From Butyrivibrio fibrisolvens 16/4 (GTDB taxonomy: Bacteria; Bacillota; Clostridia; Lachnospirales; Lachnospiraceae), in the NCBI GenBank assembly GCA_000209815.1, contig FP929036.1:1199110-1263109 (forward strand): a DNA stretch of 64,000 nt, in the 5' to 3' direction. Position numbers and translations under genes: made by a program. The notes beneath the pieces are model-generated. The model was not told the origin of the DNA and did no database searches. It saw nothing but the letters and a program-made list of their open reading frames with translations. This document shows positions 1-64,000 of the stretch, piece by piece. Positions within the stretch are counted from its first letter, which is position 1, and each line of letters starts with the position of its first letter.

Positions 1-849
1 TATGGTTCATGGTCTGGAGGAATTTATCTTTTGGAGCTGGACCCTACTACTGGCCTTGTTATTCATCCTAAGGCAGATGAGGAAAGAGGTGTAGATGCGT
101 ACTTTGGTAAGAAGCTTTTAGGCGGTGGTCATATTTCCATAGAGGGTCCATACATTATGTATGATCCTGATACAGATTATTATTATCTGTTTGTATCTTA
201 CGGTGGGCTGACCTCTAATGGTGGATATCAGATACGAGTTTTCCGTTCAAAGACTGTGGATGGAGATTATGTAGACATGAATGGTGAATATCCTGAAAAG
301 AGTGCATTGCATCAGAATTTTGGATTGAAGCTTTCAGGAAATTATAAGCTGCCTAGCTTAGAGAAAGCCTATATGGCTACAGGGCATAACTCAGCATTTA
401 TTGATTCTGATAGTAAAGAATACGTTGTTTATCACACTAGGTTTAATGATGGAGGAGAGGGGCATTCTCCAAGAGTTCATCAGCTAATTATGAATGAAGA
501 GGGCTGGCCTTGTGAGCTTCCATATCAGACACAGGGAGAGACTGTCTCTAAGGAGGGCTACGATAAGGCTGATGTGATAGGCCGATACTATGTGATTAAT
601 CAGGGAACAGATATTTCCAGCGATATCGCAAATCCGTTTATTGTTTATCTGAACAAGGATGGCAGCTGTGATGGAAAAGATGTATCTGGAAGCTGGGAGA
701 TGAAAAAGGGCTCCTACTATATGAATATCACAGTGGATGGTGTGGAATATAACGGTGTATTCTGCCAGATGAAGGATGAAGCTGGAACAGAGGTTATGAC
801 CTTTTCAGCGGTTGGTGAAAATGAAAGTATTTGGGGCGTTAAATATTAA
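1..849 (+). CDS. GH43 arabinan-degrading glycoside hydrolase, C-terminal part (5' end outside window)
   Basis: The frame is open from the first base, so the gene starts upstream. The visible 282 residues hold the second half of a five-bladed propeller of family GH43: the IEGPYIMYD stretch carries the expected catalytic acid Glu, and the TGHNSAF/VYHTRF strand is typical of endo-arabinanases. After about residue 165 a smaller beta-rich C-terminal domain follows, as in GH43 arabinanases with a lipocalin-like tail. It probably cuts alpha-1,5-arabinan. The next gene, 19 bases on, is another GH43 enzyme. Signal peptide and cellular location cannot be judged because the N-terminus is missing. Confidence 0.85.
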   Translation, partial: YGSWSGGIYLLELDPTTGLVIHPKADEERGVDAYFGKKLLGGGHISIEGPYIMYDPDTDYYYLFVSYGGLTSNGGYQIRVFRSKTVDGDYVDMNGEYPEKSALHQNFGLKLSGNYKLPSLEKAYMATGHNSAFIDSDSKEYVVYHTRFNDGGEGHSPRVHQLIMNEEGWPCELPYQTQGETVSKEGYDKADVIGRYYVINQGTDISSDIANPFIVYLNKDGSCDGKDVSGSWEMKKGSYYMNITVDGVEYNGVFCQMKDEAGTEVMTFSAVGENESIWGVKY

Positions 850-868
850 CAAAGGGGATTATAAGTAG

Positions 869-1822
869 ATGGATAAGAATTTTGAGTTTAATAAACCTTG
901 GATTTTGCAAAGAGCAGATCCATATGTGTATAGACATACAGATGGGAAATATTATTTTACTGCCTCAGTGCCAGAATATGACAAAATCATATTGAGATGC
1001 AGCGATACTCTTGAGGGGCTAAAGGATGCCAAGGAGCTAGAGGTATGGCACAAGCATGAAAGTGGCCCTATGTCAAAGCATATCTGGGCCCCAGAGCTGC
1101 ATTACCTTTTTGGAAAATGGTACATTTACTATGCTGGTGGCGAGATGGAGGACATCTGGAAAATTCGTCCATACGTATTAGAGTGCCAGGGCAATGACCC
1201 AATGAAGGACCCTTGGATTGAAAAGGGAAAGATGACTCGGGCAAAGACTGATGAATTTTCCTTTGATGCCTTTTCATTAGATGCAACAGTATTTGAAAAC
1301 AAAGGAAGCTGGTACTATATCTGGGCAGAAAAGGTAGGAGTAGGTAAGCAGATTTCAAATCTTTACATTGCCCGAATGGAAAACGGATATACGTTATCCA
1401 CAGATCAGGTGCTTCTTACAACACCAGATTATGACTGGGAGAGACATGGCTACTGGGTAAATGAAGGTCCGGCAGTTCTAAAGAAAGATGGAAAGATTTT
1501 CATGACCTATTCAGCCAGCGATACAGGCATCAATTATTGTATGGGTATGCTTACTGCTGATGCTGATAGTGATTTATTAGATCCACTTTCCTGGAAGAAG
1601 GAGAGATATCCTGTGCTGGCATCATCTGCAGAGCATGTGGTATACGGACCTGGCCATAATTCATTTACTGTTGATGAGGATGGTAATGATATTTTGGTTT
1701 ATCATGCCCGGACAGAAACAGAAATAGTTGGTGACCCATTGTACAATCCTAACCGTCATGCTATGCTTATGAAGTTTAATTTTGTAGATGGTAGACCAGT
1801 GTTTGATTATGATAGAAAATAG
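869..1822 (+). CDS. GH43 family glycosidase, probable alpha-L-arabinofuranosidase
   Basis: A 317-residue single-domain protein without signal peptide, so probably cytoplasmic. All three GH43 catalytic acids can be placed: the base Asp in RADPYVY near residue 17, the pKa-modulating Asp in SLDATVF near 138, and the acid Glu in VNEGPAVL near 199. The late GPGHNSF and YHART strands are family-typical. An AAGGGGA ribosome site precedes the ATG. With the upstream arabinanase and the downstream importer it likely trims imported arabino-oligosaccharides. Exact substrate (arabinan versus xylan side chains) cannot be set from sequence alone. Confidence 0.85.
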   Translation: MDKNFEFNKPWILQRADPYVYRHTDGKYYFTASVPEYDKIILRCSDTLEGLKDAKELEVWHKHESGPMSKHIWAPELHYLFGKWYIYYAGGEMEDIWKIRPYVLECQGNDPMKDPWIEKGKMTRAKTDEFSFDAFSLDATVFENKGSWYYIWAEKVGVGKQISNLYIARMENGYTLSTDQVLLTTPDYDWERHGYWVNEGPAVLKKDGKIFMTYSASDTGINYCMGMLTADADSDLLDPLSWKKERYPVLASSAEHVVYGPGHNSFTVDEDGNDILVYHARTETEIVGDPLYNPNRHAMLMKFNFVDGRPVFDYDRK

Positions 1823-2057
1823 AGTATGTACCAGGTGTCTGCTGAGAGATATGATTGATGCAGACACCGCTATGATTGAAAAATACAAAGGGGCACTAAA
1901 GCCTGAGGACATGGCTGGAGATGAAGAATACGAGGCCAGACTTTTAGTATGCAGACAGTGCGAGAAGCTTAATGCTGGCACCTGTATGTCCTGCGGCTGC
2001 TATGTGGAACTTAGAGCAGCAGCAAAAATATCTAGATGCCCTAATAAAAAATGGTAA
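1809..2057 (+). CDS. Small cysteine-rich protein, DUF6171-like
   Basis: An 82-residue protein whose start overlaps the end of the preceding GH43 gene by 14 bases; an in-frame ATG also exists at 1788. It has three paired-cysteine motifs, CTRC near the N-terminus, CRQC in the middle and CMSCGC near the end, plus a final Cys, which suggests a zinc- or iron-binding fold. Small proteins of this kind are widespread in Lachnospiraceae and have no known function. It is translationally coupled to the hydrolase but may just share its transcript. Confidence 0.6.
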   Translation: MIENRVCTRCLLRDMIDADTAMIEKYKGALKPEDMAGDEEYEARLLVCRQCEKLNAGTCMSCGCYVELRAAAKISRCPNKKW

Positions 2058-2060
2058 ATA

Positions 2061-2092
2061 AAAATGCTGGATGAATGGCCATCCAGCATTTT
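2061..2092. terminator. Bidirectional terminator between convergent genes
   Basis: A perfect 13-bp stem (2061-2073 with 2080-2092) and 6-nt loop. It is A-rich on the left and T-rich on the right, so it can end both the + strand operon and the - strand regulator. Confidence 0.85.
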
Positions 2093-2095
2093 GTT

Positions 2096-3016
2096 TTATT
2101 CTATAGGTTTGTAGTTTAAAGATACTCTAATATCCTGGCTGTAATTTCCAAAAGTTTTTCCAAAGAGGGTAACACCGCCGATGTGATCTGCATCATCCTC
2201 AACAGCAATTCTGAAATCTAATGGCTGTCCCTGTTTGATATTTAAATCCTCAATAGTGATATCAGAAATCTGAAGACCATCGATAAATGTACCGTGTTGA
2301 TTAATAACTAAAAGCTTTAGCAGACCATACTGGTTCCAGTTTGGTGGCCACCAGTCAGGTGTAAACATTCCTAAAATATCTCCGCCAAAATCCCCAGGGC
2401 TGGTCCACATACCAAGCTTTTTTCCATTGAGTGAGAAGCTGATGTCAGATGGCCAGTTGTTATCAACTCCAGGTGCCTCAGATGAAATCTCGAAGGAGAT
2501 GGAAATCTGAGTGATGCGATTATTGCTAGGGATGAGATTAGGGAAAGAGTATTCCACATATCCCTTTGTAAACCACATAATATCTGCATTGAAACGATCA
2601 GGATGACTGAAATATCTGGCATCATCAATTTCGCCAATAACAGATGTGCTATTGGCAAGACCACAGGTAGGACAGATTTCGTATTTGGAGAACTGACCAA
2701 CCTTAATATCAGTGGTAAATACATTTGATAAATCAATAGGCTTTTCTATTTCAATAACAAGTTTGTCCTGGATAACTGAGCAAATCTTTGAATTGCCGTG
2801 ACTGGCAGATTCGTTTGATGTGGATATAAGACCGCATTCTTCAAGCTTTTTTATGTGACCAGTAAGGGCGCCATTGCTAAGATTTAGCTGGGTGGCAAGC
2901 TGATTCATGCTCATACGGTCATTCTCTAATAAGATATTTAAAATTTGGATTCGCACGTCTGAGCCTAACGCTTTGAATAATTCTAGTCCTTCGTCCAATG
3001 AAGTGATATGAATCAT
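2096..3016 (-). CDS. ArsR-type winged-helix regulator with large C-terminal sensor domain
   Basis: 306 residues. The first ~90 form an ArsR/SmtB-like winged helix (KALGSDVRIQILNIL; recognition helix SNGALTGHIKKLEE). The remaining ~210 residues are beta-rich with many Trp/Asn/Gly and resemble a carbohydrate-binding jelly roll. A CPTCG pair near residue 117 suggests a metal or structural site. Lying between arabinoside hydrolases and the arabinoside importer, it is inferred to sense an arabinose-containing sugar and control the divergent operon starting at 3407. The DNA-binding domain is secure; the ligand is inference. Confidence 0.75.
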   Translation of the reverse strand: MIHITSLDEGLELFKALGSDVRIQILNILLENDRMSMNQLATQLNLSNGALTGHIKKLEECGLISTSNESASHGNSKICSVIQDKLVIEIEKPIDLSNVFTTDIKVGQFSKYEICPTCGLANSTSVIGEIDDARYFSHPDRFNADIMWFTKGYVEYSFPNLIPSNNRITQISISFEISSEAPGVDNNWPSDISFSLNGKKLGMWTSPGDFGGDILGMFTPDWWPPNWNQYGLLKLLVINQHGTFIDGLQISDITIEDLNIKQGQPLDFRIAVEDDADHIGGVTLFGKTFGNYSQDIRVSLNYKPIE

Positions 3017-3132
3017 CGTACTGCTCCTTTAGTATTAATAAATTAGTTCATAATATTATAAAATAATAGCTTTACCCATGTCAATATAATAGAAGGCTGA
3101 TAGTTAAATATTTTATGTATAACTAAAAGTAA

Positions 3133-3406
3133 TGTCGAAATAATGAGATAAAATCTTATAATAGACACCCTATTGGTGAAATTCACTAAAAACTTTGTGG
3201 TGAATTTGTGTACTATAAAAGAATATCCAAAATACTTTAGAAAACCTAAAATAATTATTGACGTAGAGTTTATAGGGCATTATCATAATACCATAATCAT
3301 TAATGTGTTGTGGAGGTTAAATTCTATAGCTAACAAGCCTCAGCTATGGGAATTATGAATTCACAATCTAAATGTAAAACATTTCTTTTTTATAAGGAGG
3401 AGAAGA
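3133..3406 (+). promoter_or_regulatory. Promoter, operator and long leader of the arabinoside import operon
   Basis: A -10 TATAAT lies at 3157-3162, with a weak -35 (GTCGAA, 3134-3139) 17 bases upstream. Just past the expected start is the perfect palindrome GTGAAATTCAC (3176-3186), followed by a related GGTGAATTTGTG. This is well placed for repressor binding, most simply by the divergent ArsR-type regulator. The remaining ~220 bases of leader contain a small hairpin (ATAGCT/AGCTAT near 3326-3348) and no convincing gene, and end in an AAGGAGGAG ribosome site. The rest of 3017-3132 is AT-rich with nothing recognisable. Confidence 0.55.
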
Positions 3407-4837
3407 ATGAAGAAGAAATTGGTTAGTGCATTGCTTTGCACATCGATGGCAGCTAGCCTACTGGTTGGTTGCGGGGGTGCAGCATCAGAAGGTGGAGTTG
3501 ATCCAGATGCTGCAGAAACTGCAGAGGAAACTGCAGAAGAGTCAGCAGAAGCTGAGGTTGTAACAAATACATTTGGTGATCCAAACGGAACACACCTTGA
3601 GATGTGGACTTTCGTAGAACTTCACGGTCAGCACTACGGTGTTATGGCAGAGGAGTGGAACAAGCAGCATCCTGATAATACAATCGAAATTACTTGTACA
3701 ACATATCCTTATGGAGATATGCATACAAAGCTTCTCACAGCTCTTGAAGCTGGCACAGGTGCTCCAGACATCTGTGATGTAGAGGTTGGTCAGTTCCCTA
3801 ACGTAGTTGAAGGTCTTGATCAGTGGTTAGTACCACTTAATGATTACGCTAAGGATTACCTTGATACAATGGTTAAAGCTCGTATGGAGACATACCAGGG
3901 CGAGGATGGAAATTATTACGGTGCTCCTTATCACGTAGGTGCAACTGTTATGTATTACAACGTAGCAGCAATGTCTGAGGCTATGGGACTTAGCCAGGAA
4001 GAGGTTATTGCAAAGATTGACGCAGTTAAGACTTGGGATGACTATGCAAAGCTTGGCGAGGAGTATTTAGGAACAGTTAACGAGGAAGGTAAGTACTGGA
4101 CATCAGTTGATGCAGGCGGAGTTGATTGGCTTTGGATTGCAATGGCAGAGAATGGCGATGACTGGACAGGCGGATTTGATAATCCAGCAAATGTAAAGCT
4201 TGATTCTGTAAAGACAATGCTTGAGATGCAGCAGGGATGGTTAAAGAGTGGTCTTGCTGAGGTTTCTCCAGATGGACACGTTGACCTTGAGGCTGGCTTC
4301 CAGAATATTATGGATCACAATATCGTTTCATTCCCTAAGGCTATGTGGTATATGTCACGTTTCACAAACTACATGCCAGAGGAAGCAGGAAACTGGTACA
4401 TTGCAAAGTGCCCTGTATTTAAGGCAGGTCAGAAATGCTCTGTAGGTATCGGCGGTACAGGTACAGTAGTAACACAGCAGTCTGAAAATAAGGATCTTGC
4501 AGCTGAGTTTACTTGCTGGGCAAAGATGTCAGCAGAAGGCGAGCAGCACATCTGGGATACACTTGGATTTGATGTATGTAATGCAGCTCTTTGGGGAGAT
4601 GATGCATTCGCGCATGATGATAACAATCAGTACAACAAGTTCTTCATCAACTATCCATATGATGTATTAAATGACATTGGAATGGATAATATTGGAAAGA
4701 TTTCTGTAGTCTCTATCAGCCCAACAATCAATGAGTATTTCTGCACCACAACACTTAATCAGGTTCTCGAGGATCCAGATTATTCAGTAGATGATGCCCT
4801 TCAAGAGGCACAGGATGCGATAGACATGGAGCAATAA
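3407..4837 (+). CDS. ABC transporter extracellular sugar-binding lipoprotein
   Basis: 476 residues with a lipoprotein signal (MKKKLVSALLCTS, then LLVGC with the lipidated Cys at 22) and an acidic Glu/Ala linker. The mature part is a family 1 extracellular solute-binding fold (maltose/arabino-oligosaccharide type), with the typical DICDVEVGQFP and APYHVGATVMYYN segments. It delivers sugar to the permeases encoded downstream. Given flanking GH43 and GH51 enzymes, the ligand is most likely arabino-oligosaccharide, as for AraN. No ATPase gene is present, so a shared MsmX-type ATPase elsewhere is expected. Confidence 0.85.
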   Translation: MKKKLVSALLCTSMAASLLVGCGGAASEGGVDPDAAETAEETAEESAEAEVVTNTFGDPNGTHLEMWTFVELHGQHYGVMAEEWNKQHPDNTIEITCTTYPYGDMHTKLLTALEAGTGAPDICDVEVGQFPNVVEGLDQWLVPLNDYAKDYLDTMVKARMETYQGEDGNYYGAPYHVGATVMYYNVAAMSEAMGLSQEEVIAKIDAVKTWDDYAKLGEEYLGTVNEEGKYWTSVDAGGVDWLWIAMAENGDDWTGGFDNPANVKLDSVKTMLEMQQGWLKSGLAEVSPDGHVDLEAGFQNIMDHNIVSFPKAMWYMSRFTNYMPEEAGNWYIAKCPVFKAGQKCSVGIGGTGTVVTQQSENKDLAAEFTCWAKMSAEGEQHIWDTLGFDVCNAALWGDDAFAHDDNNQYNKFFINYPYDVLNDIGMDNIGKISVVSISPTINEYFCTTTLNQVLEDPDYSVDDALQEAQDAIDMEQ

Positions 4838-4860
4838 TATGGACGTAAATATGTCAAGGG

Positions 4861-4884
4861 TGCCTGCCGAAAGGCAGGCATCCT
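4861..4884 (+). terminator. Intercistronic GNRA-type hairpin after the binding-protein gene
   Basis: A perfect 8-bp GC-rich stem (TGCCTGCC/GGCAGGCA) closed by a GAAA tetraloop, followed by a short pyrimidine tract. It sits 23 bases after the binding-protein stop and 36 bases before the permease start. Such hairpins stabilise or partly terminate the mRNA so that binding protein exceeds permease, as in malE-malF. Confidence 0.7.
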
Positions 4885-4916
4885 CTTTTAAAAATGTAGA
4901 GGGAACAAAAGGAATT

Positions 4917-5812
4917 ATGAAGCTTAAGAAGTTGTTCTATTCACAAAAGGTTGCACCATATGTTTTTGTGGTACCTTTTATACTTAGTTTTTCTTTTTCT
5001 GGGTATATCCTCTTATCACAGCTTTTTCTATGAGCTTTCAGGATATAGGGGCTATCAAATCAGAATGGATAGGAATAGCAAATTATACAAAGCTGTTAAA
5101 GGATAATGTATTCCGCATTGCTGTTATGAACAGCGTTAAATACATGTTCTTTACACTTGTTTTACTTATTCCATTCCCAATGCTTTTTGCAGTTCTTATG
5201 GACAGCAACCTAGTCAAGGCAAAGGGAGTATGGAAGGCTGTGCTTTATATGCCAGCCCTTACATCAGTTGTTATTTCCGGTACACTTTTCAGACTGATGT
5301 TTACAGAGTACACAACAGGCCAGATGAATATTATTTCATCATTTCTTGGACTTGGTACATATAAATGGTTGAAGATGGGCTGGTCAGGTATGCTGGCGCT
5401 TTTGGTGGTTGCCTGCTGGAGATGGACTGGTGTTAATATGCTTTATTTCTTATCAGGATTAAAGTCTATAGATTCATCTTTATATGAGGCAGCTGACATT
5501 GATGGAGCATCTGCAACTCAGAAATTCAGATATGTAACCTTGCCACTTTTAAAGCCAACCACAGTATACGTACTTACGATATCCGTATATGCGGGTCTTG
5601 CAATGTTCTTAGAGTCATATATGTTATGGGCAGGAAATTCTTCGCCAAACAATATAGGTCTTACTATTGTAGGTTACCTGTACAAACGTGGTATTGAAAA
5701 GAATGATATGGGTTATGCATGTGCAGTAGGTGTAGTACTTCTTGTAGTTGCACTTATCATTAACTTTGCACAGCTTATCTTTAATGGAACTTTCAAGAAG
5801 GAGGAGGATTAA
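4917..5812 (+). CDS. ABC sugar permease, first subunit (frameshifted)
   Basis: The protein starts MKLKKLFYSQKVAPYV at 4917 with an AAAGGAATT site, but its frame breaks at two T5 runs (4988-4998). One extra T there would restore FSFFWVYPL and join it to the frame starting MSFQDIGAIKS, giving about 298 residues. That is normal for the AraP/UgpA type. Six membrane segments and the EAA loop (EAADIDGASATQKFRYVTLPLL) that contacts the ATPase are visible. The break looks like a homopolymer indel; a true mutation would disable the importer. Confidence 0.8.
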
Positions 5813-5813
5813 T

Positions 5814-6683
5814 ATGGCAAAGCAGAAAACATTAGCTGCCACTCCTCACAGAAGAGTTGGTACAGTACTAGGGACAGGATTCTTTTTAATCCTTTCTTTA
5901 ATTATCGTATTTCCGGTATTCGCAGGACTTTTGGCATCATTTAGACCAGGTACACAGCTTATCCGTAGAGGTCTTGCTATTGATTTAAACCTGTCTACAA
6001 TGAATCTTGATAACTATAAATATTTGTTCAGCGGCAATGCAGATAGCCAGAAATACTTTATGTGGTACAAGAATTCACTTCTTATCACAATCGTTTCTGT
6101 AGCACTTACATTGTTGATTTGCTACTTTGTTGCTTATGGACTTACTATGTACGATTTTAAATTTAAGAACATTCTCTTTACAATCGTACTTGCAACAATG
6201 ATGGTTCCTTTTGAAATCCTTATGTTACCACTTTATAAGGAGATGATTGCATTCAAGTTAATCGATACATACACAGGTGTAATCATAATAGGACTTTGTG
6301 GAGCTTCCACAATATTCTTCTTCAAGCAGTATCTTTCAGGATTGCCAAAGGATTTGCTTGACGCAGCCCGTATTGATGGATGCAACGAGTACAGTATCTC
6401 AGTAAGAATAATCCTTCCACTTGCTAAGCCAGCGTTTGCATCTATGGGTATTCTTTGTGCTATGGGTAGCTGGAATGCAATCCTTTGGCCACTGTTAGTA
6501 CTGAAGGGAGCAGAGAAGTTTACACTTCCTATCGGACTTAACACACTACTTACTCCATACGGAAACAACTATGATGTGCTCATTGCCGGTTCGATGTTCG
6601 GAATTTTACCAATTTTGGTCATTTTCTTAATCTTTAATCGATATATTATTGACGGTATGGTAGCAGGTGCTGTAAAAGGTTAA
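5814..6683 (+). CDS. ABC sugar permease, second subunit (AraQ-like)
   Basis: 289 residues starting at the ATG one base after the previous stop, with a strong AAGGAGGAGGA site inside the previous gene. It has six membrane segments and the EAA-type loop LLDAARIDGCNEYSISVRIILPLAKP. An upstream in-frame ATG at 5748 would overlap the first permease and lacks a comparable site. It forms the channel with the preceding permease. Confidence 0.85.
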   Translation: MAKQKTLAATPHRRVGTVLGTGFFLILSLIIVFPVFAGLLASFRPGTQLIRRGLAIDLNLSTMNLDNYKYLFSGNADSQKYFMWYKNSLLITIVSVALTLLICYFVAYGLTMYDFKFKNILFTIVLATMMVPFEILMLPLYKEMIAFKLIDTYTGVIIIGLCGASTIFFFKQYLSGLPKDLLDAARIDGCNEYSISVRIILPLAKPAFASMGILCAMGSWNAILWPLLVLKGAEKFTLPIGLNTLLTPYGNNYDVLIAGSMFGILPILVIFLIFNRYIIDGMVAGAVKG

Positions 6684-6709
6684 TATGACAATCGAAGATT
6701 GTCATATTA
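6681..6709 (+). terminator. Intercistronic hairpin overlapping the permease stop codon
   Basis: A perfect 13-bp stem (6681-6693 with 6697-6709) and GAA loop. The permease TAA is the first three bases of the stem. No T-run follows, so it is more likely an mRNA stability or processing element than a terminator; GH51 follows 28 bases later. Confidence 0.6.
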
Positions 6710-6736
6710 ACCTAAGAAAAAGGGAGATTTTTTACA

Positions 6737-8256
6737 ATGGCAAAATTAGTAATTAACAACGAAAATAAAAGAGCACAATTGCTCCAGAAATCTACGGTCA
6801 CTTTTCAGAGCACCTTGGTCGTTGCATCTATGAAGGACTTTATGTAGGAGAAAACTCAGATATTCCTAATGTAAACGGAATGCGTACAGACGTAGTAGAG
6901 GCATTGAAGGAAATGAAGGTTCCTGTACTTCGCTGGCCAGGTGGATGCTTTGCAGATGAGTATCACTGGATGGACGGAATTGGTCCAAAGGAAAATCGCA
7001 AGAAGATGATTAACACTCACTGGGGTGGAGTAGTAGAAGACAATAGCTTCGGTACACACGAGTTCTTCGAGCTCTGCCGTCAGCTTGGATGTAAGACATA
7101 CGTAAATGCGAATGTTGGTTCAGGCACTGTTCGTGAAATGAGCGAATGGGTAGAATATATGACATTCAACGGAGTATCGCCAATGGCAGATCTTCGTAAG
7201 GCAAATGGTCATGAGGAGCCTTGGGTAGTTGATTATCTTGGCGTAGGAAACGAAAACTGGGGATGCGGCGGAAATATGCGCCCACAGTTCTATGCTGATG
7301 AATATAGAAGATATCAGACTTATGTAAGAAACTACAACGGCAACAAGCCAATCGCAAAGATTTGCTGTGGTGCAAATGTAGATGATTATCACTGGACAAA
7401 GGAAGTTCTTGATACTTGCTTCGACCATACTCCAGAGCACTTGCACGGACATATGGACGGTCTTTCTCTTCATTATTATACCCTCCCAGAGACAGAGGAC
7501 GACTGGAATTTCAAGGGAAGTGCTACAGATTTCACAGAGGAGGTATTCTACCAGACTCTTAAGAGAAGCTACTTTATGGAGGAGCTTATCAATAAGCATG
7601 GCGCAATTATGGACCAGTATGACCCAGACAAGAAGATTGGCATGATGATTGATGAGTGGGGTATCTGGACAGATGTAGAACCAGGAACAAATCCAGGCTT
7701 CTTATATCAGCAGAATACAATGCGTGATGCACTTGTAGCTGGTATGAACCTTAATATTTTCAACAAGCATTCAGACAGAGTAAAGCTTGCTTGTATTGCA
7801 CAGATGATTAACGTACTTCAGTCAGTAATGCTTACAGATGGCGAGAAGATGATTAAGACCCCTACTTATTACGTCTTCAAGATGTATCGTCATCACCAGG
7901 GAGCAACACTTCTTGATTCCAGCTTGCTTGAGAATGGCACAGTTGGCGCAGGAAAGAACGAGCTTCCAAAGGTATTTGAATCTGTTTCTGAGGACGAAAA
8001 TGGAGTAATCACAATCACTCTTACAAACAACTCACTTGAGGCAGCAGAGGATGTTAATATTCAGCTTACAAAGGACGGTGCAGCTTACAACGTATGCGAG
8101 GCTGTATTCGTTTCTGGAAAGATGAATGCACACAATACATTTGATGCACCAGAGGTTGTAAAGGAAGCAGAGTTCAAGGATTATACAAAGACAGCTGAAG
8201 GCCTTACAGTTAAGCTTCCAGCTTGCTCAGTAGTTAGCGTTAGACTTAAGAAATAA
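6737..8256 (+). CDS. abfA: GH51 alpha-L-arabinofuranosidase (frameshifted near N-terminus)
   Basis: Starts [14 protein letters not shown] at 6737 behind an AGGGAGA site. The frame breaks at 6777-6778, where one missing A (CAATT for CAAATT) separates it from the continuation [19 protein letters not shown]. The rebuilt protein is about 506 residues, normal for the family. The catalytic acid/base Glu in GNENWG and nucleophile Glu in IDEWG are intact, as is the [14 protein letters not shown] segment. No signal peptide, so it removes arabinose from imported oligosaccharides in the cytoplasm. Last gene of the operon. Confidence 0.88.
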
Positions 8257-8322
8257 CTATAATTTCTTTTTCATAAGCGTTCCTTTATTAATTTAAAAGG
8301 GGAAGTGTAAAACTTCCACAAA

Positions 8323-8358
8323 AAAAGAGTTCCCGGGAAATCCGGGGACTCTTTTGCT
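8323..8358 (+). terminator. Terminator after the arabinoside operon
   Basis: A 14-bp stem with one wobble pair (8323-8336 with 8342-8355), GAAAT loop, ending in TTTT. A-rich on the left, so it also serves the convergent prenyltransferase gene. A small GGAAGT/ACTTCC hairpin lies just before it. Confidence 0.8.
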
Positions 8359-8366
8359 ATGGAATA

Positions 8367-9272
8367 TTATAGAGAAAAAATTATTCCAGCGATTAGTGAA
8401 ATAGTAAATGCAGTATTGATGATTATGAAGTTTCTTATTGAGGTAATAAAGGTTTTTGCTTTTATCTGCTCCGCCCTAAAAATATTGATGTTCTTTTGTA
8501 CCAAAGGGAAGGATAAAACAAAAATAAGGCTTATTACAGGAAGGACCTTTGTTATTACCATAAGTATTACAGCTACGTAGCAAAGATAATAGAGAATGGC
8601 ATACAAGTTTACTGCAGCCTTTCTTCCTATATAGAAGACCAGTGTGTGTCGGTTTACAGCTACATCCTTTTCCAAATCACAGGTATTGTTAGCTAACATA
8701 ATATTAGAAGTTGTGAAAGTGGTTACAAGTGAATATATGAGGAATGAAACCAAAGGCCATACCATAAATTTGATATTTATGGCTTCTAGGCTTAAATCCA
8801 GTCGGATATAGTCATCTGGAGTGTTTAGATAAAACATCAAAAATGGAATAAGCATTCCATAGGCAATGCCTGAAAATAATTCACCAAGAGGTATACGTGA
8901 GATTGGAAGAGGACCGAAGGTGTAGAAGATACCAAGTAAAAAGCAAAGCCCACCAATTAGTAGTACAAGGATTCCACCACGGTATGCCAGATAAAGGCCC
9001 ATTATGGTGCTTATTGCAAGCATTGTAATAATGATGACGAATGATAATTTGCGGTTAAGTGGCAGCATTTCAGGATAATCCTTGCTGTCTATATAATTGT
9101 TAATTGCTGTGGTGGTTAAATCAAAAATAAAGGCTGCAATTACAAATACAACCGTCACTGAAAGGTCGATTTCTTTCTTGTTTAAAATCATAAAAAGTAT
9201 GGCGTTTAGCATAGCATAAACGCTTGTTATTTTCGTCTGAATCTCTACATATTTCAGGAATTTCTTAATCAT
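8367..9272 (-). CDS. dmkA: UbiA-family prenyltransferase (DmkA-like, demethylmenaquinone synthesis)
   Basis: 301 residues from the ATG at 9272, preceded by GAGGTG; a longer start at 9314 adds an unlikely N-terminus. Eight or nine membrane segments and the two Asp-rich motifs of UbiA enzymes are visible: NNYIDSKD near residue 76 and NNTCDLEKD near 197. It attaches a polyprenyl chain to a naphthoate head group in the membrane. It is divergent from the NDH-2 gene and belongs with the polyprenyl synthase at 11478; in Listeria the matching pair makes the quinone dedicated to extracellular electron transfer. Confidence 0.82.
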   Translation of the reverse strand: MIKKFLKYVEIQTKITSVYAMLNAILFMILNKKEIDLSVTVVFVIAAFIFDLTTTAINNYIDSKDYPEMLPLNRKLSFVIIITMLAISTIMGLYLAYRGGILVLLIGGLCFLLGIFYTFGPLPISRIPLGELFSGIAYGMLIPFLMFYLNTPDDYIRLDLSLEAINIKFMVWPLVSFLIYSLVTTFTTSNIMLANNTCDLEKDVAVNRHTLVFYIGRKAAVNLYAILYYLCYVAVILMVITKVLPVISLIFVLSFPLVQKNINIFRAEQIKAKTFITSIRNFIIINTAFTISLIAGIIFSL

Positions 9273-9392
9273 AATACACCTCATTTGGGAAACTGTCGTT
9301 AAAAATAAACGCAAACTTTTGTTAATTATAGCATACTTGCGGGGGAACGGAAGGATTTAATCGAATTTACACAAATATGATTGAATTATATC

Positions 9393-9421
9393 TTGTTGCG
9401 CGCAATTAAACATGGTAAAAT
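9393..9421 (+). promoter_or_regulatory. Putative promoter of the electron-transfer operon
   Basis: TTGTTG (9393-9398), 17-base spacer, TAAAAT (9416-9421). It leaves a ~60-base leader before the NDH-2 ATG, which has an AAAGAAAGGG ribosome site. No other good promoter is seen between the two divergent genes. Confidence 0.5.
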
Positions 9422-9487
9422 GAACATGCATTTTATGTTTAGTAGAGTGCATGTAAAACAAGATTTAATTAAAGAAAGGGTTAAGAA

Positions 9488-11485
9488 ATGAACAGGATTG
9501 TAGTTATCGGTGCAGGCTATGCGGGTGTACTGGCTACAAAAAAGCTAGAGAAAAAGCTTCGTAAGAAGGGTCTGGCTGACGCGACAGAAATTACTATTAT
9601 TGACAAGCATCCGTACCACACAATGCTGACAGAGCTTCACGAAGTGGCAGCATGTAGAGTAGGCGAAGAAAGCATAAAGATGAATCTTAAGCAGATCTTT
9701 GCGGGAAGAAAGGTCAATGTTGTTTTAGATGAGGTTTCAAATGTAGACTTCACTGAAAAGAAGATTCAGGGTAGAAATCAGGTATATGAGTACGACTATC
9801 TGGTATTGGCAGCAGGTTCTAAGCCAACATACTTTGGAGTTGAAGGAGCAGAGGAACATAGCTACTCACTTTGGTCATATGACGATGCAGTTAAGCTTAG
9901 AGACAGAATTCACGATTGTTTCAGACTTGCTGCAGATGAGACTGATCCTGCAAAGAAGAAAGAGCTTCTTAGCTTTTATGTTGTAGGTGCTGGTTTCACA
10001 GGTGTAGAAATGGTTGGTGAGCTTGCTGAGTACGCACCAATCCTTTGCAAAAGATTTGGAATCGATAGAGAGGACGTTACCATCGTTGATGTTGATGGTC
10101 TTTCACGTCCAGTACCTATCTTGCCAGAGAAGCTTTCTAATAAGGTAGATAAGCGTCTTAGAAAGATGGGCGTAGATGTAGTTATGAACGCCAGCGTTGT
10201 TGGTGTTGGCGAAAACTTCATCAAGCTTAAGAAAAATGATCAGGTTACAGAGCATGTTGCTGGTACAGTTATCTGGACAGCAGGTATCGAAAGCTCTGAG
10301 CTTACAACTGAATTGGCATCACGTCTTGCAAGTGGCGGTAGAGGCAGAATTCAGGTAGATGAATATCTTCGTTCTGTAGACAATGAAAATGTATACGTAA
10401 TCGGAGATAACATGCTTTACACAGCACCAGGTGAGGAGAGACCAGTTCCTCAGATGGTTGAGAATGCAGAGCATTCAGCAGCTACAGTTGCAAAGAACAT
10501 TGTTGCTGAGATTACAAAGAGCGGAAAACAGGAAGCATACAATCCTAAGTTCCATGGCGTAATGGTTTGTGTAGGTGGTAGATACGGCGTAGCAAGAGGC
10601 GGATTAGCAAAGCACCAGATTAACTTTGCTTCATTCTTTGCTATGTTTGCAAAGCACTTTATCAATATTATCTATTTCATCCAGGTTATGGGATGGACAA
10701 AGGTATTTAGCTACCTTAAGCACGAATTCTTTACTATTAGAAATAGACGAAGCTTTTTAGGAGGCCATTTCTCAAACAGAACACCAAGCTTTATGTTGGT
10801 TGCACTTAGAATTTGGCTAGGAATGGTTTGGGTTTTTGAAGGTGTTATGAAGATTGTCGAAGGCTGGTTCGTGGAACCAAAGCTTGCTGGCTTCTTCGGT
10901 GGCGCTAATAGCTGGTTTGATTCACTTCTTGGAAGAATTGACCCAGCGGCAGTTGATGCAGCGGCTTCGGCTTCTACAGAGGCAGTAGATACAGTGGCTT
11001 CAGCTTCTACTGCGGTTGCAGATGCAGCAGTTAGCACAGGTACAGTTATCTTTGACTGGAACCTAAAGCTATTCGAGTTAATCCTTGTTTCAGGCACAGA
11101 GCTTGCAAAGTCTACAATCACTGATATCGCATTTAAGATTCAGGTTCCATTTGTAGATTGGTTTGTTGAGAACGGCGTTCTCGGTTCTGATGGAATGCAG
11201 ATGGCTATGCAGATTGGAATTACAGTAGTACAGATTTTAATTGGTCTTGGACTTATTGCTGGTTGCTTTACATTCCTTTCATCTGCTGTATCACTTGTAC
11301 TTCAGGCAATGTTCGTTACTACAACCGGATTATATCTCAATACATTCTGGATGATTTTTGCAGGTATTGCAGTATTGTTCGGTGGTGGTTATACATTCGG
11401 TATTGACTATTACCTTATGCCATTCTTGAAAGAGAAGTGGAAGAAGGTTAGATGGGCAAGAAAGTGGTATCTCTACAATGAATAA
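9488..11485 (+). CDS. ndh2: Membrane-extended type II NADH dehydrogenase (NDH-2)
   Basis: 665 residues. Residues 1-430 are the NDH-2 flavoprotein: FAD Rossmann motif VVIGAGYAGVLA at the N-terminus, NADH motif FYVVGAGFTGVEMVGELAEYAP near 165-190, and the VYVIGDN FAD motif near 310. The C-terminal ~230 residues add several membrane segments in a DoxX-like arrangement, with an odd Ala/Ser/Val-rich linker near 496-520. NDH-2 with this extension is the signature of flavin-based extracellular electron transfer. It passes electrons from NADH to the locus-specific quinone. It overlaps the polyprenyl synthase gene by 8 bases. Confidence 0.9.
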   Translation: MNRIVVIGAGYAGVLATKKLEKKLRKKGLADATEITIIDKHPYHTMLTELHEVAACRVGEESIKMNLKQIFAGRKVNVVLDEVSNVDFTEKKIQGRNQVYEYDYLVLAAGSKPTYFGVEGAEEHSYSLWSYDDAVKLRDRIHDCFRLAADETDPAKKKELLSFYVVGAGFTGVEMVGELAEYAPILCKRFGIDREDVTIVDVDGLSRPVPILPEKLSNKVDKRLRKMGVDVVMNASVVGVGENFIKLKKNDQVTEHVAGTVIWTAGIESSELTTELASRLASGGRGRIQVDEYLRSVDNENVYVIGDNMLYTAPGEERPVPQMVENAEHSAATVAKNIVAEITKSGKQEAYNPKFHGVMVCVGGRYGVARGGLAKHQINFASFFAMFAKHFINIIYFIQVMGWTKVFSYLKHEFFTIRNRRSFLGGHFSNRTPSFMLVALRIWLGMVWVFEGVMKIVEGWFVEPKLAGFFGGANSWFDSLLGRIDPAAVDAAASASTEAVDTVASASTAVADAAVSTGTVIFDWNLKLFELILVSGTELAKSTITDIAFKIQVPFVDWFVENGVLGSDGMQMAMQIGITVVQILIGLGLIAGCFTFLSSAVSLVLQAMFVTTTGLYLNTFWMIFAGIAVLFGGGYTFGIDYYLMPFLKEKWKKVRWARKWYLYNE

Positions 11486-12436
11486 AAACGTGTTAGAGTT
11501 TGACGCTGCATTTGAAATGGTTAAGCAGGAAACCAAGAGAATACTTCATAGTGGCCCTTCGCTGATTAGCAATTACACAGGCTATCTGTCTGATGCTACA
11601 GGGAAGATGATGAGAGCATCGGCTCTTTTGGCAGCTTCTATGAATGAAGAGGGAATGGTTCCTTATGATGCAGTTATCTTTGCTTCTGCAGTTGAAATCT
11701 TACACTTAGCAACATTGGTTCATGACGATATTATGGATGACGCTGACACTCGAAGAGGTCTTATTACTCTTCAGAAGAAAGCAGGAAAGAGAACTGCAGT
11801 AATATGCGGAGACTATCTACTTGCGGCGGCAATAAACGAATTATCAAAGGTTGTAACAGATGAGAAGTACAAAAAATTCAACTTCTCAAGATATGTTGAA
11901 AGCATTGCTTTAGGAGAGCTTAGACAAAATATCAACAACAGAAATTTCAGACTAAAAACATTCAGATATTTGTCTATTATCGACGGTAAAACCGCAGCTC
12001 TTTTTGAGGCAGCTTACCACGCTGGAGCCCTGGCGGGAGATGCGGACGAACAGCAGATAAAGCTTTTCAGAAAGCTCGGCCGCTATACAGGCATTATTTT
12101 CCAGCTAACAGATGATTGCATTGATTTTGAAAATACTAAAGAGACAGCGCTAAAGCCTGTTATGTCAGATTTTCAAAATGGAGTTGTTACATTACCACTG
12201 ATTCATACATTTTCTAAAAATCCTTCATTGATAGAAAAAGCAGAGAAAAATCAATTATCTACAGAGGAAATGTATCAACAGGTAATGAAGGCTGGGGGAG
12301 TGGAATTTACTCATCAGCTTGCGAAAGACTATTACGAAAAAGCTACTCGTACTGCAAATAGTCTTTCACTTAACAAGATGCAACAAAAATCCTTTTAGGC
12401 TTATTAGAGAGAGCATATGTGGGATTGAAGAAATAA
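11478..12436 (+). CDS. dmkB: Polyprenyl diphosphate synthase (DmkB-like), frameshifted near the C-terminus
   Basis: Trans-prenyltransferase with both Asp-rich motifs, DDIMDDAD near residue 80 and DDCIDFE near 214, plus the GKMMRA substrate motif. The uninterrupted frame stops at 12398 after QQKSF. One extra T in the run at 12393-12396 restores LGLLERAYVGLKK ending at 12436, which matches the usual family C-terminus. It makes the isoprenoid tail used by the UbiA enzyme. Overlap with the NDH-2 gene implies translational coupling. Confidence 0.85.
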
Positions 12437-12490
12437 TGATATTAATGACATAAGTCACTAATATAAAGCAATTAAAGAAAGGATTTAAAC

Positions 12491-13564
12491 ATGAAGAAAA
12501 GAATTTTAGCACTTATGTGCACAACAGCAGTTCTTGCATCAGCATTTGTTGCTTGTGGTTCTGAGGAGGCAGATACAGCTTCTACTGCTCCTGCAACTAC
12601 AGAGGAGTCAGCAGCTGAGACAACAAATACTGTAGCAGCAGGTAGCCTTTTAACAGGTTTAGGTACTAGCGTATCAATCGCTGACTCAAAGGACGCAGCT
12701 GATGGAAGTGATGGTACAGCACAGGTTGATGCTACTATCGCAGCAGTTACAGTTGATTCAGAGGGAAAGGTTGTTGAGTGTAAAATCGATATTGCTCAGA
12801 CAAAGATTGGCATTTCGGGAAGTGGTGCAATCACATCTGATTTAAATGCAGAGTATCCTTCAAAGAGAGAGCTCGGTGATGACTATGGTATGAAGAAGGC
12901 TTCTGTTATTGGTAAGGAATGGTACGAGCAGGCTGATGCTTTCGCAGCTTGGACAGTTGGTAAGACAGCTTCTGAGATTAGCGGCATGAGCATTGATCAG
13001 GGTCTTGCAGGTGATGCAGATCTTGCAGCTTCAGTTTCTATTCACGTAACAGGCTTCCAGTCTGCAGTTCTTGAGGCTATTAACAAGGCAGTAGCTGGCG
13101 GTGCAGCTGCTGGAGATAAGCTTGGTCTTGGCGTTACTACAAACATTGCTAAGTCTACAGACGCTAGTGCTGATGCAGAAGGTGTTGCTGAGGCATACAC
13201 AACTATTTCTGTTCTTACAGTAAATGGCGATGGCGTTATCACAAGCTCAATCCTTGATGCAGTTCAGGCAAAGGTTTCATTTAACGCTGATGGTATGATC
13301 ACAGCAGATTTATCAGCAGATTTACCTAGCAAGAACGAGCTCGGCGATGCTTATGGCATGAAGAGCGCTTCTGCTATCGGTAAGGAATGGAATGAGCAGG
13401 CTCAGGCTTATGCTGAGTGGACAGTTGGTAAGACAGTTGACGATGTAAACGGCCTTCAGTTAACAGAAGGAAAGGTTGCTGACGAAGATCTTGCAGCTTC
13501 AGTTTCAGTTCATGTAACAGATTTTAATAATGTAATTTCAAAAGCTGTTGCAAGCGCAGAATAA
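12491..13564 (+). CDS. pplA: PplA-like lipoprotein with two FMN-binding domains
   Basis: 357 residues with a lipoprotein signal (MKKRILALMCTTAVLA, lipobox ending VACG with Cys 22), a Thr/Ala-rich linker, then two repeats of about 140 residues. Each repeat ends in nearly the same block: DLAASVSIHV near 180 and DLAASVSVHV near 345. These are the likely flavinylation sites, Asp-x-x plus a downstream Ser/Thr where FMN is attached by an ApbE enzyme. The second repeat also repeats ELGDxYGMK and KEWxEQA. It is the extracellular carrier that passes electrons out of the cell. The modified residue being Ser rather than Thr is worth noting. Confidence 0.85.
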   Translation: MKKRILALMCTTAVLASAFVACGSEEADTASTAPATTEESAAETTNTVAAGSLLTGLGTSVSIADSKDAADGSDGTAQVDATIAAVTVDSEGKVVECKIDIAQTKIGISGSGAITSDLNAEYPSKRELGDDYGMKKASVIGKEWYEQADAFAAWTVGKTASEISGMSIDQGLAGDADLAASVSIHVTGFQSAVLEAINKAVAGGAAAGDKLGLGVTTNIAKSTDASADAEGVAEAYTTISVLTVNGDGVITSSILDAVQAKVSFNADGMITADLSADLPSKNELGDAYGMKSASAIGKEWNEQAQAYAEWTVGKTVDDVNGLQLTEGKVADEDLAASVSVHVTDFNNVISKAVASAE

Positions 13565-13580
13565 TTATCTTAGAATTTTA

Positions 13581-13614
13581 GGGAGTGCTTTTTACAGGCA
13601 CTCCCTGTTTTTGT
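13581..13614 (+). terminator. Terminator or attenuator after the FMN lipoprotein gene
   Basis: GGGAGTGC/GCACTCCC stem (13581-13588 with 13598-13605) followed by TGTTTTTG. It separates the abundant lipoprotein from apbE, which begins 36 bases on, so it probably lowers expression of the downstream genes. Confidence 0.75.
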
Positions 13615-13640
13615 TTTAAGATATTGATTGGTGGATATTT

Positions 13641-14717
13641 ATGAATAAGGGAAAGATTTTAGGCGTTATTTTAATAGTTTTATTGATTGTTTTTATAGTA
13701 TTTACAAGAAAAGGTCTTTTTGGAAAGGGAGATGTGGCAGAGGAGCAGAATAGATATACAGCTACATTTATAGACATTTTTGATACCAGAACAGAAATTG
13801 TTGGATATGCTCCTACAGAGGATGAATTTTCAAAGAAGGCTACAGCACTTAGAGAAGAGCTTATTAATTACAATAATCTTTATGATATTTATAATGATTA
13901 TGAAGGTGTAAATAATATTAAAACAATCAATGACAATGCAGGCCTTCAGCCGGTTGTTGTAGATGAAAAAATAATAGACCTTCTTAAATTTAGCAAGGAA
14001 ATGTATGCAGCTACAGATGGAAGAGTAAATATTGCCATGGGTTCGGTGCTTTCTATCTGGCATCGCTATAGAGAGGCTGGTGTAGACGACCCTGAGAATG
14101 CTAAGCTCCCACCCTTTGAGGAGCTTCAGGCAGCAGCCCAGCACACAGATATAGAAAATCTTATTATCGATGAGACAGCAAAGACGGTTTATTTACAGGA
14201 TCCTGAAATGTCTCTTGATGTGGGAAGTACAGCAAAGGGCTATGCTGCCCAAAAGACTATGGAGTTTGCCAAGGATTCTGGGTATTCCAATATGTTGCTC
14301 AGCCTTGGTGGAAACATTGCTGGTATAGATGGACGCATTGACGGTACTCCTTTTAGACTGGGCATCCAGAATCCTGATTTGGATAGTGATGTAGAATATA
14401 TTAAAAAGGTAGATATTAAAGATGGACAATGTGTTGTATCAAGCGGTGATTACCAGAGATTTTACGAGGTAGATGGAAAAAGATATTGTCATATCATAAA
14501 TCCTGACACACTTTTCCCATCAGATACTTTTGCACAGGTTTCTATAATCACAGATGATTCTGGAATGGCGGATGCATACTCTACAGCACTTTATAATATG
14601 ACTATCGAAGAGGGATTAGAATTCGTAAATACGAATGAGAATATAGAGGCAATGTGGGTATATGCAGATGGAAGCATAGTTTACTCAGATAACTTTGAAC
14701 AGTATTTAGTAGAATAA
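13641..14717 (+). CDS. apbE: FAD:protein FMN transferase (ApbE/FmnB)
   Basis: 358 residues with one N-terminal membrane anchor (residues 5-24). ApbE features: DIFDTRTEI at the start of the domain, MGSVLSIWHRYR, the SLDVGSTAKGYAAQK block, and LLSLGGNIAGIDG. The late DDSGMADAYSTALYNM segment contributes the Mg2+ and catalytic positions. It transfers FMN from FAD to Ser/Thr on extracytoplasmic proteins; the lipoprotein encoded just upstream is the obvious substrate. Confidence 0.88.
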   Translation: MNKGKILGVILIVLLIVFIVFTRKGLFGKGDVAEEQNRYTATFIDIFDTRTEIVGYAPTEDEFSKKATALREELINYNNLYDIYNDYEGVNNIKTINDNAGLQPVVVDEKIIDLLKFSKEMYAATDGRVNIAMGSVLSIWHRYREAGVDDPENAKLPPFEELQAAAQHTDIENLIIDETAKTVYLQDPEMSLDVGSTAKGYAAQKTMEFAKDSGYSNMLLSLGGNIAGIDGRIDGTPFRLGIQNPDLDSDVEYIKKVDIKDGQCVVSSGDYQRFYEVDGKRYCHIINPDTLFPSDTFAQVSIITDDSGMADAYSTALYNMTIEEGLEFVNTNENIEAMWVYADGSIVYSDNFEQYLVE

Positions 14718-14721
14718 AAAT

Positions 14722-15099
14722 ATGAAAAGAAATGACATTATTTTAATAGCAGTTCTTTTGGCGGTATCCATTGGGCTGCTGGTAGGTGTAAATATATACA
14801 GGAAAAACAATACCTCTGACAGTGCTAATGTAGAGGTAACGGTAGATGGAAAGGTATATGGAACCTATCCTTTGGATGAAGATCGAAAAGAGCGAATAGA
14901 GCTGTCTGATGGTTCTTATAATATCCTAAAGATTTCTGATGGCAAGGCTAGTGTTATCGAAGCCAGCTGTCCAGATAAAATCTGCGTTAATACAGCGGAT
15001 ATTCATTACACAGACGAGACTATTGTATGTTTGCCAAACAAGGTTGTTGTTAAAATTGTTAATGGAGAGGAAAACGATGTTGATGGAATGACTCGTTAA
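14722..15099 (+). CDS. eetA: EetA-like NusG domain II protein
   Basis: 125 residues starting 4 bases after apbE: an N-terminal membrane segment (residues 6-24), then an extracellular NusG domain II-like beta domain with the diagnostic CPDKICV segment near residue 90. Proteins of this family sit beside EetB in the electron-transfer loci of Listeria and relatives. Its exact role is unknown. Confidence 0.82.
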   Translation: MKRNDIILIAVLLAVSIGLLVGVNIYRKNNTSDSANVEVTVDGKVYGTYPLDEDRKERIELSDGSYNILKISDGKASVIEASCPDKICVNTADIHYTDETIVCLPNKVVVKIVNGEENDVDGMTR

Positions 15100-15120
15100 T
15101 CCATCAATTGTTTATAAGAT

Positions 15121-15742
15121 ATGAAGACTAAGAAAATAACATTAATAGGATTGCTTATTGCTCTTGCCTTTGTTCTTTCTTATGTGGAGTTTTTGCTTCC
15201 ACTTAGCATTGGCATTCCAGGTGCAAAAATTGGACTAGCCAATCTGGCTATTATGGTGGCGCTGTTTCTTTTAGGATGGCAGGATGCACTAATGCTTTCT
15301 ATCGTCAGGGTAATATTGGTTGGATTTACCTTTGGAAACATGGCTATGATGATGTATTCCCTTGCAGGAGCTGCACTTTCTTTTGCGGCTATGCTCATAG
15401 CTAAAAAACAAAAAGTTTTCTATTACCGGTGTCAGTGTCATAGGTGGTGTGTTCCACAATGTTGGCCAGATACTTGTGGCAATGGCTGTTTTAGAGACTG
15501 AGCAGTTGATTTATTATCTGCCATTTCTCATTGTAATAGGAACTATCTCAGGAATAGTTATCGGAATAATAGCATCTATGATTCACAAACGTATAAAGGG
15601 AATAAGTAATCTTTTTAATAATGTTCTTTCTGCTATAGAAAGTGTTGATAAGTTGGCGTTATGGTTGCATTATTGTGGGCTTTTGCGTTATACTCTAACC
15701 GGTTCAAAAGTTTTATTAATTACTAATTATATGCACAGATAG
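15121..15742 (+). CDS. eetB: EetB-like Gx transporter membrane protein (frameshifted)
   Basis: The N-terminal half (MKTKKITLIGLLIALAF, PLSIGIPGAKIGLANLAI) matches the Gx transporter/HepS component I family, related to ECF S-components. The frame breaks near 15416-15424, where one surplus base separates KKQKVF from ITGVSVIGGVFHNVGQILVAM; removing it gives one protein of about 206 residues. Its last ~40 residues are poorly membrane-like, so another indel near 15600-15650 is possible. It is needed with EetA and ApbE for extracellular flavinylation, perhaps by supplying FAD. Confidence 0.75.
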
Positions 15743-15750
15743 GAAATATT

Positions 15751-16637
15751 ATGGGTGAGTATGTTATTAGCTGTTGCTCAACAGCAGATGTTACAGAAGA
15801 ATATTTAAAGGAAAAAATATAGAGCATATTTGTTTTCATTACTATTTAGATGATGTTGCTTATACAGATGATTTGTTTAAATCAATGTCAGCCAAGGATT
15901 TTTATCAGGCTATGGTTGATGGGGCAATGACTCGTACTTCACAGGTTAATGCTGACGAGTTTGTTCAGTACTTCCGTCATTTTTTGGAGGAAGGAAAGGA
16001 TGTGCTTCACATTACACTTTCAGGTGGTCTTTCAGGTGTTATCAATTCAGCTAAGATTGCTGCAGAGGAGCTTAAGGAAGAGTTTCCTGATAGAAGAGTG
16101 GTAGTATTTGATAGTCTTACAGCTTCAGCAGGCTATGGTTTATTTATGGATAAGCTTGCTTCATTAAGAGATGAGGGCTACGATTTCGATAGACTTGTTA
16201 ACTGGACAAATGGACATATCCAGAATCAGAATACCTGGTTCTTTACAACAGACCTTACATTCTTTATCAGAGGTGGTCGAGTATCAAAGCTTTCAGGATG
16301 GTTTGGTACAGCTCTTAACATCTGTCCTTTACTTAATGTTAATGACGAAGGAAAGCTTTGCCCTAGACAGAAATGCCGTGGCAAAAAGATGGTTAAGCGT
16401 GCAGCCTTAGAGGCTATTAAGGATCGCATCGACAAGGGCGAGGATTATGATGAGAATATTTTCATCACACATTCTGTATGCTATGATGATGCAAGAGAGA
16501 TGGCAGATATGTTAGAATTTGCCTTCCCTAAGATGAAAGAGAAGATTCGTATTTTCGATATTGGACCTACAATCGGTGCTCATACAGGCCCAGGTACAGT
16601 AGCCATTGGCTTCTGGGGTTCATTAAAAGAACATTAA
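15751..16637 (+). CDS. DegV-family fatty-acid-binding protein (frameshifted)
   Basis: Starts MGEYVISCCSTADVTEEYL at 15751. One A is missing from the run at 15812-15817; adding it joins EKNIEHICFHYYLDD and gives about 295 residues, normal for DegV. The TSQVNADEF, ITLSGGLSG and FFIRGGRVSK motifs of lipid-binding DegV are present. Family members hold a fatty acid for FakA-type kinases; no FakA gene is visible here. It is a housekeeping gene next to, not obviously part of, the electron-transfer locus. Confidence 0.85.
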
Positions 16638-16648
16638 TAAAAGTTTTA

Positions 16649-16690
16649 AAGTGTTGAGTTTATTATTATAATAGACTCAGCACTTATTCA
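16649..16690 (+). terminator. Terminator after degV-like gene
   Basis: AAGTGTTGAGT (16649-16659) pairs with ACTCAGCACTT (16675-16685) except for one wobble. The T-tract is weak. Confidence 0.55.
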
Positions 16691-16708
16691 ATATAAGGGG
16701 GATAAAAA

Positions 16709-17275
16709 ATGAAAGAAAAAATCAAAGGACTACGACTAAATATTACACTATCGGGAGTCATCAGTATAATCATAGGAGTGCTGTTGCTGGTATATCCTAC
16801 AGAGAGCCTTTACACAATAAGCAGAGGAATTGCTGCTATTATCATTTTGGCAGGACTTTTTGTTATTATCAGTCAGATTTTCGAGAATGGTTTTAATGTA
16901 ATGGGAATAGTAGTTGGTGGTGTTTTAGCTGTGATTGGCATTTGGATTTTTGCAGCTCCAGGTTCCATAGTTTCTATCATTCCTATTGCTATCGGTGTGA
17001 TTTTGGTGGTTCACGGTCTTCAGGATTTAGGACTGGCCATTGAAGCACTTAGAGTAAAGGCGCCACGTGCGTGGATTATTTTTATTTTTGCAATTATAAA
17101 TATTCTTTTGGGAATAGTTTGCGTTGCTGATGCTTTTAAGCTGGTTGCAGTTGCCACCAGAATCATCGGTATTATGCTGATTTATGATGGAATTACAGAC
17201 ATCTTTACTGTACATAAGGTTAGAAAAGCTGAAAAGGTAATAGATGTTGATATCATTAGTGAGGAAGACATTTAA
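16709..17275 (+). CDS. HdeD/DUF308 family membrane protein
   Basis: 188 residues with six membrane segments in three similar hairpins, each holding Gly-rich GVxxxIIG-type helices, as in the HdeD family of acid-resistance membrane proteins. The last ~20 residues are a charged cytoplasmic tail. An AAGGGGGA ribosome site precedes the ATG. The next gene begins at the base after the stop, so the two are co-translated. Function in clostridia is unknown. Confidence 0.75.
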   Translation: MKEKIKGLRLNITLSGVISIIIGVLLLVYPTESLYTISRGIAAIIILAGLFVIISQIFENGFNVMGIVVGGVLAVIGIWIFAAPGSIVSIIPIAIGVILVVHGLQDLGLAIEALRVKAPRAWIIFIFAIINILLGIVCVADAFKLVAVATRIIGIMLIYDGITDIFTVHKVRKAEKVIDVDIISEEDI

Positions 17276-17509
17276 ATGGGTCAGATGGAATTTAAAATGG
17301 AACGCACAGGCCTGCTGGAGGTAGGGGATGTGCTTCCAATCACTGAGTATGCTCTTTCCAATTCCTACTACTATGTTTTGGGAAGGTCATATGCCATGTC
17401 GGCGAATTATACCACATTGGAGCGTATCAAAGCCAAAGAGGGCAAGGTGGTGGACGTTAAGGAAACACCTAAAGGATTCTACGTTACAGTAGAATATAAG
17501 GATTCTTAA
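17276..17509 (+). CDS. Small conserved hypothetical protein
   Basis: 77 residues, predicted soluble, starting directly after the previous stop. Residues 5-45 look like alternating strand and helix; ERIKAKEGKVVDVKETPKGF suggests a small beta barrel. I do not recognise the family. It sits between the DUF308 gene and a TetR regulator with 9 bases to the latter, so the three likely form one operon. Confidence 0.55.
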   Translation: MGQMEFKMERTGLLEVGDVLPITEYALSNSYYYVLGRSYAMSANYTTLERIKAKEGKVVDVKETPKGFYVTVEYKDS

Positions 17510-17518
17510 GGAGCTATA

Positions 17519-18077
17519 ATGAATAATCAAACACAAAATGCTATTGATATTGTGCTTGCTGAGAGCTTGAAAGAGCTTGCTGCCATTAAGCCAATAGATA
17601 AGATTACTATAAAAGAAATTACAGATAAGGCGGGAGTTATTCGCCCTACCTTTTACAATCATTTCCAGGATAAATATGAGCTTTTGGAGTGGATCACCAT
17701 CAACGAGCTTTTTGCTCCTGTGGAGCCATTGCTTATGAATGGAATGCTAAAAGAGGGCGTCACCTTTATTCTCACCAAAATCGAGAAGGAAAAGGATTTC
17801 TACAAGAGGGCAGTCCAGCTGGAGGGCCAGAATTCCTTCAACGAAATCTTCAACAGATGCGTCAAAAACGCAGTTGAAAAATATATGGATTTGGAAAGCA
17901 TAACAGGGATTGTTAATTATCCATGGCTAACGGAGGAACTGACGGCAGAGTTTTTTTGCTCACTCTATTAGCTGGGTTACAATCCAGTGGATTATAAGGG
18001 GAATGAGGGTACCTGTGGATGAGCTGACTGATGTTTATGTGAAGATTTTCCACAGCCCAATTATATACAAAAACTAA
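17519..18077 (+). CDS. TetR-family regulator, DhaS/TetR_C_8 type (frameshifted at C-terminus)
   Basis: N-terminal helix-turn-helix: IKEITDKAGVIRPTFYNHFQDKYELLEWI. The uninterrupted frame stops at 17971, but the T7 run at 17951-17957 probably has one T too many. Removing it continues EFFAHSISWVTIQWIIRGMRVPVDELTDVYVKIF to a stop at 18075-18077, giving about 185 residues, the usual length. It may regulate the two small genes in front of it. Ligand unknown. Confidence 0.8.
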
Positions 18078-18208
18078 TATTTGTAGTTCGCATCAACACA
18101 ATGTAAATGGAATGAATATTCTTGAGAAAGGGTATTTGTTTTAATATAAGATTGTGACAATTGTGCGAATAATTTTCGTATTTAAATTGATTGGAGTATA
18201 ATAACAAT

Positions 18209-18793
18209 ATGAGTTTATTAGAAGATCTGCTGATAATGGTAGGTGTGCTATTAGACGTTTTTGCTACAATGGAAATACAGGGGGCAATGATAGCTCATAT
18301 TAGAAAGAAAACACTTTTTATAGCTTGTGGGGTTGTTGCAGCTATAGAATTGTTTTTCTATTTCGCTGGCTATTTTATCTGTTGGTTTGCGGCAAAGAGT
18401 GGTTATATAGCTGATCCATTCAAAAATGGAGAGGCTGTTGCAGTGATAGTACTTGCCATTCTTGGCATTAGACTTATTGTAAAAGCTATAAAGCACGAGT
18501 TTGTACAGGAAAGACTTAAGGACGTACTGAGGGTCTGGGACTATGTAAAGGTAATTGCAGTATCAGGTTTTTATACTGCGGCTGCTGGATGTGTATGCGC
18601 TCTTGTTGGTATCACAGTGTGGCATCTCATTGTCATTATCATTGTGATTTCTATTCTTATGGTCGTAATGGGACTCTATACAGGTCTTCATTTTGGATTT
18701 GAGAACAAGACCATAGCCTACGTTATAGGGGCATTTCTATTGTGGGGTGTTAGCATCGAGATTTTATTACATAGCGTTTTGGAGATAATCTAG
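18209..18793 (+). CDS. Polytopic membrane protein, MntP-like
   Basis: 194 residues from the ATG at 18209; an in-frame TTG at 18191 has no better site. Six membrane segments are apparent, with a conserved-looking acidic helix (VGVLLDVFATMEIQGA) near the N-terminus and a cytoplasmic stretch AIKHEFVQERLKDVLRVWDYVK. The topology and DxFA segment recall MntP/DUF204 manganese exporters, but the match is loose. It ends 25 bases before the SecY2 gene and is probably transcribed with it, so a link to accessory secretion is possible. Confidence 0.5.
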   Translation: MSLLEDLLIMVGVLLDVFATMEIQGAMIAHIRKKTLFIACGVVAAIELFFYFAGYFICWFAAKSGYIADPFKNGEAVAVIVLAILGIRLIVKAIKHEFVQERLKDVLRVWDYVKVIAVSGFYTAAAGCVCALVGITVWHLIVIIIVISILMVVMGLYTGLHFGFENKTIAYVIGAFLLWGVSIEILLHSVLEII

Positions 18794-18818
18794 TAAGACA
18801 GTTTATTGGGGAGACGGT

Positions 18819-20023
18819 TTGAAAGAACATTATTTTCCGAGGACGTTAGTCCAAAAGCTAATATTTACACTTGTAATTATGGCGGCTTATTTGATAGGTA
18901 GAGAGCTGCCCCTTTATGGTGTAGATTTAAGGGCTTACGATACCTTCAGGAATAATAATGCAGATTTAATAATGCAGACAATCGGAGGAGATAGATACAA
19001 GACAAGTTTGCTTGCTCTTGGTATATCTCCTTTTATGTTTTCTACACTGTTTGTACAGATGATAGTGGCAGTAAAAAGTGCAGACAGCAAATCACACACA
19101 TCACCAAAGAAAATCACTAGAGCCACACTTGGTTTGATGGTTATCTGGGCCGTTGTTCAGGCCTATTTCACAACACAATCTACAATCTATCTATATGACG
19201 GGGGAATGCAGCTTATACTAGCAAAGCTGATTTCTGGAGTGGAGCTTGTTACCGGTGCTTTTGTAATCTTATGGATGGCTACCAGAAATGGTAAATACGG
19301 AGTGGGTGGTCAGACCATTCTCATATATGTAAATATTCTTGATAGCGTGGTAAATACAGTAAAGAGTGTAGAGTTTAGCCAGCTTAAGGTTATAGGTATT
19401 ATTTCAGTAGTTGCCCTGGTGTTTACCATCATATTCGAAAATACGGAATACAGAATCCCTATGCAGAGAATTTCTATTCACAGTATTTTCTCTGATAAGA
19501 ATTATATTCCTATAAAATTAAATCCCATTGGAATGATGCCGGTAATGTTTTCATCAGCTTTTTTCAGTTGCCGGTTTATATATTTTCAGCGCTGAATACT
19601 GCATTTCCAGATAACAAGGATTTCCAGTGGATAGCGGATAATATGGATACCAGCCATTCACTTGGAATTGGTATATACGTTGTAGTTTTATACGTAATTA
19701 CGATAGTGTTTTCTTTTATCTTTATCAGCCCCAAGAACCTGGCAGAATCATTGCAAAAGACTGGAGATAGTATTACAGGACTGAAGGCAGGAAGAAAAAC
19801 CAGAGCATACATTAGTCACAGGCTTTTTGCTATAGCAGTATTTTCTGCCTCGTTTTTAAGTATATTTATCGGGCTGCCTTTGTACTATCAGTGGCAGGGA
19901 AAACTTCCTGCATCAGTTGTCAGCCTGCCATCTATTCTCATTGCTATGGCCAGCATAAATTGCAATCTGTACAGGGAATTTAAGGCAGTAAAAGAATACG
20001 ATGCATACGTTCCGTTTTTATAA
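18819..20023 (+). CDS. secY2: Accessory Sec translocase subunit SecY2 (frameshifted)
   Basis: Begins at a TTG (18819) 7 bases after GGGGAG. Ten membrane segments in SecY arrangement, with the first segment YLIGRELPLYGVD and the ISPFMFSTLFVQM loop. One T is missing from the run at 19559-19564; adding it joins SSAFFQLPVYIFSALN and gives about 401 residues. It is more divergent from housekeeping SecY than expected for the main channel and lies with Asp1, Asp3 and SecA2, so it is the accessory channel. Confidence 0.85.
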
Positions 20024-20053
20024 ATTAAATCACGGCAAACTTAGGAGAAACAT

Positions 20054-21667
20054 ATGCTTTATTTCATTCCAGCTTGGTATCAGGAAAATAAGTGGAAGGA
20101 ATTGGAGCAGAGTTGGCACACCAGAAGAATGCACACGGAGTTTGATGATACTGTAAAGCAGGTGCAGATGTTCCACAGAAGTGGACTGAGGGATTTTAGA
20201 ATTCTTCTTTTGAGCCATACTCCAAACTTCAGACATTTCCTTCATCGCCAGGGAGTTTTACATGCCTCCTACTGGTCTTGTTTTGATGCCATTCAGGAGG
20301 TGCGTAAAAAGAAGCCTGTAGTATTTTCTTTTCACAATCTAAGCTGGCCTAAAGATATAGAATTTGTTTACACCCCATTTGTTGTTATAGCTTATCTTCA
20401 CAATGAAAAGTATGCTCAGATAGAGTTCGGGGAGGCAGGTAATCCTATTGAAGTGGCTATGTATGAAAATGGCCTCATAAGCAGAAAGAATATCTATGAC
20501 GACAGAGGTTTTGTATCTGCCATGGAAGTGTATAGGGAAGGGCAGATTTTATATACAGATTATCTTACGGAAACCGGCGTTGCTAAAATGCGAGAATATG
20601 CCGATGATGGCAGGGTGGAAATCAATCCTCAGGCAAATACCTTCTTTGTTTTTGATGATGATGAGGTGGAGACCGCCACATTTACTTCACTAAAATACGA
20701 TAATCTGGGTGAAGTAATACGAGAGGTTTTCTTTACTCATATTCTTAGAATTGAAGGGGACGACGTATTTTGTATAGCAATGGATCAGCAAAATATTTTT
20801 GCTGTTAACGAGCTGATAGGAAGAAAAAAATGCGTGCTTTCCTTCTATGGAGACAGGTATCGAATAAAGGATCATCCAGAGGGCAAGGAGTTTGTAAGAA
20901 AGGCAGGGTATATCATTACAGATTCCGAGGCTACCAGTAGATATCTAGTGAGAGAGATGGAAGAGGATATAGATAATCTTATTGATATTTCTCCATATGA
21001 TTCCAGAATGGATTTTGGTATCAGCGGCGAGCTCACTGTGCAGAAGATTTTGGTGCCTGTGGATGATTTGCCTGAGGAAAGAATGAAATTGTTGATGATT
21101 GCACTGGCAACGTATCTGCCTACTAACGAAAATGCCATGATTCATCTGTTTACCAGAAATGCAACCTACAACTGGCCGGAGATACTTTTGGATAAGGTGG
21201 CAGAGATTTTGGAGGAAGCAGGTTTTGACAGGCGAATGGTCATCCCGGATGAGATAGAGGATGATACAGCTGAAAATGAAATAGAGCTAGAGGACGAGGA
21301 CAGGGATGAAGTTCCGGTAAGATTTTTTGTGGAGCAATGTGTGGATGAGCTTTCTGTTAGCAAGTGCATAAGAGAGCAAAGGATAATGGTAGATATGCGC
21401 CACAACCCTGATTTGTATCTGCAGATAAACTGTATTAGTACCGCTATTCCTCAGATAATAAGACGAGAGACTCAGTATATGCAGAATATGTACAACGGTT
21501 TTGTGGTGAAGGAATTTGAACATATTCCGGCGGCTCTGGATTACTTTTTGGGCTCACTTGCCAATTGGAATCAGGCCAAGGTTTATTCCTATGAAATCGC
21601 TCAGAAATTTACCACAAGAAAGTTGCTGGAAAAATGGAACACTGTTAGGGAGCATTTGGAGAAATAA
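20054..21667 (+). CDS. asp1: Accessory Sec system protein Asp1
   Basis: 537 residues, soluble, behind TTAGGAGAAA. The N-terminus MLYFIPAWYQENKWKE and the layout of a degenerate GT-B fold match Asp1, a non-catalytic glycosyltransferase homologue that works with Asp3 and SecA2 in accessory export. An acidic insert (residues ~400-418) precedes the last domain. The asp3 gene starts at the base after its stop. Confidence 0.85.
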   Translation: MLYFIPAWYQENKWKELEQSWHTRRMHTEFDDTVKQVQMFHRSGLRDFRILLLSHTPNFRHFLHRQGVLHASYWSCFDAIQEVRKKKPVVFSFHNLSWPKDIEFVYTPFVVIAYLHNEKYAQIEFGEAGNPIEVAMYENGLISRKNIYDDRGFVSAMEVYREGQILYTDYLTETGVAKMREYADDGRVEINPQANTFFVFDDDEVETATFTSLKYDNLGEVIREVFFTHILRIEGDDVFCIAMDQQNIFAVNELIGRKKCVLSFYGDRYRIKDHPEGKEFVRKAGYIITDSEATSRYLVREMEEDIDNLIDISPYDSRMDFGISGELTVQKILVPVDDLPEERMKLLMIALATYLPTNENAMIHLFTRNATYNWPEILLDKVAEILEEAGFDRRMVIPDEIEDDTAENEIELEDEDRDEVPVRFFVEQCVDELSVSKCIREQRIMVDMRHNPDLYLQINCISTAIPQIIRRETQYMQNMYNGFVVKEFEHIPAALDYFLGSLANWNQAKVYSYEIAQKFTTRKLLEKWNTVREHLEK

Positions 21668-22111
21668 ATGGAGAAAACCAGTTGGACAATATATTGGAAT
21701 GAATATAGCTCGGACACATATCTTTATGGCTCGCAGATTGAATACGTGGCTAGAAACCAGGTGCGATTCAAAAATGAATTGATGCCTCCGGGAACCATAA
21801 TTAAACAGTGGTATTCCCTTACCAATTATCAGGCTCAGAGAATTGAACCGGCACTTCCCATAATTGATGGTGAAAGCAGATATCGTATCAAGGTAAATGT
21901 GGATACGCCTGATGGTTCCGGATATCTAATCAGGCTTGTTTTTTTAGACAGGTACGAAAGAGAGGCGGGGGATTTTACCCTAAGAGGTCAGGAGGCTGAA
22001 TTTTCCTGCCCGCTAAAAACCTACAGCTATAGAATGCAGCTTATAAATGCAGGAATGACAGAGTTTGTATATCATTCAGTGATTATTGAAGAGATAGAAG
22101 ACGAAAAGTAA
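21668..22111 (+). CDS. asp3: Accessory Sec system protein Asp3
   Basis: 147 residues, beta-rich. [19 protein letters not shown] and the [14 protein letters not shown] segment are typical of Asp3, which binds the adhesin and SecA2. It is flush with asp1 and its TAA shares two bases with the SecA2 ATG (TAATG). No asp2 lies between asp1 and asp3, unlike in streptococci. Confidence 0.8.
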
Positions 22112-24457
22112 TGAAGATAAAAAGACCAAAGGAATCGTAAAGCAACTTTATAGGGAACTGAAAAAGGTCAAGAGCTACAAGGATGCTATGGCAGCTCTTT
22201 CTGATGAGGAGCTTCAGGGGAAGACTGTGGAATTCAGGCATAGATATGAGGCGGGGGAGAGTCTTGATTCTATACTGCCAGAGGCTTTTGCGGCTATGTG
22301 CGAGGCGGATAAAAGAGTACTTGGTATGTTTCCTTTTGATGTGCAGATTCTTGCAGGCATTGCTCTTCATCTGGGATATTTGGCGGAGATGAATACAGGA
22401 GAGGGAAAAACCCTCACAGCCACCTGTCCTATGTATCTAAATGGTCTTACAGGTAAAGGGGCCATATTGGTTACTAACAATGAGTATCTGGCTTTGCGTG
22501 ATGCAGCTGAGATGGGACCAGCCTATGAGTTTATGGGGCTGTCTGTGGCTGCAGGTGTAAAGCGTGATGCAGATGATAAATTTGAAAACGACGAAAAAAG
22601 GAAATTTACAATTCGGATATCGTATATACCACCCATTCGGCTTTGGGATTTGATTATCTGATTAACAATTTGGTGAAATCTGCTGATGAAAGATTTATGA
22701 GGGAATTCTACTACATAATAATCGACGAGGCAGATTCTGTGCTTCTCGATAGTGCCAGCACACCACTTGTAATATCAGGTGCTCCTAGAGTACAGTCCAA
22801 TCTTTATGATATGGCAGATTTTTTTGTGAGAACCCTTAAAGAGGATGTGGATTACGAGGTGGAGGAAAAAAATGTTTGGTTCACTGAAAAGGGGCTTTTA
22901 TATGCAGAGGAATATTTTGGCATAGATAATATATTTGCCGAGGAATATTTTGAAATATACAGGCATCTGGTGCTTGCCTTAAGGGCTCACAAAATCATAG
23001 AAAAGGGAACTGAGTACATGATTACCGACAATGGTGAGGTGGCTCTTATAGATGCCAGCTCAGGCCGAATGCTAAAGGGGGTAAAGCTAAGGGGCGGACA
23101 ACATCAGGCCCTGGAGTGTAAGGAGAATCTGGAAATCACCCAGGAAAACCGTTCCATGGCATCCATAACCTATCAGAATTTCTTTTCAATGTTTCCTAAG
23201 ATGGCGGGCATGAGCGGAACCATTTATGACGCCAGAGAGGAGCTATATGATGTATACGGAAAGAAGGTTGTGGTTATCCCTACTAACAATCCTGTACAGC
23301 GAGTGGATTGCCCAGACTGGTATTTCAGTGATTCGGAGAAACAGTTTGAGGCAGCCATAAAGCTGGCAGTAAAAAAGCACGAGATTGGGCAGCCGGTGCT
23401 TATCGTGACCACCATGATTTCCGATACAGAAATCATTTCCCATTTGCTTGTAAAGGAGGGAATAGCCCACTCAGTTTTGAATGCAAACAACGCTTTCTGG
23501 GAGGCGGATATCATCAAGGAGGCTGGCCAGATGGGCGCCATGACTGTGGCCACATCCATGGCAGGGCGTGGAACGGATATTAAGCTAGGACCGGGCGTTA
23601 AGGAGCTGGGAGGTCTTGCAGTAATAGGCGTTGGCAGAATGCTGAACATCCGTGATGAGCGTCAGGCCAGAGGGCGTTCTGGCAGACAGGGAGATCCTGG
23701 ATACAGCAGATTTTTGGTTTCTCTGGAAGACGATATAGTGGAGAAGGGCACGGACCCTGAAAAGCTAAAGAAATATATAGATGGAACTAAACGAATCAGT
23801 GAAAGAAAAATAAAGCGAATTGTTAATGGTGCTCAGCGTACAAACGAGGAAATGGGCGTTACCAATAGAAAGAATTCCAAGGATTATGATGTGGTTTTGC
23901 AGCTTGAACGAAAGCTGATGTACGAAACCAGAGATACTCTTTTGGATGGAGGCACTGTTGAGCGACAGAAGCTGATGGAGATTGCCAAGGATAATATCGA
24001 GGAGTTTTTAAGGGAGAATAAAAATCTGGATTATGCTACTTTGAATAGATTTTTGCTTGATAATGTATCCTACAGGATGGAGAAGGAAAGCGGGCTCATC
24101 AATCTTTCAAACAAGACTAGGGTGAAGGCGTATATCCTGGCCAGGGTGGAAAGGTCCTTAGATGAAAAACAGGAGGCTATTGGTTCAGAACAGGGAATGA
24201 ATGATTTCATCAGAGTGTCTGCTTTGTCGGCTATCGATGAGGCATGGATTGAACAGGTCGATTATTTGCAGCAGCTACAGGGAGCAGTAGCAGGTAGAAG
24301 CTCCGCCCAGAGAAATCTTATGTTTGAATATCAGGGCGAGGCGCTGGAATCCTTTAGGAAGATGGAAAGTAGAATCAAGAGGAATATCATACGAAATGTA
24401 CTGTTGTCGGAAGTGAGTTTGGATAAGAAGAATAAGTTGAGGATTATTTTACCATGA
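22111..24457 (+). CDS. secA2: Accessory Sec ATPase SecA2 (two frameshifts)
   Basis: Preprotein translocase motor, rebuilt from three frames. The first break lies within codons 2-3 (22111-22118; one missing base restores [17 protein letters not shown]). The second is at 22602-22604 (missing A restores [20 protein letters not shown]). Walker [13 protein letters not shown]-box Walker [13 protein letters not shown], and the GRGTDIKLG and [14 protein letters not shown] motifs are intact. About 782 residues with no C-terminal zinc/SecB tail, as expected for SecA2. It drives export through SecY2. Confidence 0.9.
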
Positions 24458-25949
24458 TTTACAACTTTAATTTGGGCATAGGCTGGGCATCTTCTGGTGT
24501 GGAGTATGCTCAGAGCTATCGAGCCAAGCTTTTAAGAGAAATAAATAAGCCTGCCAGGTTTATCTTCACCGATATGTTTCCAAGGGACAACCTTATTGAT
24601 ATGACAAGAAATATCGGCTTTAAGGATGAGGAGATTATTTGGCTGTATACCTTTTTTACGGACTATGTTCCAGAGGAGGTCACCTATCAGCTTAGTGATT
24701 TAAAAAACACTATAGGTGACAGGAAGTATACCTACGAACGGGAAGGAAAGATTGGCAGGATTATTTTCGAGAACAACAATAATTTTTACAGGGTGTACTT
24801 CGTAAATACGGATGAAGACAGAGTCCACAGGGTGGAGATGGTGTCTGATGGATGCCTAATCAGAAAAGATTATTTTATGACGGGCAGAGTTTTCAGCGAA
24901 TACTATGGACCGCTAGATAACACTGCACACCTTTATCAGCGCAGGTTCTTTAACAGGGATGGCTCAGTGGCCTACGAGGAGATAATTGATGATGACACGG
25001 TAATGTATAAATTTCCGGATAAGATTATTTGCTCCAAGGAAGAATTAATCGGATATATGACTAAAAAGCTTCAGCTTACCGGAGAGGACATTGTCATCAT
25101 CGACAGGTCTACTGGACAGGGCCAGGCCATACTTGAAAATGTAGGGGATGCTAGAGTGGGCGTGGTAATTCACGCAGACCATTTTAGTGAAGGAGCCACG
25201 GATGATGACAACATTCTTTGGAACAACTTCTACGAATACACCTTTAGTATGCACAGGCATATTGATTTTTATATTACAGCTACAGATGATCAGCGTAATC
25301 TTTTAATAGAGCAGTTTGAAAAATATGTGGGGGTTACTCCTAACGTATATACGATACCAGTTGGAAGCTTATCAAAGCTAAGATATCCAACATTGGAACG
25401 AAAAAACACTCCTTGATAACCGCATCAAGGCTGGCCACAGAAAAGCATGTGGACTGGCTGGTGCTGGCGGTGGCTGAGGCTCACAAGGACATCCCAGATA
25501 TCTCTCTTGATATTTACGGGCGAGGTGGAGCGGAAGAAGAGCTAAGGGAGCTGATAAAGAAGCTGAAGGCTGAGGACTATATAAGGCTTATGGGCCAGAA
25601 GGATTTGAGGGAGATATATCGTAATTACGAAGCATATATTTCGGCATCTACCAGTGAAGGCTTCGGGCTGACTCTTATGGAGGCTATAGGCTCGGGACTT
25701 CCTATTATTGGATTTGATGTGCGATATGGAAATCAGAATTTTATTGATCAGGGAAAGAATGGTTATAAGCTGACCTATTTGATTGGAATGGAAAGGGCTC
25801 GCAGGCAAAGGCTGATTGTGGATGCCGTAAAGAAACTGTTTTTAGAGGATGATTTAAAGGCGTTTAGCGAGCATTCCTATGAAAAGGCGAAAATGTACCT
25901 TACTGATGAAGTGGAGGCAAAATGGAAGGAACTAATAGAGAAGAAATAA
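24454..25949 (+). CDS. gtfA: Serine-rich adhesin glycosyltransferase, GtfA-type (frameshifted)
   Basis: Begins [24 protein letters not shown], the hallmark N-terminus of GtfA. The first ~320 residues include the DUF1975-type beta extension (RRFFNRDGSVAYEE). One A is missing from the A6 run at 25401-25406; adding it joins ERKKHSLITASRLATEKHVDWL. The C-terminal GT4 half has the STSEGFGLTLMEAIGSGLP donor site. Total about 498 residues. It O-glycosylates Ser/Thr of the accessory Sec substrate in the cytoplasm, in complex with GtfB. Confidence 0.88.
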
Positions 25950-27282
25950 TTTTATTAGTGGATTTCTTTAACCAGGGTAGTATGGACCTGTTGGACTCCT
26001 TCAAAAACGCTGGCATTGAGGTGAAGCCCATTGTGATAAACGATGATGGATTTTTGCCTGATGGGGTGGTCAACGTGTTTGAATATTTCCTTGGGGATTT
26101 CAGCAAGTCGGAGAATTGCCCTGGAAAGCCATGCTATTTTAATCAGCTTAAGATTCCTGATTATTGGGAAATCAGCGCAAATAATACAAATGGCAAAATC
26201 AATGATAAAGAAAAATCAGGGGCAGGATTTTCTTTGCTCATCCAAACCACAAGAGGTATGTAAGGCTGGTGGATTACCTGGATGAATCGGACAATGTCCG
26301 GTGCACAGAGCACTACAATAAATACGGCGCAATGTACGCCCGCACGGTGTTTAACAAGAAATCCGAGAAGGTGAATAAGACTTATTTTGATACTGAGGGT
26401 AGGGAGGTTATTGTAGAAAACTTTGTGACCTCGGATATCATTTTAAACTATAATGGCCAGACTAAGATTTTCAAGAACAGGACTGAGTTCGTATGCTTTT
26501 TCATTAAGCTGATGGGATGGCAGGACAACAGGATATTCTTTAATTCACTTTCGGTGCCATTCTTCGTATCAAATGCCTTAGAGTGCAGGGATGGAAAGAA
26601 GAGGGATGTGCTGTTTTGGCAGGAGGGGCCAAGGTCCGATGTGCCGGGGAATATGATGGCAATATTCTTTGGAAAAGCTGTCCGGTGCGAGAAGGTAGTG
26701 GTGCAAAACCTTAGTGCTTACAAGAAGCTTTTAGAGCTTGGGGCCCCGGCTGAAAAGATAAGTCATCTGGGATTTATTTACACCTTCAAGAAGAAAAATA
26801 TGGGCAGGCCGGAGGCATTGATTTGTACCAACACGGAAAATGTAGAGAAGCTGAAGGAGCTGGTGGAAGCATTGCCAGGGGTGAAATTTCATGTCACTGC
26901 TATCACGGAAATGTCAGCAAAATTATTGGCGCATGAAAAATATGACAATGTGATTATGTACCCAAATATCAAGGCGTCCACCTTTGAAAGGCTCCTGAAT
27001 CAATGCGATTTTTACCTCGATATCAACAATGATGGGGAAATACTGGATGCTACAAGACAGGCTTTTGTATACAATCTTCTGATACTATCTTTTGCGGAGA
27101 CTCAACATGGTGTCTATACAGCCTCTGAAAACGTATTTGAATGTGCAAATTATAGCAATTTAGCCCAAAGATTGAATAATCTGCTAAAAGACAAGAGGCT
27201 ACTAGATGAGGCAATACTCACTCAATATTCGGAAGGTTCGACAACTAGCACAAAAGAATTTATTGATATTTGTATACACTGA
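25922..27282 (+). CDS. gtfB: Glycosyltransferase stabilising protein GtfB (frameshifted)
   Basis: Overlaps the GtfA gene by 28 bases. The N-terminal part (REEIILLVDFFNQGSMDLLDSFKNAG) and DGSVxY-like sheet belong to the GtfB co-chaperone. A missing G in the run at 26219-26222 separates it from GRIFFAHPNHKRYVRLVDYLDE and the remaining ~340 residues. Rebuilt length about 453, usual for GtfB. It is the substrate-binding partner of GtfA and ends the cluster. Confidence 0.85.
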
Positions 27283-27286
27283 CGAA

Positions 27287-27340
27287 TATGGCGGAATTTT
27301 TGTTGTAATAATAGACAAAAATTACCGCCGTATTTTTACG
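27287..27340 (+). terminator. Terminator of the accessory Sec cluster
   Basis: GGCGG-AATTTTTGT pairs with ACAAAAATT-CCGCC across an ~11-nt loop with one bulge, followed by GTATTTTTAC. Confidence 0.75.
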
Positions 27341-27359
27341 TTTGTTACAACCATTTTCC

Positions 27360-27388
27360 TTGAAATGGGGTAAAAATTATGCTTAAAT
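27360..27388 (+). promoter_or_regulatory. Putative PPDK promoter
   Basis: TTGAAA (27360-27365), 17-base spacer, TTAAAT (27383-27388), leaving a ~70-base leader. A TTGACA at 27418 also exists but would start transcription on top of the ribosome site, so it is less likely. Confidence 0.4.
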
Positions 27389-27465
27389 AATAGCGGACTG
27401 TTTGTGACCCCTTATTATTGACAGACAGTTATCAATTGTTATTTATATTTTAGGAGGATTTTGTA

Positions 27466-30105
27466 ATGGCTAACAAATGGGTGTATATGTTTAGCGAAGG
27501 TGACATGACAATGCGCAACCTTCTCGGCGGAAAGGGTGCTAATCTCGCAGAGATGACAAGCATTGGCCTTCCAGTACCACAGGGTTTCACAATTACAACA
27601 GAGGCTTGTACTCAGTATTATGAGGACGGTCGTAAAATTAACGACGAGATCATGGCTCAGGCTATGGAAGGTGTTAAGAAAATGGAAGAGATCAACGGCA
27701 AGAAGTTCGGCGATCTTAAGAATCCACTTCTCGTTTCAGTTCGTTCAGGTGCTCGTGCATCTATGCCAGGTATGATGGATACAATCCTTAACCTTGGTCT
27801 TAATGATGAAGTTGTTAACGCAATGATCGCTGGTAACCCAGATCCAGCTTTCGAGCGTTTCGTATATGATTCATACAGAAGATTTATCCAGATGTTCTCA
27901 GATGTAGTTATGGAAGTAGGTAAGAAGTACTTCGAGCAGCTCATCGATGAGATGAAGGAAAAGAAGGGTGTTAAGTTTGACGTAGATCTTACAGCTGCTG
28001 ACCTTAAGGAACTTGCAGAGCAGTTCAAGGCAGAGTACAAGAAGCAGCTTGGTTCTGACTTCCCTTCAGATCCTGTAGAGCAGTTAAAGCTCGCTATCGA
28101 GGCAGTATTCCGTTCATGGGACAACCCTCGTGCAAACGTTTACAGAAGAGACAACGATATCCCTTATTCTTGGGGTACAGCAGTTAACGTAATGCCTATG
28201 GTATTCGGTAACTTAAATAACGAGTCTGGTACTGGTGTTGCATTCACTCGTGACCCAGCTACAGGCGAGAACAAGCTTATGGGTGAGTTCCTTATCAATG
28301 CACAGGGCGAGGACGTAGTTGCTGGTGTTCGTACACCAATGCCAATCGCTCAGATGGAGAAGGAGTTCCCAGAGGCATACGCAGAGTTCATCAAGGTATG
28401 TGAGACACTTGAGAATCACTACCATGATATGCAGGATATGGAGTTCACAGTAGAGAACAAGAAGCTTTACATGCTCCAGTGCCGTAACGGTAAGAGAACA
28501 GCTCCAGCTGCTCTTAAGATTGCTTGCGACCTTGTTGATGAAGGACACAAGACACCAGAAGAAGCTGTAGCAATGATCGACCCACGTAACCTTGACACAC
28601 TTCTTCACCCACAGTTCGAGGCTGCTGCTCTTAAGGCTGCAACTCCACTTGGTAAGGGTCTTGGCGCATCTCCAGGTGCTGCTTGTGGTAAGGTTGTATT
28701 TACAGCAGACGATGCTGAGGCATGGGCTGCTAGAGGAGAGAAGGTAGTTCTTGTACGTCTTGAGACATCTCCAGAAGATATCACAGGTATGAAGGCTGCT
28801 CAGGGTATCCTTACAGTTCGTGGTGGTATGACATCACACGCTGCCGTTGTTGCTCGTGGTATGGGTACATGCTGTGTATCTGGTTGCGGCGACATCGCTA
28901 TGGATGAGGAGAACAAGAAGTTCACTCTTGCAGGCACAACATTTACAGAGGGTTCTGAAATCTCTATCGATGGTACAACAGGTAACATCTACGCTGGTAT
29001 CATCCCAACAGTTGATGCTACAATCGCTGGTGAGTTCGGCCGTGTAATGGCTTGGGCTGATCAGTTCAGAACACTTAAGGTTAGAACAAATGCAGATACT
29101 CCAGCTGATGCTAAGAAGGCTAGAGAGCTTGGTGCAGAAGGTATCGGTCTTTGCCGTACAGAGCACATGTTCTTCGAGGCTGACAGAATCGCAGCTTTCC
29201 GTGAGATGATCTGCTCAGATACAGAGGAAGAGAGAGAAGTTGCTCTTGATAAGATTCTTCCTTACCAGCAGGGAGACTTCAAGGCTCTTTACGAAGCACT
29301 TGAGGGTTGCCCAGTTACAATCAGATTCCTTGATCCACCTCTTCACGAATTCGTTCCTACAGAGGATGCTGATATCGAGAAGCTTGCAAAGGCTAAGAAC
29401 AAGTCAGTAGAGGAAATCAGAAACATCTGCGAGTCACTCCACGAGTTCAACCCAATGATGGGTCACAGAGGATGCCGTCTTGCAGTTACATATCCTTCAA
29501 TTGCTAAGATGCAGACAAAGGCTGTTATTCGTGCAGCACTTGAAGTACAGAAGGCTCATCCAGATTGGAATGTTAAGCCTGAAATCATGATCCCACTTGT
29601 ATGTGAGGTTAAGGAGCTTAAGTATGTTAAGGACGTTGTTGTAGAGACAGCTGATGCTGAAATCGCAGCAGCAGGCGCTAAGCTTGAGTACGAAGTTGGT
29701 ACAATGATCGAGATCCCACGTGCAGCTCTTACAGCTGATGAGATCGCTAAGGAAGCTGACTTCTTCTGCTTCGGTACAAACGACCTTACACAGATGACAT
29801 TTGGTTTCTCTCGTGATGATGCTGGTAAGTTCTTAAATGCTTACTATGACACAAAGATCTTCGAGAACGATCCATTTGCTAAGCTTGACCAGACAGGTGT
29901 TGGTAAGCTTATGGAGACAGCTATCAAGCTTGGTAAGCCAGTAAATCCAAACCTTCACGTAGGTATCTGCGGTGAGCACGGTGGAGATCCATCTTCAGTA
30001 GAATTCTGCCACAAGATTGGTCTTGACTATGTATCATGCTCTCCATTCAGAGTACCAATCGCTAGACTTGCAGCAGCACAGGCAAGCATTGCGGAGAAAA
30101 ACTAA
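27466..30105 (+). CDS. ppdK: Pyruvate, phosphate dikinase
   Basis: 879 residues, full length. It interconverts pyruvate + ATP + Pi and PEP + AMP + PPi. Visible: GGKGANLAEM at the N-terminus, SVRSGARASMPGMMDTILNLG in the nucleotide-binding domain, GGMTSHAAVVARGMG with the phosphorylated His near 455, the GLCRTEHMF and MIEIPRAA barrel motifs, and active-site Cys in HVGICGEHGG near 831. Codon use is strongly biased (GCT, CTT, AAG), indicating high expression. AGGAGGATTTTGTA precedes the ATG. It is monocistronic, with its own terminator. Confidence 0.97.
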   Translation: MANKWVYMFSEGDMTMRNLLGGKGANLAEMTSIGLPVPQGFTITTEACTQYYEDGRKINDEIMAQAMEGVKKMEEINGKKFGDLKNPLLVSVRSGARASMPGMMDTILNLGLNDEVVNAMIAGNPDPAFERFVYDSYRRFIQMFSDVVMEVGKKYFEQLIDEMKEKKGVKFDVDLTAADLKELAEQFKAEYKKQLGSDFPSDPVEQLKLAIEAVFRSWDNPRANVYRRDNDIPYSWGTAVNVMPMVFGNLNNESGTGVAFTRDPATGENKLMGEFLINAQGEDVVAGVRTPMPIAQMEKEFPEAYAEFIKVCETLENHYHDMQDMEFTVENKKLYMLQCRNGKRTAPAALKIACDLVDEGHKTPEEAVAMIDPRNLDTLLHPQFEAAALKAATPLGKGLGASPGAACGKVVFTADDAEAWAARGEKVVLVRLETSPEDITGMKAAQGILTVRGGMTSHAAVVARGMGTCCVSGCGDIAMDEENKKFTLAGTTFTEGSEISIDGTTGNIYAGIIPTVDATIAGEFGRVMAWADQFRTLKVRTNADTPADAKKARELGAEGIGLCRTEHMFFEADRIAAFREMICSDTEEEREVALDKILPYQQGDFKALYEALEGCPVTIRFLDPPLHEFVPTEDADIEKLAKAKNKSVEEIRNICESLHEFNPMMGHRGCRLAVTYPSIAKMQTKAVIRAALEVQKAHPDWNVKPEIMIPLVCEVKELKYVKDVVVETADAEIAAAGAKLEYEVGTMIEIPRAALTADEIAKEADFFCFGTNDLTQMTFGFSRDDAGKFLNAYYDTKIFENDPFAKLDQTGVGKLMETAIKLGKPVNPNLHVGICGEHGGDPSSVEFCHKIGLDYVSCSPFRVPIARLAAAQASIAEKN

Positions 30106-30155
30106 TTTTAGTTTTTGGAAAACGGCATAAAAGCTTTAAAATAAAGCATTTTACA

Positions 30156-30188
30156 TATAGAGAGTCTTCGGACTCTCTATATTTTTTG
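30156..30188 (+). terminator. PPDK terminator
   Basis: A perfect 11-bp stem (30156-30166 with 30171-30181) with a TTCG tetraloop, followed by a T6 run. Confidence 0.92.
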
Positions 30189-30247
30189 TCTAAAATAGTA
30201 TCGTAGTTAACAGTCCTATTTTTGAGTAGTATAGAAGACGAGAAAAT

Positions 30248-30269
30248 GATGCGCAAAATCTTGCGCATC
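30248..30269. promoter_or_regulatory. 9-bp inverted repeat next to the XRE gene ribosome site
   Basis: GATGCGCAA-AATC-TTGCGCATC ends directly before the GGAAGGAG ribosome site of the next gene. It has no T-run. It could be an operator for the regulator or an RNA hairpin that limits its translation. Confidence 0.45.
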
Positions 30270-30284
30270 GGAAGGAGTTTCGTC

Positions 30285-30620
30285 GTGTCAGCATATACAG
30301 CCCAAAAGCTTAAGGAGGTTAGAACTGCATCAGGATATACTCAGGATATGGTTGCTAAATATATGAAGATAAGTAGAAGACGATTGCAAGCTATTGAAGC
30401 AAATGAAAGTGCTATTAGTTCTGATGAGATAATTCAGTTTGCTAAAATCTTTCATGTGGATGTTAGAGAACTTCTCTTGGATACTTATATTGAAAGATCT
30501 GAAGAAGAACTTCTATTTAATAGATATATTTCTGTGTTTCGTTTATTTGAACAGATGGAAGATAAAGATAAGGAAGATATTATCTGGATTATGAAACAAA
30601 GAATTGGCGGATTAATATAG
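30285..30620 (+). CDS. XRE-family helix-turn-helix regulator
   Basis: 111 residues from a GTG at 30285 with GGAAGGAG 8 bases upstream; a TTG at 30222 is in frame but has no site. The HTH is LKEVRTASGYTQDMVAKYMKISRRRLQAIEANESAISSDEIIQFAKIF, unusual in having SRRRLQAIE where SRxxISxxE is common. The C-terminal ~45 residues are helical and acidic. It is the first gene of the accessory region. Target unknown. Confidence 0.75.
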   Translation: MSAYTAQKLKEVRTASGYTQDMVAKYMKISRRRLQAIEANESAISSDEIIQFAKIFHVDVRELLLDTYIERSEEELLFNRYISVFRLFEQMEDKDKEDIIWIMKQRIGGLI

Positions 30621-30651
30621 ATTATTTATTCCTTGCTGATTGAAGATTATG

Positions 30652-30699
30652 TATAATTTAAAAAGGTAAAATTAACAAATCGGCATTTGTGGGGGAATT
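30652..30699 (+). promoter_or_regulatory. Promoter-leader module in front of DUF5680 gene
   Basis: TATAAT at 30652-30657, then a short leader with AAATCGGCATTTGTGGGGG ending 4 bases before the ATG; GGGGG is the ribosome site. Similar TATAAT-leader blocks recur at 40917, 44637, 47246 and (leader only) 59403 and 59783. Confidence 0.5.
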
Positions 30700-31140
30700 A
30701 TGGACAAGAATTTACTAGATTTTTTAATAACAGCTAAGAAGGCTACTTATGCAGGCAAAGGTGCTGAGACAACTTCATCAAGGATAAAATCGCATGATTT
30801 GATTTATGAAGATGGAGATTATACGTATTACGATACATATTTAGGAACTGGCAAATTTGCTGGAGAAGAGGCTCTTTGGATTAAAGATGTTCCTTATTGG
30901 AGCATGAACTATATTGGTAGAGTTATTGGTGCCAATTTCAGTGGAGATTTTTTAAAAGAAGCGCTACTTCTAGTTCCAGAAGAAAAGCCATTCCGAGGAC
31001 CAGCAGATTATACTAAAGGTGATTACACATATCATTGTGATGTAGATGGCTCGTTTGACTGGTTCCAGGGAAAAGAAATAATTAGTTATAAAGGCAATGA
31101 AATCTATGAATGTGTTTTTCATGGAGGTTTAGTTGAATAA
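30700..31140 (+). CDS. DUF5680 domain protein
   Basis: 146 residues, soluble, matching DUF5680: LLDFLITAKKATYAGKG at the N-terminus and YYDTYLGTGKFAGEEALW in the centre, then KGDYTYHCDVDGSFDWFQGKEII. This domain often follows an HTH in regulators or stands alone in stress genes. Biochemical function unknown. The next reading frame overlaps its end. Confidence 0.75.
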   Translation: MDKNLLDFLITAKKATYAGKGAETTSSRIKSHDLIYEDGDYTYYDTYLGTGKFAGEEALWIKDVPYWSMNYIGRVIGANFSGDFLKEALLLVPEEKPFRGPADYTKGDYTYHCDVDGSFDWFQGKEIISYKGNEIYECVFHGGLVE

Positions 31141-31171
31141 GACAAATTTCGGTTTAAGAGAGGAAAATTGC

Positions 31172-31537
31172 GTGCAGAAAGTATATCTTAAAACTACAGG
31201 GCTTATTTGGTTTGTACATATATTCATAACATTTGCATTTAGTGAAAGCGCAATAAAACATAATAGGGATTTATTTAATACGTTTATAATTGCATCAGTG
31301 GTAGCTACAGTCGTAATGTTAGTGATAACAATAAAATATATAATAAAAGGATCTGAAGATAAAAAGGTATATTCCTGGTATAGTATGGATGTGTTAGGTA
31401 TATCAGCATTATGCGCGGAATTTTGTGTTTATAAGTTTGGAGGATATTTATCAAAGAATATTCCAATACTATCACTTATAGTTTTCATTTTGACATTCCT
31501 AATTACTGGGATAATATATTGCAATAAAAAAAGATAA
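31172..31537 (+). CDS. Small polytopic membrane protein
   Basis: 121 residues from a GTG at 31172 with AGAGAGG 8 bases upstream. Four membrane helices. It ends in CNKKR at an A-rich run; removing one A there would let the frame continue through 31538-31777, so this and the next entry may be one protein. I do not recognise a family. Confidence 0.5.
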   Translation: MQKVYLKTTGLIWFVHIFITFAFSESAIKHNRDLFNTFIIASVVATVVMLVITIKYIIKGSEDKKVYSWYSMDVLGISALCAEFCVYKFGGYLSKNIPILSLIVFILTFLITGIIYCNKKR

Positions 31538-31777
31538 AAATATTAAATGGATAATATATGCATTGACAGTTGCTTTTTTATTTACATTTCTCCTATAGTA
31601 GCCACAAGAAGAATTATTCATTTTAGAATAATTACAAAAAGTATTGGAGATAGACAAGTTGATTGGATAATGTTTTATGTAATAATACCGGTAATTATTG
31701 TATTTGAAATTGTAGGTACTTGCGGCCTGTTTAGGAGATTTACAAAATATGAAAAAAATGGTTTTCGAAGGAAATGA
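31538..31777 (+). CDS. Membrane protein fragment, possibly the end of the preceding gene
   Basis: An open frame encodes VATRRIIHFRIITKSI and a membrane helix MFYVIIPVIIVFEIVGTCGL. In the frame that would connect it to the previous gene the text reads KWIIYALTVAFLFTFL up to a stop at 31596, where one extra C would join SPIVATRR. Two single-base corrections thus give one ~200-residue membrane protein over 31172-31777. Alternatively a 76-residue gene starts at 31547, but it lacks a ribosome site. Confidence 0.35.
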
Positions 31778-32315
31778 AGATGTATTAAGAAATAACCTCA
31801 AAAATAATAAAGAGGTTTATATAGAGTTATATAAAGTAGATGATGACGTGCCTAGAAATAATATTATCGAGGAATATGAATATCAAAACAAAAGATTTAA
31901 CCAAGAAGATTATATAATTAGGTACAAAGAAAATAAAGATATTTTGATTGTAATAAATGATTTGGATCCTTTCTCAAAAAAAATCAAATTGAATTCTTGG
32001 ATTACAAAATGGAAACTAAAATTTGATAATAACAAGGTGGAATTAACTCAAACATTTTCTGTATCTTATGCGATATGGAAAATATTCGCAGTTATTTCAA
32101 AAATTGCATTGATACCAGCTATCATACTGATGATTAGTTCTTCAATTCTCAGGTTGATAAATCGAGTAGATTTCAAAGAAAGCATAATAGTTTTGATACT
32201 AGCTTTTGGTGGCATAATTGTTTGGAATGAAATACGTAAAATTGATAAAAAAAGGTTTAAGGTAGATTGCCCATTAGCTATTCAAAAGTATTTTGATGAA
32301 TACATTTGTAGTTAA
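31749..32315 (+). CDS. Hypothetical protein with two membrane helices
   Basis: 188 residues, overlapping the previous frame by 29 bases. Residues 1-100 are charged and soluble, followed by two membrane helices (IWKIFAVISKIALIPAIILM and IIVLILAFGGIIVW) and a short cytoplasmic end. No family recognised. AT-rich codon use resembles its two neighbours, suggesting they entered together. Confidence 0.55.
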   Translation: MKKMVFEGNEDVLRNNLKNNKEVYIELYKVDDDVPRNNIIEEYEYQNKRFNQEDYIIRYKENKDILIVINDLDPFSKKIKLNSWITKWKLKFDNNKVELTQTFSVSYAIWKIFAVISKIALIPAIILMISSSILRLINRVDFKESIIVLILAFGGIIVWNEIRKIDKKRFKVDCPLAIQKYFDEYICS

Positions 32316-32377
32316 TTCTATTTGCTGTAGATTCATTGGTGGCTTTGAGATAAAGCTTCGGGAAAAAAGAAATTAAT

Positions 32378-32456
32378 AACTTCAAATTTGTAGAGATCTA
32401 ACAATTGAATAGTGAACATAACATTGAGCAGTTATCGAAAGACAGCTGCTCTTTTT
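32378..32456 (+). repeat. Intergenic repeat 'B', copy 1, with terminator-like end
   Basis: AACTTCAAATTTGTAG, then AATTGAATAGTGAACATAACATT and a hairpin GAGCAG...CTGCTC (32426-32451) with T5. The same order of blocks occurs at 42701-42783 and 47313-47390. The stretch 32316-32500 holds nothing else. Confidence 0.6.
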
Positions 32457-32500
32457 CTATACCATTTTGATTGAAAAAATAATATTTAAGGAGGTAGGCT

Positions 32501-33406
32501 GTGAACTACGAAAGAACCAAAAATCAAAATGGTAAAAGAGAAGGAAAGGGGGGAGTAAAAACTCAAGGTGAGACAGTGGTTATTATTCCACTGGAAAAGT
32601 TGCATCCATTTCGAAACCATCCTTTTAAGGTCAGGGATGATGCTGATATGAAAAATGTGATGAGGTCTATTCAAGAAGTTGGTGTTTTGCAACCGGCTAT
32701 TGTACGACCGGATAATAATGGGGAATTTGAAATATTGTCCGGACATAGACGACATTATGCATGTAAAAAGCTTGGATTTGAATCAATTTCTTGTATTATC
32801 AGGGATATGGATGATGATTCAGCCACAATTCTTATGGTGGATAGTAATTTACAGAGGGAGGAAATTCTTCCAAGTGAGCGAGCATTTGCTTTTAAAATGA
32901 AAATGGAGGCGATGAAAAGACATGCAGGACGATGTTCAAAAAATGGTGGCCAAATTGGCCACCATTATAATGGGAAGAAGTCGAGAGAGCTAATAGCTGA
33001 GGAGGTTGGTGAAAATGCTAGAAACATTCAACGTTACATTCGGCTTACATTTTTGAATCCGGAACTTCTCCAATTAGTGGATGACAAACTTATGGGATTT
33101 AACCCGGCATACGAACTTTCTTTTTTGGACGATAAACAGCAGAAAGAGTTACTATCAGCGATTGACTATGCACAGGCTATTCCATCTTTGTCTCAAGCGC
33201 AGCGGTTGAAAAAGCTAGCTCTTTTAGGAGAGTTAACGCGGGAAGATATGTATGAGATTTTATCAGAAGAGAAGAAGCAGGATGTCGATCGTGTTGTTTT
33301 GAAGCATGACATATTAAAGCAGTTCTTTCCGAAGTCTTACACGCCTAGACAGATGGAGGAGACTATTATCAAATTATTGGAGGAGTGGCAGCAAAAAAGA
33401 GGATAA
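32501..33406 (+). CDS. Orphan ParB/Spo0J-like protein
   Basis: 301 residues from a GTG at 32501 behind AAGGAGGTAGG. The ParB nuclease-like fold is clear: PLEKLHPFRNHPFKVRDDADM, EVGVLQPAIVRP, EILSGHRRHYACKKLG (GHRR CTP-binding motif) and NLQREEILPSERAFAFKMK. A central HTH (ELIAEEVGENARNIQRYIRLT) and C-terminal helices follow. There is no ParA beside it, so it is more like plasmid/ICE ParB proteins than chromosomal Spo0J. A decayed fragment of a second copy lies at 60673-60753. A dyad GTGGCCAAATTGGCCAC lies inside the gene near 32944. Confidence 0.85.
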   Translation: MNYERTKNQNGKREGKGGVKTQGETVVIIPLEKLHPFRNHPFKVRDDADMKNVMRSIQEVGVLQPAIVRPDNNGEFEILSGHRRHYACKKLGFESISCIIRDMDDDSATILMVDSNLQREEILPSERAFAFKMKMEAMKRHAGRCSKNGGQIGHHYNGKKSRELIAEEVGENARNIQRYIRLTFLNPELLQLVDDKLMGFNPAYELSFLDDKQQKELLSAIDYAQAIPSLSQAQRLKKLALLGELTREDMYEILSEEKKQDVDRVVLKHDILKQFFPKSYTPRQMEETIIKLLEEWQQKRG

Positions 33407-33411
33407 TAAAA

Positions 33412-33440
33412 AGATGGCGAGATTATTGCTCGCCATCTTC
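33412..33440 (+). terminator. Terminator after parB-like gene
   Basis: AGATGGCGAG (33412-33421) pairs perfectly with CTCGCCATCT (33429-33438) around a 7-nt loop. No strong T-run. Confidence 0.6.
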
Positions 33441-33655
33441 AGTAAGATCAAATAGTAAATAGGATTTCCAATCATTTGTGAATCCCATGAGCGTTAAAGT
33501 ATTAATCTCCCTTAAATTAAAATGACCCGACGTGGTCCGCATTGTTAAGAGGCGTGTCGGGTACTGTTGCTATTATGGTACGCTAGGCTGCGATTAAAAG
33601 CAATACTATATTATTGGGGCACTAGATGCCGAAAACGTTGATTTTCAAGGGATTG

Positions 33656-33793
33656 CAAAAAGTGTCGTAGGATAGCACACCACCACAGGCAGCTATTGCT
33701 AACAAGTAATACACAATTGCTTGATAGTGTAACATAATATGTGTTTATAAAGCCCCAACATTCCTGGATACAGGGATTTGGGGCTTTTTGTGT
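33656..33793 (+). ncRNA. 55-nt repeated element (copy 1) with downstream terminator; candidate small RNA
   Basis: The 55-nt block 33656-33710 is nearly identical to blocks at 40443, 44376 and 60817. It contains GATAGC...GCTATT able to form a stem around an ACACCACCACAGGCA loop. About 50 bases on, AAAGCCCC...GGGGCTTTTT (near 33750-33790) forms a + strand terminator, so the unit resembles a ~130-nt transcript. No open frame is shared by the copies. The rest of 33441-33655 has only a CCCGAC...GTCGGG hairpin near 33527-33563. Confidence 0.55.
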
Positions 33794-33811
33794 AGCGTTA
33801 TTATCATAAAT

Positions 33812-33848
33812 TACGGTAAAGATATGTAAATCTGATATTTATTCCGTA
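33812..33848. repeat. TACGGtA-N23-TTCCGTA site (e)
   Basis: Inverted 7-bp arms (one mismatch) with exactly 23 bases between. One of six such sites in the window with 22-24 bp spacers. Confidence 0.6.
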
Positions 33849-33969
33849 GAAAATAATTGGTTACATAGTAATATCGAAGATTTAGAGGGAATATATTACC
33901 CGCAATAGTTTTTATTGTGGATTAAGATGGGAGAGATAATACACACAGTGGGATATTTTTAAAAATTCT

Positions 33970-34006
33970 TACGGAAAAAAATAATCAGTAGAGAGTATAT
34001 TCCGTA
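33970..34006. repeat. TACGGAA-N23-TTCCGTA site (f)
   Basis: Perfect 7-bp inverted arms 23 bases apart, 64 bases upstream of the TraG remnant. Between sites e and f (33849-33969) I see no gene. Confidence 0.65.
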
Positions 34007-34069
34007 AAATTAATGAAAAGGTAATTTTGGGGATGAGTTTGCAAAAGGAAAACAGCATTATTTATCATT

Positions 34070-34214
34070 ATGAGTGATACAGATGCTACCTTTAATTTCT
34101 TGATTTCCATGGTCTACAGTCAGCTTTTCAATCTGTTTTGTGAGAAGGCCGATGATGTGTATGGCGGCAGACTTACCGTCCACGTCAGATGCCTCATCGA
34201 TGAGACAGCCAATA
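34070..34214 (+). pseudogene. TraG/VirD4 coupling protein remnant, 5' exon
   Basis: SDTDATFNFLISMVYSQLFNLFCEKADDVYGGRLTVHVRCLIDE is the internal part of a conjugative coupling ATPase, ending in the Walker B/LIDE region. The Walker A half is absent, so the gene was truncated before or after intron entry. Joining base 34214 to 37020 restores an ATC codon and the reading ANIGQIPNL across the intron, as in intact TraG proteins. Confidence 0.85.
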
Positions 34215-37019
34215 GTGTGACACGTTCCGCGTCCAAAACGGTGGGAATAACCGACAAAAGCGCGGCATAGGGTTAACGTTGAAAATAGACCCTAGAGAAC
34301 TGTATAACTGAAGTTTCAAATGAGAGGGTAACGCCTTGAAGGGAACTCACTAAAACTTCGAATGGCATAGTCAGTACAAGGATAATTGTCATAAGCTCGG
34401 GGAAGTCGCATGAAGCACACCCTAACGGGTAACGCCGAGGAAATCTATCTGGCGGCAGGTAATGTGTGTGACAGTGCGGGTGGGGTTACCATATGGTCAG
34501 AATGACGGTTTGGAATACCGTCTGACGAAATCCCGAATGTACGGCTCTAAACGGCATAGCCTTTAGAAATGAAGGTGCACCAAGAGGTGCGCAAGTGAGG
34601 TTAAGTAAAAGTTGTTAGTATGAAAGACCTTCTGTGTTCACGGGGCATAGGTATCTTAAGTTGATTCTTGAAGATAATACTTGCAGGGCTAAAGGGACAC
34701 CTAAGTGGTAACATTCCTAAGTTATACGGAACGTGGAAAGCAACCCAACGATAGTTGTTGTACCAACGTCAAAGAGTCGAGTCACGACGAAATCCGAAGC
34801 AGAAAAGGGCTGAGGTATAAGCGTGTTTGGGGTTGTGAGAGTAGGGGCACAGTACCTATGAAGCGGTGACAATAAGCCGTGGAGGGATAGCCCCAAGTCG
34901 TTATAGTAATCCTTTTCACATCTATATAGTAATCACCGAAAGGAGATTTTCATAGCTGTCGTGGTGCGACTAAGAAAAAATCATTCTCCGCAAGGGAGCT
35001 GGTTACTATGGCAAAAAGAATTGTAAACAAAGCGGAAAGAAATGCTGAAAGATACAGTGCAAAAGAGGTTGGCTATAAGCTGTATGCTGATAGCAAGGCG
35101 GACAAGGTATTTGACCGTCTTATGCCCCCTAATAGTGGCAGACCAAAATATACTGCTAGCATACCGCAACATTTGTAAGAACGGAGGTAGTAAGACCCCA
35201 GGTACGGATGGGAAAACAATAACGGATATACAGAAACTTAAAATAGAAAAGGTTATCCAAACAGTAAGAAATAAACTGAATTATTATCAGCCTAAAAAGG
35301 TTAGAAGAGTAGAAATTTTAAAAGATAATGGGAAAACAAGACCACTTGGAATTCCTAGCATCTGGGATAGACTAATTCAGCAGTGCATCCTACAAATCCT
35401 AGAGCCGATATGCGAGGCAAAATTTCATGAGCGGAACAATGGATTTAGACCATATCGCTCTACAGAAAACGCAATCGCACAATGTTATATGATGGCTCAG
35501 ATACAACATCTTCACTTTGTGGTAGATGTAGATATCGTTGGATTCTTTGATAACATCGACCATAGCAAGCTTATACGGCAACTTTGGGGCTTGGGCATAC
35601 AAGATAGAAAACTTATCATGATAATAAAACAAATGCTAAAAGCAGATATTTTGTTTAATGATGTGGTAATCACTCCTGAGACCGGAACGCCACAAGGCGG
35701 TATACTTTCACCACTACTGGCGAATGTAGTCCTTAATGAACTTGATTGGTGGATAGCGAGTCAATGGGAGATATTTAAAATCAAAGAAGGTATATCAGGA
35801 TTAGAATTCCCTAAAACTGATGCAGATGGAAATGTCTATACAGTAGATAGGTCGCAAAAATGGAAAAAGCTACGAAAGACAAGTAATCTCAAAGAAATGT
35901 ATATCGTGAGATATGCAGATGACTTTAAAATATTTTGTAGAGATTACAAATCAGCGAAGAAAACCATGGAAGCAACAAAGAAGTGGCTTGCAGAGAATCT
36001 TCATTTGCTAACGAGTGATGAAAAATCGGGCATAACAAATCTGCGAAAGAACTACACGACTTTCCTCGGGATTAAGTTTAAAGTAGTGCCAAAGGGCGAA
36101 AAGTGGGTTATAAAATCACATATTGCAGACAAGAGCGCTAAGAAAGTCACTCAAAAGTTACAAGACGCTTGGGGAGACATAAAGAACCCGAGTAACGCTA
36201 ATGACATCAACAGATATATTGATAGATTTAATGCGATGGTAGTTGGAATGCACAACTACTACAGTATGGCAACCCATGTCTGCGGAGACTTCTCGGACAT
36301 AGCTTTTAGGGCTGTAGGCAAAGCTAATGGAATGAACCACAACGGAAAATTCTTACCGCTTGAAAAACATGGAGAATTCACTAGTTTATTTCTGAAGGAT
36401 AGGTATGGAAAGTCTAAAAGGTGCAGATGGATAAAAGGTAGAGTAATTGTTCCTGTAAGCTATGTGCAGCACGTCCACCCTAAGTTTAAAAGGAGAGATG
36501 TTAACAAGTACATTCCAAAATATACGGATAACGAAAACTGTATTAGCTTTTCAGTCATGAAATATATGATGGAAAATGCTGAGTTATTCCCTAACCTTGA
36601 AATGGCAGATAATGCGTTATCGAGGTACATTGCTCAAAAAGGAAAGTGTGCCATTTTGCACACTGAACTCGTTATAGGGGATATGAGATGCCTACACATT
36701 AAACACCCCAAAGGCGAACGTAATGACACTTACAAAAATTTGATACTTGTATCAAAAGACATGGCAAGGGTTATTACCTCAGCAGATAAAGAAGTACTAA
36801 ATACGTATTTAAGGGAACTAAAACTTACTACCGAAATGCAAGATAAGATTAACAAACTTAGAGGTCTTAGAGACCTTGAACCTATACAATTCAAAGACTA
36901 TATAGGTGCTACAAATTGATTACTGACGATGGAACGCCGTGTGATGGGAAACTATCACGCACGGTGTGGAGCGGGGGAAAAGCCCGAGGTGATAACACCA
37001 GAGGCTTACCTATCGCTAT
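34215..37019 (+). mobile_element. Group II intron (2805 bp) inserted in traG
   Basis: The 5' end GTGTGACACG fits the GUGYG consensus, and the 3' end is ...CGCTAT. Domain V is recognisable near 36932-36967 as a GCCGTGTGATG/GAAA/CTATCACGCACGGT hairpin, followed by a domain VI-like hairpin with the ACCTATC end. Splicing at these points rejoins the TraG frame exactly, which fixes the boundaries. 34215-35007 is structured ribozyme sequence without a gene, and the intron-encoded protein sits in domain IV. Confidence 0.88.
35008..36919 (+). CDS. ltrA: Group II intron reverse transcriptase/maturase (frameshifted)
   Basis: Starts MAKRIVNKAERNAERYSAKE at 35008. A C5 run at 35125-35129 has one C too many; with four the frame continues MPLIVADQNILLAYRNICKNGG, giving about 637 residues. 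RT motifs follow in order: GKTRPLGIPSIWDRLIQQ, HERNNGFRPYRSTENAI, VVDVDIVGFFDNIDH, GTPQGGILSPLLANVVLNELD and the catalytic YADD in YIVRYADDFKIF. The maturase X domain follows. The C-terminal CAILHTELVIGDMRCLHIKHP segment resembles a degenerate HNH endonuclease. Confidence 0.92.
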
Positions 37020-37471
37020 TCGGACAGATCCCAAACTTGAAAAAGCTGGTAGCAACTATCCGAACCCGTGAGATTAGTGCGTGCCTGTTCCTGCAGTCGA
37101 AGTCCCAGCTGAAAGCCATCTATAAGGACAACACGGATACCATCATAGAAAATATGGATTCTCAGTTGTTCCTTGGTGGCACTGAGCCAACCACCCTGAA
37201 AGATTTATCTCAGTTCCTTGGAAAAGAAACCATCGACATGTATAACACCGGCGAGAGCAGGGGCAACAATCCTTCCTACTCCATAAACTATCAGAAGAGT
37301 GGAAAGGACCTCATGACCGTGGATGAAATCGCAGTCATAGATGGCGACAAGTGCATCCTGCAGCTTCGAGGTGTACGTCCATTTTTGTCGGACAAATATG
37401 ATGTCACCCAGCATCCACTTTATAAGGAGACAGGCGAGTATGATGAGAGGAATAAGTTGGATATCCAATAG
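37020..37471 (+). pseudogene. TraG/VirD4 coupling protein remnant, 3' exon
   Basis: Continues GQIPNLKKLVATIRTREISACLFLQSKSQLKAIYKDN to RGVRPFLSDKYDVTQHP and a natural-looking C-terminus. It is the conserved second half of the coupling ATPase. With the N-terminal half missing and no other tra genes in the window, it is a relic of a conjugative element. Confidence 0.85.
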
Positions 37472-37541
37472 TTTGTGCATCAGAATCTGAAGCTTAAAAA
37501 GGGTGAGATGTTTGATGTGATTAGGCTTTAATGGAATTTAG

Positions 37542-37602
37542 GCACCTCTTCTAATGAGTAATATGGTAAGATTATTAGAGCACGGAGAGGTGCTTATTTT
37601 TA
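37542..37602 (+). terminator. Terminator-like hairpin after the TraG remnant
   Basis: GCACCTCT (37542-37549) pairs with AGAGGTGC (37586-37593), then TTATTTTT. Confidence 0.55.
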
Positions 37603-37627
37603 CAAATCGGGATTAGTGGAGTAGAAC

Positions 37628-38830
37628 ATGGATAAAAAAAAGGCTTTGTCTGGCGCCATAACATTTATAACCCTGATGGGAATCGTAAGTCTGTTTTCGG
37701 ACATGACTCATGAAGGCGCAAGAAGCATATTGGGCGAATATCTGAACCTCGCAGGGGCATCCGCTGCAACCATCGGATTTGTGTCCGGTATAGGAGAATT
37801 GTGCGGGTATTCACTAAGGCTCATATCCGGATTTATAGCAGATAAAACGAAGAAATACTGGACATTTGTTATCACAGGCTATGTAATACAGGCTTTGGCG
37901 ATTCCTGCACTGGCACTCGTACCTGAACATGGCTGGATTTGGGCCTGCGGTCTTGTGATCCTGGAGCGTATCGGAAAAGCGATAAAAAAGCCTGCCAAAA
38001 ACACATTGGTAAGCTTTGCGGCAAGCGAGATCGGAACCGGAAAAGGCTTTGCCTATCAGGAGTTTCTGGATCAGCTTGGCGCGTTTCTCGGACCGGTACT
38101 GCTTTTTGTAACAGCTCTTGTAAAAGGTACAGACGACCTTTTTACAACGTATAGGATCTCTTTTGCGATACTGCTTGTTCCTGCAATGATCACCATAGCT
38201 CTTGTTTTGACAGCAAAGATAAGATACCCTGATCCGGAGATCTTTGAAAAGCAGGAAGATAAACCGGCAAGCTTTGAATTCAGGAAGTCATTTGTTCTGT
38301 TCATGGCGGCTATCTGCTTTTTTGCTTTTGGCTTTGCAGACTTCACCCTGATCACACTTCATTCGGCTAATACCGGAGCATTTAATGAATCCATGCTCAG
38401 CCTGCTATATGCTGGGGCAATGGCTGTGGATGCCTTTGCTGCACTATTCTTTGGCTGGCTTTATGATAAGGTCGGGCTGAAGGCTCTGATCATTTCCACA
38501 CTATGCAGCACATTCTTCTCATGTTTTGTTTTTATGACTGGAAATGCCTGGTTGATCGGAGCTGGGATAATTCTGTGGGGGATTGGAATGGGTGCGCAGG
38601 AAAGTATTATGAAAGCAGCTGTCAGCGGAATCGTCCCGCGTTCCATGCGAAGCACCGGTTTCGGAATATTTGAGACAGGATTTGGTATTGCGTGGTTTCT
38701 GGGCAGTTGGCTTCTCGGTGCCCTGTATGATTTGAATTCTGTGTATCTTGTCACTGTGTCTGTGGTATCACAGTTTCTGGCGATTGCATTTTATGCTTTA
38801 TGCCTCCGGTGCAATAAGACAGAGTGCTAA
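37628..38830 (+). CDS. MFS transporter
   Basis: 400 residues, about twelve membrane helices, with a central cytoplasmic loop (ILTAKIRYPDPEIFEKQEDKPASFEFRKS). The N-terminal SLFSDMTHEGARSILGEYL belongs to a sub-family found in clostridia and methanogens that resembles fosmidomycin-resistance-type exporters. Substrate unknown. Its G+C and codon choice (GGC, CTG, CCG more frequent) differ from neighbours, pointing to a separate origin. The ATG at 37628 has only a weak TGGAG site. Confidence 0.78.
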   Translation: MDKKKALSGAITFITLMGIVSLFSDMTHEGARSILGEYLNLAGASAATIGFVSGIGELCGYSLRLISGFIADKTKKYWTFVITGYVIQALAIPALALVPEHGWIWACGLVILERIGKAIKKPAKNTLVSFAASEIGTGKGFAYQEFLDQLGAFLGPVLLFVTALVKGTDDLFTTYRISFAILLVPAMITIALVLTAKIRYPDPEIFEKQEDKPASFEFRKSFVLFMAAICFFAFGFADFTLITLHSANTGAFNESMLSLLYAGAMAVDAFAALFFGWLYDKVGLKALIISTLCSTFFSCFVFMTGNAWLIGAGIILWGIGMGAQESIMKAAVSGIVPRSMRSTGFGIFETGFGIAWFLGSWLLGALYDLNSVYLVTVSVVSQFLAIAFYALCLRCNKTEC

Positions 38831-38920
38831 CAATTCCAGTTTGTTGGAATGAGCATTATACCGGAAGATAATCGCATAATTCAGGTTTGTCGGACAAAAC
38901 TAAATAAAACCTTACATAGG

Positions 38921-38958
38921 CCAGTACTTCTGGGGACGCCCAGATTGATTTGTACTGG
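38921..38958. repeat. CCAGTAC-N24-GTACTGG inverted repeat
   Basis: Seven-bp arms with 24 bases between, preceded (38866-38892) by an AATCGCATAATTCAGGTTTGTCG block related to repeat B. The arms resemble the GGCAGTAC/GTACTGC arms at 44529 and 55307. The stretch 38831-39085 otherwise holds no gene. Confidence 0.5.
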
Positions 38959-39085
38959 TCTATTATTATGCCCATTTTTAGCGCAGAGAATGGAAGCTAG
39001 AAGAGAAAAACATGGCATTTTTTAATTCAGCAATCACAGTATTACAAATATTAGTATCGTATATTGTTTTGATGGCTTAATATAA

Positions 39086-39140
39086 TTAAGTAAGGCGTAA
39101 ATGCAACGTAAAAAAATACGTTGCATTTACGTCTTACTTA
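39086..39140. repeat. 24-bp near-perfect inverted repeat upstream of the AlbA_2 gene
   Basis: Arms 39086-39109 and 39117-39140 match except for one wobble, with an A-rich loop of ~7. It ends 42 bases before the next start codon. No T-run, so it may be an operator or a small mobile palindrome rather than a terminator. Confidence 0.6.
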
Positions 39141-39181
39141 TCATATGATGATATTGAAATGAACATTAGGAGGAATTGCCA

Positions 39182-40435
39182 ATGAAAGAAACACGAACTC
39201 TAGAATATAAATCAGAAGTGACAAATTCATTTTTGAAAACAGTGAGTGCTTTTTCTAATTTTGGAACTGGAAAAATATTGTTTGGAGTTGCTGATGATGG
39301 TGCGGTCATTGGTATAGATAATCCAGATCAGAAATGTCTCGATATTGAAAATAGAATTAATGATTCCATTTCTCCTAAGCCTGATTATTCTCTTTCAATT
39401 AATAGGTTAAATAATGTTATAACATTAGATATAACTGAAGGAAGATATAAGCCATATTTATACAAGGGAAAAGCATATCGAAGAAGTGATACTGCTTCTG
39501 TTGAGGTTGACCAGATTGAATTAAAAAGACTTACTCTTGAGGGAAATAATCTATACTTTGAATCATTAGTCAATGAGGATGAGGATATGACTTTTGAAGA
39601 GCTTGAGAAAAGTCTTATTGAAAAATTAGGAATAACAAAAGTTAATGACGATACACTTAGGACGTTAGGGCTTTATACAAAAGAAGGGCAGCTTAACAAT
39701 GCGGCTTCATTGTTATCTGATAAAAATAATTTTTCTGGAATTGATGTTGCTCGTTTTGGTAACTCTATTGATGAAATACTCGACCGCGAGAGCTTTACTC
39801 ATATGTCTATAATTACACAGTATGATAAGGCTCTTAATATGTACAGACGGTACTACCAGTATGAACAGATTAAAGGTGTTGACAGAGTTTTAATTGAAAA
39901 GGTCCCAGAAAAAGCATTTCGTGAAGCAGTTGCTAATGCGCTAGTGCATAGAACATGGGATATAAATGCAAATATTAGAATATCGATGTTTGAGGATAGG
40001 ATTGAGATTTCTTCACCTGGAGGGTTGCCAAGTGGAATTAGTGAGGATGAATATTTACATGGAAATATTTCGACATTAAGAAATCCGGTATTAGGAAACA
40101 TTTTCTTTAGATTGCATTATATTGAAATGTTTGGCACTGGAATAAAAAGAATTGTGGACGCATACAAAGATTGCCAAATAAAACCAAGGTTTGAGATAAA
40201 AGATAATTCAATTACTGTCACACTGCCTGTATTATCGGCAACAATGTCGGTTACATCTGATGAAAATAAATTGCTAGAGTTGTTAACTGGTGAGATGCGT
40301 TATAGTAGCAGTGAAATAGCAGAAAAGCTCAATTGGAGCAAAGATAAAACAGTACGAATCTTGAATGCTCTGGTGGACGTAGGCTATGTTACAAAATATG
40401 GAACAGGGAGGGGAACAAGATACTCAAAAAAGTAG
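39182..40435 (+). CDS. Schlafen/AlbA_2-domain DNA-binding regulator
   Basis: 417 residues from the ATG at 39182, 8 bases after AGGAGG; a TTG two codons upstream is less likely. The AlbA_2 domain spans ~1-110 (ETRTLEYKSEV, NFGTGKILFGVADDG, YLYKGKAYRRSDTASVEV). The middle matches the ATP-binding-like C-terminal domain of this family (AFREAVANALVHRTW, IRISMFEDRIEISSPGGLP). A winged helix ends the protein (SSEIAEKLNWSKDKTVRILNALVDVGYV). A 55-nt element follows 7 bases after the stop. Proteins like this are common in defence and accessory islands; role unknown. Confidence 0.8.
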   Translation: MKETRTLEYKSEVTNSFLKTVSAFSNFGTGKILFGVADDGAVIGIDNPDQKCLDIENRINDSISPKPDYSLSINRLNNVITLDITEGRYKPYLYKGKAYRRSDTASVEVDQIELKRLTLEGNNLYFESLVNEDEDMTFEELEKSLIEKLGITKVNDDTLRTLGLYTKEGQLNNAASLLSDKNNFSGIDVARFGNSIDEILDRESFTHMSIITQYDKALNMYRRYYQYEQIKGVDRVLIEKVPEKAFREAVANALVHRTWDINANIRISMFEDRIEISSPGGLPSGISEDEYLHGNISTLRNPVLGNIFFRLHYIEMFGTGIKRIVDAYKDCQIKPRFEIKDNSITVTLPVLSATMSVTSDENKLLELLTGEMRYSSSEIAEKLNWSKDKTVRILNALVDVGYVTKYGTGRGTRYSKK

Positions 40436-40442
40436 ATGCTTA

Positions 40443-40574
40443 CAAAAAGTGTCGTAGGATAGCACACCACTACAGGCAGCAATCGCAAATAAGTAATCTG
40501 AGATTATTTGTAGAACTAATATAATTAGATTTTTTAATCCAGGTTTTCCGTTTTTGGAGGACCTGGATTTTTTT
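40443..40574 (+). ncRNA. 55-nt repeated element (copy 2) with terminator; candidate small RNA
   Basis: 40443-40497 matches the other three copies. The following ~75 bases, with AATCCAGGT/ACCTGGATT stem (40536-40544 with 40561-40569) and a T-run, are almost the same as after copy 3. The unit may be a ~130-nt RNA or a structured 3' end of the gene 7 bases upstream. Confidence 0.55.
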
Positions 40575-40648
40575 GTAGGGACGTGAGGATATTTTTGTGT
40601 TCAAATTTGTTATAAAAGTGATGAGTTGGACAGCGCTAGAGAGAAATG

Positions 40649-40747
40649 CATCCCAGATAAGAAATTTATAGATTTGGGATGAATGATAATGGAGTCTGTT
40701 TTGAAGCTATGCATCCTGAATACGCATTATCGATATACGGGATGCAT
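40649..40747. repeat. Two GCATCC-type inverted repeats in a gene-free stretch
   Basis: CATCCCA (40649) with TGGGATG (40675-40681), 19 bases between; ATGCATCC (40709) with GGATGCAT (40740-40747), 23 bases between. Layout recalls the TACGGAA and GGCAGTAC sites elsewhere in this region. The rest of 40575-40997 has a TATAAT-leader block (40917-40960) without a gene behind it. Confidence 0.45.
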
Positions 40748-40997
40748 TACTGCTAAAAACTGCTTCTAGCACTGCTTGAGAAGATGTTGTGTGGAGGTTC
40801 TTGGACGCCAGATTGTATATACTGTAAAATAGATAAAACTATTGCAACAGGCCTGCTTAAATATCAGGAATATCGATTTGGTATTCCGTGATAATTCAGG
40901 ATTCTGTATAATTTAAGATAGTGAAATATAGAAATCGGAATTTTTAGAGGCAAATTATATTTCAGTTTTACATTTTATGAAATTTTAAAAAAGTATA

Positions 40998-41028
40998 TTG
41001 ACTCTCACATTATGTGAGGGATTATCGT
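40998..41028 (+). promoter_or_regulatory. MerR-type promoter and operator
   Basis: -35 TTGACT (40998-41003) and -10 TATCGT (41023-41028) are separated by 19 bases, longer than normal, with the dyad CTCACAT-T-ATGTGAG (41004-41018) in the spacer. This is the layout that MerR regulators untwist. It drives the MerR gene at 41072. Confidence 0.75.
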
Positions 41029-41071
41029 TGTAGTGAGCTCAAGAGAAAAACATCCATGGAGGTAGAAGCAA

Positions 41072-41875
41072 ATGCTTAAAATAGGCGAATTTTCAAAACT
41101 ATCCAGAGTAAGCATCAGGATGTTACGTCACTATGATGATATCGGGCTTTTGAAACCGGCAGAAATAGATGATTTCACGGGGTACCGCTATTATCGCGAG
41201 GAACAGCTTTTTACCATCGGAAGGATCACATCACTCAAGGATATGGGCTTTGCCCTTGCGGATATTATCAAGATTCTTGACAGCTATGATGATAAAGAAA
41301 AGATGGATGTCTTTCTGTCAGAGAGGCAGAAGGAGCTATCAAAGCTTTCCAAAGAAACGGAGTACAAACTGATGCTTCTGGAAACAGCCAGAAAGAGGCT
41401 GAGGAAGGAGCAGAAAATGAGTTTTGATGTAACTGTAAAAACAATACCGGAGAGATATGCTGCAACGGTTCAGATGGTGGTTCCTCACTATGAGGATGAA
41501 GGAATGCTCTGGAATACAATGATGAGTGAGTGCAAGAATCTTGTGCCGGCAGACCCGTGTCTTGCGGCGGCTGAGTTTCTTGACCCCGAGTACAAGGATG
41601 AAAATGTTGAGATCATTGCGTGGATGACCGTGAGTGGATATTATAACGATACGGAACATGTGAAGTTTAAAACTCTTCCTGAAGTAAAAGTTGCAAGTTG
41701 TATTATTAAAGGCAGCTACGATCAGATGGGTGAGGCATATGCAACTGTGGCATCATGGATCAAAGCTAATGGATATAAAATGAATGGTCCTATGTTTAAT
41801 ATCTATCATGTGAGTCCTGCACAGACACAGAATCCTGATGAGTATGTAACGGAAGCTTGTTTCCCTATTGAGTAA
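41072..41875 (+). CDS. MerR-family regulator with GyrI-like effector domain
   Basis: 267 residues. MerR HTH at the N-terminus (LKIGEFSKLSRVSIRMLRHYDDIGLLKP, YRYYREEQL), a coiled-coil dimer helix (~75-115), then a GyrI-like/BmrR-type ligand domain (VKTIPERYAATVQMVVPHYED ... IYHVSPAQTQNPDEYVTEACFPI). This matches drug- or small-molecule-sensing regulators such as BltR/BmrR. Its own promoter carries the operator. The downstream gene, 58 bases on, is the likely target. Confidence 0.85.
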   Translation: MLKIGEFSKLSRVSIRMLRHYDDIGLLKPAEIDDFTGYRYYREEQLFTIGRITSLKDMGFALADIIKILDSYDDKEKMDVFLSERQKELSKLSKETEYKLMLLETARKRLRKEQKMSFDVTVKTIPERYAATVQMVVPHYEDEGMLWNTMMSECKNLVPADPCLAAAEFLDPEYKDENVEIIAWMTVSGYYNDTEHVKFKTLPEVKVASCIIKGSYDQMGEAYATVASWIKANGYKMNGPMFNIYHVSPAQTQNPDEYVTEACFPIE

Positions 41876-41883
41876 ATACTATC

Positions 41884-41915
41884 TATGCCAAGGAGCTTAA
41901 GTGTTCCTTGGCATA
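41884..41915 (+). terminator. Hairpin between merR and acetyltransferase genes
   Basis: TATGCCAAGGA pairs perfectly with TCCTTGGCATA (11 bp, 10-nt loop); followed by TTATT. A weak or partial terminator. Confidence 0.6.
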
Positions 41916-41933
41916 TTATTGAAAGGAGCGGTC

Positions 41934-42680
41934 ATGGAATATGTTCATGTAACAAAAGATAACCTCGAAGAGGAGCATATTTGCTGCGCAATATCAAATA
42001 ATAAGGATGTTCAGGTTTCTTCTAAGAAGGCATGGCTTTCGGAGAGGTTTGATGAAGGACTTGTTTTCCTAAAGAGCGTAGAGCGCGGAAAGTGCTTTAT
42101 CGAATATATCCCGGCGGAAAACGCATGGATTCCGATAGAGGCAGATGGATATATGTACATTGACTGTCTCTGGGTGTCCGGGGCTTTCAAAGGACATGGA
42201 TATTCTACTGATCTACTTACTGCCTGCATCGAGGATAGTAAGGAAAAAGGGAAAAAAGGGCTTTGTATTCTTTGCGCTTCAAAGAAGAAACCGTTTCTGG
42301 CTGATCCGAAGTTTCTGAAGTACAAAGGATTTGTCGTGAGCGATGAAGCTGATAATGGTATTCAGCTTTGGTATATGCCGTTCGATAAAAATGCAAAAGC
42401 TCCGGTGTTTAAGGAATGTGCAAAACATCCGCATATAGAAGAGAAGGGATATGTTCTGTACTATACGAATCAGTGCCCGTTCAATGCAAAATATGTCCCG
42501 GTTTTGGAGCAGACGGCAAAAGAAAATGGTATTGCATTCAAGGCAATACATCTTGAATGCAAAGAAGAAGCACAGAATGCACCGACACCGATTACGAATT
42601 ATGCGTTGTTCCATGATGGGGAGTATGTTACAAACGAGCAAATGAACGATAAGAAATTCTTAAAACTTACAGGAAAGTGA
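41934..42680 (+). CDS. GNAT acetyltransferase with YoaP-like C-terminal domain
   Basis: 248 residues from the ATG behind GAAAGGAGCGG. Residues 1-140 are a GNAT fold (MYIDCLWVSGAFKGHGYSTDLLTACIED includes the acetyl-CoA loop). Residues ~185-248 match the YoaP domain, a thioredoxin-like module (YVLYYTNQCPFNAKYVPVLEQTA). Substrate unknown. Position behind a drug-type MerR regulator suggests inducible detoxification. Confidence 0.78.
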   Translation: MEYVHVTKDNLEEEHICCAISNNKDVQVSSKKAWLSERFDEGLVFLKSVERGKCFIEYIPAENAWIPIEADGYMYIDCLWVSGAFKGHGYSTDLLTACIEDSKEKGKKGLCILCASKKKPFLADPKFLKYKGFVVSDEADNGIQLWYMPFDKNAKAPVFKECAKHPHIEEKGYVLYYTNQCPFNAKYVPVLEQTAKENGIAFKAIHLECKEEAQNAPTPITNYALFHDGEYVTNEQMNDKKFLKLTGK

Positions 42681-42700
42681 TAGTCGTTTATATCGGAAGT

Positions 42701-42783
42701 TAATCGCACAATTCAAATTTGTCGCCCTAATTGAATATTGAACGTTATATAGCAGTTATCTCAATCGAGGTAGCTGCTTTTTT
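42701..42783 (+). repeat. Intergenic repeat 'B', copy 2
   Basis: TAATCGCACAATTCAAATTTGTCGCCC, then AATTGAATATTGAACGTTATATAGCAG and AGCAGTTAT...GTAGCTGCTTTTTT, a terminator-like hairpin. Block order as in copies 1 and 3. Confidence 0.6.
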
Positions 42784-42937
42784 GCGCTCATTTTGAGCAG
42801 TAACTATTCACTATTCAAATGAGGTAGACAGAAGTATACATTGACATCTATGGATATTATGCTAAAATTAATTTTAATAAAACATATTTTAATAAAAGCA
42901 GTTTTAGTAAAGAGAATTATTAGCGGGAGAAATAACT

Positions 42938-44333
42938 ATGTTTATAGGAAGAGAACATGAAATGAGTGTGCTGGAGGAAACATATAATCAGCCAGGTTTC
43001 CAAATGACTGTTATTTATGGTCGCAGACGTATAGGTAAATCTACCCTTATCACAGAATTTATTAAGGATAAGAGAGCGTCATATTATATAGCAGCAAAAT
43101 CTAGCTTAGAAGATAATGTTAAAAAGTGGAGTGCACAATTCATTTCTGATATCGTACCAGAGATGGAAGGTGTGGAGTTCTCGGATTTGGAAGGCTTCTT
43201 TAAGTTTGTAGGTAATAGTTGTAAGGATGAAAAAACTGTAATTGCTTTGGATGAAATACCATATATTGCCGAAGTGGACGAGTCTTTTCTATCAAGATTT
43301 CAAGGTGCGATTGATTCAATTCTTAGTAAGAAAAATATATATCTTATTATTAGTGGCTCTGCAATTAGTTTTATGGAAAAAAGATCTTGAGTGAAAAGAG
43401 CCCACTGTTTGGCAGACGTGATAATCAAATTTTTTTAAAACCATTTGATTATCTGGATTCTGCTAAATTCGTGCCTAACTACAATAATGAGGAAAAGGCT
43501 GTTGTATTTGGTGTAACCGGAGGAGTCGCAAAATACTTAACACTTTTTGATGACTCTGTTTCGTTAGATGATAATCTAATTAATAATTTTTTTAAACCAT
43601 CCGGTTACCTCTATGAAGAGCCATACAATTTGCTTATGCAAGAGTTTCGAACGGTTAACACATACAATACAGTGATTGAGGCGTGCTCAGGTGGAGCAAA
43701 TAAAGTAAATGAAATTGCTGACAAAGTACATGAGTCGACCGCTGCGGTTTCATATACTATAAAGAATCTTACTACAGTTGGAGTTTTGGCAAAAGTTTCC
43801 GCCATAACAGATGAAAAGAACAAAAGAAGGTTAACTATGAAATCGTTGATGGCATGTATCGGTTTTGGTATAAATTCATTCCTAAGGGGCGTGCGGCCAT
43901 CGAGATGAACCGCGGAGAAGTTTACTATAATACGTACGTGAAGAACAATTTGCATGATTTCATGGGTGAGATTTTTGAAGATATGTGTAGATATTACGTT
44001 CTTTCACACGGGCTAGATGGAAAGCTGAAATGCATGACTACAAATGTAGGAAAATGGTGGGGTATGGGACATGATCGTATTCCAACGGATATTGATGTTG
44101 TTGGAATTGATGAAATTGGAAAGAAGGCAATTCTTGGAGAGTGCAAGTTCAAAAATGAACAGATAGATAAGCCAGTTTATGAAGACCTGATGAACAGAAA
44201 GGGGCTTATTGATAGAAAATACGAGGAAGTTCAGTATATGTATTTTTCTTTGTCAGGCTTTTCTAAGTGGGTTGTTGAGAACGCTGATGCTGAGAAGGTA
44301 TCTTTGCTAACATTAGATGATTTGTATAGCTGA
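42938..44333 (+). CDS. AAA ATPase with DUF234-type C-terminal nuclease-like domain (two frameshifts)
   Basis: About 465 residues after two corrections: one A added to the run at 43377-43382 (EKKILSEKSPLFGRRDNQIFLKPF) and one T near 43834-43838 (RRLTYEIVDGMYRFWYKFIPKG). Walker A YGRRRIGKSTL, Walker B VIALDEIPY, sensor SGSAISFME. A winged helix (NEIADKVHESTAAVSYTIKNL) precedes a C-terminal DUF234 domain with PTDIDVVGIDEIGKKAILGECKFKN, a PD-(D/E)xK-like core. This archaeal-type ATPase family is common on mobile DNA; function uncertain. Confidence 0.82.
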
Positions 44334-44375
44334 ATGCGAAAATCCCAATAGGTGATAGAGCCTTTTTAGGGAACG

Positions 44376-44506
44376 CAAAAAGTGCCGTAGGATAGCACAC
44401 CACTACAGGCAGCTATCGCAAACAAGTAATTGGCGATAATTTGTAGAACTAACATAATTAGATTTTTAAATCCAGGTTTTCCGTTTTTGGAGGACCTGGA
44501 TTTTTT
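44376..44506 (+). ncRNA. 55-nt repeated element (copy 3) with terminator; candidate small RNA
   Basis: 44376-44430 has a perfect GATAGC/GCTATC stem around the ACACCACTACAGGCA loop. Continues like copy 2 to an AATCCAGGT/ACCTGGATT terminator with T-run (to 44506). It begins 43 bases after the ATPase stop. Confidence 0.55.
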
Positions 44507-44528
44507 GTAGGGAGTATATTGTGTGTAT

Positions 44529-44566
44529 GGGCAGTACTGGAAGAGATTTTGCATCTAGTACTGCTC
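44529..44566. repeat. GGGCAGTAC-N20-GTACTGCTC inverted repeat, single copy
   Basis: Same arms and same 20-base spacing as the three tandem units at 55307-55448, but a different spacer sequence. The surrounding 44507-44636 has no gene. Confidence 0.55.
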
Positions 44567-44636
44567 AGCTACTGGGAATGAGGAGTGCCAGTTATATCTA
44601 CAGAGCTGCGGTCTTTTATGTATGAAATAGATTCGC

Positions 44637-44683
44637 TATAATTATATAAGAAACAGATAATCTTTAGGATTGTGAGGGGGCGA
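44637..44683 (+). promoter_or_regulatory. Promoter-leader module in front of GNAT gene
   Basis: GATTCGCTATAAT with -10 at 44637-44642, then AGATAATCTTTAGGATTGTGAGGGGG ending 3 bases before the ATG. Related to the blocks at 30652 and 47246. Confidence 0.45.
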
Positions 44684-45154
44684 ATGAAAATCATTTATAA
44701 GAAGCTTACTGCTTCAGAATTAGATGTATTTATTGATATGAGAATTACACAGCTTACTGAGGAATATGTTTCATCAGGGCGAATTGTGCCAACTGATGTA
44801 GAACTGCAACCTGCATTGAAAGATTATTATAATAGACATTTGGCTGATGGCACATTTGTTTCCTGGCTGGCTATGGATGGCAACAAAATAATCGGAACCA
44901 GTGGCATGTCATTTGTGGAGAAACCACCATATTTTGGATGCCCTACCGGAAGATTGGGCCTGCTTTCCAGCATGTACACTGATCCAGCCTATCGTAGGAT
45001 GGGTATTGCAAAGGAGTTGCTTAATAGAGTGGTGGAAGAGGCAAGATCCTTTGGCTGTGGAGCTGTGCATATTACAGCTTCGGATATGGGAGTAAAACTC
45101 TACACAGCTTATGGGTTCAAGCATAATGGGAATTTTATGCAGTATACGCTCTAA
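44684..45154 (+). CDS. GNAT-family N-acetyltransferase
   Basis: 156 residues from the ATG at 44684 behind GAGGGGG. The acetyl-CoA site is LLSSMYTDPAYRRMGIAKELLNRVVEEARSFG, with the closing ITASDMGVKLYTAYGFKHN. It resembles small-molecule GNATs; substrate unknown. It is a single-gene module. Confidence 0.85.
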   Translation: MKIIYKKLTASELDVFIDMRITQLTEEYVSSGRIVPTDVELQPALKDYYNRHLADGTFVSWLAMDGNKIIGTSGMSFVEKPPYFGCPTGRLGLLSSMYTDPAYRRMGIAKELLNRVVEEARSFGCGAVHITASDMGVKLYTAYGFKHNGNFMQYTL

Positions 45155-45185
45155 ATATGTAGTGTTCTTAAGGTGGTTAATAAAT

Positions 45186-45458
45186 GTTATCAGAGGAACA
45201 GGCGGAATAGAGCTTACAAGAGATCTTAAAGATATAACTTTTTATGATGTGTATCAGGCAATAGAGCCTTTGGAGGATGGAGATTTATTCAGATTTCATG
45301 AATCACCAAATCCAGAGTGCCCTGTTGGTAGGAATATCCATTCACTTTTGGATGATAAGTTGAAAAGCATCCAGGAAGCGATGGAATCAGAGATGAAATA
45401 ATACACTCTTAATGATTTAAGATCCGGAATGCAGGAACTGTTGGCAAAAGAAGCTTAA
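45186..45458 (+). pseudogene. Rrf2-family regulator remnant
   Basis: GTGGIELTRDLKDITFYDVYQAIEPLEDGDLFRFHES, then NPECPVGRNIHSLLDDKLKSIQEAMESEMK matches the C-terminal two thirds of Rrf2 regulators. The helix-turn-helix is missing, and a stop at 45399-45401 precedes in-frame YTLNDLRSGMQELLAKEA. The PECPVGRN segment holds a single Cys of the usual metal-binding region. It lies just before the macrodomain/SirTM pair. Confidence 0.7.
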
Positions 45459-45463
45459 CAATG

Positions 45464-45498
45464 AGACTCTGAGGTGTTTGCTTCAGAGTCTTTTTTTA
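45464..45498 (+). terminator. Terminator after Rrf2 remnant
   Basis: AGACTCTGA (45464) pairs with TCAGAGTCT (45483-45491), 10-nt loop, followed by T7. Confidence 0.8.
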
Positions 45499-45512
45499 GA
45501 AGGATGTGGAAT

Positions 45513-46325
45513 ATGGAAACTAAGGCTAAAAAATCAACACAGGACGAACGTCTTGATTATCTTGTAGAAGAGTTCAAGGCAGATTCTGATGAATATAAGG
45601 AATTACAGACTCCAAATAGTACGGAAGATAAAAGACGAATCTTAAGGTCGCTTATGAACATCCGTATGCCAAAAGAATTGTCCTCTGAAGTAATGAAAGT
45701 ACAGGATGAATATCTGACAGAAAGAGCGGCTGAAAAGGGTGTGGTGAATCTATCAGATATTCCGGTTATCAGGGATGGACTTTCTATCTGGCAAGGAGAT
45801 ATCACAAGACTTTCTGTGGATGCGATTGTTAATGCGGCTAATTCGCAGATGCTCGGTTGTTTTGTTCCGATGCACACTTGTATAGATAACTGTATCCATA
45901 CTTTTGCAGGAGTGCAATTAAGAGCTGAGTGCAACAGGCAGATGAATGAACTTCGAATCAGATATGGAAGAGATTATGAGCAGCCGACCGCCGTTCCAAT
46001 GCTTACTGAGGCTTATAATCTTCCGGCAAAGAAAGTTATTCATATAGTAGGACCAATTGTTCAGTACAAACTTACTCCTGAATTGGAAAAGGATTTGGAG
46101 AACTGCTATAGAAACACTTTGGATATGTGTGCTGAAAATGGCCTGAAGAGTGTTGCTTTTTGCTGTATTTCAACAGGAGTATTTCGTTTTCCTAACAAAA
46201 AAGCAGCTGAGATTGCCGTTAAGACTGTGTCAGAATGGCTCCGTGAAAATCCTGGTAAGGTAGAAAGAGTGATATTCAATGTTTTCAAAGATGAGGATAA
46301 GGCCATTTATGAAAAACTTATATGA
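45513..46325 (+). CDS. Zinc-type macrodomain ADP-ribosyl hydrolase
   Basis: 270 residues from the ATG at 45513. The macrodomain begins near residue 90 (GLSIWQGDITRLSVDAIVNAANSQMLG). CFVPMHTCIDNCIHTFAGVQLRAEC holds the Cys/His cluster of zinc-containing macrodomains, which remove ADP-ribose from proteins. It overlaps the SirTM gene by 17 bases. This pairing is the core of the SirTM-macro system, in which the sirtuin adds and the macrodomain removes ADP-ribose. Confidence 0.88.
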   Translation: METKAKKSTQDERLDYLVEEFKADSDEYKELQTPNSTEDKRRILRSLMNIRMPKELSSEVMKVQDEYLTERAAEKGVVNLSDIPVIRDGLSIWQGDITRLSVDAIVNAANSQMLGCFVPMHTCIDNCIHTFAGVQLRAECNRQMNELRIRYGRDYEQPTAVPMLTEAYNLPAKKVIHIVGPIVQYKLTPELEKDLENCYRNTLDMCAENGLKSVAFCCISTGVFRFPNKKAAEIAVKTVSEWLRENPGKVERVIFNVFKDEDKAIYEKLI

Positions 46326-47214
46326 TGAAGAGCAAATAAAAAGGCTTTTGCAAGAAATCAAAGAAGCAGACGCAATTGTCATAGGCGCAGATGCTGGGCT
46401 TTCTACATCTGCTGGCTTAACATATAGCGGCGAACGTTTTGAAAAATACTTCTATGATTTTGCCAAAAGATTTGGAATAAGAGATATATATTCAGGAGGT
46501 TTCTATCCGTTTCCAAGTGAAGAAATCCGCTGGGCTTGGTGGGCAAGACATATTTATTTTAACAGATATATTGATGCTCCAAAGCCAGTGTATAGGGATC
46601 TTCTTAAGATGGTTTCCGATAAGGATTATTTTGTTATCACAACAAATGTAGATCACCAGTTTCAAAGAGCAGGTTTTGACAAGAAAAGACTGTTCTATAC
46701 TCAGGGTGATTATGGTTTATTTCAGAGCGTGAATCCTGCTATTCAGAAAACCTTTGATAATGAAAAGTGGGTAATGAAAGCTATGGAAGCACAAGGGTTT
46801 GTAAGAGATGATCAGGGAGTATTTCAGGTACCGATTGATGGTAAGTTATTGATGGAAATTCCTTCTGAGCTGATTCCAAAGTGTCCTGATGATGGATCTG
46901 ATATGACTATGAATTTGAGAGCTGATGATTCGTTTGTCGAGGATGGAGGATGGCATAGGGCATCTGCAGCATATTCTGATTTTATTCGTAGACATGAGAA
47001 TCTTCATGTTCTTTATCTTGAATTGGGAGTAGGAGCTAATACGCCCGTAATTATAAAGTATCCGTTCTGGCAGATGACGCTGGCAAATGAAAAAGCGGTA
47101 TATGCCTGCTTAAATTATGGCGAATCATTCTGTCCTGAGGAAATTGAAGATAGAAGTATATGTATTGATGGTGATATTGCAACCATATTACAAGAGTTTG
47201 GGCGCTCATTTTGA
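46309..47214 (+). CDS. Class M sirtuin (SirTM), probable protein ADP-ribosyltransferase
   Basis: 301 residues from the ATG at 46309, overlapping the macrodomain gene. NAD-binding motif IGADAGLSTSAGLTYSGERFE, TTNVDHQF with the catalytic-type His near residue 120, and GDYGLFQ are visible. The segment KCPDDGSDMTMNLRADDSFVEDGGW has Asp where most SirTM have the second Cys of a CxxC. In Staphylococcus and Streptococcus, SirTM modifies a lipoylated GcvH-like protein; no GcvH-L or LplA2 gene is present here. Confidence 0.88.
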   Translation: MKNLYDEEQIKRLLQEIKEADAIVIGADAGLSTSAGLTYSGERFEKYFYDFAKRFGIRDIYSGGFYPFPSEEIRWAWWARHIYFNRYIDAPKPVYRDLLKMVSDKDYFVITTNVDHQFQRAGFDKKRLFYTQGDYGLFQSVNPAIQKTFDNEKWVMKAMEAQGFVRDDQGVFQVPIDGKLLMEIPSELIPKCPDDGSDMTMNLRADDSFVEDGGWHRASAAYSDFIRRHENLHVLYLELGVGANTPVIIKYPFWQMTLANEKAVYACLNYGESFCPEEIEDRSICIDGDIATILQEFGRSF

Positions 47215-47245
47215 ATTGTACATTCCTTGATGGAGGTTGATTCGA

Positions 47246-47390
47246 TATAATGGAAGACAGTTAAATTAACGAATCGCAGCTTGTAGGGCTCTTTTGCTAA
47301 AGAAAGAGCGCGGCAACTTCGAATTTGTCGCCCTAATTGAATGGTGAACGTTACATAGAGCAGTTATCGAAAGATAAACTGCTCTTTATT
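47246..47390 (+). repeat. Promoter-leader block plus intergenic repeat 'B', copy 3
   Basis: TATAAT (47246-47251) then AATTAACGAATCGCAGCTTG, a GCTCTTTTGC...GAAAGAGC hairpin, AACTTCGAATTTGTCGCCC, AATTGAATGGTGAACGTTA and a terminator-like GAGCAGTTATC...AACTGCTCTTT (to 47386). The first half recurs at 59403-59465. The last hairpin doubles as the terminator of the convergent XRE gene. Confidence 0.55.
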
Positions 47391-47700
47391 GTTTCCATAT
47401 TTTAATTGTAGCCAAGAGCTTTTCTTTTTGATTATCATTAAGTGTTTTTATTGCATTCCAAAGAGCGTTGTCGGTTGCCGACTTTTGATAGGCTGGTTCT
47501 AATTTTCCAACAAGCTCATCTAAAGTAATTCCCATAAGTTTAGAATAGTAAATAAGAAGTCTAAGGGACATGGCAGTACGCCCATTTTCAACATTGCTGA
47601 TGTATCCTGGAGTTACATCAAGTTCTTTTGCTACCTGGTTTTGTGTCATTCCTAAATTTATGCGATAGTTTTTAATTTGTTCGCCGTAGTTTTCGTTCAT
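47386..47700 (-). CDS. XRE-family repressor, paralogue 1
   Basis: 104 residues. The N-terminal HTH is GEQIKNYRINLGMTQNQVAKELDVTPGYISNVENGRTAMSLRLLIYYSKLMGITLDELV. A helical tail (SATDNALWNAIKTLNDNQKEKLLATIKIW) follows. It is about 75-80% identical to the protein at 60926-61243. It diverges from the small genes at 47813-48154 across a promoter region with repeated operators, so it probably represses both itself and them. Confidence 0.88.
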   Translation of the reverse strand: MNENYGEQIKNYRINLGMTQNQVAKELDVTPGYISNVENGRTAMSLRLLIYYSKLMGITLDELVGKLEPAYQKSATDNALWNAIKTLNDNQKEKLLATIKIWKQ

Positions 47701-47812
47701 GTTTTTAACCTCGTTTATTAATAATATAGATTATTATACTATTGGTATTGACTAAATTATACTATTCTATTAGTATAGTTAATATCATAGAAATATACAA
47801 ACGAGGAATAAT
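47701..47812. promoter_or_regulatory. Divergent promoter/operator region of XRE paralogue 1
   Basis: On the + strand, TTGACT then 17 bases then TAGTAT (about 47749-47777). An inverted repeat ATACTA-TTCTAT-TAGTAT overlaps it, with a further ATACTATTGGTAT upstream. Highly similar in layout and sequence to 61244-61354, so both repressors may bind both regions. Confidence 0.55.
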
Positions 47813-47976
47813 ATGATTAAACAAGACTTTGAACAAAATATTACTGAAATAGCCCAAGCATTATCTGAGTTAGAGAAAGAAGCATATTAGAAGAGTATAA
47901 GCCTGAGTTATTTAAGGAAGATTGTGATGTCGCTTTGGAAGTTGGCATTATGGAGGAAAATGATGGTAATAATTAA
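47813..47976 (+). CDS. Small acidic protein (frameshifted)
   Basis: MIKQDFEQNITEIAQALSEL begins at 47813 behind GAGGA and stops after 25 residues at an apparent indel near 47883-47885. One added A gives EKEAILEEYKPELFKED, then CDVALEVGIMEENDGNN, about 54 residues in total. Acidic and helical, with no family recognised. It is the first gene opposite the XRE repressor. Confidence 0.45.
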
Positions 47977-48154
47977 AAATTGCATTAAATGTCTTAAATG
48001 TGGAGATATTATAGAGTCAGTGTCTAGACACGATTTTAAATCATGTTCTTGTGGAGCAGTATGTGTTGATGGCGGTAAAGACTATCTGCGACGTTGCGGA
48101 TATCCAGAAGATTACATGGATTTAAGTGTAGTTGAGAAAGACAATTCGAAGTAG
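47960..48154 (+). CDS. Small zinc-ribbon-like protein (DUF7695-like)
   Basis: 64 residues from an ATG at 47960 (or 47963) behind TGGAGGA, overlapping the preceding small gene. CIKCLKCGD, then HDFKSCSCGAVCVDGGKDYLRR has two cysteine pairs and a compact GG turn, typical of small zinc-ribbon proteins in Firmicutes accessory DNA. Function unknown. Confidence 0.65.
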   Translation: MMVIIKNCIKCLKCGDIIESVSRHDFKSCSCGAVCVDGGKDYLRRCGYPEDYMDLSVVEKDNSK

Positions 48155-48209
48155 AGTTTCTAGATGTAAAACGATAGAATAAAAGATAGATATAAGAGGA
48201 GCCGATGAA

Positions 48210-49153
48210 ATGAAAAATGAAATAGTTTTATTTGAAACTAAGGATCAGGAGGTTAAGCTTTCTGTTCCAGTGGATAAAGGGAATGTATGGCTTAATAGAC
48301 AGCAAATGGCTGAATTATTTGGTCGTGATGTTAAAACCATTGGTAAGCATATTAATAATGCCTTGAAAGAAGAATTGGATAATTCAACTGTCGCAAAATT
48401 TGCGACAGTTCAACTTGAAGGTGATAGAGAAGTTGAAAGAAGCATTGAACATTATAGTTTGGATATGATTATTTCTGTTGGTTATCGTGTGAAATCCAAA
48501 CGTGGTATAGAATTCAGACGATGGGCTAATGATGTTTTAAAACAATACATCATGAAAGGCTATGCAGTAAATGAAAAACGTTTAGCTGCTTTGAACAAAA
48601 CAGTTGAGATTCAATCAAAGATTATTGCAAACACTTTGGAGCTTGAAGAAGCAGAGGTCCTTCGAGCAGTAAAATTTTATACAGACGCGCTTGTTCTCTT
48701 GGATCAGTATGATCATCAGTCACTGAGTAAACCAGAAGGCAAAAAGCCTGTTTATCGAATCACATATGAAGATTGTAGAAATATGATAAATCATATGGAA
48801 GACAGTTTTAGTTCAGATGTATTTGGCGTAGAAAAAGAAGCAGGAAAAGTAGAGGGAATTCTTGCAGCAGTATATCAAGATGTTTTTGGTGGTGAAGTGT
48901 ATCCATCACTAGAAGAAAAGGCTGCAAATCTTTTGTACTTTATGATAAAGGATCATCCATTTGCTGACGGTTGTAAGAGAATAGCAGCATCGCTTTTTTA
49001 GAGTTCTTAGACAAAAATGATGCTTTAATACGAGATGGTCAAAAAGTCATTAGCGATGGAGCTCTCGTTGCTATTACACTTATGATTGCAGAATCAAATC
49101 CAGAAGAAAAAGATATCATGACAACATTGGTCATGAATTTATTGAAGATGTAG
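48210..49153 (+). CDS. RhuM-family protein with C-terminal Fic/Doc domain (frameshifted)
   Basis: About 314 residues once one T is added to the run at 48994-48999 (IAASLFLEFLDKNDALIRDG). Residues 1-170 match RhuM/KilA-N-like DNA-binding proteins: VWLNRQQMAELFGRDVKTIGKHINN, VGYRVKSKRGIEFRRWANDVLKQYI. The C-terminal domain has the Fic motif in the form HPFADGCKR, with Cys where Doc/Fic enzymes have Asn or Gly-Asn. Fic proteins transfer AMP or phosphate to targets. Probably a toxin-like module; activity uncertain because of the altered motif. Confidence 0.8.
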
Positions 49154-49222
49154 GAAAATCGACGTTTGTAGAATTGTCGCTTGCTTGAAGCATGTCAAAT
49201 CGGGGGATTGGAGGGGTAAATC

Positions 49223-49744
49223 ATGTTAGAAATATTAAAAGCGAGGTTTCAGGATAATAAGAATCTTCATATGGAACTGAGTTGGCTTGACGTGGAGAAA
49301 CGTTTGCTTGAGCATCCGGGCTCCATGGATGTTTTGAGAAGGATGGAGGAGAGCGGCGGAGAACCGGATACCATCGGCTATGACGAAAAGACGGGAAAGC
49401 TAATTTTCTGCGACTGCGCAAAGGAGTCCCCTTCTGGGCGCAGAAGCCTGTGCTATGACGAAAAGGCATTAAAGGGGCGTGCTAAAAACCCGCCGTCAGG
49501 CAGCGCCGAATGGAAAGCAAAAGAAATCGGCGTTTTAATCATGACGGAGGAACTCTATCGCCGATTGCAAAGTCTCGGGGAATTTGATTTGAAAACGTCA
49601 AGTTGGATCGCTACGCCGGATGATATTCGCGACAAGGGCGGTGCATTGTTCTGCGAACGACGTTACGGAACGGTTTTCACATTCCATAACGGGGCGGATT
49701 CGTACTATTCCGTGCGCGGGTTCAGAGGTTATACGCTTATATAA
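49223..49744 (+). CDS. DUF4256 family protein
   Basis: 173 residues. DUF4256 signature segments: SWLDVEKRLLEHPGSMDVLRRMEESGGEPD, FCDCAKESPSGRRSLCYDEKAL, MTEELYRRLQSLGEFDLKTSSWI and FCERRYGTVFTFHNGADSYY. The whole reading frame is intact and full length. Its G+C is clearly higher than its neighbours, indicating recent arrival. Function unknown. Confidence 0.88.
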   Translation: MLEILKARFQDNKNLHMELSWLDVEKRLLEHPGSMDVLRRMEESGGEPDTIGYDEKTGKLIFCDCAKESPSGRRSLCYDEKALKGRAKNPPSGSAEWKAKEIGVLIMTEELYRRLQSLGEFDLKTSSWIATPDDIRDKGGALFCERRYGTVFTFHNGADSYYSVRGFRGYTLI

Positions 49745-49791
49745 ATTCCAGCTTTCTACTACAGTTTCAGCAGGGGTGTACACATTAAGAA

Positions 49792-49811
49792 CAGGAGGCA
49801 TGTGCCTCCTG
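49792..49811. terminator. Hairpin between convergent genes
   Basis: CAGGAGG/CCTCCTG stem with a 6-nt loop, between the DUF4256 gene and the convergent MerR gene. No T-run. Confidence 0.4.
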
Positions 49812-49816
49812 CCTGG

Positions 49817-50542
49817 TTACTTTACATATTCTGCAATGGCACGGCTGACAAACTCGGCAGTACCTTTTCCGCCGGCCTTATCGATGTTTGTTTTGAACTC
49901 GCCATCTGCAGAGTACATCTTACCAAGACCTGCAAGGATTTCTTTGGTGCATTTATAGAAGTTCTGGGTGATGTAGTTTCGGATATCTTTTACCATAGCC
50001 TGAGCTTCGGCAGATTTAGGATCGGAATCCTTAAGCTTGCCACTTTTCTCAAATAATTTCATGAAATCGCTCCAAAGCTTTTTCTCATCATCCTTAGAGC
50101 GGGAAGCTGACTTCTGTTCATATTCTGAAAAAGCATTGCTGTCTCCCCATTGCTCTTTAGCTTTTCTTGTATATTCCTCTAACTTACTAGTATCAAATGC
50201 TGTAAAATCCATAATATTATTTCCTCCGTTTTGTATTCCACGGGCGAAATCTATAAGGTTCTCCAGATGCTCTTTTTTCATTGTAAGAAGTTCAATCTGT
50301 TGTTCCAGGGCCTTCTTTTTGTCAAAATCAGGTCGCGTAACGATTTCCTTAATTTCTTTTAACGGGAACTCCAGCTCTCTGAATAATAAAATCTGTTGCA
50401 AACGTTCCATTGCTGCATCGTCATACAGTCGATACCCTGATTCAGTGTACTCTGCCGGCTTTAGTAGTCCAATTGAATCATAGTATTGCAGTGTGCGTAT
50501 ACTCACGCCTGCTAATTTGCTTACTTCATTTACTGTCATCAT
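49817..50542 (-). CDS. MerR-family regulator with TipAS antibiotic-binding domain
   Basis: 241 residues: MerR HTH (VNEVSKLAGVSIRTLQYYDSIGLLKP, YRLYDDAAMERLQQI), dimer helix, then TipAS domain (YTRKAKEQWGDSNAFSEYEQKSA ... FVSRAIAEYVK). Proteins like TipA, Mta and SkgA sense antibiotics or stress. Its promoter has the classic operator of this sub-family. No target other than itself is evident nearby. Confidence 0.9.
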   Translation of the reverse strand: MMTVNEVSKLAGVSIRTLQYYDSIGLLKPAEYTESGYRLYDDAAMERLQQILLFRELEFPLKEIKEIVTRPDFDKKKALEQQIELLTMKKEHLENLIDFARGIQNGGNNIMDFTAFDTSKLEEYTRKAKEQWGDSNAFSEYEQKSASRSKDDEKKLWSDFMKLFEKSGKLKDSDPKSAEAQAMVKDIRNYITQNFYKCTKEILAGLGKMYSADGEFKTNIDKAGGKGTAEFVSRAIAEYVK

Positions 50543-50566
50543 AGCTTTTCCCTCCGTGGTAATTAT

Positions 50567-50597
50567 ACAATAAACTATGACGTAACGTTAGTGTCAA
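50567..50597 (-). promoter_or_regulatory. TipA-type MerR promoter and operator
   Basis: Read on the - strand: TTGACA, a 19-base spacer CTAACGTTACGTCATAGTT, then TATTGT. The spacer dyad and length match known Mta/TipAL promoters. Confidence 0.8.
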
Positions 50598-50798
50598 CAA
50601 CTTTTAAGAAATGTCACTGGTTGATTGTAAAGCTAAAGGACAGAAGAAACAAAAGAAACAAAAGAATAAAAGCGAATTAATAATATCTGTGGATTATTTT
50701 AATTTGGCCTTAGGTTCTGTATACTAAAATGGAAAAGGATATAAGGAAGATAATTTAAGGAGATAGGAGATAGATGATATGGAGGAAGGCACAATGCT

Positions 50799-50931
50799 TA
50801 AGTGTGACTTCTTGTGGGCTACTTAAGGAAAAAGCCCACAAGAACTTGGCTTTGCCAAGCAATATTTTCTTTCAGAAAATATTGGTCTATGTCTGGTTTT
50901 TGTTTTTCTGATGAAAAACAAAAACCTATGA
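50799..50931 (+). ncRNA. Tandem-hairpin element upstream of hydrolase; candidate structured RNA or repeat
   Basis: Four successive perfect hairpins: 50809-50820/50833-50844 (12 bp), 50845-50850/50854-50859 (6 bp), 50860-50869/50875-50884 (10 bp), 50895-50907/50914-50926 (13 bp). CTTAAGT/ACTTAAG can compete with the first. The next start codon is 47 bases on. A 44-codon frame from 50776 runs through it but looks non-coding. 50598-50798 holds nothing recognisable. Confidence 0.5.
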
Positions 50932-50977
50932 GTTGATGCGGTATTATATTGTAGTCTAATCGATGGGGGATATAAAA

Positions 50978-51775
50978 ATGCAGAAAAATGGTTGCGTGAG
51001 GGTTGGCGATACAGAAATGTATTATGTGGCTTTCGGAGAAGGGAAAAAGAATCTTGTAGTTTTGCCAGGATTGTCAGATGGATTGTGGACGGTAAAGGGA
51101 AAGGCTATGCTGCTGGCAGGTTCCTACAAAAGGTTTTTCAAGGATTATACCGTTTACATGTTCAGCAGAAAGAATGAGATTCCAGAGGGCTATTCAATAG
51201 AAGATATGGCAGATGATCAGGCAATAGCTATGAGGAATCTTGGGATAGACAGGGCGATGGTTATGGGGGTATCCCAGGGAGGGATGATTTCTCAATATCT
51301 GGCGGCAAAGCATCCTGAGCTAGTTGAAAAATTGATTCTTGTGGTCACTGCACCATACGCCAACGTTACAATAAAAAGTGTTGTTACAAAATGGATAGAA
51401 ATGACCCGAAATGCTACTCATACAGAGCTAATGCTAGATACTGCGGAGAAAGTTTATACGAAGGATTTCAACGAAAAGAACAAGAAGTATCTACCACTTC
51501 TGGCCAGATTTACAAAGCCTAAGAATTATGACAGGTTTTGCAAAAACGCATATGCGATATTAAATTTCGACGCACGACCAGCTTTATCAAAAATAAAATG
51601 CAGTACATATATTATGTCTGGCGACAGTGACAATACCGTTGGAAATGATGCTCCTTATGAGTTAAAGGCTGGGATTGAGCACAGTGAAATGCTTATCTTC
51701 GAAGGCTTGGGGCATGGATTGTTTGAAGAGGATAAGGATTTTTACAATAAAGTATTTGAGTTTTGCGAAAGATAA
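50978..51775 (+). CDS. Alpha/beta hydrolase
   Basis: 265 residues from the ATG at 50978, behind GGGGGA; an ATG at 50963 overlaps that site. The nucleophile elbow is GVSQGG near residue 93, the oxyanion region LPGLSDG near 34-40, and the catalytic His in GLGHGLFEED near 250; Asp in SGDSDNTV near 216. Soluble, cytoplasmic. Substrate unknown. Confidence 0.85.
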   Translation: MQKNGCVRVGDTEMYYVAFGEGKKNLVVLPGLSDGLWTVKGKAMLLAGSYKRFFKDYTVYMFSRKNEIPEGYSIEDMADDQAIAMRNLGIDRAMVMGVSQGGMISQYLAAKHPELVEKLILVVTAPYANVTIKSVVTKWIEMTRNATHTELMLDTAEKVYTKDFNEKNKKYLPLLARFTKPKNYDRFCKNAYAILNFDARPALSKIKCSTYIMSGDSDNTVGNDAPYELKAGIEHSEMLIFEGLGHGLFEEDKDFYNKVFEFCER

Positions 51776-51869
51776 ATTCGGGTAAATTGTAGTATTCCCC
51801 GATGATTAAGAATTGTTAGATGAATTGGGGCGCACAATATAGAAGTTGGAAAGCAACAAAGAGGTGCTT

Positions 51870-52706
51870 ATGGCCAAATGCAATCTATGTTTCAGACAAT
51901 GCAATATTACCGAAGGGAGCTTTGGGTTTTGTGGAGTAAGAACCTGCAAGGATGGTAAAGTCATTCCAGCCAATTATGGGAAGCTTACGTCGATAGCCCT
52001 AGATCCTATAGAAAAGAAGCCACTGAATCGCTTTCATCCGGGAAGCAGAATACTGTCGGTGGGAAGTTATGGCTGTAATCTAAGATGCCCATTTTGCCAG
52101 AACTATCATATTTCATGGGGGAATGAGGTGGAATCTTTTAAAAGAGAAGCAGCCTATGTTTCGCCTGAAGAGCTTGCAAGGATAGCCGAGGAACAAACGG
52201 CTAATGGAAATATCGGTATCGCATTTACGTATAATGAGCCACTCATTTACTATGAGTACGTGCTAGATACCGCAAGACTGTTGAAAGAAAAGGGGCTGAA
52301 AACCGTACTTGTTTCAAACGGTATGGCAGAGGTTGATACTGTAAAAGAACTTTTTAAATACGTAGATGCTATGAACATCGATTTAAAGGGATTTACGGAC
52401 CACTATTATGAAGATGTTTTGCAGGGAAATAGAAAGATGGTAATGGAATTTATTAGTGAAGCTACAAAGCATTGCCACCTGGAGCTGACCACATTGATAA
52501 TTCCGGGGGAAAATGATTCTGATGAAGAAATGGATGAGCTGAGTGCCTGGATTGCTTCATTAAATAAGGATATACCACTTCATATATCTAGATTCTTTCC
52601 TAGATTTCATATGCTAGACAAGGAAGCAACACCGGTAGAGACAATCTATCACTTGAAAACTATAGCAGAAAAGCATTTGACATACGTATATACAGGAAAC
52701 TGTTAA
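51870..52706 (+). CDS. amrS: AmmeMemoRadiSam system radical SAM enzyme
   Basis: 278 residues from an ATG at 51870 behind GAGGTG; a TTG eight codons upstream is in frame. The radical SAM cluster motif is CNLRCPFC, and an N-terminal CNLCFRQCNITEGSFGFCGVR adds cysteines typical of this family. AdoMet-binding GG-like and FTYNEPLIYYEYV segments follow. It precedes the MEMO-AMMECR1 fusion by 13 bases, the defining arrangement of this widely conserved system of unknown reaction. Confidence 0.88.
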   Translation: MAKCNLCFRQCNITEGSFGFCGVRTCKDGKVIPANYGKLTSIALDPIEKKPLNRFHPGSRILSVGSYGCNLRCPFCQNYHISWGNEVESFKREAAYVSPEELARIAEEQTANGNIGIAFTYNEPLIYYEYVLDTARLLKEKGLKTVLVSNGMAEVDTVKELFKYVDAMNIDLKGFTDHYYEDVLQGNRKMVMEFISEATKHCHLELTTLIIPGENDSDEEMDELSAWIASLNKDIPLHISRFFPRFHMLDKEATPVETIYHLKTIAEKHLTYVYTGNC

Positions 52707-52719
52707 GGGGGAAAAGACT

Positions 52720-54105
52720 ATGGCAATAGAAGCTGCATTTATGGTTCCACATCCACCGCTGATTGTGCCAGCTGTTGGAAGAGGTGGGGAAAAGCAAATT
52801 CAAGAAACTACTGAGGCTTATGAGAAGGTGGCAGATGAGATAGCAAAAATCGCGCCGGAAACCATCATCATCACAAGCCCTCATAGCATTATGTACACTG
52901 ATTATTTTCATATTTCTCCAGGAAAGAGAGCGAAAGGATCCTTTGCCAGATTTAATGCGCCTGAAGTTTCTTTTGAAGAGGAGTACGATGAGAAGCTGGT
53001 GGAAGCGATTAGTGATATTGCTTATGAGGAGGATTTTGCAGCAGGAACTTTAGGGGAGCGAGAGCCGGAGCTGGACCACGGCACCATGGTTCCTCTATGG
53101 TTTATTCGTAAAAAATACAAAGGCGGAAAGATTGTGAGAATCGGTTTATCTGGCCTGGGACTGCTGGATCATTATCGGTTTGGTCAGATGATTCAAAAGG
53201 CAGTAAATGACACAGGCAGAAGAGCGGTTTTCGTGGCTAGCGGGGATTTGTCCCACAAACTGCAGGACTACGGACCATACGGCTTTTCAAAAGAAGGGCC
53301 TGTTTATGATGAGCGAATTATGGACGTGGCAAAGCGTGCCGCTTTTGGCGAAATGTTTGATTTCAAGGAAGATTTTTGCGAAAAGGCTGCGGAATGTGGC
53401 CATCGTTCGTTTGTAATTATGGCAGGAGCGCTGGATGGAATGGCCGTAGATGCTACCGTGTATTCTCATCAGGATGTAACCGGAGTGGGCTATGGCATAG
53501 CATCATTTTATCCAGTAGGGGCGGACGAACGCCGTCATTTCAGAGACATTTATCTTGCAAAACTAAGAGAGACATTAGATGATTCAAACGCTTCATCAGA
53601 TGAATATGTAAGGCTTGCGAGAAAATCTTTGGAGAGCTACATTCTAAATCAAAAGGTGCTGCCGCTTCCAATGGATTTGCCAAAGGAAATGCTGGAAACT
53701 CAGGCAGGGGCATTCGTATCTATTCACAAAGCAGGACGCTTACGAGGCTGCATCGGAACAATTCTTCCTACCACCAAATGTGTGGCCGAGGAGATTATTC
53801 AAAATGCAATCAGCGCCTCTACCAGGGACAACAGATTCAATCCTATCAGCCCGGAGGAAATCCCTGATTTGGAAATAAATGTAGATGTTTTGAGTGCGCC
53901 AGAGGCCATTGATTCACCGGATAAATTGGATGTTAAACGATATGGCGTTATAGTTAGCAGCGGCGGCAGAAGAGGCTTGCTTCTTCCGGATTTGGACGGG
54001 GTGACCTCGGTTAATCAGCAGATTTCCATTGCCAGACAAAAGGGCGGCATTGGAGAGAATGAGCCAATCAGCCTGCAAAGATTTGAAGTAATAAGGCATA
54101 TATAA
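52720..54105 (+). CDS. MEMO1-AMMECR1 fusion protein (AmmeMemoRadiSam B+A)
   Basis: 461 residues. Residues 1-275 are MEMO/extradiol-dioxygenase-like (MVPHPPLIVPAVGRG, ITSPHSIMYTD, ELDHGTMVPLWFI, VFVASGDLSHKL with metal-type His/Asp). Residues ~290-461 are AMMECR1 with the invariant LRGCIGTI and RDNRFNPISPEEIPDLEI. The fusion plus adjacent radical SAM enzyme is a complete AmmeMemoRadiSam set. AGGGGGAAAAG precedes the ATG. Confidence 0.92.
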   Translation: MAIEAAFMVPHPPLIVPAVGRGGEKQIQETTEAYEKVADEIAKIAPETIIITSPHSIMYTDYFHISPGKRAKGSFARFNAPEVSFEEEYDEKLVEAISDIAYEEDFAAGTLGEREPELDHGTMVPLWFIRKKYKGGKIVRIGLSGLGLLDHYRFGQMIQKAVNDTGRRAVFVASGDLSHKLQDYGPYGFSKEGPVYDERIMDVAKRAAFGEMFDFKEDFCEKAAECGHRSFVIMAGALDGMAVDATVYSHQDVTGVGYGIASFYPVGADERRHFRDIYLAKLRETLDDSNASSDEYVRLARKSLESYILNQKVLPLPMDLPKEMLETQAGAFVSIHKAGRLRGCIGTILPTTKCVAEEIIQNAISASTRDNRFNPISPEEIPDLEINVDVLSAPEAIDSPDKLDVKRYGVIVSSGGRRGLLLPDLDGVTSVNQQISIARQKGGIGENEPISLQRFEVIRHI

Positions 54106-54125
54106 AAATTTAAAGGAGATAAACT

Positions 54126-54437
54126 ATGATTAAAATTTATGGATTACACACATGCCCATATTGTGACTTTCTTCAGCCACAGATTCAAGGAAAAGAAGAC
54201 CAGTATAAATACATTGATATAGGCCAGCATGTTCAGTATATGCACGAGTTCATGGATTTACGAGATAATCGCCCAGAGTTTGATCATTCAAAGGAGATTG
54301 GCGATATAGGAATCCCTTGTTTTGTATTCGAGGATGGTAGGGTCAGTCTTGATCCGGCTGATGCAGGGCTGGTTGAATATGATGGTGCATCTTCATGTTC
54401 TATTGAGGATCATCTTGCTGGTAAAAAGGGTTGCTAA
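54126..54437 (+). CDS. Glutaredoxin-related protein
   Basis: 103 residues with the CPYC redox motif near residue 11 and GDIGIPCFVFEDGRVSL as the cis-Pro/GSH-binding strand. It starts 20 bases after the MEMO-AMMECR1 gene behind AAAGGAGATAAA, so it is likely co-transcribed. The reading frame is short for a thioredoxin-fold protein but complete. Confidence 0.82.
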   Translation: MIKIYGLHTCPYCDFLQPQIQGKEDQYKYIDIGQHVQYMHEFMDLRDNRPEFDHSKEIGDIGIPCFVFEDGRVSLDPADAGLVEYDGASSCSIEDHLAGKKGC

Positions 54438-54621
54438 TAAAGAGGAGTATAAAATGCTCCTAGAATTCTTTATTTATTTCGCAAAAAATGAAAAATAGGT
54501 AGTATTCTTTTGCTCAAGTAGCGATATATTTAGCGGCCATATATTTATAAAATATAATCAAGAAAACACAAAGGACCTGGACAAAAGGTCAAGTGGATAT
54601 TGATTATTAGGAGGATTTGCC

Positions 54622-54831
54622 ATGACTTTTTTATTCTTTTTATTATTTTTAATGGTGTTTGGAAAGATGATTGGGTTTGCCTTTAGAGCTACTTGGGGCC
54701 TGTTCAAAGTACTAATGTATATTGTATTTCTTCCTTTGATTTTAGTGGGAATGGTGTTTGGTGGATTACTATACCTGGCATTTCCAATTTTGCTTATTGT
54801 TGGAATAGTTTCATTGGTTGCGGCGGATTAA
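54622..54831 (+). CDS. Small membrane protein
   Basis: 69 residues behind TTAGGAGGATTTGCC: two or three hydrophobic helices with no charged domain. Family not recognised. Ends 22 bases before the next gene, with which it likely forms an operon. Confidence 0.6.
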   Translation: MTFLFFLLFLMVFGKMIGFAFRATWGLFKVLMYIVFLPLILVGMVFGGLLYLAFPILLIVGIVSLVAAD

Positions 54832-54853
54832 GTTTATCAGGAGAGATTATGAT

Positions 54854-55273
54854 ATGAATGAAGTAGAAACAAGAGAAATCAGAGAAGCAATCGAGGCTGC
54901 GGATAATGCGCTAGTGCATCTTCGCTCAGCCAGAAAGTATCTGGATAGTGCAGGCAATTGGGGCTTGTTAGATATGTTTGGCGGTGGATTGATTTCAGGA
55001 ATAATGAAGCATAGCAAAATGGGAGATGCAGAGCGTGAGATTGATAATGCTAGGTATGCCCTCCAGAGATTTAGCAAAGAACTGAGAGATGTCAGTGGAT
55101 ATAGTTCTGTTCACATCAATGATTTTCTCACCTTTGCAGATTTCTTCTTTGATGGATTTGTAGCTGATATTCTGGTACAGTCGCAGATTAGTGATGGCAA
55201 GAAGCAGTGTGATGATGCTATCAGGAGAGTCGAGGGTATCAAAGCGGAGCTTCAGAATAAGTTAAGGTTCTAG
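54854..55273 (+). CDS. Hypothetical helical protein
   Basis: 139 residues from the ATG at 54854 behind CAGGAGAGA. Helical, with a heptad-like first half (REIREAIEAADNALVHLRSARKYLDSA), a Gly-rich turn WGLLDMFGGGLISGIMKHSKMG and a second helix pair. This layout recurs in small proteins of Lachnospiraceae, but I cannot name a function. Confidence 0.65.
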   Translation: MNEVETREIREAIEAADNALVHLRSARKYLDSAGNWGLLDMFGGGLISGIMKHSKMGDAEREIDNARYALQRFSKELRDVSGYSSVHINDFLTFADFFFDGFVADILVQSQISDGKKQCDDAIRRVEGIKAELQNKLRF

Positions 55274-55306
55274 GAAGCAAAGGAAGAGGAAGTTTTATGG
55301 CAAATC

Positions 55307-55448
55307 GGGCAGTACTAGAGTTCATTTTTGAATTTGTACTGCTCTGAGAGAGTGGTTTGGGCAGTACTAGAGTTCATTTTTGAATTTGTACTGCTCTGAG
55401 AGAGCAAATTGGGCAGTACTGGAGTTCATTTTTGAATTTGTACTGCTC
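55307..55448 (+). repeat. Three 52-bp tandem repeats with inverted-repeat arms
   Basis: Units start at 55307, 55359 and 55411, exactly 52 bases apart. Each has GGGCAGTAC, 20 bases, GTACTGCTC, then an 8-14-base spacer. Units 1 and 2 are nearly identical and unit 3 has one change (TGGAG). Each can form a 9-bp hairpin. A single related unit with a different spacer is at 44529. Confidence 0.8.
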
Positions 55449-55496
55449 TAGGGAAGAGCTATAAAGTAATGATGATATAAAAGTGGGGGAAAAGTC

Positions 55497-55865
55497 ATGA
55501 AATTTTTAGGTAATCTTATTTGGATAATATGTGGAGGTTTGGTTAGTGCAATCGGATGGTGGCTGGCAGGAGCGCTGTGGTGCATCACTATCATTGGTAT
55601 TCCAGTGGGGGTGCAGTGTTTTAAGCTTTCATCAATATCACTAAATCCATTTGGAAAGGATGTAGTTGGTGATGGTGGCGCGGTATCGTGTCTACTAAAT
55701 ATTATATGGTTTTTGGTATCTGGCTTGGAGCTGGCTATCGGAAATGCGATAATAGGAATCCTTTTGTGCATTACGATTATAGGCATTCCTTTTGGAAAGC
55801 AGTTTTTCAAGATTGCAAAGCTTGCAATTGCTCCATTTGGAGCTAAGGTTATTAGAGTTGATTAA
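55497..55865 (+). CDS. YccF-family inner membrane protein
   Basis: 122 residues made of two similar halves: GALWCITIIGIPVGVQCFKLSSISLNPFG and GILLCITIIGIPFGKQFFKIAKLAIAPFG, the signature of YccF (DUF307). Two to four membrane helices. Function unknown. GTGGGGGAAAAGTC precedes the ATG. Confidence 0.9.
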   Translation: MKFLGNLIWIICGGLVSAIGWWLAGALWCITIIGIPVGVQCFKLSSISLNPFGKDVVGDGGAVSCLLNIIWFLVSGLELAIGNAIIGILLCITIIGIPFGKQFFKIAKLAIAPFGAKVIRVD

Positions 55866-55875
55866 GGTGGAGCCA

Positions 55876-55944
55876 ATGTCTTACGACTATTTGGATTCCG
55901 ACTTGAAGAAAGAAGGATTTGGTAGCAGGCAGCATTTGGAATGA
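55876..55944 (+). CDS. Possible short open reading frame
   Basis: 22 codons (MSYDYLDSDLKKEGFGSRQH then LE and stop) with AGGTGGAGCC upstream. Its end runs into the left direct repeat (55935). It could be the N-terminus of a gene cut by the inserted segment; coding status is uncertain. Confidence 0.3.
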   Translation: MSYDYLDSDLKKEGFGSRQHLE

Positions 55945-55982
55945 CTTGCTTTTTTTTAGGCGTAAGCTACGGAAAAGACCAT
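55935..55982 (+). repeat. 48-bp direct repeat, left copy
   Basis: TTTGGAATGACTTGCTTTT...AGGCGTAAGCTACGGAAAAGACCAT matches 56675-56722 at all but two positions. It includes a TACGGAA half-site (55969-55975) with no partner 23 bases on. Confidence 0.75.
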
Positions 55983-56038
55983 GAACTAAAAAAACGCCCT
56001 AGAGATATTCTCTTGGGCGTGATTGTTTATAACAAGCA

Positions 56039-56148
56039 ACAAGGATTTTGGGCGGGCGTCCAATACCTCCCGCATCTCTCGGAGTTATCTCCTGTCAAAC
56101 CATCGGCGTGTAGACGTGGACGAATTCTTCTACCTCCAAAATCCTTGT
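56039..56148. ncRNA. Structured element with a 13-bp closing stem
   Basis: 56039-56051 pairs perfectly with 56136-56148. Within the 84-base loop are GCGGG/CCCGC (56052-56073) and GGAG-TTAT-CTCC (56081-56092) hairpins. Just upstream is an ACGCCC...GGGCGT hairpin (55994-56020). Higher G+C than surroundings. Which strand is transcribed is not clear. Confidence 0.4.
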
Positions 56149-56166
56149 ATTGTTATCATCATAGTA

Positions 56167-56553
56167 TCATGGTAAATTTTTTTTGTAAAGAATAGCCTTA
56201 TTCTTAAGGAGTCTTTTCCATTCTTTTTCACGAATGGTTTGGAATGTAATCACAGAGTTTTTATACTCAGGATTGTCAGTAGATGTTGCCAGTCGAACAA
56301 TAGCTTTCAGATGAATATTATTATCAATTATAATATCTTTTAATGCGACGGCGCTATTAGGTTTATTGGCTTCAATAATGTAGTCTGGATCTTCAACGGT
56401 GGTTTTAATATATCCAAGATAAAGATTGAAGTCATTAGGATGGCGTTGCTTTATGTGTTGGAGACGCTCATTGGTTAATATTACATCATCTGTTACTATA
56501 TCTTCTGTAACACATTTATAAATAGCTTTATGGAGCTTAGCTATATTATTCAT
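56167..56553 (-). CDS. PBECR-type nuclease domain protein, putative toxin
   Basis: 128 residues. ILTNERLQHIKQRHPNDFNLY, then DPDYIIEANKPNSAVALKDI and NSVITFQTIREKEWKRLLKN match the phage-Barnase-EndoU-ColicinE5/D-RelE-like nuclease group, with the conserved His, Arg/Lys and late Thr. Such domains occur as phage or toxin modules. It has no partner antitoxin beside it. It lies between the two 48-bp direct repeats, so the segment may move as a unit. Confidence 0.65.
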   Translation of the reverse strand: MNNIAKLHKAIYKCVTEDIVTDDVILTNERLQHIKQRHPNDFNLYLGYIKTTVEDPDYIIEANKPNSAVALKDIIIDNNIHLKAIVRLATSTDNPEYKNSVITFQTIREKEWKRLLKNKAILYKKNLP

Positions 56554-56674
56554 TGTTGGATTCTTTCTAGTAGCTGATTAATCAAGCTACTTGTATATTG
56601 TAACACAGATAATGCGAACATACAATCGAAAAATGTTCGAAAAATGTTCGGACTCATAAAATCAAACTATCTGC

Positions 56675-56722
56675 TTTGGAATGACTTGCTTTTCTCTAGG
56701 CGTAAGCTACGGAAAAGACCAT
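56675..56722 (+). repeat. 48-bp direct repeat, right copy
   Basis: Matches 55935-55982 with two T/C differences. It overlaps the 5' region of the DUF4317-like gene (start 56771 or possibly 56681). Confidence 0.75.
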
Positions 56723-56770
56723 AAGAAAAAGAAGTACAACAGTTTTATACAAAACGCAAGGAACACAAAC

Positions 56771-57391
56771 ATGGGACAGATAAACAGAGACGACATGCTG
56801 GAGCTGACACGCAGATTCACATCAGCTCGCAGCAACCTAGCAAGAATCGCAGGTGCCTACATAGATGAGGAAGGCTATATAGACGGCACTTTTAATACAA
56901 GCTTCCTGAGCCTAAAGGGAGCGGAAAAGAACAGATGCCTGGATATCGCAAAGACGATACCATTTGCAAAGCCAAATGAGGAGTTGATTCAGTATAAAAT
57001 TCCCGGGCTGGGGCCAGGTTCTATCTGGCAGATGATATATGCAATTCGTGAATGCGAATTGAAAAACGATGCGCTGATGCTGAATCTATACGAGCTGATT
57101 GCAGAGAAATATCCTAAGGGAAGACCCTATGCCATATATGTATACTATGGTGCTTATGATGTGCCAATCAAGGGCAGCGACAAGTCTTATCAGGATGAAT
57201 CAGAAGAGGTTTATAAGTATCTGATAATGGCGATTTCCCCAGTGGATGAGGAGCAGGTGCCCCATTCGCCGGAGGCGGGATTCCTATATCCAGCATTTAC
57301 AAATAGAAGCACAGATATAAATCATGTGAATTTCTATAGCCAGGATTATGAGGAAGCCAGAGAGTTGATGAAATTTTTGGATATTTTGTAG
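56771..57391 (+). CDS. DUF4317-like protein, short form
   Basis: 206 residues if started at MGQINRDDMLELTRRFTSARS (56771). A longer frame from 56681 would begin inside the direct repeat and is less likely. It matches the N-terminal half of DUF4317 (YIDEEGYIDGTFNTSFLSL, YVYYGAYDVPIKGSDKSY, SEEVYKYLIMAISPVD, GFLYPAFTNRSTDINHVNFYSQD). Full-length relatives are nearly twice as long, so this copy stops early or is a natural short form. Function unknown. Confidence 0.7.
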   Translation: MGQINRDDMLELTRRFTSARSNLARIAGAYIDEEGYIDGTFNTSFLSLKGAEKNRCLDIAKTIPFAKPNEELIQYKIPGLGPGSIWQMIYAIRECELKNDALMLNLYELIAEKYPKGRPYAIYVYYGAYDVPIKGSDKSYQDESEEVYKYLIMAISPVDEEQVPHSPEAGFLYPAFTNRSTDINHVNFYSQDYEEARELMKFLDIL

Positions 57392-57419
57392 GACAGGCAC
57401 AACGAATGGGAGGATAACT

Positions 57420-57983
57420 ATGGATGCTAGAGAGTATTTGGAAATATTGCATGTTGCGGAAAGGCTAAAAGATACGCCAAGGCACTGTACAACTACAAAA
57501 CGTAGGACAGAAAGTGTGGCTGAACATAGCTGGCGAATTTCGCTTATGGCCTTTTTATTAAGACATGAATTCAAAGATTTAGATATAAATAAGGTAGTTG
57601 ATATGTGCCTTATACATGATCTTGGCGAGTGCTTTACAGGCGATATTCCAACTTTTGTAAAGACTGACTCTGATAGAGAAGTTGAAGATTCATTATTAAA
57701 TCAGTGGGTAAAAACGCTTCCTGCAGAATTATCTGAAGACATAGTGGCACTTTATAAAGAAATGGATGCACAAGAAACTAAGGAAGCGAAGCTTTATAAA
57801 TCACTAGATAAACTAGAAGCCTTGATTCAGCACAATGAATCGCCACTTGATACTTGGTCCGAGAATGAGTTTGAACTCAACAAGACCTACGCATTCGATA
57901 CAGTAGCGTTTTCCTCTTGGCTTACAGAATTGCGAGAGGTAATTTTAGAAGACACTATGAAAAAGATAGAATCGGAGAGTTAA
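57420..57983 (+). CDS. HD-domain phosphohydrolase (YfbR-like)
   Basis: 187 residues behind GGGAGGATAAC. The metal site is complete: His in SVAEHSWR near 36, HD in CLIHDLGECF near 66-67, and Asp in SLDKLEAL near 128. This layout fits 5'-deoxynucleotidase/HD hydrolases of the YfbR group, which remove phosphate from dNMPs. Cytoplasmic. Confidence 0.85.
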   Translation: MDAREYLEILHVAERLKDTPRHCTTTKRRTESVAEHSWRISLMAFLLRHEFKDLDINKVVDMCLIHDLGECFTGDIPTFVKTDSDREVEDSLLNQWVKTLPAELSEDIVALYKEMDAQETKEAKLYKSLDKLEALIQHNESPLDTWSENEFELNKTYAFDTVAFSSWLTELREVILEDTMKKIESES

Positions 57984-57984
57984 G

Positions 57985-58024
57985 CAAATTTGCAATGATT
58001 TACGGAATAAACGTTGTTTTCTAG
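57985..58024 (+). repeat. 40-bp block shared with 59460-59499, ending inside a TACGGAA site
   Basis: Identical for 40 bases, including TACGGAA (58001-58007) and 17 bases of the 23-base spacer; then the two loci diverge and this one has no right arm. Confidence 0.75.
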
Positions 58025-58054
58025 GTGAAGAGAGGGCGGGTTTTTCGATTATTT

Positions 58055-58269
58055 ATGTTTTTCAAGAAAAAATTGAGAAAAAAGAATATGATAAATCAAC
58101 CAAGAAACCTGTTATTAAGGCTAGTATATGCACTGGAGAACAGGTTGCGGGTTTTAAAGATATTTTCACAGGGGTATTTGAAGATGTAATGTTGATTAAA
58201 ACTCCTGAAGATCTTGCAGTCTTTAAAGAAATGTATGATATAAAAGAAGAAATAGAAAAGATATATTAA
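58055..58269 (+). CDS. Small conserved protein (frameshifted)
   Basis: Starts MFFKKKLRKK at 58055. One A is missing from the run at 58078-58083; with it the frame continues EYDKSTKKPVIKASICTGEQ, then VAGFKDIFTGVFEDVMLIKTPEDL, giving about 71 residues. Short proteins with this GEQVAGFKD core are familiar in Lachnospiraceae but have no established role. Confidence 0.55.
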
Positions 58270-58289
58270 AAGGAAGATATTACGTCCAG

Positions 58290-58366
58290 ATGAGTTGCTG
58301 CGGTGCAGTCTATGAACTTGATCCGAAGATTTTGCTTTTTGCCCTAAGTGCGACATGAGGTTCTAA
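58290..58366 (+). CDS. Small zinc-ribbon peptide (frameshifted)
   Basis: MSCCGAVYELDPKILLF, then after one added base near 58331-58341 CPKCDMRF and stop. Two cysteine pairs would form a minimal zinc ribbon of 25 residues. Preceded by AGGAAG. Plausible but short. Confidence 0.35.
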
Positions 58367-58367
58367 T

Positions 58368-58538
58368 ATGAAAACAATTAAACATATTTTTGATGGCGAC
58401 TTATGAAAAGAACTAAAGCTATATCCATATATATCGCAGTTAGCAATTGGCGGGGTTGATTATCTAGGCTATGTGAGCAAATTATTGATTATTTTAATAG
58501 CTATAAGAATTGCTTACAGTAGTAACAAAAAGATATAA
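58368..58538 (+). pseudogene. Short gene interrupted by a stop codon
   Basis: MKTIKHIFDGDL, stop (TGA), then KELKLYPYISQLAIGGVDYL and a membrane helix in the same frame to SSNKKI. One base change would give 56 residues. Family unknown. Confidence 0.35.
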
Positions 58539-58602
58539 TTGAATCGAGAATAGGAAAGGGATATCAGTAATGTATAAGCTAAGACAAATCGCAGCTTATC
58601 GC

Positions 58603-58637
58603 GACCTCTATCACATTATGTGATGGAGGTCTATTTT
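58603..58637 (+). terminator. Strong terminator
   Basis: GACCTCTATCACAT pairs with ATGTGATGGAGGTC (14 bp, one mismatch), followed by TATTTTTT. An ATAAGCT/AGCTTAT hairpin precedes it. Of the remaining gene-free stretch 58638-58772, nothing is recognisable. Confidence 0.75.
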
Positions 58638-58772
58638 TTCTTACGATTATACCGAGTACTATTTGATTATGATATTTACCCCTAAACATATTTTTTTCGC
58701 CTAAATCGAGTTGATATTAGGTGAAAAATTGCCTAATGCATTTCTGCAAATTATATTCTCCAGCTGCATCAG

Positions 58773-58961
58773 AATCTTTATCGTTTTACAAATAGAAGTA
58801 TAGGCGGACATTTTAAAAACAGTGATAATCATATAGAGACACCTATTGCTATTGATAGAATATGTGAGGAGTTTAATAGATTGTCAGCTACCGAAGAAGT
58901 ACTTGAACGTCGAGGAAGTGGTAGGGGCACTTATTATGTAAGGAAAGATGCACTTGTTTGA
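58773..58961 (+). pseudogene. Regulator fragment ending in a winged helix
   Basis: An open stretch without start codon: NLYRFTNRSIGGHFKNSDNH, then IETPIAIDRICEEFNRLSATEEVLERRGSGRGTYYVRK. The RRGSGRGTYYVRK end resembles the wing of Schlafen/AlbA_2-type regulators such as the gene at 39182. Probably a remnant. Confidence 0.35.
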
Positions 58962-59097
58962 TAAGTGGGACTTATGGGCTTGGGGAATAGCTAAAAATCG
59001 GCCTTGTGGAGGTATTTGTAAAAATGTTTCCACAAGGCTTTCTTAATGCACAGAAATAAGATATAGTAGATAAAAATGATTTTAGGAGAAATGGATT

Positions 59098-59400
59098 TTG
59101 AAAAAGATAACTAATTTGATGTTAATTATACTGAATTTATGTGCTTGCGCTTGTCTGCTTTATTTTGGTTATTTGTTTGTTTCTGGAAGTGATGTGGTAG
59201 CTTATCCGGATGCAATGATACCAATGAAAGATTGGGAACGAGGCGGAATGGCATTAACAATGGGATTATTCCCTCTTTTTATTGCAAACCTTTTAGGGTA
59301 TTTATACATTCAACTAGGAAGTAAGAAGATGCGAAGGATTCTTTTTATTCCATCTTTGGTTTGCTTGGGATTAGTGGCTTGTTATTGGAATATAGGCTAA
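59098..59400 (+). CDS. Small membrane protein
   Basis: 100 residues from a TTG at 59098, 9 bases after AGGAGA. Three membrane helices with an extracytoplasmic loop (DVVAYPDAMIPMKDWERGG). No family recognised. Single-gene module followed by a promoter-leader block. Confidence 0.5.
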   Translation: MKKITNLMLIILNLCACACLLYFGYLFVSGSDVVAYPDAMIPMKDWERGGMALTMGLFPLFIANLLGYLYIQLGSKKMRRILFIPSLVCLGLVACYWNIG

Positions 59401-59402
59401 AG

Positions 59403-59465
59403 AGCATAGATAATCGACGTTTGTAGGGCTCTTTTGTTAAAGAAAAATCTCGACAAATTCAAATT
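59403..59465 (+). repeat. Leader/repeat block shared with 47265-47325
   Basis: AATCGACGTTTGTAGGGCTCTTTTGTTAAAG, then TCGACAAATTCAAATTTG. It follows the same order as the block before repeat B copy 3, but then runs into the TACGGAA array instead. Confidence 0.5.
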
Positions 59466-59475
59466 TGCAATGATT

Positions 59476-59512
59476 TACGGAATAAACGTTGTTTTCTAGA
59501 AGTTTTACCGTA
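59476..59512. repeat. TACGGAA-N23-TaCCGTA site (a)
   Basis: Left arm perfect, right arm one mismatch, spacer exactly 23. Its left part is duplicated at 57985-58024. Confidence 0.6.
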
Positions 59513-59538
59513 AGTATTTTTGTTAATTGGCAAATGAT

Positions 59539-59574
59539 TACGGAATAATCTCGAAAACAAACTTTCTTTCCGTA
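59539..59574. repeat. TACGGAA-N22-TTCCGTA site (b)
   Basis: Perfect arms, 22-base spacer. Confidence 0.65.
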
Positions 59575-59632
59575 AATAGAATGGCTAAACTAAAAGTTGA
59601 CATGGATTGACTAGTATAATTTGGCTCCATGC

Positions 59633-59670
59633 TACGGAACAAAACTGGATAAATATGGAGTTGTTCCGTA
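59633..59670. repeat. TACGGAA-N24-TTCCGTA site (c)
   Basis: Perfect arms, 24-base spacer. A TATAAT (59615-59620) ends 12 bases before it, so the site would lie at the start of a transcript or block it. Confidence 0.65.
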
Positions 59671-59696
59671 ATTCTTAAAGAAGTAAGAAAAATTGT

Positions 59697-59733
59697 TACG
59701 GAAAAAGAAGGGGAATCATTGTATTATTCTGTA
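59697..59733. repeat. TACGGAA-N23-TTCtGTA site (d)
   Basis: One mismatch in the right arm, spacer exactly 23. The following leader block (59783-59800, AAATCGTAATTTTTAGAGGC) matches the one at 40936 and leads into the TraX-like gene. Confidence 0.6.
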
Positions 59734-59838
59734 AATGAAAGTGAAATAACATGATTCAATATAAAAAGACAATGAAATTAACAAATCGTAATTTTTAGAG
59801 GCAAATTATATTCCAGGATAATTTATGAAAGGGATAAA

Positions 59839-60574
59839 ATGGAAAAGAAATTAAACTCCAATCATCTTAAAATAATAGCAATTATTGCCATGACGATAGA
59901 TCATGCTGCCAATTTATTCTATCCATCGTTCCCCGCACAGCCGCTTCCTATTGCGTTACATATTATAGGAAGGCTGACGGCTCCGATTATGTGGTTTTTC
60001 ATCGCAGAGGGCTATCATTACACACATAACATAAAAAGTATCTGCTTAGACTGGGCATATTTGCCATAATCTCGCATTTTGCGTACTGTTTTGCTTTTGG
60101 AATAAACTTCGTTCCGCTTAAAACAGGTATCTTTAATCAGACAAGCGTCATGTACCCATTGTTTATAGCAGTGTTGGTACTGTGGCTTCAGGATTCAGAG
60201 TTCAGGTATAAAGTGCTGAAACATATCCTGATTTTTGTACTTGTATGGAGTGCTTTTTCTGCGGATTGGAGTTGTATCGCGGTGCTGTCGATCATAGGCA
60301 TTCACAGACATCGCGGTGATCTAAAAAACAAACGCTTATCATGATGCTATGGGTTATGTTGTATGCAGTAGTGTCGTTTTTCTTTGTAAATAAAGTTCAC
60401 GGAATCATAGAATTGTTTGTTATCCTTGTATATCCGCTTATGAAACGTTATGACGGACAGCGAGGAAAAGCTAAATGGCTAAAATGGTTTTTCTATATTT
60501 ACTATCCGGCACATCTTGTTGTTATTGGAATCATAAGAATTATTACGTATGGTGATACTCCAATATTGTTCTGA
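59839..60574 (+). CDS. TraX-family membrane protein (two frameshifts)
   Basis: About 245 residues after adding one A at each of two runs (60033-60037 and 60323-60328): HYTHNIKKYLLRLGIFAIIS and GDLKKQTLIMMLWVML. Nine or so membrane helices. KIIAIIAMTIDHAANLFYP and RLTAPIMWFFIAEGYHYT are hallmark TraX segments. TraX acetylates pilin in F plasmids; Firmicute relatives are probable membrane acyltransferases on mobile or accessory DNA. Confidence 0.8.
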
Positions 60575-60672
60575 CAAGCAAGAATCTGCGAGGAAATGCG
60601 ATAGTAAGTTATATTGGAAGATAATCGCACAACTTCAAGTTTGCTGAAATAATTATATTCCAGCATAATAGA

Positions 60673-60753
60673 CTAGACAGTAATTTGCAAAGAGAAGAAA
60701 TTCTTCCAAGTGAGAGATTCTTTGCTTTTAAGATGAAATTGGAAGAGTGGTAG
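60673..60753 (+). pseudogene. ParB fragment
   Basis: LDSNLQREEILPSERFFAFK followed by MKLEEW matches residues ~115-140 of the ParB at 32501 and then stops. Nothing else of the gene remains. The piece is preceded by an AATCGCACAACTTCAAGTTTG block (60622). Confidence 0.75.
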
Positions 60754-60816
60754 CGGAATAGGAGCATTTTTTATGGGAGAAATAATGAACCTACTTTATG
60801 ATAAGTTTCTTGATTA

Positions 60817-60871
60817 CAAAAAGCGTCGTAGGATAGCACACCAGCACAGGCAGCTATCGCAAATAAGTAAT
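60817..60871 (+). ncRNA. 55-nt repeated element (copy 4)
   Basis: Perfect GATAGC/GCTATC stem; 50 or more of 55 positions match the other copies. Here the next terminator (60907-60934) is shared with the convergent XRE gene. Confidence 0.55.
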
Positions 60872-60906
60872 CTGAGATTACTACACTGAGTTGCATAATG
60901 GAAGTA

Positions 60907-60936
60907 GAAAAGTAGAGATTTTTCTCTACTTTTCTT
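60907..60936. terminator. Bidirectional terminator
   Basis: GAAAAGTAGAGA pairs perfectly with TCTCTACTTTTC (12 bp, 4-nt loop). It overlaps the 3' end of the XRE gene. Confidence 0.75.
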
Positions 60937-61243
60937 GCCATAATTTAATAGTTTTTAAAAGTTTCTCCTTTTGTTCATTATCTAAATTTTTTATCACATC
61001 CCAGAGAGCATTATCAATTGATGATTTTTTATAGTCTGGTTCAATGTTTCCCACGAGTTCATCGAGAGTAATTCCCATAAGTTTAGAATAGTAAATAAGA
61101 AGTCTGAGGGACATAGCGGTACGTCCGTTTTCTACATTACTGATATAGCCAGGAGTAACCTCTAGTGCATTAGCTACCTGGTTTTGTGTCATTCCAAGAC
61201 CAATTCTATAGTTCTTTATTTGTTCACCGTAGTTTTCGTTCAT
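60926..61243 (-). CDS. XRE-family repressor, paralogue 2
   Basis: 105 residues, with the same HTH and tail as the protein at 47386-47700; the stretch GYISNVENGRTAMSLRLLIY is identical. Differences cluster in the tail (VGNIEPDYKKSSIDNALWDV). It diverges from the metallophosphoesterase gene, with operator-like repeats between. Confidence 0.88.
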   Translation of the reverse strand: MNENYGEQIKNYRIGLGMTQNQVANALEVTPGYISNVENGRTAMSLRLLIYYSKLMGITLDELVGNIEPDYKKSSIDNALWDVIKNLDNEQKEKLLKTIKLWQEK

Positions 61244-61354
61244 AATAGCACCTCATCTATTAATAATATACATAATTATATAATTAGTATTGACTTATTT
61301 GATAGTATTTGATTAGTATTATAAGTATACAGTAAGTATAGAGAGGGATTTGAA
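61244..61354. promoter_or_regulatory. Divergent promoter/operator region of XRE paralogue 2
   Basis: CTATTAATAATATACAT, ATTAGTATTGACT and ATAGTATTTGATTAGTAT follow the same order as in 47701-47812. TTGACT serves as -35 toward the phosphoesterase. Ribosome site GAGAGGGA precedes the ATG. Confidence 0.55.
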
Positions 61355-61942
61355 ATGAAATATTATATAAGTGATCTACATTTATTTCATAAGGCTTCAA
61401 TTGAATTTGACGATAGACCTTATAAAGATATTGAAGCGATGCATGATTACATTAGGACAAAATGGAATAATAAAATAACGAATGGTGATACGGTCTATAT
61501 TCTTGGAGATATGAGTATACGTGGACAAAAAGAAAACCTTATTTCTTTTGTTTCAACACTAAAAGGGCAGAAAGTCCTTGTTAAGGGAAATCACGATGAT
61601 GTTTCCGATTATAGATATCAGCAATTATTTATGGAAATCTGCGATTATAAAGAAGTACATGATTCTTTTGAAGGAAAGAATTATGACTTGGTGCTAAGTC
61701 ATTATCCAATTTTTAGCTGGAAAAATATGGGTAGAGGCTGGATTCATTTGTATGGTCATACTCATAATAGCGTGGAGGATGAATTGTATATAAAAACTCT
61801 CGATGACATGGTGAACAATTGTGAACATATGCAAAGAGGACCAGTTTGTGCTATAAATGTGGGCTGCATGAAGCCTTGGATGAATTATGAGCCTAGGACA
61901 TTAAAAGAAATTATAGATGGTTACAGCCTTTGCACCTGCTAA
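61355..61942 (+). CDS. Calcineurin-like metallophosphoesterase
   Basis: 195 residues. Metal-binding motifs in order: SDLHLFH (residues 6-12), GDMSIRGQ near 51, KGNHDD near 77, SHYP near 116 and GHTHNS near 132. This set fits small phage-type or accessory phosphoesterases. It is controlled by the divergent XRE repressor. Substrate unknown (nucleic acid or nucleotide are both possible). Confidence 0.9.
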   Translation: MKYYISDLHLFHKASIEFDDRPYKDIEAMHDYIRTKWNNKITNGDTVYILGDMSIRGQKENLISFVSTLKGQKVLVKGNHDDVSDYRYQQLFMEICDYKEVHDSFEGKNYDLVLSHYPIFSWKNMGRGWIHLYGHTHNSVEDELYIKTLDDMVNNCEHMQRGPVCAINVGCMKPWMNYEPRTLKEIIDGYSLCTC

Positions 61943-61951
61943 TATAAAAGA

Positions 61952-62022
61952 TGCAAAAAGTGCACTATAATAATAAAATAAAGTGCAATAATTGCACTTT
62001 TTAATTTACAAAAGTGCAAATG
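61952..62022. promoter_or_regulatory. Repeated AAAGTGCA operators in front of the HTH-MNT gene
   Basis: AAAAGTGCACT (61956), the palindrome AAAGTGCAAT-A-ATTGCACTTT (61980-62000) and AAAAGTGCAAA (62009). The palindrome with its T-run can also terminate the upstream gene. Three matching half-sites before an HTH protein gene suggest autorepression. Confidence 0.6.
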
Positions 62023-62052
62023 AGATGTATAATTATTTCAGGAGGCATAACT

Positions 62053-62529
62053 ATGGCTGAGTCTTTAAAAGATATTAGAAGAGCAATTGGATATACGCAA
62101 AGTCAGGCTGCAGAGTACCTTAAGGTGTCTGTTCGTTCTTATAAATCCTATGAGAATGATCCAGATAAAGTTAATTCGATTAAGTATTCTTATATGATTG
62201 ATGCATTGGGGAAGCTTAACGTAATTGATGAAACGCATGGTATTTTGAGCATTGATGATATTAAGAAAAAATGCTCAGATGTTTTCAAGGATTATGATAT
62301 CTCATATTGTTTTCTGTTTGGCTCATATTCAAAAGGGATTGCCAAAGAAGATAGTGATGTAGATTTGTTAATTTCATCTACTGTTAAGGGTTTGAAGTTT
62401 TATGGATTAGTAGAAAAGGTTTCTACGGCATTACATAAAAAAGTGGATTTATTGGATATGGACCAGTTGGTAAATAATCCTGAATTGCTAAATGAAATAT
62501 TAATGGATGGTATAAAAATATATGGATAA
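62053..62529 (+). CDS. mntA: HTH-MNT antitoxin (nucleotidyltransferase)
   Basis: 158 residues from the ATG behind GGAGGCATAAC. Residues 1-55 are an XRE-type HTH (LKDIRRAIGYTQSQAAEYLKVSVRSYKSYEND). Residues ~75-158 are a minimal nucleotidyltransferase with FLFGSYSKGIAKEDSDVDLLI, i.e. the GSxxxG and DxD catalytic motifs. In MntA/HepT systems the MNT protein AMPylates and neutralises the HEPN toxin. The HTH fusion allows it to regulate its own promoter. It overlaps the HEPN gene by 8 bases. Confidence 0.88.
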   Translation: MAESLKDIRRAIGYTQSQAAEYLKVSVRSYKSYENDPDKVNSIKYSYMIDALGKLNVIDETHGILSIDDIKKKCSDVFKDYDISYCFLFGSYSKGIAKEDSDVDLLISSTVKGLKFYGLVEKVSTALHKKVDLLDMDQLVNNPELLNEILMDGIKIYG

Positions 62530-62854
62530 TGTTAAGTATGATGGCTATTACTTGGACAAGATAAGAAAAGACCTACTTTTTATTGATAGAAATATGTTAG
62601 GTGTAACGAAACCGGAGTTTGAAGAAAATGAAATACTTCAAGATTCAATGATGTTTCGTTTGATACAAGTATCTGAAAATGCAAGGAAATTATCTGAAGA
62701 GTTCAGAGCATCACAAAGTGATATTCCTTGGGGAGATATATTCGGATTACGAAATAAAATAGTTCATGATTATGGGCAGGTGGATTTAAAGATTGTATAT
62801 GAAACGTTGGTGTATGATATACCAGATGTATATGAGCTGTTAAAGGATTTATAG
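62522..62854 (+). CDS. hepT: HEPN ribonuclease toxin (HepT-like)
   Basis: 110 residues, helical. The catalytic HEPN motif R-x4-H is RNKIVHDYG near residue 82, with the Tyr that is AMPylated in HepT two residues later. SENARKLSEEFRAS is the other core helix. With the preceding gene it forms a type VII toxin-antitoxin pair in the usual antitoxin-first order. Confidence 0.9.
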   Translation: MDNVKYDGYYLDKIRKDLLFIDRNMLGVTKPEFEENEILQDSMMFRLIQVSENARKLSEEFRASQSDIPWGDIFGLRNKIVHDYGQVDLKIVYETLVYDIPDVYELLKDL

Positions 62855-62861
62855 AGCTCAG

Positions 62862-62892
62862 AGGACTTCGATTTTATTCGAGGTCCTTTTAT
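62862..62892 (+). terminator. Terminator after HEPN gene
   Basis: AGGACTTCGA (62862-62871) pairs with TCGAGGTCCT (62878-62887) with one wobble; TTTT follows. Confidence 0.75.
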
Positions 62893-62969
62893 TTTATAGA
62901 AAATAAAGATAAAACTGTCATAATTGAATGCAAATAAAGAAGTGGCATTAACTAGAGGAGACAACCGAA

Positions 62970-63650
62970 ATGAAAATTTTATTCATAGGCAACAGCCATA
63001 CATACATGAATGACATGCCAGAGCTTGCCAGACGTATGATAGAAGATGCGACAGGAGAAGCTTGTGAAGTTTACATGCTAGCTTATTCAGGTAGATCACT
63101 AAGGTGGCATATGGAAGAAGAGTATTTCTCGGAGCGATTTAATATTCTACATGGGAAATATGATTACTGTGTTATTCAGGAACAGGCGCATCCAATGCCT
63201 GCAGAGGAAGACACTATAAAGTACGCAACAAAGATAGTGGAACTCTGCAAACGGGTGGGGACAGTGCCAGTTATCTTTGAGACCTGGGCTGAGAAGGCAA
63301 AGCCAGAAAATCAGATAGAGATGAACCGTAGATACAGAAGCCTTGCGACAAAGCTTGATGCTAGGCTTGCACCAATTGGTGAGTTATGGAGTGAAGTTTT
63401 AAATTCATCTGACGTTGATTTATATTTTAGAGATGGCGAACATGCATCAGTAATTGGTGATTTTCTGATTGCAATTGTACTTACGAAGGTTATTGCAGGA
63501 AAGCTTCCTAAAGAGAGCTTTAAAACAGCATTTGATTTTACTGTGCCAGAGCAATTCCAACCAGTAAAAGAAAATGTTCAGGATGAAGTGGTTGAGTTGG
63601 AGGCAGCAGTTATTTCATTAATAAGAGAACAGGTAGGCAAGGGATTATAA
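62970..63650 (+). CDS. SGNH/GDSL-like hydrolase
   Basis: 226 residues. Block I IGNSHTYMNDMPELARRM supplies the nucleophile Ser; the Asp/His pair is likely in YFRDGEHASVIGDFLIA near 145-155. The IQEQAHPMP segment replaces a usual block. This resembles DUF4886/SGNH esterases. No signal peptide. It is flush with the NUDIX gene (TAATG overlap), so co-translated. Confidence 0.75.
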   Translation: MKILFIGNSHTYMNDMPELARRMIEDATGEACEVYMLAYSGRSLRWHMEEEYFSERFNILHGKYDYCVIQEQAHPMPAEEDTIKYATKIVELCKRVGTVPVIFETWAEKAKPENQIEMNRRYRSLATKLDARLAPIGELWSEVLNSSDVDLYFRDGEHASVIGDFLIAIVLTKVIAGKLPKESFKTAFDFTVPEQFQPVKENVQDEVVELEAAVISLIREQVGKGL

Positions 63651-64000
63651 TGGTTGAAGAGATTTTTGACATCGTAGATGAAAAGGGACAGCCTACAGGA
63701 GAGACAGTGACTAGATCGCAGGCTCACGCTGAAGGTGTTAGACACAGAACTGCTCATATATGGGTGGTTCGTGACAATGGAGACAAAACAGAGGTACTTT
63801 TGCAGAAGAGAGCTTTAAACAAGGACTCTTTTCCTGGCAGATATGATACTTCATCAGCCGGTCATATTCAGGCGGGTGATGAGCCGTTGGAATCTGCAAT
63901 TAGGGAGCTTTCTGAGGAGCTTGGTATTCAGGCTGATGCAGATGATTTGAATTTTGCAGGAACATTTCCTATTCAGTATGAGAAGGAATTTCACGGCAAG
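63650..64000 (+). CDS. NUDIX hydrolase, isopentenyl-diphosphate isomerase-like (3' end outside window)
   Basis: 117 residues visible. EEIFDIVDEKGQPTGETVTRSQAH, then HIWVVRDN and SAGHIQAGDEPLESAIRELSEELGI; the last holds the NUDIX box core (GxxxxxExxxRExxEE). The N-terminal segment is typical of the IDI/YfcD-like branch. The gene continues past the window. Confidence 0.88.
   Translation, partial: MVEEIFDIVDEKGQPTGETVTRSQAHAEGVRHRTAHIWVVRDNGDKTEVLLQKRALNKDSFPGRYDTSSAGHIQAGDEPLESAIRELSEELGIQADADDLNFAGTFPIQYEKEFHGK

Follow-up and report, generated by a model that had tools for sequence, protein, structure and literature searches.

A clostridial version of the locus for flavin-based extracellular electron transfer in a fibre-degrading member of the Lachnospiraceae, with candidate flavinylation sites in its NDH-2

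Introduction

The closest described systems are the Listeria-type loci for flavin-based extracellular electron transfer (FLEET), represented here by L. monocytogenes (NZ_LR134400.1) and E. gilvus (NZ_CP030933.1). They share a membrane-extended NDH-2, a polyprenyl synthase, ApbE, EetA and EetB with the locus analysed below, as well as a surface lipoprotein with two sites. In the E. gilvus stretch, the counterparts of EetA and EetB are NusG_II and Gx transporter proteins, and a menA-type prenyltransferase is present. How the surface flavoprotein of Gram-positive extracellular electron transfer receives its electrons from the membrane quinol is, to our knowledge, not settled.

The available parts of two reports name only PplA and FrdA as substrates of the Listeria flavin transferase FmnB (PMC9973259, PMC9094743). 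However, the proteomic search described in the excerpts of PMC9973259 allowed for flavinylation of threonine only, and the loop of Listeria Ndh2 has the motif SGAS. L. plantarum is described in excerpts as a FLEET-bearing fermenter that needs exogenous 1,4-dihydroxy-2-naphthoate (DHNA; PMC10746273, PMC9888254). Its iron reduction with riboflavin proceeds without PplA, DmkA or DmkB and requires Ndh2 and EetA/B, and in the accessible text the authors attribute the PplA-independent reduction to an unknown route (PMC9888254).

Results

The window, i.e. the whole stretch of 64,000 nt that was analysed (contig FP929036.1 of GCA_000209815.1, deposited as Butyrivibrio fibrisolvens 16/4), belongs to a Pseudobutyrivibrio genome and contains a seven-gene FLEET-type locus at 8367-15742. 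All seven genes listed by the first-pass annotation, which had been made from the sequence alone, were recovered at the given coordinates, the lipoprotein by its lipobox and the others by family matches, EetB in two pieces. The UbiA-type DHNA prenyltransferase (8367..9272, minus strand; PF01040, 1.4e-17) has DHNA polyprenyltransferase models as its top NCBIfam matches, under their cut-offs; its ORF opens at TTG 9314, and the ATG at 9272 is the likelier start. The other six genes are on the plus strand. They encode an NDH-2 with a C-terminal DoxX/DoxD-like membrane extension (9488..11485; PF07992, 2.7e-38), a polyprenyl diphosphate synthase (11478..12398; PF00348, 6.2e-52), a duplicated surface lipoprotein that is PplA-like by place and architecture (12491..13564; lipobox Cys codon 12554-12556), an ApbE/FmnB flavin transferase with one N-terminal membrane segment (13641..14717; PF02424, 1.9e-65), EetA (NusG domain II; 14722..15099; PF07009, 1.4e-31) and the FAD-export ECF-S protein EetB (15121..15742; PF07456 in two pieces). 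The best PDB match of ApbE is 7esa, a FAD:protein FMN transferase (8.9e-32), which we take to be Listeria FmnB. NDH-2 and Listeria Ndh2 are 34% identical over 658 columns, extension included; the DoxD match of the former (0.0024) is under the cut-off and the DoxX match of the latter barely above it. Rfam, at gathering thresholds, revealed no riboswitch upstream in the locus.

For comparison, the loci of relatives were fetched by their NDH-2 (the best 80 of 170). All seven genes occur together in 36 of these 80 loci, and NDH-2, lipoprotein and ApbE in 58; the loci without the full set are cut by contig ends, are diverged or do not have the genes. Of the fetched loci, 63 have the lipoprotein, and ApbE was found in 58 of these. 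The five in which it was not found are L029, L041, L070, L076 and L077; some of these five end close by. Gene families and their order, the similarity to Listeria Ndh2, the match of ApbE to 7esa and this recurrence bear out the first-pass assignment to a FLEET-type locus in a fibre-degrading member of the Lachnospiraceae. As the lipoprotein lies outside the PplA/FMN_bind (PF04205) sequence family, the data support a clostridial variant of FLEET.

A frameshift at about 15404-15420 breaks EetB into two parts, but the gene has a frame of at least 165 aa in all 51 related loci in which it was found. It is one of four frameshifts in a region of about 9 kb, mostly at A-runs; the others affect arabinofuranosidase, the polyprenyl synthase and DegV. 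In the polyprenyl synthase, the C-terminal residues are out of frame relative to L005, with an apparent loss of one base near 12386. ProA is also split elsewhere in the genome (read by eye). Together with the intact relatives, these observations favour an assembly error as the probable cause and speak against a true pseudogene. The EetB frameshift had been absent from the first-pass annotation, as had the NDH-2 heptads, the likely sharing of ApbE with Rnf and the finding that the locus is optional in the genus.

The UbiA-type prenyltransferase and the polyprenyl synthase represent the quinone branch of FLEET. No MenB, MenD or MqnE scored above the family cut-offs in the genome, a difference from Listeria-type FLEET, so that the organism should depend on imported DHNA; judged from these absent genes, the quinone precursor is probably scavenged and not made. 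MenD exceeded the cut-off in 3 of 64 handles, by their coordinates two genomes; in both, the gene lies amid surface-polysaccharide genes (neighbours named by eye) and was therefore left out of the count of quinone synthesis. Another two sequences had high MenD scores (168 and 183 bits; L140, L141) that remained under the cut-off. L. plantarum likewise relies on external DHNA, and thus an own DHNA source is not strictly defining for FLEET. No FmnA gene was found in the locus, and the single ECF-T gene of the genome is far off at C1:2958854; FmnA is not general to eetB loci either (291 of 4,214 genomes, from the available part of PMC9973259). The seven genes are thus present, but the earlier description of the locus as complete, with all functions, was too strong.

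NDH-2 has hydropathy segments at residues 435-453, 576-594 and 614-639, and the first is followed by an Ala/Ser-rich loop (residues 479-521; 10922..11050, plus strand). Lys and Arg number 6 in the 35 residues before the first segment and 7 in the 23-residue tail, versus 6 in the 121 residues between the first two segments. Hydropathy and charge therefore suggest that the loop probably faces outside. It carries two heptads of the ApbE type on the plus strand, DAAASAS (10955..10975) and DTVASAS (10988..11008), with Ser496 and Ser507 as predicted acceptors. A wide pattern detects one to three such heptads per loop in 76 of 81 NDH-2 sequences (window included) and none in five.

With the stricter pattern D..[ST][GSA]A[ST], 76 unique NDH-2 loops contain 84 heptads, far beyond chance (mean 1.7, maximum 6 in 1000 shuffles). 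Counted over the NDH-2 proteins, 85 lie within the loops and none in the 50,958 residues outside them. When one representative of each of the 19 clusters at 70% identity was used, 12 had the stricter heptad (mean 0.27, maximum 3 in 2000 shuffles). Elsewhere in the loci, the 866 other frames with a length of 150 aa or more (298,996 residues) yielded 8, and 103 Ala/Ser-rich 40-mers from these frames yielded 2. Where the heptad is repeated, the copies differ in codon at 155 of the 320 residues that they share, i.e. about half, which argues that they are not mainly fresh products of tandem slippage.

The location of the heptads in the probable outer loop suggests that NDH-2 itself is perhaps flavinylated. 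The competing view is that of an ordinary FLEET system, in which the lipoprotein alone is flavinylated and the loop is a low-complexity Ala/Ser-rich spacer with idle heptads. The loop is indeed Ala-rich and of variable length (28-83 residues), and the short list of named FmnB substrates agrees with this view. In addition, the flavinylated FMN_red extensions described in excerpts of PMC10979944 adjoin a flavin-binding site, and none such is known for the NDH-2 loop. However, a mere spacer would not explain why the heptads are so rare both in composition-preserving shuffles and in similar Ala/Ser-rich stretches of neighbouring proteins, or why the spacing from the Asp is exact, with Ala at +5 and Ser/Thr at +6 in 147 and 146 of 181 cases, respectively. 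We regard the spacer view as possible, but somewhat doubtful.

Several observations affect how far the motif can be read. The heptads in the window's NDH-2 fit the wide pattern but escape the stricter one, for which the statistics are strongest. The strict motif D-x-x-[S/T]-G-A-[S/T] occurs in 11 of the 76 unique NDH-2 loops of relatives; it is absent from the window's NDH-2 and lipoprotein, which both have a relaxed form, DAAASAS, DTVASAS and the DLAASVS of the lipoprotein all deviating from it. In other systems, according to the accessible part of PMC12052999, single G-to-A and A-to-V changes halve flavinylation, and Ser is worse than Thr. The equivalent loops of Listeria and E. gilvus Ndh2 have SGAS and TGAS, a point in favour of a flavinylated NDH-2; in contrast to the Asp-led heptads seen here, however, these motifs are solitary and without Asp, and neither reaches significance by itself (shuffle P 0.060 and 0.072). 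Flavinylation of NDH-2 was not found in the literature searched, which included the available parts of PMC9973259, PMC9094743, PMC9888254 and PMC10979944, and had Light 2018 and 2019 outside its scope.

The ApbE of the locus is the only one found in the genome and should thus serve Rnf too. An FMN_bind gene is present in 29 of 29 genomes of the genus, the own copy being part of the rnf cluster, and the acceptor of RnfG is Thr in all 24 frames parsed. ApbE was found in 26 of the 29 genomes and the lipoprotein in 11, showing that the FLEET locus is optional in the genus. In six genomes, ApbE, EetA and EetB stand in the fetched stretch without NDH-2 or lipoprotein (neighbours read for four), and eetB colocalises with Rnf in 572 clostridial genomes (excerpts of PMC9973259). 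This distribution would fit a locus with ApbE-EetA-EetB as its core, a flavinylation service for Rnf, and an optional FLEET part, which may be idle unless DHNA is imported; genes for its synthesis did not exceed the cut-offs in the genome. Yet the FLEET genes are intact, frameshifts aside, and the set is retained in diverged lineages; a service for Rnf would also be compatible with active FLEET when DHNA is available. As the main explanation of the locus, a service for Rnf with an optional FLEET part appears rather unlikely to us.

The lipoprotein is internally duplicated (repeats of 163 and 41 nt, spacing 468), and the duplication carries the two near-identical DLAASVSxHV sites that had been noticed in the first pass. 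DLAASVS is at 13019..13039 and 13487..13507 on the plus strand and aligns with D-x-x-S-G-A-T, so that the second Ser is the predicted acceptor (codons 13037-13039 and 13505-13507; Ser162 and Ser318 of the mature protein). At both sites, all 51 homologues have Ser or Thr in this column. The first Ser was rejected as acceptor because its column varies to G, T or N. The earlier proposal of Ser attachment can thus be narrowed to the Ser after Val. The proposed two FMN domains were not recovered: PF04205 matched none of the 51 homologues (complete list, E up to 0.003), and does match PplA of Listeria and E. gilvus. Lipobox, duplication and place agree with a Listeria-type lipoprotein, but by sequence it is not a recognisable PplA (not alignable; BLAST E 2.5).

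The AF2 model of the lipoprotein has a mean pLDDT of 92.5. A sequence profile of the lipoprotein matches PDB 2kzx at 1.3e-6, and the SGAT of 2kzx falls on the [AS]SVT column. The model of domain 2 aligned with 3o6u (CPE2226 of C. perfringens) at Z 8.3 (rmsd 3.1, 107 aligned, identity 17%), and 3o6u appeared in the VIA list of the whole protein at Z 5.7; RnfG (9eri) was lower, at Z 4.2. The modelled fold thus appears to resemble that of CPE2226. Foldseek against the PDB gave no match with E < 0.001 for either model, and IscU, MHC and the other top rows were not accepted as relatives. NqrC was not among the structural matches listed, which excludes nothing. That the protein is an unrelated, unflavinylated repeat lipoprotein with a structural DLAASVS would agree with the missing FMN_bind and PplA similarities and with three departures from the canonical motif ahead of the acceptor (A in place of S/T, S in place of G and V in place of A), but is highly improbable in view of the invariant Ser/Thr column, the alignment with 2kzx, the structural matches and the frequent company of ApbE.

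The acceptors of the two proteins co-vary across 62 loci. When the lipoprotein has Ser,Ser, the NDH-2 acceptors are all Ser in 15 loci, mixed in 5 and all Thr in none; when it has Thr,Thr, they are all Thr in 33, all Ser in 2 and mixed in 1. In the remaining six, the lipoprotein has Ser,Thr or its second site is missing. This pattern stands out, but a single clade confounds it, and it was thus not taken as proof.

Discussion

As the best explanation of the whole we lean, if only slightly, towards a clostridial FLEET variant in which ApbE has two substrates, the lipoprotein and NDH-2. NDH-2, judged from its family, would oxidise NADH at the inner face. The electrons would go to a prenylated naphthoquinone, for which UbiA and the polyprenyl synthase would use imported DHNA. 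EetB would supply FAD, and ApbE would attach FMN outside the membrane, both to the two sites of the duplicated lipoprotein and to the flexible outer loop of NDH-2, which has two heptads in the present protein and one to three in those of relatives. The flavins tethered to this loop may draw electrons from quinol or from the membrane domain of NDH-2 itself and pass them on, either to the lipoprotein or directly to an acceptor, so that external respiration would be conceivable. From its sequence, NDH-2 is perhaps a flavinylated, tethered link from quinol to the lipoprotein.

A broader proposal, on which we see the scales as evenly balanced, is that the NDH-2 of FLEET is a covalent flavoprotein of the outer face, whose loop carries one to three FMNs attached by ApbE and passes electrons to the lipoprotein or to external acceptors. 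It would apply across Clostridia and perhaps to Listeria and enterococci, and in Butyrivibrio and relatives both substrates would share an altered site, D-x-x-A-S-[AV]-S. A flavinylated Ndh2 would predict the PplA-independent, Ndh2- and EetA/B-dependent iron reduction of L. plantarum, and the proposal would thereby explain it.

If true, NDH-2 would supply the step from quinol to the surface and would be a single-polypeptide link between NADH and the cell surface. The lipoprotein family would be an added ApbE substrate that Pfam surveys with FMN_bind would miss. In the rumen, the absence of DHNA genes implies an electron outlet that works only with the quinone precursor of neighbours. As ApbE should be shared with Rnf, knocking out apbE would probably affect Rnf too.

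Compared with the Listeria stretch, which includes FmnA, the present locus has none beside it. The likeness to L. plantarum FLEET, that of a fermenter dependent on external DHNA, was drawn by description (from excerpts); unlike L. plantarum, the present organism is a member of the Lachnospiraceae with an rnf cluster. CPE2226 is termed a pheromone-precursor lipoprotein in the available part of PMC7074142. Its solved chain has 120 residues, whereas the present lipoprotein has two domains, so that the likeness concerns the single-domain fold. PDB 2kzx ("Uncharacterized protein") has the canonical core motif, and the likeness covers a single stretch of 78 profile positions. In sister species, the same chromosomal slot is taken by a ferric-reductase-like/FMN_bind module, found together with EetA-EetB, in which a membrane protein with FMN_bind stands in place of NDH-2 and the quinone enzymes. 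We assign this module to the MsrQ-like flavinylated type, a type named in the accessible text of PMC9973259.

Locus organization and occurrence in relatives

The locus for flavin-based extracellular electron transfer (FLEET; 8367-15742) starts with a UbiA gene on the minus strand, followed on the plus strand by the genes for NDH-2, polyprenyl synthase, the lipoprotein, ApbE, EetA, and EetB. It is flanked by an arabinofuranosidase gene upstream and a DegV gene downstream, in a genome that consists of a single contig of 3,164,379 bases. Group II intron matches (34295-37019; Rfam RF02004 and RF00029), a nearby abiF RNA match on the other strand (33525-33561), and a skipping-rope RNA match (56044-56143) lie elsewhere in the window.

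For comparison of loci, the best 80 of 170 NDH-2 relatives in named genomes were retained. The closest named relatives in this set belong to Pseudobutyrivibrio (one MAG with 99% identity, P. ruminis DSM 9787 with 87%). Gene presence was scored by phmmer against the window proteins, with a threshold of at least 100 bits for the lipoprotein. Among these best 80, of which many are cut by contig ends, polyprenyl synthase was found in 77, UbiA in 65, the lipoprotein in 63, ApbE in 62, EetB in 51, and EetA in 45; NDH-2, lipoprotein, and ApbE occur together in 58, the complete seven-gene set is present in 36, and there are two main gene orders. One relative (L070:3373-6504) carries the lipoprotein gene directly after that for NDH-2, and no ApbE, UbiA, or polyprenyl synthase was detected within 13.4 kb. 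In a sample of 200 family genomes, 16 including our own have a strong lipoprotein match (at least 137 bits), while the remaining 28 genomes reported have matches of only about 26 bits or below.

Interrupted reading frames

EetB is distributed over two frames, with a break at 15404-15420. Compared with the intact protein of a related locus (L005), the two pieces are 97% (residues 1-101) and 98.6% (residues 97-167) identical, and a frame of at least 165 residues is present in all 51 related loci in which EetB was found. A real mutation of this gene would be the alternative to an assembly error. Shifts also affect the arabinofuranosidase start (~6750, three frames read), the C-terminal end of the polyprenyl synthase (~12386), and DegV (~15804-15816), and by eye ProA is apparently split elsewhere in the genome (L135:14580-15673, in the stretch with the rnf cluster). 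All five breaks are small losses, mostly at A-runs, and the frameshifts are probably homopolymer errors of this assembly. In the same rnf stretch, RnfC and RnfD, named by eye, share one frame of 760 residues (L135:5563-7845), which is either a true fusion or a further indel.

The lipoprotein family

The lipoprotein carries a lipobox and consists of two similar halves, each with a DLAASVS site. No Pfam model fits it, and its best NCBIfam match has an E value of 0.036. A profile was built on 51 members out of 79 sequences collected. In Pfam (E up to 0.003), none of these 51 homologues matched FMN_bind, and the hits were to three unrelated families with one homologue each; NCBIfam yielded four unrelated single matches. 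Against the PDB, the profile found 2kzx (“uncharacterized protein”) at 1.3e-6, with [AS]SVT aligned to SGAT. The AlphaFold models have mean pLDDT values of 92.5 (full protein) and 96.1 (domain 2). Among solved structures, the domain 2 model best matches C. perfringens CPE2226 (3o6u; Z 8.3, rmsd 3.1, 107 aligned residues), with a Z two units over the next row, and A. woodii RnfG reaches Z 4.2.

In DLAASVS, the Asp lies six residues ahead of the last Ser, the same spacing as in the flavin-attachment heptad D-x-x-[S/T]-G-A-[S/T] (PMC12052999). The last position is Ser or Thr in 51 of 51 homologues at both sites (site 1: 40 Thr, 11 Ser; site 2: 43 Thr, 8 Ser), and the column of the first Ser also contains Gly, Thr, and Asn.

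Heptads in the NDH-2 loop

NDH-2 has a membrane extension past its catalytic domain, and the first loop of this extension is rich in Ala and Ser. The loop carries one to three heptads per protein, e.g. DAVSAAT, DAVSSAT, DAVTSAT, or DAVSGAT. Three patterns were used, i.e. a wide form (D..[STA][GSA][ACV][ST]), a stricter form (D..[ST][GSA]A[ST]), and the canonical form (D..[ST]GA[ST]). The window heptads, DAAASAS and DTVASAS, match the wide form only. Of the 81 NDH-2 sequences (window plus the best 80 of 170), 76 have the wide form; the others are L030, L050, L081, L083 (split ORF), and L084, and by eye L030 and L084 have Glu or Gln where Asp is expected.

Statistics were calculated for 76 unique loops from 80 proteins, leaving out L083. 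The stricter heptad occurs 84 times in 52 loops, versus a mean of 1.68 and a maximum of 6 in 1000 shuffles. The respective values are 132 occurrences in 72 loops versus 5.7 for the wide form, and 11 versus 0.31 for the canonical form. Among 181 Asp residues examined, 147 have Ala at position +5 and 146 have Ser/Thr at position +6. Clustering at 70% identity gave 19 clusters, of which 17 contain the wide heptad and 14 the stricter one; with one representative per cluster, the stricter form was found in 12 of 19, versus a shuffle mean of 0.27 and a maximum of 3. It is absent from the 50,958 residues outside the loop of the same proteins, occurs 8 times in 298,996 residues of other locus proteins (866 frames of at least 150 residues), and has 2 occurrences in 103 comparably biased 40-mers of these frames. 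Positively charged stretches precede the first membrane segment and mark the tail, and a single crossing precedes the loop; hydropathy and charge thus suggest that the heptad loop faces the outer side.

ApbE and the Rnf complex

The genome contains one ApbE and one FMN_bind protein. The latter is encoded in the rnf cluster, assigned by order and sequence, and has the site DAISAAT; therefore, the sole ApbE found should serve Rnf as well. In the genus, 24 of 24 parsed RnfG-like frames have DAISAAT or DAISGAT. All 29 genus genomes have FMN_bind, and 26 have ApbE; completeness is 81-87% for the three without a match. The lipoprotein was found in 11, eight of which have a single ApbE. NDH-2 adjoins the lipoprotein in nine of these 11. 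In the exceptions, G210 (L172:9437-10633) and G203 (L174:9367-10479), the fetched stretch contains the lipoprotein and ApbE genes but none for NDH-2, polyprenyl synthase, or UbiA. In seven genus members, FMN_bind lies in a frame 1205-1586 residues long; in one of them, G201, the only one searched for subtilase, a frame of 1339 residues beside ApbE combines FMN_bind with Peptidase_S8 (L147:9467-13483).

An exchangeable slot

The slot between the arabinofuranosidase and DegV genes holds FLEET in the window and in the genus genome G217, lipoprotein-ApbE-EetA-EetB in G210, and ApbE-EetA-EetB alone in G202. In G217 and G210, a gap of about 4 kb separates these genes from DegV; in G210, where this gap was read, it contains other genes. 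With the same flanks, G153 (L144:8503-11876), G208 (L155), and G220 (L157) encode a membrane protein and one other protein together with another type of ApbE, EetA, and EetB. The non-ApbE protein encoded alongside the membrane protein has a lipobox-like start in G153, as judged by eye. In the two membrane proteins searched with Pfam, FMN_bind matched in G153 and G208 and Ferric_reduct in G208 only. This sister-species module includes DTISGAT in the FMN_bind membrane protein of G153 and DAVTSAT in another protein. Such flavinylated systems and the eetB link are already known as types, as described in PMC9973259.

Quinone supply

Markers were searched in 64 genome entries: our own genome, 15 others with a strong lipoprotein match in the sample of 200, and 48 taken from the set of 80 NDH-2 loci. 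Judged by identical coordinates, at least five genomes are present twice. Neither MenB nor MqnE exceeded the cut-off in any of the 64, and MenD did so in three, representing two genomes other than our own. MenB was likewise below the cut-off in all 41 genomes of a set of our own and 40 relatives. Among 14 control genomes, MenB and MenD were each recovered in seven and MqnE in two. Many of the searched genomes have sub-cut-off matches to related enzymes. By these three markers, our own genome therefore has no recognised DHNA route. MenD-like thiamine-diphosphate enzymes above the cut-off are encoded in apparent surface-polysaccharide clusters (L138:10741-12474, L139:8785-10560).

Comparison with known systems

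The system itself is a variant of an already known kind; what would surprise a specialist is the possible flavinylation of NDH-2, a reading based only on sequence statistics. The heptad is reported to be usable for flavin tagging, which works best at termini and is less complete in surface loops (PMC12052999), and FMN_red proteins to be flavinylated on an unstructured extension (PMC10979944). According to PMC9888254, riboflavin-dependent iron reduction by L. plantarum requires Ndh2 and EetA/B, while PplA, DmkA, and DmkB are dispensable, and its authors suggest an unknown oxidoreductase or route. The Listeria proteomic search, as described, considered threonine flavinylation only (PMC9973259), so that a serine site would have escaped notice. 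Although these points from the literature are no proof, flavinylation of NDH-2 is plausible.

For the quinone supply, a parallel exists in L. plantarum, which is described as using DHNA supplied to it (PMC10746273). PplA of Listeria and of E. gilvus match FMN_bind, whereas the window lipoprotein family does not, and BLAST of Listeria PplA against the window lipoprotein gave an E value of 2.5. The equivalent Ndh2 loops contain SGAS in Listeria and TGAS in E. gilvus, both without the Asp and individually non-significant (P 0.060 and 0.072, respectively).
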